Virus record (IMG/VR): IMGVR_UViG_3300034062_004841 | Coordinates: 1 to 22,081 of that record | Strand: one strand, 5' to 3' | DNA: 22,081 nt | Origin: a virus | Shown here: positions 1-22,081 of the stretch, one piece after another | Layout of the letters: each line of letters opens with the position of its first letter | Numbering within the stretch: the first letter of the stretch is position 1 | Made by a program: the position numbers and the translations under genes | The notes under the pieces: model-generated | The model's input: the letters and a program-made list of their open reading frames with translations, nothing else | Told to the model about the DNA's origin: nothing | Database searches by the model: none

Positions 1-151
1 CTGCGGGCAGTCCGCCGTGGTCGTATGCGGGCGGGGCAGCAGCGCGGCCCGGCGTGAAGGCAAACGACACCGTGGCGTCAAGTTCGCAGAAATCAGCCTC
101 GCCGTCCGTTCCAAACGAGAGACAGGTCGTAAAGGTGTAACGCTTGGCCAT
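1..151 (-). CDS. Hypothetical phage protein, N-terminal part (runs off the left edge)
   Basis: The reading frame is open from an ATG at 151 to the window edge, giving about 50 residues that begin MAKRYTFTTCLSFGTDGEAD. The ATG shares one base with the stop of the preceding gene (TGATG at 153-149), the coupling seen throughout this phage and the main reason for calling it a gene. The visible part contains a likely beta-strand segment (TYTF/TVSFAFTPG-like residues) followed by an Ala/Pro-rich stretch. I do not recognise a family. It is the third gene of the leftward group driven from the 686-714 promoter, so it is probably expressed with the two small genes before it. The frame is certain to be open; the function is unknown. 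Confidence 0.6.
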   Translation of the reverse strand, partial: MAKRYTFTTCLSFGTDGEADFCELDATVSFAFTPGRAAAPPAYDHGGLPA

Positions 152-495
152 CACACGGCTCCCGTAATGTCAGCGGCCATCGCCAGAGCCTTCGCGGCCT
201 TGTCAGCGGCTTCCTCAGCGCATTCTTTAACGCGGTAATAGGCGGCGCGGGCGACGACGGATTGCTGATGCTCGTGATACCTGTCCAGCTCGCCTTCGAT
301 GTAAGTTTCCCAATCGCCTACGTCGTGTTCGTAATCGTTTTCGGGGTTGAGCTTGTATGCTTCCTCACCGATTGCGAGGCCGTCTTCACGCAGTTCGTCC
401 GCGTTGGCCCAGTCCTTGTCGTTTTCATATGCGTAGTCGCGATGCGCCTCCCACATATCGTCGTCCAGCTTGCAGAGTTCTTTCGACATCTTCAT
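151..495 (-). CDS. Hypothetical acidic phage protein
   Basis: This 114-residue protein begins MKMSKELCKLDDDMWEAHRD. It is rich in Asp, Glu, Tyr and Trp in its first 80 residues and ends in an alanine-rich predicted helix (residues about 80-110). It has no signal peptide, membrane segment or Cys/His metal site. The ATG at 495 overlaps the stop of the upstream gene by one base (TAATG at 497-493), and its own stop overlaps the next ATG, so it sits in the middle of a coupled three-gene leftward operon. A strongly acidic small phage protein made early could be a DNA mimic or an inhibitor of a host protein, but nothing specific in the sequence proves this. An alternative start is Met3 at 489. Confidence 0.7.
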   Translation of the reverse strand: MKMSKELCKLDDDMWEAHRDYAYENDKDWANADELREDGLAIGEEAYKLNPENDYEHDVGDWETYIEGELDRYHEHQQSVVARAAYYRVKECAEEAADKAAKALAMAADITGAV

Positions 496-662
496 TACAT
501 TGCCCTCATGCGGCGAGCCATTTCGGCGGTCATTGGCATAATAAAGCGCAAATATTTTTGCGCCGTGTCGATGTCGTTAGCGGCGCGAGCCACCCACGCC
601 TTGGCCATCAGTTCGCTGTGCGCGGCGGCCAGGTCGGTGTTGGTCATTTCTTCAATCGGCAT
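495..662 (-). CDS. Hypothetical small helical phage protein
   Basis: This 55-residue gene begins MPIEEMTNTDLAAAHSELMA and ends with a Met/Arg-rich tail (EMARRMRAM). The start at 662 is supported by a good ribosome binding site (AGGGAGA, about six bases upstream), and the end by a TAATG overlap with the next gene. The residues predict an almost entirely helical protein with no recognisable domain. It is the first gene of the leftward operon and lies about 17 bases downstream of the transcription start predicted from the promoter at 686-714. The function is unknown; position and size are typical of early phage accessory genes. Confidence 0.65.
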   Translation of the reverse strand: MPIEEMTNTDLAAAHSELMAKAWVARAANDIDTAQKYLRFIMPMTAEMARRMRAM

Positions 663-685
663 AACGTCTCTCCCTTGTTGCCACC

Positions 686-714
686 ATAAAACACGGCACC
701 GGGGAGGGCGTCAA
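686..714 (-). promoter_or_regulatory. Probable sigma70-type promoter for the leftward genes
   Basis: On the minus strand TTGACG (714-709) and TTTTAT (691-686) are separated by exactly 17 bases, matching the -35 and -10 consensus at 5/6 and 4/6. The predicted start near 679 is just upstream of the ribosome binding site of the gene starting at 662. It is back to back with a plus-strand promoter candidate. Confidence 0.5.
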
Positions 715-721
715 GCGATAT

Positions 722-732
722 TTGTTCAACAA
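722..732. promoter_or_regulatory. Palindrome between divergent promoters (operator candidate)
   Basis: TTGTTCAACAA is a perfect inverted repeat around a single central base. It lies between the -35 elements of the leftward (709-714) and rightward (738-743) promoter candidates. A dimeric repressor or activator bound here could control both transcripts. The protein that binds is not known. Confidence 0.35.
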
Positions 733-737
733 TGCGT

Positions 738-766
738 TTGACAGCCGCGCCGCTTTCGGCCTTTAT
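738..766 (+). promoter_or_regulatory. Probable promoter for the rightward early operon
   Basis: A perfect TTGACA (738-743) is followed after 17 bases by CTTTAT (761-766), a weak -10 with 3/6 matches. It lies 65-70 bases upstream of the first rightward gene (TTG at 808). The poor -10 suggests that an activator may be needed, or that the real -10 is displaced. Confidence 0.4.
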
Positions 767-807
767 GTCGGCAAGCGGGATCGGCCCGCGACAGGAGATG
801 TTAGCCG

Positions 808-975
808 TTGCCTAACCCAACCAAACCCATTGGCGTCAGGCCAAAACAGGGGACCGCCCTGCAACGCATTATCGACCGGGCGCGAGAGGATAACACGCCT
901 CTCAGCCCTATCGTTCATCAAATGGCGGAAGCGCATGAACGCGCGGAACGTCGGAAAGCTAAAAAGGGAGAATGA
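808..975 (+). CDS. Hypothetical small basic protein, first rightward early gene (TTG start)
   Basis: After an in-frame stop at 802-804, the frame runs from a TTG at 808 to a TGA at 973-975 and encodes 55 residues (MPNPTKPIGVRPKQGTALQR, then a charged helical tail ending AERRKAKKGE). AGGAGA at 793-798 lies at a usable spacing from the TTG. The stop overlaps the next ATG (ATGA at 972-975), which is strong evidence that the frame is translated. A five-codon mini-ORF (798-815) begins at the ribosome binding site and could act as a leader. The protein is basic with an Arg/Lys-rich helical C-terminus, so it may bind nucleic acid; I recognise no family. Confidence 0.55.
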   Translation: MPNPTKPIGVRPKQGTALQRIIDRAREDNTPLSPIVHQMAEAHERAERRKAKKGE

Positions 976-1241
976 CCGTGCTTGCCCAGATTAAACGCTT
1001 GTTCAGCCGCTACGGCTTTCATCGCCAGCCCACACCGCAAAAACGGGACGACTGGCAAGCCCACCCTTTCTATACAAGCGCGGGAGACAAAGCCCGACGC
1101 CTTGCCGAGATTGCCCGCCAGCGTAACGCATTGAAAGACGAACTGGCGAAGGTCATCAAAGCCAAAAAGGCCCGCGCTCCGATTTATGCGGCCCTTCGCG
1201 CCCTGTCGATTGAGGAACTTAAGGTCGAGGGGCGTCGGTGA
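972..1241 (+). CDS. Hypothetical basic helical protein
   Basis: This 89-residue protein begins MTVLAQIKRLFSRYGFHRQP. The first 45 residues are basic and aromatic. Residues about 40-70 (DKARRLAEIARQRNALKDEL) look like an amphipathic or coiled-coil helix, followed by a Lys/Arg/Ala-rich tail. The start at 972 forms an ATGA overlap with the upstream gene, and its stop overlaps a GTG start (GTGA at 1238-1241). It belongs to the early nucleic-acid operon. No catalytic motif or known domain can be seen; a structural or DNA-binding accessory role is possible but only an inference. Confidence 0.65.
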   Translation: MTVLAQIKRLFSRYGFHRQPTPQKRDDWQAHPFYTSAGDKARRLAEIARQRNALKDELAKVIKAKKARAPIYAALRALSIEELKVEGRR

Positions 1242-1564
1242 AGGTTCCCAAATATCGCAACGTTAAAACCGTCGTTGACGGCATCACGTTTGACAGCATC
1301 AAAGAAAGCCGCCGCTATGGCGAACTGAAGCTGCTGGAACGGTCTGGGCGCATCACCGGGCTTGAGGTTCAGCCGTCGTTCCGCATCGTCGTGAATAATT
1401 GCCTGATCTGCACCTATAAGGCCGATTTCCGATACGTCACAGACACGCCACACGTTCGCGGGCTGGTCGTCATTGAGGACGTAAAGGGGATGCAAACCCC
1501 CGTTTATCGTCTCAAAAAAAAGCTGATGCTGGCGGTTCACGGGATTATCGTGGTGGAGATATGA
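1238..1564 (+). CDS. DUF1064 family protein, PD-(D/E)xK nuclease-like
   Basis: This 108-residue protein closely resembles phage DUF1064 proteins: the N-terminal KYRNVKTVVDGITFDSIKES pattern, a YGELKLLERSGRI helix, then a strand-turn-strand and an ending VYRLKKKLML. The putative nuclease core is visible: Glu23 in the first helix, Asp63 (ADFRY), and Glu80/Asp81 with Lys83 (IEDVKG), arranged as in small PD-(D/E)xK nucleases such as phage Holliday-junction resolvases. The family is usually left as unknown function, so resolvase or nuclease activity is inferred from the motif. The GTG start at 1238 overlaps the previous stop, and the TGA overlaps the next ATG (1561). It sits beside an HNH nuclease in an operon for DNA replication and recombination. 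Confidence 0.85.
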   Translation: MKVPKYRNVKTVVDGITFDSIKESRRYGELKLLERSGRITGLEVQPSFRIVVNNCLICTYKADFRYVTDTPHVRGLVVIEDVKGMQTPVYRLKKKLMLAVHGIIVVEI

Positions 1565-1932
1565 CAGCAGCGCCACCCAGGCCGTCCATGTCAAAGGCCC
1601 GCCGCTTGCGCCTGTTTGCCCGTGACGGTGGCGTCTGTGACATTTGCAAGCGGAAGGTTCTAGCCGGTGAAGCGTATGAGCTAGACCACATCATTCCGTG
1701 GGCTTTAGGGTTTGACGACAGCGATGAGAACTTAAGGCTGGTCCACAAAACCTGCCATCGGACGAATAAGACCGGCGGTGACGTGACAAGGATTGCCAAG
1801 GCCAAGCGCCAAGGCCGGGAGACGGGCCAGCAGGCTAGGCGGGCCGTCAAAGGCGGTTCAATCCCGTCCCGCCCGTTCCAAAAGACCAAAACCACATGGC
1901 CTAAGCGGCCTTTTAAGGGGAGAGAGACTTGA
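1561..1932 (+). CDS. HNH endonuclease
   Basis: This 123-residue protein contains a compact HNH domain at residues about 18-72. It has a zinc knuckle with C26-x2-C29 and C65, the LDHIIP motif with Asp42-His43 as the catalytic core, Asn57 in DENLRL, and His62/His66 in VHKTCH. Known HNH enzymes of this size nick or cleave double-stranded DNA with a single metal ion. The C-terminal 50 residues are basic and probably bind DNA. The start at 1561 overlaps the DUF1064 stop (ATGA), and the stop overlaps a TTG start (TTGA at 1929-1932). Because it is embedded in a coupled operon rather than inserted between terminators, it is more likely a working phage enzyme (replication, recombination or host DNA breakdown) than a homing enzyme. 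Confidence 0.88.
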   Translation: MTAAPPRPSMSKARRLRLFARDGGVCDICKRKVLAGEAYELDHIIPWALGFDDSDENLRLVHKTCHRTNKTGGDVTRIAKAKRQGRETGQQARRAVKGGSIPSRPFQKTKTTWPKRPFKGRET

Positions 1933-2297
1933 GACAGACAGTCGCCAACATCTTGCGGGAGGTCGCGCTAGAACACGGCCTAACCGTCGCCGCGCTAATC
2001 GGGCAGGGTCGCTCGCGTCATATCGCATGGCCAAGGCAGGAGGCTTATTACCGGGCTTTCACGGAGTGTCCGCATCTCTCTTATCCAGAGATTGCCAGGC
2101 GCATCGGTGGCCGTGACCATACCACAGTTTTGCACGGGGTCCGCGCTCATTGCGAACGGAACGGACAGACATACACTCACGCCGTGCGAATTAGGAAGCA
2201 TGGCGGGCCGGATTTTGCCTTTTACGCGCTGGCCAAAAGTTACGAGCGGACGATGGTGACTGCCAGATCGGGAGGCATCTATGCGTCAGCCGCGTGA
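1929..2297 (+). CDS. Stand-alone DnaA domain IV-like DNA-binding protein
   Basis: The 122-residue protein carries the DnaA signature helix GGRDHTTVLHGVR at residues 60-72, preceded by the usual helices (ANILREVALEHGLTVAALIG; QEAYYRAFTECPHLSYPEIA). In DnaA this domain recognises DnaA boxes. Here the AAA+ ATPase domain is absent, so the protein could bind such boxes but not assemble an ATP-dependent filament by itself. Translation starts at TTG 1929 behind AAGGGGAGAGAC and overlaps the HNH stop. The 3' end overlaps the next gene by 17 bases. Possible roles are marking the phage origin, recruiting host initiators or occupying host DnaA boxes; the choice among these is inference. A near-consensus DnaA box (TTATCCAGA, 2081-2089) lies within the gene itself. 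Confidence 0.85.
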   Translation: MRQTVANILREVALEHGLTVAALIGQGRSRHIAWPRQEAYYRAFTECPHLSYPEIARRIGGRDHTTVLHGVRAHCERNGQTYTHAVRIRKHGGPDFAFYALAKSYERTMVTARSGGIYASAA

Positions 2298-2658
2298 CTG
2301 GTTTACATCCGTCCAAGATAACACGCTCCGCAAGATGAAGCGACTAGGCTTCACCCCCGCCGAGATTGGCGAGAAGCTGGGCAGGACGGAATACACTGTC
2401 CGGGAACGAGCGCGGACTATGGGCATTCCGTGGCAGAAAGACCCCGGAAGCTCCGTTCTGGTAAACAGCGCTCCAACCGGCTTTGACAAAGACCGGGAGG
2501 CTGAAGCACGTCAAAGAGATGCTGACACGCGCTTCGTCTATGCCCTAGCCCTTGCGTTTCAGCGCGGTGACCATTTGCCAGCGTCTAAGCCGGAACCTGT
2601 CAGGACAAGGCCCGTCCCTGCCAAGCGGCCTTCACTGTTTAGCATTTGGGAGGATTGA
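2281..2658 (+). CDS. Small HTH protein (GcrA/Myb-like DNA-binding domain)
   Basis: This 125-residue protein begins MRQPRDWFTSVQDNTLRKMK. Residues about 10-48 form a helix-turn-helix of the SANT/Myb/GcrA type, with FTPAEIGEKLGRTEYTVRER as the second and third helices, ending in the characteristic RARTMGIPW. The rest is charged and Pro/Arg-rich with a short helical segment (DTRFVYALALAFQRGD). GcrA-type domains bind DNA in alphaproteobacteria and can act with sigma70, so a transcriptional regulator is the most likely role. The start overlaps the upstream DnaA-like gene by 17 bases, and the next gene (2661) begins two bases after the stop and encodes a related HTH. Confidence 0.7.
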   Translation: MRQPRDWFTSVQDNTLRKMKRLGFTPAEIGEKLGRTEYTVRERARTMGIPWQKDPGSSVLVNSAPTGFDKDREAEARQRDADTRFVYALALAFQRGDHLPASKPEPVRTRPVPAKRPSLFSIWED

Positions 2659-2660
2659 GG

Positions 2661-2834
2661 ATGCGTAAGCCAAAAGGCGCATGGACGCCCGAGGAGGACC
2701 GTCTTCTTAAATCCGGCTCGCTTGCCAAGCGCCCTGTCGCAGACGTGGCAGAGACGCTTAACCGGCTAGAGGAGAGTGTAATCATCCGGGCTAAGGTGAT
2801 TGGCTTTCCGTTTGCGGAGCGGGGCAATGCGTAA
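2661..2834 (+). CDS. Small Myb/SANT-like HTH protein
   Basis: This 57-residue protein starts at ATG 2661, seven bases after GGGAGG; an upstream in-frame TTG at 2646 overlaps that ribosome binding site and is less likely. The N-terminus, GAWTPEEDRLLKSG, is the Trp/acidic first helix of Myb/SANT and GcrA-like domains. It is followed by a second and third helix (VADVAETLNRLEESVIIRAK) and a GFPF ending that corresponds to the GIPW of the preceding gene. The two neighbours therefore look like diverged copies of one HTH module. It consists of little more than the DNA-binding domain. The stop lies inside the next gene (8-base overlap), so it is coupled to the methyltransferase. Confidence 0.65.
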   Translation: MRKPKGAWTPEEDRLLKSGSLAKRPVADVAETLNRLEESVIIRAKVIGFPFAERGNA

Positions 2835-3498
2835 GGAAATCATCGGTGACTGCACCCTATATCTTGGCGATTGCCGGGACTTGCTAGAGACGCTTGAGCC
2901 AGTGGATTGCGTGATTACCGACCCGCCTTATGGCATTAATAAAGACGGGCAAAAGCGCACAACCGGCGGCAACGGGGGGCGAAAGGCTTATGATTTCCTT
3001 GGCTGGGATGGAGACCGCCCCCCCCCCGATTTGTTAACGAGCCTTGCCGTGTTTGCCCCGGTGGTCGTTATGTGGGGCGGTAATTATTTTGCGGACGTTT
3101 TGCCGCCGACAAGCAAGTGGTTTGTCTGGGACAAAGGGCAGCGAATAAATCAGTCGGACGGCGAACTTGCATGGACAAGTCTTCCCGGCGCGCTCCGTAT
3201 TATGACTCTCAACCGGGTTGAGCTTATGACAGACGGGGCCGAGCATCCGACGCAAAAGCCTGTCCGGCTGATGGAATGGACGCTGGAGCAGGTAAAGGCG
3301 AGCGGCACCGTCTTAGACCCTTTTATGGGGTCGGGAACGACAGGCGTTGCTTGTGTTCGTCGCGGCTGCTCCTTCATCGGCATAGAGCGGGAGCCGTCTT
3401 ATTTCGACATCGCCTGCCGCCGTATCGAGGCCGCTTACAAGCAGCCACGCCTATTTGCCGAGCCGGTGCAAAAGCCGGTGCAAGATGTTCTGATATGA
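2827..3498 (+). CDS. DNA N6-adenine (N6/N4) methyltransferase, beta class
   Basis: This 223-residue protein has catalytic motif IV, DPPY, at residues 32-35, preceded by the VDCVIT strand; HPTQKP at 140-145 (motif X region); and the S-adenosylmethionine motif LDPFMGSGTTG at 163-173. The order IV-target recognition-I is that of beta-class enzymes such as CcrM and the N6_N4_Mtase family. DPPY favours adenine N6 methylation. At 223 residues it is shorter than CcrM (about 358) and close to solitary phage enzymes. No restriction partner is adjacent, so protection from host restriction or modulation of host GANTC-type signalling are the main options; the target site cannot be read from sequence. A run of ten C (3018-3027, encoding Arg-Pro-Pro-Pro) lies in the target-recognition region and may slip. 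The start at 2827 overlaps the HTH gene. Confidence 0.92.
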   Translation: MRKEIIGDCTLYLGDCRDLLETLEPVDCVITDPPYGINKDGQKRTTGGNGGRKAYDFLGWDGDRPPPDLLTSLAVFAPVVVMWGGNYFADVLPPTSKWFVWDKGQRINQSDGELAWTSLPGALRIMTLNRVELMTDGAEHPTQKPVRLMEWTLEQVKASGTVLDPFMGSGTTGVACVRRGCSFIGIEREPSYFDIACRRIEAAYKQPRLFAEPVQKPVQDVLI

Positions 3499-3504
3499 AA
3501 AAGA

Positions 3505-3532
3505 CCCCGGCGAGCGCAAAGCATCACCGGGG
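3505..3532 (+). other. Weak hairpin after the methyltransferase gene
   Basis: CCCCGG (3505-3510) pairs with CCGGGG (3527-3532) across a 16-base loop, directly after the methyltransferase stop. No T tract follows, so it is not a clear terminator; it could protect the mRNA end. Downstream, AAGGGGAGG at about 3548-3556 precedes a possible 15-codon ORF (GTG at 3567) that I cannot support as a gene. Confidence 0.3.
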
Positions 3533-3622
3533 CCAGTAGCCACAACAAGGGGAGGGGAAGAACGCCGTGGGTGTCGCCACCTTAGCGCCTTGCTTTCGTC
3601 CCTGCAATGATTGAAAAAGAGA

Positions 3623-3657
3623 GGGCGGGAGAGCCTGAAACTACTCCCGCCCATTTT
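3623..3657 (+). terminator. Rho-independent terminator
   Basis: GGGCGGGAG (3623-3631) and CTCCCGCCC (3644-3652) form a perfect 9-bp GC-rich stem with a 12-base loop, followed by ATTTT. On the opposite strand the hairpin is followed by TCTCTTTTTC, so it could stop transcription in both directions. It separates the methyltransferase operon from the homing endonuclease gene. Confidence 0.8.
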
Positions 3658-3680
3658 CACCGGCCATAGGAGGGCCTGAC

Positions 3681-4268
3681 GTGACTAGACGCCTTGTACG
3701 CAATGGCACTACCGGACGCAACCCGGTTGGCAACGAGTTGATATTTACCGACTCGGATATTCGGATCGTTCTTTCGTCGGGAGCAGTCGCGGTTATAGAC
3801 GCCGATATGGCGCACCTTACAGAACGCCGCTGGTACGAAAAACGCTGCCTTCACGGCAACTGCTATGCGATGAGTAACGGCGCTTATGTTAACGGCGTAA
3901 GGGAGCCGCCCCTGTGGCTTCACCATGCAATCATCGGAAAACCAGAGGGGAGGGCGGTGGTCGATCATATCGACGGAGACGGACTAAACTGCACGCGCGT
4001 CAATCTTCGCGTCGTCTCCAATATGGAGAACACGCGCAATCGCGGCGCTAATGCACAGAAAAACAACAGTTCTTCTCAGTTTCTAGGTGTTCGTAGGCGG
4101 AAGGATCGCTACACCGCGCACATAAAAATTCACGGTTCGGTTTTATGGCTTGGGTCGTACCCAACCGAAGACGAAGCAAACGTCGCTCGCCTCAAAAAAG
4201 AACAAGAGCTTTGGGGTATCACCCCGCGCAGAGCTGATGCTTTTCGGAGGGCGGGATGGGCGCTGTAG
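3681..4268 (+). CDS. HNH homing endonuclease with C-terminal AP2 domain
   Basis: This 195-residue protein has the HNH_3-type architecture. A beta-rich N-terminus is followed by LHHAIIG (His81/His82), then VDHIDGDGLNCTRVNLR (residues 94-110; Asp95-His96 catalytic core, Asn108) and NMENTRNR. A C-terminal AP2-like DNA-binding domain is visible at about 134-172 (FLGVRRRKDRYTAHIKIHG, GSYPTEDEA). HNH-AP2 proteins are free-standing homing endonucleases that spread by cutting unoccupied alleles. The gene starts at GTG 3681 behind AGGAGGG and lies just after a strong terminator. Its last 13 bases overlap the next gene, as if inserted between the methyltransferase and the replication gene. AAA/ACG-rich stretches and lower GC than its neighbours fit an imported element. 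Confidence 0.9.
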   Translation: MTRRLVRNGTTGRNPVGNELIFTDSDIRIVLSSGAVAVIDADMAHLTERRWYEKRCLHGNCYAMSNGAYVNGVREPPLWLHHAIIGKPEGRAVVDHIDGDGLNCTRVNLRVVSNMENTRNRGANAQKNNSSSQFLGVRRRKDRYTAHIKIHGSVLWLGSYPTEDEANVARLKKEQELWGITPRRADAFRRAGWAL

Positions 4269-4750
4269 TTATCGCTTTTCCAGAACCACCGCTCAAATCC
4301 GAGGAAAACACTTTCGTTGAGGCGTGGGCTTTGCGCGCTGGCCAGATGCGTAAGCGCGGAGACGGTCAGGACAAAACCCGTAAGCTATGGAACCGCCATG
4401 CCGCTAAAGTCGGTCAGGAGCGGCTTCTAGAGGCTTTGCGGGGCTATCTGAGGGAGAAGGAACCGACGTGCGGTTTCTGCGGCCTGAGCGTTTGGCTAAA
4501 CGGCGAGAAATACGACCATTGGCTTCCGTCTGCGGAGGCGGTGGCGAAGATCGAGCGCCCGCCATATCCGCAACGCCCGGCGCTGATAGCGGCCCTCGGT
4601 GAGCCGTTTGTGGTCAGCTATATCGACCCTGCAACAATACACCCGGACGGCTGGATTACGCCAGCGACTGAATACGCGAAAGGCAAGCTGCGAGAGCGTG
4701 GCCGTGATTTGAAAGCGGCAGGGCTTGTCGGAATACGCGCGAAGGAGTAG
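4256..4750 (+). CDS. Hypothetical protein resembling the C-terminal part of phage replication/helicase-loader proteins
   Basis: This 164-residue protein begins MGAVVIAFPEPPLKSEENTF. Residues 20-85 follow a pattern common at the C-terminus of phage replication organisers and helicase loaders: a helix with regular basic residues (LWNRHAAKVGQERLLEALRG), then LREKEP and SVWLNGEKYDHWL, like the WLNGERW signature. A CxxC (CGFC) sits in the middle. The C-terminus is helical and charged. I infer a replication-accessory role from this similarity and from its place at the end of the DNA-metabolism operon. The start at 4256 overlaps the homing endonuclease gene by 13 bases, and the ribosome binding site (GGAGGG) lies inside that gene, so the intruder kept or rebuilt its expression signals. 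Confidence 0.65.
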   Translation: MGAVVIAFPEPPLKSEENTFVEAWALRAGQMRKRGDGQDKTRKLWNRHAAKVGQERLLEALRGYLREKEPTCGFCGLSVWLNGEKYDHWLPSAEAVAKIERPPYPQRPALIAALGEPFVVSYIDPATIHPDGWITPATEYAKGKLRERGRDLKAAGLVGIRAKE

Positions 4751-4836
4751 GGTTTCTATACGAGCGGCCTGCTGGATTCCGGCGGGATGTTGCAACTCGT
4801 TCGTATTGTGGCTCAACAAATCAAATGGCCCATGAC

Positions 4837-4865
4837 GCCCGATCAGCCTAGCGCCGGTCGGGCTT
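4837..4865 (+). repeat. 29-nt hairpin repeat, copy A
   Basis: Copy A is the terminator hairpin, with GCCCGATCAGCCTA at its left and CGGGCTT at its right end. It matches copy B (4939-4967) at 21 of 29 positions without gaps, and the two copies are exactly 102 bases apart, on either side of the tRNA relic. Confidence 0.55.
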
Positions 4866-4868
4866 TTT
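4837..4868 (+). terminator. Rho-independent terminator ending the early operon
   Basis: GCCCGATC (4837-4844) pairs with GGTCGGGC (4856-4863), 8 bp including one G-T pair, with an 11-base loop and then TTTTT (4864-4868). It lies 86 bases after the stop of the replication-like gene and should end the first rightward transcript. A diverged copy of the same hairpin is at 4939-4967. Confidence 0.8.
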
Positions 4869-4872
4869 GCTG

Positions 4873-4936
4873 TGCGACGACGGGACTCGAACCCGCAACC
4901 CCTTTTTACCGGCTCTACCAATTGAGTTACGCCGCA
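4873..4936 (-). pseudogene. tRNA relic lacking most of its anticodon arm
   Basis: Read on the minus strand, this 64-base element has: acceptor stem TGCGGCG (4936-4930) pairing with CGTCGCA (4879-4873) in 7 bp with one G-T; T8 and A9; a D-arm ACTC-AATTGGTA-GAGC with the conserved GG; and a perfect T-arm, GCGGG-TTCGAGT-CCCGT (4896-4880). Only 15 bases (4911-4897) lie between the D-arm and T-arm, where about 22 are needed, and they cannot form a 5-bp anticodon stem. No CCA is encoded. A normal elongator tRNA is therefore unlikely. It could be a decayed phage tRNA, a remnant of recombination with a host tRNA gene, or a tRNA mimic acting as substrate for processing enzymes. Confidence 0.7.
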
Positions 4937-4938
4937 CA

Positions 4939-4967
4939 GCCCGATCAACCTAAATCTAAGCGGGCTT
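4939..4967 (+). repeat. 29-nt hairpin repeat, copy B
   Basis: Copy B begins GCCCGATCAACCTA and ends CGGGCTT. AGCCCG (4938-4943) pairs with CGGGCT (4961-4966). The ends are conserved with copy A (4837-4865), while the loop has diverged to an A/T-rich sequence. It has no T tract and is probably not a working terminator on the plus strand. Confidence 0.5.
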
Positions 4968-5161
4968 GACGGCAACGATTTTCTGGCGCTTATTAAGGGC
5001 GAAGGGACGGAGCCGCCAAAGCCCCGTCCCCTCTGAATCCGTGTTCGCACCACGGAGAGCCAAGCTCTTACGCAATGTAGGACAAAGGCGCTCCCAAAGC
5101 AAATACGGGTTTTAGGCCCTTATGCTGCTACGGCAGCCGCACGTCGGGAGGAACCCGAAAC

Positions 5162-5243
5162 GCGAGGCCAGAAGCCTACCAAATGAGGGGGGAGAACCCC
5201 ACAAGGCCGCTCGGTGATTTGTGCCGCTGAGTGATGGCCTCGC
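5162..5243. other. 82-base domain closed by a perfect 8-bp stem (possible structured RNA)
   Basis: GCGAGGCC (5162-5169) and GGCCTCGC (5236-5243) are perfectly complementary. Inside are GGGG-AGAA-CCCC (5189-5200) and an imperfect CTCGG/CCGCTGAG arm. The length is tRNA-like but there is no T-arm or D-arm signature on either strand. Function unknown. Confidence 0.35.
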
Positions 5244-5361
5244 CGTTGCGAGAGATTGGCTTACAAAGTGGTGGAAGCGTAACCAGCCCGCCTGTTCGTC
5301 AGGCAAGCCGCACAAATATGTTTGAAAACGCGTCGAGACTTCAAGGAATCGAGAGGTTTTT

Positions 5362-5395
5362 AGCATGGTCTGCTCTTTGCAGGGCAGATTATGCT
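5362..5395 (+). promoter_or_regulatory. 12-bp hairpin in the leader of the zinc-ribbon gene
   Basis: AGCATGGTCTGC (5362-5373) pairs with GCAGATTATGCT (5384-5395), with two G-T pairs in the middle and a 10-base loop. GAGAG (5351-5355) and CTCTC (5396-5400) extend it across a T-rich bulge. The top can also form CTGC-TCTTT-GCAG, so two folds compete. It ends 41 bases before the ATG at 5437 and could control its translation or mRNA stability. Confidence 0.4.
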
Positions 5396-5436
5396 CTCTC
5401 CACATCAGGTGCTTAAGGAATAGGGAGTTAGGTAGG

Positions 5437-5706
5437 ATGCTAAGGTGCGAAGAATGCAAAGAGCCTAGAAGCAAATGGAGCGCGAGGCTTTGCCGGAGTT
5501 GCTACTTAGGAGTTGGGCTTACCGGGACAGAGAAAGAGGCAACCCAAAAATGGCTTCGCTCCGATCAAATCCCGATTGATGAGCCTACGAAAGAATATTT
5601 TGTCGCGGAGGCTGAAAAACGCGGCCTGACATTCACCGAGATATTATCGGCTCTTTTGCTAACCATAGCCGATGACAAAATGGCCGCTGCGATTTTGGAC
5701 GACTAG
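5437..5706 (+). CDS. Small zinc-ribbon protein with RHH-like C-terminus
   Basis: This 89-residue protein starts at ATG 5437 (GGGAG about 11 bases upstream, with a closer TAGG). Four cysteines (C4, C7, C19, C22) form a CxxC-x11-CxxC zinc ribbon. The second half, IPIDEPTKEYF followed by AEAEKRGLTFTEILSALLLT, has the strand-helix-turn-helix pattern of ribbon-helix-helix or related small DNA-binding proteins. Both features suggest a nucleic-acid-binding regulator. An upstream in-frame ATG at 5365 lies inside the leader hairpin and would add 24 unsupported residues. It is the first gene after the structured non-coding region and starts the second rightward group of small genes. Confidence 0.65.
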   Translation: MLRCEECKEPRSKWSARLCRSCYLGVGLTGTEKEATQKWLRSDQIPIDEPTKEYFVAEAEKRGLTFTEILSALLLTIADDKMAAAILDD

Positions 5707-5784
5707 CAACATCACAACGCAAACAGCTTTTGAGGAGCTTGGCCATCACCTAACCCCAATGTTTTTTAAGGGGAGGGTGGAGAC

Positions 5785-6057
5785 TTGAAAATAATGGTTG
5801 ACCACGGACGCGGAGGGTGTAGGTTGACCATACCAACAAGGGAGATGGTCATGGGCCTGAAACGCTTTTCCGCAGACATCAAGTTTTTGACCGACAGCGG
5901 TTATTCGTCGGAAACTAAGTTCCGCAACGTGCGCGGCGAGACTGGCGAGGAAGTCCTTTTGGACGCTGCCCGCGAGATTCACACTATTGCCGCGCGGTCT
6001 GGCGATGCGGCCTTGATGGCCCAGCTTGCTGAGATTTTTGCCGAGCAAACGCTTTGA
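5785..6057 (+). CDS. Hypothetical phage protein (probable TTG start)
   Basis: The frame from TTG 5785 gives 90 residues (MKIMVDHGRGGCRLTIPTRE, then MGLKRFSADIKFLTDSGYSS and a helical C-terminus). I prefer this start because the leader TTTTAAGGGGAG, then GAGACTTGA, matches the leader of the TTG-started DnaA-like gene (1913-1931). ATG 5851, six bases after AAGGGAG, is a good alternative giving 68 residues. If that is right, 5785-5850 is leader and contains two GGTTGACCA repeats. The protein has no recognised domain. Its stop overlaps the next start (TTGA at 6054-6057). Confidence 0.6.
   Translation: MKIMVDHGRGGCRLTIPTREMVMGLKRFSADIKFLTDSGYSSETKFRNVRGETGEEVLLDAAREIHTIAARSGDAALMAQLAEIFAEQTL
5796..5830. 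promoter_or_regulatory. Two direct copies of GGTTGACCA (operator candidate)
   Basis: GGTTGACCA occurs at 5796-5804 and 5822-5830, 26 bases apart. The core TGGTTGACCA of the first copy is itself a near-perfect palindrome (TGGT-TG-ACCA). The spacing of about two and a half helical turns would put two bound proteins on opposite faces of the DNA, so cooperative binding is uncertain. The sites also lie within a possible coding sequence. Confidence 0.3.
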
Positions 6058-6218
6058 ACAAACGACCACCAATCATCGCCGTGCGGCCCCGCAAAGGGTC
6101 TGTTTTGGAGGCCCAACAAAAGGCCCTTAACAACGACATGGCAGACATCATTCACTCGTGGGCCGAGACATTCTCGCTCATGACAAAAGCATCAGAACAA
6201 GAGGGAGAAGACCAATGA
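6054..6218 (+). CDS. Hypothetical small phage protein (TTG start)
   Basis: This 54-residue frame begins at TTG 6054 (MNKRPPIIAVRPRKGSVLEA) and ends at 6218. Both ends overlap neighbours (TTGA with the previous stop, ATGA with the next start), which is the best evidence that it is translated. It has a basic, proline-rich N-terminus and a helical acidic C-terminus (MADIIHSWAETFSLM). No family is recognised. It belongs to the chain of tiny genes from 5785 to 7594, whose size, overlap and lack of known domains resemble phage accessory (host-takeover or anti-defence) loci. Confidence 0.6.
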   Translation: MNKRPPIIAVRPRKGSVLEAQQKALNNDMADIIHSWAETFSLMTKASEQEGEDQ

Positions 6219-6412
6219 TTGACCGAGCAACACATACCGATCACCGCCGCCACGCCGCGATGATGACCGATCATGGTTCATCGCGTGGCTGGGACTTCCG
6301 CCCCTCCGACGAGCCTCCGATGTGGCTTCGCGCCGTGGCCGAGGTGCTGCGTCCGCGCAGTCTCATCATCTTGGCTGCAATGGCCGGGGTTATAGCGTTG
6401 TGGTGGTTCTGA
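6215..6412 (+). CDS. Small protein with one C-terminal membrane segment
   Basis: This 65-residue protein starts at ATG 6215, supported by GAGGGAG just upstream and by the ATGA overlap. An upstream in-frame ATG at 6158 lies inside the previous gene and is unlikely. The N-terminal 45 residues are polar and rich in His and Arg (HTDHRRHAAMMTDH). Residues 49-65 (SLIILAAMAGVIALWWF) form a single membrane segment that ends at the last residue, as in tail-anchored proteins. The function is unknown; a small tail-anchored phage protein could act on the host inner membrane. The stop overlaps the next start by one base (TGATG). Confidence 0.6.
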   Translation: MIDRATHTDHRRHAAMMTDHGSSRGWDFRPSDEPPMWLRAVAEVLRPRSLIILAAMAGVIALWWF

Positions 6413-6738
6413 TGGGGGCGCACACGAAAGGGCCTTGGGAGTTCGGTCCGGGCTACGAGCCGGGCGACACCACGTTTGATCTGTTCGCTCCCGGCGGCAA
6501 GCAAGTCATCGCACGGGCCAGCTACGAGAATATGTGGTTGTCCGCCTATGACGCCGCGACCGATGCCGCGAATGCCCGCCTTATCGCCTCCGCTCCTGAT
6601 CTTTTGGAGGCTCTGCGCCAAACAACGGCACAGATTTCCGTCTGGCGCTCGATCAACGGCGACATGGTTGGCGCGCTTGCTGACCTTGAAAACAACGCCC
6701 GCGCCGCTATCCGAAAAGCCACAGGAGAAGCATCATGA
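6412..6738 (+). CDS. Hypothetical phage protein with ANARLIASAPDLLEAL motif
   Basis: This 108-residue protein starts at ATG 6412 (TGATG with the previous gene). The N-terminus has the TKGPWEF...GP pattern, and residues about 47-62 have ANARLIASAPDLLEAL, a pairing I recognise from many short uncharacterised proteins of temperate and lytic phages. The C-terminal helix ends NARAAIRKATGE, also typical of the group. No biochemical function is established for it to my knowledge. It is coupled to the next gene by an ATGA overlap (6735-6738). Family membership is likely; a role is not known. Confidence 0.7.
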   Translation: MGAHTKGPWEFGPGYEPGDTTFDLFAPGGKQVIARASYENMWLSAYDAATDAANARLIASAPDLLEALRQTTAQISVWRSINGDMVGALADLENNARAAIRKATGEAS

Positions 6739-7073
6739 CCCCCGACGAACTCCCCGCTGATATGGAGGGGCGGCTGGCTGGAGACCTAGCCGCACGAACT
6801 AAAGCGGGGCTTTCGACCGTAGTGGTGTCTATTCCCGACCTCCGCGCCCTCCTGAAAGCATGCCAAGAGCAGCGCCGGGCTTTGGAGCTTGCGCTGGACT
6901 ACCTTGTCGAAATGGAGCCGGGCGACAGCCGGGCTATCTCGAATGAATTCGTCGCCATGTTGGGTGTGTTTCTCGGCGTTGAACCCAACACCCCCGGCGA
7001 AGATATGGCGATCATCGAAAAGGCTCTTGAAGCTCGACGCGCCCGAGCCGCCCTTACAGGAGAAGACGTATGA
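6735..7073 (+). CDS. Hypothetical helical phage protein
   Basis: This 112-residue protein begins MTPDELPADMEGRLAGDLAA. It is mostly helical with a central segment LRALLKACQEQRRALELALD and an acidic C-terminal half. It has no membrane segment or metal site. Start and stop both overlap neighbours by four bases (ATGA), and AGGAGA lies just upstream of each start, so the frame is well supported. I recognise no family. It is part of the tiny-gene chain and presumably co-expressed with it. Confidence 0.65.
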   Translation: MTPDELPADMEGRLAGDLAARTKAGLSTVVVSIPDLRALLKACQEQRRALELALDYLVEMEPGDSRAISNEFVAMLGVFLGVEPNTPGEDMAIIEKALEARRARAALTGEDV

Positions 7074-7324
7074 GCAAAGATCGAGGCTTTGAACTGTTTA
7101 TCGGCGGCTGCATGGACGGCCATCGAAAACGTATCCCGCACGGCCACAGAGCGACATTCTCGCACATTGAAGACGGTCAGCCGGTGGAACGCGTCGCGTA
7201 TCGGCGGGAGCGTTTCAGCACCGGACCGGACACAAGCGTTTTTCTCTGGCTTGAAGTCGGCATGACTCCTCACGAAGCGGTGGCCGCGCTAGTGCAACGA
7301 TACCCGCAAGGAGAAGACACATGA
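7070..7324 (+). CDS. Hypothetical small phage protein
   Basis: This 84-residue protein begins MSKDRGFELFIGGCMDGHRK. The first half is beta-like and rich in His, Arg and Gly; a YRRERFS segment follows in the middle; and the C-terminus is a short helix (GMTPHEAVAALVQRY). The pattern of a GG...DG turn followed by a TFSHIEDG strand suggests a small compact alpha-beta fold, but I cannot name it. The ATGA overlap with the upstream gene and an AGGAGAAGAC ribosome site support the start at 7070. It is coupled to the next gene at 7321. Confidence 0.65.
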   Translation: MSKDRGFELFIGGCMDGHRKRIPHGHRATFSHIEDGQPVERVAYRRERFSTGPDTSVFLWLEVGMTPHEAVAALVQRYPQGEDT

Positions 7325-7518
7325 CAGCGCCCGGCGAGGTCACCACCCCGCTTCTCGTCCTCGAACAAGGCGAGACCTACACCGTTGACGAAGACGGGGC
7401 AGTAGTCATTACGGGAGAGCATACCCACTCTGACATTCTGCGATACGTCGTGTCCGATATAGGGAGTGATGCAAGGTCGCTTCTAGAGGATATTCTTACA
7501 GGAGAAAACCATGACTGA
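7321..7518 (+). CDS. Hypothetical acidic small protein
   Basis: This 65-residue acidic protein begins MTAPGEVTTPLLVLEQGETY, with alternating beta-like segments (YTVDEDGAVVITGEH) followed by a helix (DARSLLEDILTGE). It overlaps the previous gene by four bases and the next start by eight (7511-7518). No family is recognised. Its strong negative charge and small size would allow a DNA-mimic or inhibitor role, but this is speculation from composition. Confidence 0.6.
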   Translation: MTAPGEVTTPLLVLEQGETYTVDEDGAVVITGEHTHSDILRYVVSDIGSDARSLLEDILTGENHD

Positions 7519-7594
7519 CTTGCTTCTAGCCGGGTTTTTTATCGCCGTGGCCGCGTTCTGTCAGTTGTGGCTTTGGGCAGATCGGAAGCGTTAA
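7511..7594 (+). CDS. 27-residue membrane peptide
   Basis: ATG 7511 follows AGGAGAAAACC and opens a 27-residue frame, MTDLLLAGFFIAVAAFCQLW and then LWADRKR, ending TAA at 7592-7594. Residues 3-22 form one membrane segment followed by a positively charged end, the usual orientation of a small inner-membrane peptide. It overlaps the upstream gene by eight bases and is the last rightward gene before the convergent late genes. It may be a small holin-like or membrane-stress peptide, or an inhibitor of a membrane enzyme; I cannot tell which. Confidence 0.55.
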   Translation: MTDLLLAGFFIAVAAFCQLWLWADRKR

Positions 7595-7600
7595 AGCCGT

Positions 7601-7780
7601 CTAGCGTAGCTCAATGTCGGCATCATCAAGTGTGCCGGGGTCTGGGCGCAAGTCCGTAACGGAACGCGGGAAGGGTCTGCCAATGTGCGCGGCCCATCTT
7701 GCTCGCTTTGCCGACGCCTTGCGATTAAGAGCGCGGGCGGCTGCGATGCCTAGCAGGAGAGAGAATGGCTCAAGGCGCAT
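7601..7780 (-). CDS. Hypothetical small protein, last gene of the late transcript
   Basis: On the minus strand an ATG at 7780, inside the last codons of the phosphoesterase gene, opens a 59-residue frame to TAG at 7603-7601. It begins MRLEPFSLLLGIAAARALNR, continues with a basic segment (KASAKRARWAAHIG), and ends with an acidic tail (LRPDPGTLDDADIELR). The N-terminal hydrophobic stretch (residues 5-17) could be a signal or short membrane anchor. The 11-base overlap with the upstream gene allows coupling, but the ribosome site is weak (AAGG). The frame fills an otherwise empty gap and ends six bases from the convergent gene, which fits the compact layout. A plus-strand frame in the same place has no ribosome site. 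Confidence 0.5.
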   Translation of the reverse strand: MRLEPFSLLLGIAAARALNRKASAKRARWAAHIGRPFPRSVTDLRPDPGTLDDADIELR

Positions 7781-8840
7781 CCGGCGCGGCCTTTTTGCCG
7801 TATCTATGCTCTAGCAGAGACATCTCCTCGAAACACCAGCTTCGCACGAAGCCACCCCATATCTTTGCCAGACAAACGCCCGAGCGCCACGTTCCGCCGC
7901 CCTTGTTCGCAAAGCCCTCAATGAAGCCGTTAGGCAGGGCTGTGGCGGCTGAATAGACGGTCGGGGTGCGGAATGGCCCGGACTTATGTTCCGTTATCTG
8001 GGTGGCCCTGTGGTCGTCGCCGTGGATGGTGTCGCACATTGCCTTATTGGCGTGTTGCCCTTGGGCTAGAGGCTTGCCGCGTCCATTGAACGGAATGTGC
8101 GTGAACCCCACCCCGTCGATAAAGCGATATTCGCCATACATTGACGTTCGCCAGCCCCATTGCAGGAAGGCTTCTTCGACCATGTGCGCGTGGGAAATGC
8201 CGTCCGGGTGAAGGTTGTCGTATCGCCAAGCGCGATGTTCGTGATTACCGAGCGTGATTAGCTTGCGCGGCTTAAGCGCCCCAAGCCCGCGCTGGAACTC
8301 TTTCTGCGATGCGTGAAAGCTGGCCAGTTCCTGCTCAAACGTCGGCTTTGAAAAGCCCTCAAACGTCGCCCGGTCATTGAACGACGAAAAGCAATCCATC
8401 GTCATCCAGTCGCCAACGGACACAACCCAATCGACGTTATGTTCCGCCGCAAACCGGCCTAGCCAATAGAACCGCTCCTTGTTAGGAAGGTGCGGGCTAT
8501 CGTGCGCGTCTCCGATGACGCAAACCACGATAGGGTCGCCCTCTGGTATCGGCTCTTTAATGTGGTCCTGCGAGACCATCGCCGGGGCGCCGGGCGAGTG
8601 ATGCTGATACTGGCGGGGCCGGTAAAGCGTGTCATCCGGCTGAAGCCCAAAATGAAGTTTCGCCGCCGCAATCCGTCCGTTCATCGTTCCGCGTGAGATG
8701 CCCCAAGCATCAGCGGCAACCGCGATAGCGCCTTGGCCAGCCCCGACCATGCCAACAGGACGGAAGCCCTCCCTTAGCTTTGCCTCAACGCGCTCGACTG
8801 TCTCAAGGGCTAGCTCACGGGAAAGGGAAGGCTGGGCCAT
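7770..8840 (-). CDS. Metallophosphoesterase (calcineurin-like) with N-terminal HTH domain
   Basis: This 356-residue protein has an N-terminal helix-turn-helix at about residues 10-62 (GAIAVAADAWGISRGTMNGR as the recognition part). It is followed by a phosphoesterase domain with motif I GDAHD (Asp111, His113), motif II VGDW (Asp144), motif III GNHEHR (198-203), a later THIPFNG (His248) and GDDH (His277 region). These are the two-metal ligands of the calcineurin-like superfamily, which hydrolyses phosphoesters in nucleotides, nucleic acids or proteins. Combination with an HTH suggests action on DNA. It starts at ATG 8840, seven bases after the Rz1 stop, so it is transcribed with the lysis genes. 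HTH-phosphoesterase proteins of this type are found in other phages but the substrate is not known. Confidence 0.85.
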   Translation of the reverse strand: MAQPSLSRELALETVERVEAKLREGFRPVGMVGAGQGAIAVAADAWGISRGTMNGRIAAAKLHFGLQPDDTLYRPRQYQHHSPGAPAMVSQDHIKEPIPEGDPIVVCVIGDAHDSPHLPNKERFYWLGRFAAEHNVDWVVSVGDWMTMDCFSSFNDRATFEGFSKPTFEQELASFHASQKEFQRGLGALKPRKLITLGNHEHRAWRYDNLHPDGISHAHMVEEAFLQWGWRTSMYGEYRFIDGVGFTHIPFNGRGKPLAQGQHANKAMCDTIHGDDHRATQITEHKSGPFRTPTVYSAATALPNGFIEGFANKGGGTWRSGVCLAKIWGGFVRSWCFEEMSLLEHRYGKKAAPDAP

Positions 8841-8846
8841 GTCAGA

Positions 8847-9146
8847 TCACCAAAAGCGCCAGAACGGGCGGGGAGGGGTCGCCAAGGCGCGAGACTGAGC
8901 GTCGAAGGCTTGGACCGCCAAATCCCTGCGACCGTCACACACGGCCAGCATTAAGCCCCTAGCGTTGAAGGTAACTTCTATGTCACCAATGGTGGGGCTA
9001 TCGGGCAGGGTCGGTAACTGGCACGGCGTCCGCGCCGCTTCCGGCAGGGTCAGGATTGGCGCAGATGGTCGGGGCGACGATGCACAGCCGGTGATCAGCA
9101 GCCCGAATACGAGCCACGCGATCAGGGTCAAGGGGCGTTTCAGCAT
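8847..9146 (-). CDS. Rz1-like outer-membrane spanin lipoprotein
   Basis: This 99-residue protein has a short basic start (MLKRP), a hydrophobic segment and the lipobox LITGC, with Cys21 as the lipidated residue. The mature part opens with a Ser/Pro-rich linker (ASSPRPSAP), as in Rz1 proteins, and has two further cysteines (CQLP, VCDG). Rz1 anchors in the outer membrane and joins Rz across the periplasm to fuse the membranes in the last step of lysis. The first 149 bases overlap the end of the Rz gene in the +1 frame, the overlapping arrangement typical of Rz/Rz1 pairs. The mature length (79) is larger than lambda Rz1 but in range for alphaproteobacterial phages. Confidence 0.85.
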   Translation of the reverse strand: MLKRPLTLIAWLVFGLLITGCASSPRPSAPILTLPEAARTPCQLPTLPDSPTIGDIEVTFNARGLMLAVCDGRRDLAVQAFDAQSRALATPPRPFWRFW

Positions 9147-9438
9147 CAGGTGCCGTCCTCGCTTCGGTTTCAGATTGACGAGCGAGGTCGCGGATTACAA
9201 CCTCCCGCGTGTGAAAGGTTTGTGTCGCCGCTGCTATTTCAGCGTTGCCGACCGCCTCGCGCTCTAACACCGAGACCTCGCCTTCCAGCCGGTCAATCTT
9301 GCGGGCATCAATGCCGAACGGGTCGAACTTGAGGCCGAGGAAGCTAGGACGGGCCAGACCGGCGAGACCGAACAGCACCACCGCAACCGCTGCAATGACA
9401 AGCCATCCGGTCGGGGTGATGATGCGGAGATAACGCAT
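8998..9438 (-). CDS. Rz-like inner-membrane spanin
   Basis: This 146-residue protein has an N-terminal membrane anchor at about residues 10-29 (GWLVIAAVAVVLFGLAGLA), then a predicted coiled coil in the periplasm (ARKIDRLEGEVSVLEREAVG to about residue 95) and a Pro/Asp-rich end. This is the Rz layout: the C-terminus meets Rz1 to span the cell wall space. The start ATG at 9438 overlaps the stop of the endopeptidase gene by one base (TAATG), and the 3' part overlaps Rz1. Function in lysis is inferred from topology and context because Rz sequences diverge too much for direct recognition. Confidence 0.82.
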   Translation of the reverse strand: MRYLRIITPTGWLVIAAVAVVLFGLAGLARPSFLGLKFDPFGIDARKIDRLEGEVSVLEREAVGNAEIAAATQTFHTREVVIRDLARQSETEARTAPDAETPLDPDRVARIRAADHRLCIVAPTICANPDPAGSGADAVPVTDPAR

Positions 9439-9863
9439 TAACGATGAAGCTCAAAGTGAGGGCTGTCAGTCTCGCCTTTTTCGCGCGGTTTGCCGTCACG
9501 GTCCCAGTCGGCTCCCCATCTAATAGGAATGCCAAGCTCTTGCGATGCCGCGAACATCGCCTTGCTAACCACATTTAGCTTGGCATGAGACCAATCGACT
9601 GGGAAAGGAACCAGATCGACAGCGTGTCCGAACCCCGTTTTTGGATTGAGGAAGTGATTGCTATTCAGCGTCCATGTTACTTTAGGGCCAGGCTTAGTGC
9701 GGCCTTGAGCGTAAAGGTCCCTTTGACGCGCTGGCGTCCTAACGCCCTCCAAAACCATAAAATCTTGAGCGGTTAGCTCAATGGCCCGTTGAACCACCTT
9801 AACCAAATCAGGATGAACGCCTTGCAAGCGGGCGCGGGATTGAGGGCCTAGAACATACGTCAT
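9438..9863 (-). CDS. M15 family endolysin (L-alanyl-D-glutamate or D-Ala-D-Ala peptidase)
   Basis: This 141-residue enzyme starts at ATG 9863, one base overlapped with the holin stop (TGATG) and preceded by AAGGGAG; a longer frame to 9890 has no such support. The fold is marked by HPDLVKVVQRA, the EGVRTPARQRDLYAQG helix, and zinc ligands His70 (SNH), Asp83 (AVDL) and His136 (SPHFELH), with WGADWD before the last. This is the VanY/T5 endolysin (M15) family, which cuts the peptide cross-bridges of peptidoglycan. Between SNH and GHAVD there is an extra loop (FLNPKTGF), longer than in the basic SxHxxGxAxD form. It lacks a signal peptide, so it needs the upstream holin for export. Confidence 0.9.
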   Translation of the reverse strand: MTYVLGPQSRARLQGVHPDLVKVVQRAIELTAQDFMVLEGVRTPARQRDLYAQGRTKPGPKVTWTLNSNHFLNPKTGFGHAVDLVPFPVDWSHAKLNVVSKAMFAASQELGIPIRWGADWDRDGKPREKGETDSPHFELHR

Positions 9864-10099
9864 CACGCCACTCCCTTGAGTTTTTCCCATGACTTAAGGC
9901 CAAGCACCGCAGCCGCAAACGTCAGCCACACGGCAAGATAGCCCTCGTTCATAGGCTTGCCGATGGCGTGGCCTATAAACCCGGCATAGGCCGTGCCGAT
10001 GACAACCACCCAACCAGCCGTAGGGCGCCACAGACGGTCAAACGCCTGCCAAGCCCAGTGCTTGCGGATGGGGTGATCTGGCAGGGGAATGTCAGTCAC
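9863..10099 (-). CDS. Holin, GTA-type 3TM family-like
   Basis: This 78-residue protein has a polar N-terminus (DHPIRKHWAWQAFDRLWRPT) followed by two clear membrane segments, about 28-46 (GWVVVIGTAYAGFIGHAIG) and 54-70 (YLAVWLTFAAAVLGLKS), with an amphipathic first helix, and the ending SWEKLKGVA. The RPTAGW and GL-x-WEKLKGVA landmarks match holins of the gene-transfer-agent 3TM family common in alphaproteobacterial phages. It should form inner-membrane holes to let the M15 enzyme out. It overlaps the upstream TM/coiled-coil gene (ATGA) and the downstream endolysin gene (TGATG). Confidence 0.8.
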   Translation of the reverse strand: MTDIPLPDHPIRKHWAWQAFDRLWRPTAGWVVVIGTAYAGFIGHAIGKPMNEGYLAVWLTFAAAVLGLKSWEKLKGVA

Positions 10100-10389
10100 G
10101 CGGATGCCTTTCGGCGGGTTGGCAGCGGCAACAGGCGCTCAATCAAGTCCGTCAGATGCTTGATCTGCTCTTGCAACCGAATAACCTCGTCGCGCGTATT
10201 GTCGTGCGAGGCGTCTTTGGCCTGCAAGTTGGCGACAACAGCGGCGGTCGTGCCGATCTGCGCCGACACAGCCGCAACCTGATCGGTTGTCGCCTTGCCG
10301 TTGACGCGACCCTCAAGCCGCACCAGCCAAATGATGACGGCCACACCAGCGAGGCCGAGGGTGATGAGGTGTCCGGGTTCGAGAACCAT
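10096..10389 (-). CDS. Small membrane protein with coiled coil in the lysis cassette
   Basis: This 97-residue protein has one N-terminal membrane segment (residues about 8-24, LITLGLAGVAVIIWLVR). A polar helical region follows, with heptad-like residues at about 60-88 (NTRDEVIRLQEQIKHLTDLI), and a basic tail (PTRRKASA). This topology resembles DUF2730-like and other phage membrane accessory proteins often found next to holins; an antiholin or lysis regulator is possible. The start ATG at 10389 shares a base with the stop of the tailspike gene (TAATG), and its stop overlaps the holin start (ATGA). The exact role cannot be decided from sequence. Confidence 0.7.
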   Translation of the reverse strand: MVLEPGHLITLGLAGVAVIIWLVRLEGRVNGKATTDQVAAVSAQIGTTAAVVANLQAKDASHDNTRDEVIRLQEQIKHLTDLIERLLPLPTRRKASA

Positions 10390-12548
10390 TACAGATTACC
10401 CTCGCTAACCCAAGTCCCCGGCGTTCCAGCGACCGTGCAGACCCAAGACTTAGGCTGGCCAACAGCCGGTGCGTTGTTATAGCGCCGCTCTCCAACCACC
10501 CAAGCCCCCGTCGTCGGAGCCGCTGCGCCATAGGAAACCGATATGGCTGGCGCTTCGTAATGGCTGATAATCCGGCAAGCAGCGGGAAGCGACAACCCCA
10601 CGCCGGTCGTGGCAAAGTTTGTCTCCGCATACTCCGTAATTGTTGAGCTTTCCGCCCGATAGATATTGATGCCCGAAAACGACGGGTTAATGATCGTAAC
10701 TTTGCCCGAGTTCTCATAGAACACCGAACGGCTGTCGCCCGCCCCTCCCGTGTTGCCGACAAACGAAGGGCTGTCCAGATAGACAGACGAACCCGCAAAA
10801 TAGGCGGCACTGCCCGACGCGCGGTTTGACCGGAACGTGTCATTACGGCTCTCGGTCGTCGCGGGGTTCCCCGCGTCCATGACAAAGCTATCTTGCGCCG
10901 TGGATGCATACACGTTGTTTGCACTGTCGATATTGACGGTGTAGGTCGCCGCCCCCGAGTTTGTAAGCACAAACGCTTGCAGGGCGCCCGCCGTCATGTC
11001 GTTGTTTCGCATACGCAAGCGAGTGATCGAACATCCGGTCGCTCCCGAGTTTCGCGGCTGCAACCGGACACCCCCGCCTGCGGTCAACACATAGTTTCCG
11101 CTGAAATCCAGCGTCGTAATGACCAAATTCGTTTGCGTTGGCGTTACAGACAGCGCCACGCTTGAGCCGCTCAAACCACGAAACACATTGTTCGTGATGA
11201 TGTAAAAATCGCTGCTGATTTCTTGAAAAATGTTCAGCAGCGGCGTGGCTTGATTGCCTGTTATTGTGTTGTTTGAAATAGTCAGATTAATGCCAGCCGT
11301 AAGCACACCTTCTGCAAAATTGTTCGTTATCGTGCAGTATTCGCAATTGCCGTGCAGGTCGAGTGACATTGTATTGGCTTCGGATGGATGCATCCGACAG
11401 GTGTTGCCGTCAATCAAAACGTAGCGGGCAGGCTCCGCGCCGCCTGTTGCAATGTTGTGCCGGGCTTCCGACAGATCATTATTTACCACCTTCAAGTTTT
11501 GACCTGACCCGACCGAAATGCTGTATGAGGTTCCGGTTCCGGTATACCAGCCGTCCGAAACTTGGCACCCCGAAATGACGCCGCCATAGAAGTAATCGGC
11601 AGAAATACCCGCGTATCTCGCCCCGCGCACGACGCAGTTAATGATGCTCGGGTTTCTGGCGTAAGCCGCCGTGAGGCAAAGCTGATTGGCGTTCATTTGG
11701 AACGTCAAGCCCTCGACAGTCACATTCGGCATGGCGAGGCGATGAACCGTCGTAGTCGCAGCGGTGTAACCGTCAAACAGCGGAGACGAAAGATTAAGCG
11801 TCGTTCCCGCTACGCTCCGAACTTCGGCCAGTTCGCCCTTGTAGTAGGTCGCCCGCGTCGGGTTCCACAGGTCCGTTGACGTGATGAGGACGATTTCGCC
11901 CGCGACCGCGCCGATTGCGGAAGTGGTTGCAATCGACAGCGCCCCCTTAGCGGGGCTGGCGCTCAACAGGCTAGAGGTCAAACGCTGGCCACCCAACTTG
12001 AACAGCGTCGTGTCGCCGGGCGATCCGCCCGTCACAGACGATCCGTTGATAGTCGCGCCGTAGCCGATCAGGTGGACGTTGGCCGAGTTGCCGAACAGTT
12101 GCGAGATAGCCGCAGAAATCAAATAGGTGCCGGGAGGGAACAGCAGAGTTCCACCGCCAGCCGTTGCGAGGGCCGCAAGGGCCGCTGCTATTTCGGCAGT
12201 ATCATCAGCCACCCCGTCTCCGACCGCGCCGAAGTCCTTAACGGACACGGCGTCCCGCAGTTTGGCTTGGCCCGTGCGCGTAACAGCGCCAGCGCCCGAC
12301 TGGATAAAATCCACGAACGACGACGCGATTTGCCCCAGCGCCACAAGGAAGGCGCTATTGTTCGCCGTGGCCAGCAGGGTCCGCGTAAACGCGGTGCCAA
12401 TGACCGTGTTAACGTAAGTGCCAAGAACGGAAGCCGTTGTGCGCTTGGCTGGACCAGGCGAACGGTAAACAGCCAACACATCGCTATCCACCACCGGGGC
12501 GGTTAGTGCCTGAAGTTCAGGAAAAGTCTTACGGGGCGTATCGACCAT
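10389..12548 (-). CDS. Tailspike, pectate-lyase-like right-handed beta-helix
   Basis: This 719-residue protein has an N-terminal part (1-95) likely for attachment to the tail. It then has SVKDFGAVGDGVADDTAEI (102-120), the hallmark of the pectate-lyase superfamily (PF12708-type) domain of phage spikes, followed by a long region of repeated N-rich turns (ISNNTITGN, VVNNDLSEARHN, LDFSGNY) typical of a right-handed beta-helix to about residue 600. The last 60 residues (APTTGAWVVGERRYNNAP...GTPGTWVSEG) match a common C-terminal module of phage fibres. Such trimeric spikes bind and often cut surface polysaccharide, setting the host range; the sugar cannot be predicted. It starts at ATG 12548, behind AAGGGA, nine bases after the fibre gene. 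Confidence 0.9.
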   Translation of the reverse strand: MVDTPRKTFPELQALTAPVVDSDVLAVYRSPGPAKRTTASVLGTYVNTVIGTAFTRTLLATANNSAFLVALGQIASSFVDFIQSGAGAVTRTGQAKLRDAVSVKDFGAVGDGVADDTAEIAAALAALATAGGGTLLFPPGTYLISAAISQLFGNSANVHLIGYGATINGSSVTGGSPGDTTLFKLGGQRLTSSLLSASPAKGALSIATTSAIGAVAGEIVLITSTDLWNPTRATYYKGELAEVRSVAGTTLNLSSPLFDGYTAATTTVHRLAMPNVTVEGLTFQMNANQLCLTAAYARNPSIINCVVRGARYAGISADYFYGGVISGCQVSDGWYTGTGTSYSISVGSGQNLKVVNNDLSEARHNIATGGAEPARYVLIDGNTCRMHPSEANTMSLDLHGNCEYCTITNNFAEGVLTAGINLTISNNTITGNQATPLLNIFQEISSDFYIITNNVFRGLSGSSVALSVTPTQTNLVITTLDFSGNYVLTAGGGVRLQPRNSGATGCSITRLRMRNNDMTAGALQAFVLTNSGAATYTVNIDSANNVYASTAQDSFVMDAGNPATTESRNDTFRSNRASGSAAYFAGSSVYLDSPSFVGNTGGAGDSRSVFYENSGKVTIINPSFSGINIYRAESSTITEYAETNFATTGVGLSLPAACRIISHYEAPAISVSYGAAAPTTGAWVVGERRYNNAPAVGQPKSWVCTVAGTPGTWVSEGNL

Positions 12549-12557
12549 TTTAGTCCC

Positions 12558-13811
12558 TTAGAACTTGATAATAAACATGAGGGCAATGTTACGCGGGCGT
12601 GTCTCACTACCGCCTGTTGAGGCCGTGTTGTATGGCGTAATGGTTTCCGCACCGCCCGTGCCAGTCGTAGTCAATCCTGCCCCAGTGTCATCGGTTGCAG
12701 ACGGAGGCGTAACGCTGTGAACGTGCGCTTCAAGCTCGTCAGCTTGCGCCGAACCAAACGCGCGAGCCGGATCAATGCCCCGCCCGTTATCCCAGCCACG
12801 GGCAAACTCGCCGCGCATATCGGGCAGTCGGAAATCAGTGCCAGCCTCACCGCCCGTATTAAACGTCGTGCCGATGGCCGCAAACAAACCGGCATAAGTC
12901 GTGCGCGACACCACCGCTGCGTTACATTCCAGCCAGCCTGCCGGGGCCGTATTAGCCGCATACATTGTGATGGAACCGACCGGAACCGCAGCCGCAAACG
13001 TGCCAGCCGCGCTAAGGAAGCGAGCCGCAGCCGTATCGCCAGCAGCCGGGGCGGGAACTAGGCCCTTAGTGCCACCCGATCCGCTATCACCCACAACCGC
13101 GCTAAGGATTGTGGTCGCTTGAGCGCCGGTCAAATCTTCCACAACACCCGTGCCAGCCGTCACCCGGCCCTTGATTGTGGCCGTGGCGACCGTCGCCAGC
13201 TTGGCATTCGTGAACGATGCGTCAGGAACGGTCACAGTCGAGGTGAACGTAGCCGTGCCGTTAAAGGTCTGGTTGCCCGTAAAGGTGCCAACCGCCGCAA
13301 CCGACAGCGTATCCGTGCCAGCGTTGCCGATGGTCGTGTTACCGTTGACGGTCAGGTCGCCCGTGACGGTCTGGTTTCCAGCAAACGTCACACCGAGAGG
13401 GAACGTCACGCCCGACGACGTAGCCGACAGAACAGCCACACCGCCACAAACCAGCGTGGCAGAGTTCGCAGCCGGGAAATAGAAGCCGGTGTCCGTGTCG
13501 CCAATCACGGCAATCGACGGCGCCGTAATCAAACCATCGGAAACGCGGATGCCTTGAGCAAACGGAATAACCGCAGCAGCAGGCGTCTGGCCATCGGATG
13601 CCAGCGATTGCGTCAGCGCCGTCGCAAGGTCCGCAAGCGTCGCGTTCCAATCGTCCGACAGGATGGCGGTTTCCGGAACCGCAGGGTTCCATGTGTTTGA
13701 TGGGGGCGAATATGAGCCACTTCCGTTGCGCGCGATAGCTAACTCTCCTGTCTTTTCAACACGTTGCGCTTGTTGCGCGCGTTCTGTTTTATGGCCTTGC
13801 AGCGCATACAA
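12558..13811 (-). CDS. Tail fibre with C-terminal collar domain; start codon uncertain
   Basis: The protein has an N-terminal AIARNGSGSYSPPSNTWNPA segment that normally follows an initiator Met in phage fibres, a repeat region rich in Gly/Thr/Val (TVTGDLTVNGNTTIG), DTDTGFYFP, and a C-terminal tail-collar domain (VGSITMYAANTAPAGWLECN, FRLPDMRGEFARGWD). Homology says translation should start just before AIARN, but the codon there is TTA (13742-13740), overlapping the stop of the HNH gene. AGGAGA (13749-13744) is seven bases from an ATC codon (13736-13734). The only standard in-frame start is TTG at 13811, which adds 24 residues read out of frame in the HNH gene; I give that coordinate. From ATC it would have 392 residues. 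Confidence 0.85.
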   Translation of the reverse strand: MYALQGHKTERAQQAQRVEKTGELAIARNGSGSYSPPSNTWNPAVPETAILSDDWNATLADLATALTQSLASDGQTPAAAVIPFAQGIRVSDGLITAPSIAVIGDTDTGFYFPAANSATLVCGGVAVLSATSSGVTFPLGVTFAGNQTVTGDLTVNGNTTIGNAGTDTLSVAAVGTFTGNQTFNGTATFTSTVTVPDASFTNAKLATVATATIKGRVTAGTGVVEDLTGAQATTILSAVVGDSGSGGTKGLVPAPAAGDTAAARFLSAAGTFAAAVPVGSITMYAANTAPAGWLECNAAVVSRTTYAGLFAAIGTTFNTGGEAGTDFRLPDMRGEFARGWDNGRGIDPARAFGSAQADELEAHVHSVTPPSATDDTGAGLTTTGTGGAETITPYNTASTGGSETRPRNIALMFIIKF

Positions 13812-14236
13812 TAACGCCAGCCTTGCGCAGTTTTTCCCGCCGTGAGCGCGTATTCATGCCCTTGCGGACAATGTGTTTTGGCTCTCTGCCGCGCCCCATT
13901 AGCGGAACCACCGAACGTCAGCCCGACCTTAGAAGCGCGGCGCATATTCTCTTCGCGCGTTACCGCCTCAAGGTGAGCGGGGTTCACGCAGGCGGGAATG
14001 TTACACTTGTGGTCAATCTCCAATCCGGGCGGGACAGGCTCGCAGAACAGCGCATAAGCGGCGCGGTGCGCTTGCGTTTCTCCGGTCTGGTTCTTGTCGC
14101 GGAAACGCCCATATCCGGGGCCTCCGTCGTCCGATGCGGACCACAACCAACAACCGCCGTTCGGGTCAAACTCGACCTTGCTCATAAACCTGTTGTGCAG
14201 GTCTTTGCGCGGCTTGTAGGGGCGGACCGCTCCCAT
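13739..14236 (-). CDS. HNH homing endonuclease with C-terminal zinc finger
   Basis: This 165-residue protein has the free-standing phage HNH layout: GGCWLWSASDDGGPGYGRF (27-45), HRAAY (57-61), the catalytic LEIDHKCNIPACVNPAHLE (72-90; Asp75-His76, Cys78/Cys83 zinc ligands, Asn85, His88) and a C-terminal zinc ribbon with CPQGH (123-127) and CMRC (143-146). These enzymes move by cutting empty sites. It lies between the large internal virion gene and the tail fibre gene, begins two bases after the former (ATG 14236, AGAGGA site within it), and its stop codon TAG at 13741-13739 occupies the place where the fibre gene should start. It is probably an intergenic intruder that has altered expression of its neighbour. 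Confidence 0.9.
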   Translation of the reverse strand: MGAVRPYKPRKDLHNRFMSKVEFDPNGGCWLWSASDDGGPGYGRFRDKNQTGETQAHRAAYALFCEPVPPGLEIDHKCNIPACVNPAHLEAVTREENMRRASKVGLTFGGSANGARQRAKTHCPQGHEYALTAGKTAQGWRYCMRCKAIKQNARNKRNVLKRQES

Positions 14237-14238
14237 AT

Positions 14239-16572
14239 CTAGTCCTCTTGTCCAGCCGCGACCGCTACGCCCGCACGAATGCGGTTAGCGCCACGGGGAC
14301 GGTTGAGCGCACGGGTCAGCCGCGCGTTGAAATCTTCGGAGTTAGCCATCAGCAGATCGGCTAGTGTTTCGGCGTTGCGGCGGGCCACAATGTCATCAAT
14401 CCCTGTCGCAATCCGACCTGGAATTCCGGGGATGTTTGCGACAGAGCGAACCGCGCCACTAGCCACGTTTCCGCCCGCCATTTGACGCTGGATGTCTTGA
14501 TTAAACGCCGTATCGGAACCCGCGCGGTGACGCTGGCCCGTTGCCTGCAATACCTCGACAAGCTGCGCCATCGGGTCAGAACCGCGAGCTGGCATCGCGT
14601 TGACGCTCAAGGGTGGGAACGCCATGTTAGGGTCAGGACGGTTTACAACGTCAAGCGCCCCCATGATGGTCCGGCGTTGTTCTGGATTGCCAAAAGCGCG
14701 AGCGGCAAAATTCGCACCGCCGAATTGGTTAGCGCCCGTGGCCAATTCTTGTTGCGCTTCCATCGCTTGACGCGCCAGTTGTTGACGAACAAGCGGGCCA
14801 CCAACAGACGGGTCAATCTCACCCATCAGTTCTAGCGCACGGGCGGTTTCAGCAGCTTGACCCTCAAACGGCATCGACGGAAACAACGCTTCCGTTTGCC
14901 CAGTGAGATTTGGCTGAACATCAGATTGACCGGCAATAGTGCCAATAGGCCCGCGCCGAAGCGGCTCAACAAATGCCTGCCGTCCCGTTGCTACGGTTTG
15001 TCGTGCTGCGGCAAACTCAGGCGATGTCGCCCCCGCCAGTTGTCGCGCCAGAGCTGCGGCTTGTTCGCGTTGCGCCGCCAGCGTGTAGTTGCCCGTTGGA
15101 TTCATTACGCCGGGCCGCGCTTGCTCGCCCATCGTGTCAAGCTGCTGAATGACGCGATTTACGGTCGAAAGGTCTTCAGGGCCGCCCGTGACAAGCGGAG
15201 CAAGCTCTTCATTTCCCATAAGTTGCGCCGACGCGGTGCGGTAAGATGCGTTGGCTTGCAGCCGCGCAAGGTCCGCTGGGTCTAGCGTCTGTCCGGGCAG
15301 TTGAGCGTATAGCGGTTCAGCGCTTTCATTTACGCGCTGGCGCATTGTGTTAAGCACATTTTCCGCTGCGCTTTGTGCTTGTCCAGCAAGCTCGCCCGGC
15401 TCAACGCTTGGCGCAATCTGGTTCAGCCGCGACTCGATAGCGCCTTGCACTTGAGCGGGACGATTGGCGAACATCGGGGCCATGCGCGTCGTCTGGCCTT
15501 CGACCACACGCTGCAACCGACCCAGACCTGACCCGCCGCCCGTGACTTGCTGAATGGCCTCCGCGTTGGTTAGGTCAATGCCCATCGCTTCCGCGTCACG
15601 CCGAAGCGCCGTTGCCAGTTGCAAGTTTTGCGGAGTTACGCCTTCCGCCGCATTGCGGAGGGAAATGTCAGCCCCGCCGCGAACCGCGCCCGCGCCACCA
15701 ACGGCTAGACCGCCACCCAAACCACCGAGCAAGCGGGCGATGTTTTCCGCGCCTGTATCACGCTCACCGCCGCTCATGCCACGCGCAATCTGGCCAGCAG
15801 TTTCGCTAGTAAATGCGGGGACCGCTACGGATGCGCCCCTTGCAAGGGCAGAACCGGGTGCCAGCGCACCGGGCAGAAACTCGCCAAAGGTCCGCGAGTA
15901 TTCACCTGCAACGGTCTGCGGCTGATAATAATCGTAACCAATCTGATTGCGAATGGCCTGATTCATTTGTTCGCCAGTCGGGCCAACAATGCCAAATCCG
16001 GGCATATTTTGGCCCAGCGATTGCTCGCCGTAAATCATCTGGCCGATTGTGCCTTGCATACCAGCAAGGCCGGTCAGTCCCTCAACCACGCCGGTCGGAA
16101 GCGATTTGGCCATGTCAGTGCCAACGTCTGAGTTTTCCTCGATAAACAGACCGGGCCGAATTTCTTCCGTCCCCGGCCCACCGGCGCCCGGGCGCGCATC
16201 ACGCATCATTCGTGACACTTCACCGTTGGGAAGCCTGACATACATTCCCGCGTTCAAATACGCCAAATCTTCCGGCGAAAGCGTTTGAAGGTCGATAGGG
16301 TCTAGCCGCGTTCCTTGGGCGCCAAACGCCGCTCGATTAGCAGCCGCCTCTTGCTCTCCAATGGTATCCAACGGGGCAGACGGATAAATGCCGTTATCTT
16401 GCGGCAACAATTCCGGCTGAAACGGCACGTCTGCGTCGTCTTCGCCCGCCGGTCCTGTTGGCGGCGGCGCTTGGCGTCGGTTGCGGTTAGTCGAAATAGG
16501 CAGCGCAATGTCCGCGTAAGGGTCGCCCGCTTGCACTGGCGTAGCAATGTCCGCGTAGGGGTCTTGGCGCAT
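14239..16572 (-). CDS. Large internal virion / DNA-ejection-like protein
   Basis: This 777-residue protein begins with two copies of a DPYADIA motif (residues about 4-10 and 17-23), which I have seen at the N-terminus of large phage structural proteins. It then has a Pro-rich segment, a central Gly/Ala-rich part with a weakly hydrophobic region (LARLLGGLGGGLAVGGAGAV, about 280-300) and a long helical, Gln/Ala-rich C-terminal half. Size, composition and position after the tail-tube genes of a short-tailed phage suggest an internal virion protein that helps pass DNA through the cell envelope. No lytic transglycosylase motif is visible. Its ATG at 16572 shares a base with the previous stop (TAATG). 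The role is inferred from context. Confidence 0.75.
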   Translation of the reverse strand: MRQDPYADIATPVQAGDPYADIALPISTNRNRRQAPPPTGPAGEDDADVPFQPELLPQDNGIYPSAPLDTIGEQEAAANRAAFGAQGTRLDPIDLQTLSPEDLAYLNAGMYVRLPNGEVSRMMRDARPGAGGPGTEEIRPGLFIEENSDVGTDMAKSLPTGVVEGLTGLAGMQGTIGQMIYGEQSLGQNMPGFGIVGPTGEQMNQAIRNQIGYDYYQPQTVAGEYSRTFGEFLPGALAPGSALARGASVAVPAFTSETAGQIARGMSGGERDTGAENIARLLGGLGGGLAVGGAGAVRGGADISLRNAAEGVTPQNLQLATALRRDAEAMGIDLTNAEAIQQVTGGGSGLGRLQRVVEGQTTRMAPMFANRPAQVQGAIESRLNQIAPSVEPGELAGQAQSAAENVLNTMRQRVNESAEPLYAQLPGQTLDPADLARLQANASYRTASAQLMGNEELAPLVTGGPEDLSTVNRVIQQLDTMGEQARPGVMNPTGNYTLAAQREQAAALARQLAGATSPEFAAARQTVATGRQAFVEPLRRGPIGTIAGQSDVQPNLTGQTEALFPSMPFEGQAAETARALELMGEIDPSVGGPLVRQQLARQAMEAQQELATGANQFGGANFAARAFGNPEQRRTIMGALDVVNRPDPNMAFPPLSVNAMPARGSDPMAQLVEVLQATGQRHRAGSDTAFNQDIQRQMAGGNVASGAVRSVANIPGIPGRIATGIDDIVARRNAETLADLLMANSEDFNARLTRALNRPRGANRIRAGVAVAAGQED

Positions 16573-18086
16573 TATCGCCGCGTCCTTTGGCGACCATTCA
16601 TATCAAGAAATGGCGTTCCCGGCGGAAGCGCAGCGGCTTGTTCCGGCGTCAAGCGCTCGCCTCTAGGGGCTGGTGCAGGAGCTTCGTCGCCACCCACAAT
16701 GTTACGCGGGTCGATGCCGTAGTCGTTGGCCATGCGTGTAAAGTCGGTCACGCGGTCCTGATAACTTTGTTCGTAAGTGCCGAATTGTGCGCGACCAACG
16801 GCAACAATTTCCGCCCGCTGTTGCGGGGTCAATCGCTCGCCGGTCACGACGCGGTTGTAAAGACCACGGATAGTTTCTGGCACCCCGCCAGAGTTTTGCA
16901 CGGTCGCAGCTTCGCCCTCGCGCACGGTCGAGCCGGGGTCGAAGATTTTCATAACTCCAAAGATACCGCCGACATCACCAATGCCGGTGCCTTGGGCAAG
17001 CGATGCTTCGACTTTTTGAAAGGCTTGGCGAACCGTGCGGTATTCTTGCGTTGCGCCTTGATATTCACGACGAAGCTCGCGCTCGTTCCTAATCCGATTT
17101 TCGCCTGCCGCTGGGTCTTGAGGACCGCCCGCAATCGGCGCTTCCCGCCCCCCCGCGCCCCTATACCCCGGAGACGGAGCGCGGACCACAGACGCCACGC
17201 CGCTTGGATTAATTGAGTATGTCGTTCCCTCTACCATGCCAAACGGGTCGTCTGGTCCAGCAACGACGTTTCTAGTCCGCGCAAGATCGGGAACGCCTTG
17301 CTCACCAAACAACGGAACCGGCGGCGTTGCGCCAGTCGGGTCAACCAAATACTTGACGCCGTTTTGGTCTGTAACTTCTCTCCGTTCCGCAGCGGGAGCC
17401 GACATCCGCTGACGAACCAGATCGATTTCACCCCGCACCCACGCCCCAATTGCAGGGTCGCCCGTGCGGCGAAATGCGTCAACGCCGTCCTGAATCCGGG
17501 CCATTTCACCCGGCGTAATACCGAGCGGGTTAGCAGCCGATTGAGGCGCGATTTGCGGGGCCGCTGGTGGCGCAGCTTGCGGGGCCATTTGCGGGGCATT
17601 GACAAGCGGCGCAGCGGGTTGCGGCATTGGCGGAACATCTGCCATCGGAGGCATTGCCGCAGGCATTCCAGCCGGAGCGGCTGGGGGCATGGGCGAACCC
17701 GCAACCGCTGCAACAGGGGCCGTCAGGGCCTCAACGGGCTGTTGCGGGTTGGAGACGAACGGCACCATTGGAGGCGGCACAGCGGGCGGCATATCCGTAG
17801 CAGACGGCGCACCACCGGAATCACGCAGCACGTTTGCCAGCGTCAAGCCAAGCGCATCAGCCTCACCCGTCGTCCGCCTTGCCCGTTCGTCTCGCACAGC
17901 CCGTTCAGCACGGTTTGCACTAAACTGCGTGATGCCTTGACCAAGAAGCCTAGCCGCAAGTTCGCCGTAGCCGCCCTTAATCTCAACGGGCTGGCGCTGT
18001 TCCTCAAGCAGTTTCGCCAGCATTGCGCTACGGCGCATAGCCGGTGTTTCGATCATCTGCGGGGCAGGCATGGGAGCGCGGGCCAT
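16572..18086 (-). CDS. Internal virion / structural protein with Pro-rich linker
   Basis: This 504-residue protein starts at ATG 18086 (MARAPMPAPQ), one base overlapped with the previous stop (TAATG) and six bases after GAGAGG; a TTG at 18107 would be an unlikely longer start. Residues about 90-190 are a low-complexity Pro/Ala/Met linker. The C-terminal 150 residues contain AFQKVEASLAQGTGIGD, MKIFDPGSTVREGEAATVQN and RLTPQQRAEIV, a conserved pattern in phage virion proteins that accompany DNA or form tail-associated structures. It has a charged N-terminal helix. Together with the 777-residue neighbour and the Gln-rich upstream protein it probably makes up the internal or ejection proteins. 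No catalytic site is evident. Confidence 0.72.
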   Translation of the reverse strand: MARAPMPAPQMIETPAMRRSAMLAKLLEEQRQPVEIKGGYGELAARLLGQGITQFSANRAERAVRDERARRTTGEADALGLTLANVLRDSGGAPSATDMPPAVPPPMVPFVSNPQQPVEALTAPVAAVAGSPMPPAAPAGMPAAMPPMADVPPMPQPAAPLVNAPQMAPQAAPPAAPQIAPQSAANPLGITPGEMARIQDGVDAFRRTGDPAIGAWVRGEIDLVRQRMSAPAAERREVTDQNGVKYLVDPTGATPPVPLFGEQGVPDLARTRNVVAGPDDPFGMVEGTTYSINPSGVASVVRAPSPGYRGAGGREAPIAGGPQDPAAGENRIRNERELRREYQGATQEYRTVRQAFQKVEASLAQGTGIGDVGGIFGVMKIFDPGSTVREGEAATVQNSGGVPETIRGLYNRVVTGERLTPQQRAEIVAVGRAQFGTYEQSYQDRVTDFTRMANDYGIDPRNIVGGDEAPAPAPRGERLTPEQAAALPPGTPFLDMNGRQRTRR

Positions 18087-18982
18087 TAGTTGCCTCTCAG
18101 TCCCCAAGCGCCAAGGCCTGCCGAGCCAAGACCGAACAGGCCGCTCATTAGACCGCCTTGCTGCTGCATCCGCGCGTTATAGTTTGCGTTTTGCTGGCCG
18201 AGGCTCATTTGGTTAGCCGCCAGAACGTCCGTCTGGCCTACGCCGGTTGGGCTGTATTGGATGCCTTGCGGCATACCGACTTGGCCCGTGCCTAGTAGGG
18301 CTTGAAGCTGCTGAAGGGGCTGGTTCTGGACGTAAGCCCGCTCTTGCAGGCCCTGCGTCCGCGCCTGATTACCGAATGTCCCGCCCGCAATGGCCTGTTG
18401 AATAGCGCGAGATTGCTCCGCGCCACCGGCTTGAATGGCTTGGTTTGCTGCCTCTCCGTATGCGTCAGCTCTATCTCTAGCAAAATCAGCTCGAAGGTTT
18501 CGCGTTGCCTCGCTATTCGCTCCAAGGCCCTGCGCGGCAAGACGTGCATCTTGCGACCTTTCAAGCCGCTGGAACTGCGGGTCAAGACGGCGGGTCTGAC
18601 TGGCATAAACCGAATCCTCAAACCGTTGGCGGTCAAAGTCTGGCGCGTTAAAGCCTTGCAGTTGCGGCAGGCCTTCGGTGTTCAGGCCCTGCCCAAGCGC
18701 CTCGTTTACGCGGCCAATCTGCTGGCCAGCCGTGTCGAGGGCGCTGCCGTAAACGCCGGTCGAGCGTTCGTAGTTCTGCTGTTCAAGCGGGCTGAGTGCC
18801 GTTTCTTGACGATAACCGCCGGGCGAAGACGGGTCAGCGATATACCGCACGGTCCCTTGAGGGCCGGACGTGTTGACCATGTTTAGCCGCTGCTGCTCAC
18901 GCGCCGTCGCGGTGTTTGCCGCGCTTTGAGCGTTGGCAAGTTGAACAGGGTCAGGAGCCGCTGGCGGGCGGGGCTTCGACAT
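18086..18982 (-). CDS. Gln/Ala-rich structural protein
   Basis: This 298-residue protein begins MSKPRPPAAPDPVQLANAQS. It is rich in Gln, Ala, Arg and Asn, almost wholly helical, with repeated QxxR patterns in the middle (YASQTRRLDPQFQRLERSQD, ANSEATRNLRADFARDRADA) and a Gly-rich weakly hydrophobic end (GLMSGLFGLGSAGLGAWGLR). Similar proteins occur beside nozzle and internal virion genes in other short-tailed phages, and the family may be a minor tail or internal virion protein. The start at 18982 overlaps the acetyltransferase gene by 32 bases, and the stop overlaps the next ATG. The function is inferred from position. Confidence 0.7.
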   Translation of the reverse strand: MSKPRPPAAPDPVQLANAQSAANTATAREQQRLNMVNTSGPQGTVRYIADPSSPGGYRQETALSPLEQQNYERSTGVYGSALDTAGQQIGRVNEALGQGLNTEGLPQLQGFNAPDFDRQRFEDSVYASQTRRLDPQFQRLERSQDARLAAQGLGANSEATRNLRADFARDRADAYGEAANQAIQAGGAEQSRAIQQAIAGGTFGNQARTQGLQERAYVQNQPLQQLQALLGTGQVGMPQGIQYSPTGVGQTDVLAANQMSLGQQNANYNARMQQQGGLMSGLFGLGSAGLGAWGLRGN

Positions 18983-19418
18983 TCACACGGCCTTTATTAA
19001 AGCGATGGGTTTGCCATTCGCTCTTGAGAAGGCCGGAAATGATACAGTCATCGTTGCCGTATCCACTTCGCACAGTCCCCTCATGTTTGAACCCAAACTT
19101 GATTAGGAACTGGCGAGCCTTACGCAGCTTTTTCGGCGTAAGACTGGTGATCCGGTCGCATCCAAGCTGGTCGAATGCGTAACTCAGTATGCCCGTGACA
19201 AGGCGAGGCGTCAACCAGTTCGCCCGTATCGAGGCAAAACTAACCTCAATGTTGCGATATTGAGGCTGGTATTGGTTAAAAACTACGCCGCCGATAAGAT
19301 TGTCGTGTTTATCAACCACCCCGATAGCTTCGCACGGCCCCCAGTCCAGTCCATGCCCAATCTGGTCCGCTACCCATTGAGCGACAAGCGGGGAGAACGG
19401 GCCGGAGACTAGCCTCAA
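18951..19418 (-). CDS. GNAT-like acetyltransferase within the tail cassette
   Basis: The 155-residue protein follows the GNAT fold: an initial helix, strands at AIGVVDKHDNLIGGVVF (31-47), a strand NIEVSFAS (56-63), a helix TPRLVTGILSYAFDQLGC (70-87), a strand DRITSLT (88-94) and the characteristic KKLRKARQFLIKFGFKHEGT (96-115), in which ARQFLIKFGF matches the A-x-x-x-L-x-x-x-G-F signature of acetyl-CoA binding N-acetyltransferases. The usual QxxGxG/A loop is not well preserved, so activity is uncertain. It is coupled to the nozzle gene (ATGA at 19418-19415). Acetyltransferases in this position occur in other podoviruses, with unknown targets. Confidence 0.8.
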   Translation of the reverse strand: MRLVSGPFSPLVAQWVADQIGHGLDWGPCEAIGVVDKHDNLIGGVVFNQYQPQYRNIEVSFASIRANWLTPRLVTGILSYAFDQLGCDRITSLTPKKLRKARQFLIKFGFKHEGTVRSGYGNDDCIISGLLKSEWQTHRFNKGRVNVEAPPASGS

Positions 19419-21103
19419 AGCTGCCCGCCCGTCTGGTTTTCGTATTTGAGGTTAAACGCGATAATCTCGCACGGCGCGTTGGTGTTCCGTGCCGATTGCA
19501 TCGCAATGATGCCGTCTGCCTCATAGGCCAGCGACGTATCGTCATCCACGCCCAGATCAATGTAGAGCGTAGCGTTTGGCGCTACACGCATCCGCACGGC
19601 ACCGCAGTAGCCAATGCCGGTCACGCTGGTCCAGCTATCGCGCGTTTGCACAGCCTGAGACCAAACCGCTACATCCCAAAGGCCCGTATCCCAGCGTCCG
19701 CCCGTCGTCCTAATCGTGGTCGGGACAGCGGTTGGCACCTTTTCCTTAAAGTCCGTAACGATTTCAATAGCCGGGGCTAGGTCTGCGCCAATCCGCAACA
19801 CCGGCTGGATCATCTCAAACTTCTTCAAGCTCCCGCGAGACCCAAAATAGTTAAATGCCGTTTTGATGTCCCCAACGATGCCGGTCGTGTTGTCCGCAAA
19901 GCCTGTGTCCCACAGACAGACAGAATCAGCCGCACCAAAATACATTTGGTCGTTGGCCACAGCCCAGCAAAACGCATCAATTCCCGTAAATCGGCACCAC
20001 GCACCCGTCTGGACGTTCTGCACATACTGCTCCGACCGCGTGAGATTGGCTGTCGGGACGTTAAAGATTGCCAGCGTCCCCTTGGGATACAACGCACCTT
20101 CCCAGCCAAAGTTGTTGCGATATTTGGTCGTCGATTGCTGAAATGCGTTTTGGATTTTCTGCGTCAGCGCCACAAGGTTCTCTTGTGCGCGGTCCAGTTT
20201 TAGCGCCTGAGAAAGCGGAACGACACCGTTGGTCGTCAGCACTACCAGATCAGAACCGTATTTAATGAGCGACCGGCGAGACATCGGCAGGCCGATGTCA
20301 TAGACGCCAACCAATGCCCAATTGTTGGCGTCTGAGGGGTCAAGGCCCTGATACACCGCCACTTGCCCTTGCGTCGTGACAAACACCGCCAAATCGTCAG
20401 CACCAGAACCACCATCAAGCGACCAAGTGGCTTGACAAAGGATTGAGCCGCCCTTGTCAAAAATCGGGCCGAGGTCGAGAAGGTTAGCCGTGCCTTGAAT
20501 GGCAAACGGCTCAAGGAACCACACCCGCAAAGAGTTCTCTTGCACAAAGAACAAGCGGCCCTTGTGGTCCATAACGTCAACCAACGTGCGCGGGTCTAGG
20601 GTAATCACACCTGCCGTGCCGGTGATGACCGCAGAGGCAAACGCAGAGCCGTCGTAATAGATCGGGTCAACAGAACCGTTGGCGGCGATCAGGAACGTCC
20701 CGGCGTCATTGGCGAAGTTAATCCATTGCCAACGCGCGTTGCCAGCACCGGAAAACACTTCAACCGGCGCTTCGTTTTGATTGCTTACGTCATAGAGCGA
20801 GCCGCCCGCCGCTGCAAAAATATCGTCCGGCAGAATTTGCGTCCCGCCACGCCAGACCAGCAACGATTCAGTCGGCAGAGGCAGACCCTCCTGCCAAGGC
20901 ACAAACCCTTTACGCAGTTCCACATAGCCAGCGCGGGGAATGAAGTTGTCCAGAATGACCGCGTTTTCCGCAGGCATATTGGCTAGGGGCGATTGCGCAT
21001 CCCATCCGCCGACAGGGGCAGGCACAGCGCGTCCGATGGACACCCGCTGTTGAGACACTGCCCGTAAGGGCTGGCGACCGTATCTCTGTGCTGGTTGTCT
21101 CAT
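19415..21103 (-). CDS. Tail nozzle / tail-tube B-like structural protein
   Basis: This 562-residue protein starts at ATG 21103, four-base overlapped with the preceding stop (ATGA) and preceded by GGGTGG; ATG 21115 is possible but lies within the upstream gene. After a basic N-terminus (RQPAQRYGRQPLRAVSQ), the GGWDAQSPLANMPAENAVIL segment and the repeated W/F-rich beta-strand pattern (IYYDGSAF, RLFFVQENSLRVWFL, VFVTTQGQVAVYQG, GSDLVVLTTNGVVPLS) indicate a beta-propeller protein of the nozzle family seen in SU10-like and T7-like tails. It extends the adaptor ring to form the short tail tube. Neighbouring adaptor and internal virion genes fit this role. High confidence for a virion protein; moderate for the exact family. 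Confidence 0.85.
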   Translation of the reverse strand: MRQPAQRYGRQPLRAVSQQRVSIGRAVPAPVGGWDAQSPLANMPAENAVILDNFIPRAGYVELRKGFVPWQEGLPLPTESLLVWRGGTQILPDDIFAAAGGSLYDVSNQNEAPVEVFSGAGNARWQWINFANDAGTFLIAANGSVDPIYYDGSAFASAVITGTAGVITLDPRTLVDVMDHKGRLFFVQENSLRVWFLEPFAIQGTANLLDLGPIFDKGGSILCQATWSLDGGSGADDLAVFVTTQGQVAVYQGLDPSDANNWALVGVYDIGLPMSRRSLIKYGSDLVVLTTNGVVPLSQALKLDRAQENLVALTQKIQNAFQQSTTKYRNNFGWEGALYPKGTLAIFNVPTANLTRSEQYVQNVQTGAWCRFTGIDAFCWAVANDQMYFGAADSVCLWDTGFADNTTGIVGDIKTAFNYFGSRGSLKKFEMIQPVLRIGADLAPAIEIVTDFKEKVPTAVPTTIRTTGGRWDTGLWDVAVWSQAVQTRDSWTSVTGIGYCGAVRMRVAPNATLYIDLGVDDDTSLAYEADGIIAMQSARNTNAPCEIIAFNLKYENQTGGQL

Positions 21104-21294
21104 ATCGCCACCCATGCCCCGGAACGGTTCTGATAGCCTTGCGAGCCGATATAAAACAACCGCCCATCAGGGCTGTTCGCAACATCTGGCAACGCCGAAC
21201 CATAGCCCGGCGCATAGGCCGACAGTAGCGCATTAATCTTTTTGCGCTGCGTCTCTTGGTTTTTAGTGTCAGAAATGGTGACAAACAAAATCAT
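21100..21294 (-). CDS. Small protein between adaptor and nozzle genes
   Basis: This 64-residue protein begins MILFVTISDTKNQETQRKKI. Its second half (LPDVANSPDGRLFYIGSQGYQNRSGAWVAI) is beta-like with repeated aromatic and Gly residues. It overlaps the adaptor gene (ATGA at 21294-21291) and the nozzle gene (ATGA at 21103-21100), so all three are coupled. Short proteins at this spot can serve as minor tail components or chaperones; I do not recognise the family. The coupling on both sides makes translation likely. Confidence 0.65.
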   Translation of the reverse strand: MILFVTISDTKNQETQRKKINALLSAYAPGYGSALPDVANSPDGRLFYIGSQGYQNRSGAWVAI

Positions 21295-21995
21295 CCCGGG
21301 AACCCGCCCTCTTGGATGTTTGTTGACCAGCCGTAATAATTGCCGCCCGTGCTATCAATCACGGTATTCCCGCCGTCTCGGGCCATGCGCTGATTACGCT
21401 CGCCCTGATAGGTGCGGAAATCCTCCGCATAATCCAGACCCTTAGACTTCAAAAAACGCCAGCGGAGGCCAAGCGGAAACAGCTTGTCATCCAGATACGT
21501 CAGGTCAGTATCAGCAAGGAATGACGATTGCGCCGAACCAGCAGCCGACTTGGCCCAGTTTGTCGTGATATACTCATAAGCAATCGTCTCCCCGGCGGCG
21601 GGCGTCGGCGTCACCAGAAACTGACCGTCCCGCTCAATGAACGCCAAAAACACGCGATTGAGCTGAGGCTGCGCTTGGATAGCCTGCCACTCTTGCGGAG
21701 TAATAGGCCCGTAAATATAGCGCATCGTCGTTCTGTTAAAGAACGAGTTGGCAATGAAATGGTCCAGATCAGACGGGATTGCACTCGATTGAACCGCGCT
21801 AGCCACCGTATTGAACAAGTGCTGGCGGCGCATGACTTGCCAGTCGTATGTCCCCGACAGTTCGTCGCCTTCTTCATTGGCTAGGGCGTAAAGCTGCTGA
21901 ACCTGAGCATCAGTCGAGTTCACCACTTCCGTAGGAACTGGAATCGACAAAAGACGGCAAGCCCTCTGGACGATTTGAAGAAGGTTCATGGCCAT
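21291..21995 (-). CDS. Head-tail adaptor protein (SU10/P22-gp4 type)
   Basis: This 234-residue protein begins MAMNLLQIVQRACRLLSIPV, followed by DAQVQQLYALANEEGDELSGTYDW. This N-terminal helical pattern (ALANEEGDEL...YDWQVM) is characteristic of adaptor proteins of SU10-like podoviruses. The middle has alternating strands and turns (FLVTPTPAAGETIAYEYITT), and the C-terminus returns to helices (KLFPLGLRWRFLKSKGLDYA, DFRTYQGERNQRMARDGG). Adaptors bind under the portal ring and connect it to the tail nozzle. The start is ATG 21995, or Met3 at 21989; the ribosome site is weak for both. It is the first complete gene of the structural block here and is coupled to the next by ATGA. Confidence 0.85.
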   Translation of the reverse strand: MAMNLLQIVQRACRLLSIPVPTEVVNSTDAQVQQLYALANEEGDELSGTYDWQVMRRQHLFNTVASAVQSSAIPSDLDHFIANSFFNRTTMRYIYGPITPQEWQAIQAQPQLNRVFLAFIERDGQFLVTPTPAAGETIAYEYITTNWAKSAAGSAQSSFLADTDLTYLDDKLFPLGLRWRFLKSKGLDYAEDFRTYQGERNQRMARDGGNTVIDSTGGNYYGWSTNIQEGGFPG

Positions 21996-21998
21996 TGG

Positions 21999-22081
21999 TT
22001 AGGCTTTCGCAGGACGCCCGCGCTTTTTAGGGGCGGGGATGGTTTCAGGAACCGCCACAACGTCCGTTTGGTCGTCGCTGA
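21999..22081 (-). CDS. C-terminal end of a phage protein with AT-hook-like tail (runs off the right edge)
   Basis: The minus-strand frame is open from the window edge to TAA at 22001-21999 and encodes SDDQTDVVAVPETIPAPKKR and then GRPAKA. The ending KKRGRPAKA contains the GRP core of an AT-hook, a motif that binds the minor groove of A/T-rich DNA. It ends three bases before the adaptor start, so it belongs to the same late transcript. Nothing else of the protein is visible, so the product is unknown; a head or packaging-related structural protein is likely from position. Confidence 0.6.
   Translation of the reverse strand, partial: SDDQTDVVAVPETIPAPKKRGRPAKA

Follow-up and report, generated by a model that had tools for sequence, protein, structure and literature searches.

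A putative phage gene for a structured RNA of about 430 bases with exchangeable 3′ modules

Introduction

Positions 4751-5436 of the virus record IMGVR_UViG_3300034062_004841 from IMG/VR (22,081 bases, analysed at full length and called the window here) very probably encode a folded RNA, about 430 bases long, whose gene has a start signal of its own. Comparison of related loci shows that the place, the promoter-like sequence and the paired structure of this RNA are conserved and that its modules have been exchanged. We read it, with a probability of about 55%, as an autonomous phage gene for a trans-acting, recombining structured RNA that would be comparable to ROOL and GOLLD without matching either of them. 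An initial annotation of the same DNA had named a structured non-coding RNA, a replication origin or a packaging signal as candidates. The first of these is now well supported by conservation, by base pairs changed on both sides, by a promoter of its own and by the lack of a coding pattern.

In the available text of PMC12286853, ROOL is described as a large structured RNA of phages and prophages that often lies by tRNA islands, with an example of 659 nt. GOLLD is described there as a large phage RNA, also often by tRNA islands, with more and less conserved parts; many of its members exceed 800 nt and its 3′ region is universally conserved. For neither RNA does that text give an established function.

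Results

Layout of the stretch

Genes in the left part of the window run mostly rightward, and from about 7.8 kb leftward, as read from the list of open reading frames (ORFs). Stretch 4751-5436 is a composite and not a single unit (Table 1): its first 245 bases carry a terminator, a tRNA-like element on the minus strand and a promoter, and the RNA follows, its start being placed from the −10 box and its end from the limit of similarity to two relatives, L008 and L013. The initial annotation took these bases for an empty region packed with hairpins; a terminator and a tRNA-like element now have to be counted there besides the RNA. The 12-bp leader hairpin that it described is present in the fold (about 4758-4806) but sits before the terminator, and among 12 relatives only L005 gave a blastn match that crosses it.

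The upstream gene had no match in PHROG or Pfam, and a tblastn search of phage records with it found none either. For the small ORF downstream, no relative was found in the viral contigs searched, and its slot is occupied by different genes in the relatives. This cargo slot right after the RNA is hypervariable, holding a GIY-YIG gene in L002, an HNH gene in L005, a YspA-like SLOG gene in L012 and small ORFs in the window, L008 and L013. At 5706-5741 lies a short stretch ending in a ribosome-binding site (ACAACGCAAACAGCTT..GAGGAGCTT), which recurs in L002, L005, L008, L012 and L013 and precedes different small ORFs in several loci; such a stretch may be a linker for gene exchange. Further on, the sequence CACCTAACCCCAATGTTTTTTAAGGGGAGGGTG (5747-5779) is a conserved site, present once per record with at most one mismatch in seven of 16 records. 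Two HNH endonuclease genes also lie near the RNA locus, at 1561-1932 and 3681-4268.

Table 1. Features of the stretch and its immediate neighbours, in window coordinates
Feature	Position	Strand	Remarks
Upstream gene (gene A), 164 aa, function unassigned	4256-4750	+	left neighbour of the RNA
Spacer	4751-4836		
Intrinsic terminator	4837-4868	+	stem GCCCGATC..GGTCGGGC, then TTTTT; fold −17.2 kcal/mol, z −3.35
tRNA-like element	4936-4872	−	Rfam tRNA; D-arm, T-arm and acceptor stem present, normal anticodon arm lacking
Putative alphaproteobacterial RpoD-type promoter	4966-4995	+	TTGACGG (4966-4972) and GCTTATTA (4988-4995)
Structured non-coding RNA (very probable), about 430 bases	5001-5430	+	both ends inferred
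Hairpin I	5004-5030	+	GGGACGG..CCGTCCC; place constant, arms differ in most loci
Hairpin II	5038-5055	+	TCCGTG..CACGGA; helix 4 of the type A fold
Hairpin III	5057-5067	+	GAGC..GCTC, read by eye; other loci have, for example, TGCG..CGCA
Junction of exchangeable modules	5110-5119	+	TTTTAGGCCC; onset of identity to L013 and ends of blastn matches
3′ module, type A	5118-5421	+	near-identity to L013; 81.1% to L008
3′ multi-branch domain	5250-5400	+	closed by GAGAGA/TCTCTC (5250-5255 with 5395-5400); helices 14-21
14-bp terminal hairpin	5363-5394	+	helix 21; 13 of 14 pairs invariant, one changed on both sides
Downstream small ORF, 89 aa	5437-5706	+	CxxC pairs

Terminator, tRNA-like element and promoter

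The terminator, which would close the upstream operon, is 95-100% identical in L002, L003 and L010. A different hairpin followed by TTTT was read at its place in L004, L005, L008, L009, L012 and L013, and none was seen there in L006, L007 and L011.

The tRNA-like element reached 33.5 bits in an Rfam scan of the short stretch (gathering score 29, E 4.4e-5). Whole-window scans by Rfam at gathering scores, with fast filters, and by ARAGORN came back empty, this element included. The region of its anticodon arm has 10 nt versus 18 in the model, and its minimum-energy fold is a long hairpin and not a cloverleaf with an anticodon arm. The slot that it occupies has CTGTGCG and CGCACAG as its boundaries. 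A weaker element (3664-3603 of L005; 25.5 bits, below gathering) has T- and D-arms and a degenerate anticodon arm; both elements lie in such a slot on the strand opposite to the RNA, and the slot holds other inserts in L012 and L013. Rfam hits of the window element to Deinococcus Y RNA and mascRNA scored far under gathering and were discarded.

The putative promoter comes close to the Caulobacter RpoD consensus TTGaCgS / GCtANAWC as given in the available text of PMC8144410. Ahead of the RNA, a TTGAC[GC] box stands in all 13 loci (the window and 12 relatives), overlapping the end of the upstream gene in L006, L007 and L011; another box of this kind lies elsewhere in L002, L004 and L006. The box is followed in many loci by GCTTATTA or GCTAAGGT, and the two elements together resemble the same consensus. 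A simple scan for promoters (strict E. coli-type) and terminators flagged neither the promoter at 4966-4995 nor the terminator at 4837-4868.

Related loci and types of 3′ module

Twelve relatives were found in IMG/VR via the upstream gene (63-91% protein identity), a count limited to phages carrying that gene. Read singly, all 12 show an analogous promoter box and then a hairpin-rich stretch after this gene. Further searches with other queries returned mostly the same contigs, the only new ones being L029, L032 and L042; the motif match of L042 lies antisense to a long ORF and was taken as chance. A scan of genome contigs with a 19-base motif of one type of the RNA (type C, below) gave two matches, L039 and L040, and the second of these, which has no further match to the RNA beyond the motif, was also taken as chance.

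The 3′ modules fall into at least five types: A in the window, L008 and L013; B in L002, L004, L010 and L012; C in L003, L006, L007, L009, L029, L032 and L041; D in L005; and E in L011, with 42-57 nt in common with C. Against phage records, blastn found no match for window positions 4251-5800, for type B or for type D; for type C the only match was Caulobacter phage DMCA (L041), and a comparison of type C with plasmids found none.

A 5′ domain joined to unlike 3′ modules

The RNA appears from these comparisons to be built of two modules, a 5′ domain with at least three hairpins and a 3′ module. In all 14 box-bearing loci (the window, L002-L013 and L029), the distance from the start of TTGAC to the first base of the 5′ arm of hairpin I is 32-38 nt; this count excludes L032 and L041, which are without TTGAC. 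The arms of hairpin I are the same as those of the window in L002 and L005, and the same as each other in L006 and L007. Taken locus by locus, hairpin I has z-scores from −1.16 to −4.21; the evidence for it is its repetition across loci and not any single locus.

The joint between the two modules can be placed by comparing the window with L013. The two are identical over 5112-5421 except for a single deleted base at 5357; elsewhere, the upstream gene is 67.7% identical and the 5′ domain of the RNA 55.2%. In an all-against-all blastn of 15 of the 16 stretches (L007 left out), no match across types A, B and D reaches further than 154 nt from the beginning of the box (about 5117-5119). Without L013 there are eight such cross-type matches, and five of them end at 151-154 nt. 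The others end at 141-145 nt (L005-L008) and at 92-95 nt (L008-L002 and L008-L010), and since these three stop early, the other pairs show the joint most clearly. From the opposite side, five matches inside one 3′ type between unlike 5′ domains begin at 145-150 nt. The 3′ modules A-E have no cross-type blastn match at E 0.01, except between C and E over 42-57 nt. Since the match ends cluster, and since the window and L013 are nearly identical in the 3′ module and diverged in the 5′ domain and the gene, the modules move independently of each other and of the flanking gene.

Conserved pairing

Pairs changed on both sides occur in the folds of three types. For type C (six sequences), 95.2% of cells are paired and 15 pairs are changed on both sides, where shuffles average 6.5 and slid controls give 0-4; this alignment was made without L007, which differs from L006 at two of 441 columns, and without L011, which departs after 42-57 nt. 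For type A (the window, L008 and L013, two of these rows being nearly identical in the 3′ module), nine pairs are changed on both sides, compared with a shuffled mean of 3.0 and 0-2 in slid controls. In both types the count exceeds every one of 500 shuffles. For type B (four sequences), 19 of 111 predicted pairs are changed on both sides in some sequence, a count made without a shuffle control and including a few pairs that fall in promoter columns. All these counts lean in favour of the folds, since the alignments that were counted had also served to derive the structures. The pairs changed on both sides support the folds of types A, B and C.

Among the single stems named in the initial annotation, the GCUGC-UACG-GCAGC hairpin is present on the plus strand at 5124-5137 (helix 7) and is unchanged in L008 and L013. 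The 82-base domain fared less well: its perfect 8-bp stem exists in the window (5162-5169 with 5236-5243), but L008, as read from the alignment, breaks two of the eight pairs. A competing helix (helix 12, 5204-5208 with 5236-5240) is found in all three type A sequences, and two of its pairs are changed on both sides.

Coding potential and folding strength

Five ORFs of at least 60 aa touch the stretch, and three of them were tested against L008. The other two (4787-4969 on the plus strand and 4496-5053 on the minus strand) lie mostly ahead of the RNA and outside this test. Between 4984 and 5436 there are 99 substitutions relative to L008, spread over the codon phases as 35/35/29, and each of the three ORFs contains a single-base indel. 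No coding pattern was found in these three, and the earlier statement that the region lacks a credible protein gene agrees with this comparison.

The 686 bases fold with z −2.95 on the plus strand and −2.60 on the minus strand, 0 of 20 shuffles being as good on each, and the RNA part alone (4995-5430) with z −3.53 and −3.22. In control windows of 430 bases from elsewhere in the same record, 28 per strand, mean z is −0.57 (minimum −2.74) on the plus strand and −0.47 (minimum −2.68) on the minus strand. Among the 15 loci scored (L007 left out), the relatives range widely on the plus strand, for example −4.99 in L010, −1.33 in L005, −0.3 in L032 and +0.8 in L041, and the RNAs of L005, L032 and L041 fold no better than shuffles. 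Because of such relatives, folding energy alone is weak evidence; the case is carried by conservation and covariation.

These same three relatives could be taken to mean that the region is a remnant, with decayed genes and tRNA fragments left between two operons and hairpins that arose by chance, and the degenerate tRNA-like element and the hypervariable cargo slot after the RNA would suit that picture. We consider it very improbable: the pairs changed on both sides lie above any of 500 shuffles, about 310 nearly identical bases are common to an otherwise diverged phage (L013), and the region is present in 12 of 12 relatives.

Strand, and a possible role of the DNA itself

Folding leaves the strand undecided. 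Consensus energy is lower on the plus strand for types A and B and on the minus strand for type C; in type A, pairs changed on both sides number 13 on the minus strand versus nine on the plus strand; and single-sequence z is lower on the minus strand in nine of 15 loci. The plus strand was chosen because the putative promoter points that way.

That both strands fold well would also be expected of an element acting as DNA, such as a replication origin or a packaging site, whose symmetry would give RNA-like hairpins, and the gene at 1929-2297 encodes a protein with a DNA-binding domain of the DnaA type. This protein, called DnaA-like at first, has the C-terminal helix-turn-helix domain of DnaA (PF08299), but with 122 aa it is too short for a whole DnaA. 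None of the 19 DnaA-box-like sites of the window (at most one mismatch) falls within 4751-5436, their number is at chance level (shuffle mean 22.7), and no cluster of DnaA boxes was found. Cumulative GC skew tracks gene strand only: it flattens not at the stretch but around 6-9 kb, with the turn in gene orientation. The origin once proposed here thus finds no backing in boxes or skew. Furthermore, the folds show one-sided changes to G-U pairs, and the genomic surroundings differ among phages; one RNA type appears to lie among late genes in one phage and early in another, which speaks against a packaging signal. A function at the DNA level is, on balance, improbable.

Type C in other genomic contexts

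Three further phages, L029, L032 and DMCA, carry type C among different neighbours, and in two of them it runs against the adjoining genes. In L029 the RNA lies between two opposite-strand ORFs and stops, at its 3′ side, within a few bases of the stop codon of one of them; the start of the ORF ahead of the RNA is our own choice. In L032 it precedes a same-strand ORF of 688 aa, read as a tail fibre or tail gene and assigned without a family search. DMCA (PQ480021) is an isolated phage that grows on Caulobacter vibrioides CB15; its type C RNA is at 36310-36591, a place to which the record assigns, on the opposite strand, two small hypothetical proteins and where the surrounding genes run leftward. 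No TTGAC box was found in L032 and DMCA. Directly after the DMCA RNA, a plus-strand ORF of 36 aa with a good ribosome-binding site (6327-6437 of L041) lies outside the feature table of the record.

These contexts bear on the main rival to an autonomous RNA gene, a cis-acting leader or antitermination element that would head the rightward operon 5437-7518 and whose nascent RNA would act on the polymerase or on downstream translation. This reading ranks first among the rivals since, in phages of the podovirus-like group, more plus-strand genes lie ahead of the RNA in its own direction. The RNA follows a terminator and a promoter, several of the genes ahead have ribosome-binding sites, no terminator was seen in between, and the place is the same in 12 of 12 relatives. 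However, the next gene varies (GIY-YIG, HNH, YspA-like or small ORFs) without tracking the type of RNA, the RNA of L029 aims at the end of an opposite-strand gene, and a length of about 430 nt with exchangeable modules is, in our judgement, unusual for a leader. We regard a leader as rather unlikely.

Comparison with known RNA families and with shared proteins

In Rfam 15, no ROOL, GOLLD, intron, guide-RNA or ribozyme family reaches threshold on the RNA of the window or of 15 relatives. The covariance models of ROOL and of GOLLD matched neither the window stretch nor the 15 relatives, with E cut-offs of 10 for the window stretch, 5 for eight relatives and 2 for the other seven. Hits of the RNA to sX14 (19.4 bits, minus strand) and MIR856 were far under the Rfam gathering scores and were rejected. 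A search of the literature, covering titles and abstract openings mostly outside subscription journals, found no description of this RNA.

The same scans weigh on another explanation, an RNA for nuclease-linked mobility or guiding, namely a ribozyme, an intron remnant or a guide RNA for the HNH and GIY-YIG enzymes encoded nearby. Genes for such enzymes do lie close in the window, L002, L003, L005 and L006, and the modules do exchange. Against this, none of the corresponding families reached threshold, group I and group II introns included; nuclease type and RNA type are not coupled; and the RNA of L029 sits between ORFs and splits no gene. An RNA serving these nucleases seems improbable to us.

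A protein comparison (ORFs of at least 60 aa, eight of the 16 records, E 1e-6) listed no protein from G013, G014 or DMCA with matches in all the other phages compared. This absence speaks for an RNA acting either by itself or together with a partner from the host.

Discussion

Taken as an autonomous gene for a structured RNA, the stretch can be set beside several known phage elements. Like ROOL, it would give a large structured phage RNA near a tRNA-like element, and like GOLLD an unevenly conserved one; the difference from ROOL as described in the available text of PMC12286853 (where the setting is tRNA islands) is its length of about 430 nt with two exchangeable modules, that from GOLLD is a 3′ part that varies in at least five types and so lacks the conserved 3′ region given for GOLLD there, and neither family matches in Rfam. 

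A phage moron has its own promoter, is inserted between genes of an operon and is absent from near relatives. The RNA of L029 resembles one in form, as far as its own promoter-like box and its place between two genes on the other strand go; unlike a moron, the gene would yield an RNA, and its place does not vary within the podovirus-like group. The HK022 put RNA and other antitermination leaders likewise have hairpins right after a phage promoter, but put RNA is much shorter than about 430 nt, and the types found here are not tied to the next gene. The phi29 pRNA, of about 174 nt and tied to the packaging motor, is likewise a structured phage RNA of varying sequence, and the present RNA has no match to it in Rfam.

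How such a gene might work can be outlined. The plus strand would be transcribed, independently of the neighbouring genes, by host RNA polymerase starting at the RpoD-type promoter. The 5′ domain would fold first and the 3′ multi-branch module after it; the 5′ domain may provide a shared grip by which the RNA is folded, stabilised or delivered, and the 3′ module would meet a target, probably an RNA, a protein or a defence component of the host. Phages would swap the 3′ module as a unit by recombination near 5110-5119. Because one joint carries unlike 3′ modules, it is suggested that the 3′ part meets variable targets. More tentatively, these phages might carry a new combinatorial class of RNA that acts without the help of any phage protein. 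Its 5′ domain would keep a fixed place and be linked, always at one junction, to one or another of several unrelated 3′ effector modules, which phages would trade among themselves as swappable heads while host targets or defences vary; this wider idea is possible but doubtful.

If the family is real, it is shorter than ROOL and GOLLD, has modules that can be swapped and has a member in the cultured phage DMCA, so that its function would be approachable genetically. Module exchange at one joint inside an RNA gene would then be a clear case of domain shuffling in a non-coding RNA.
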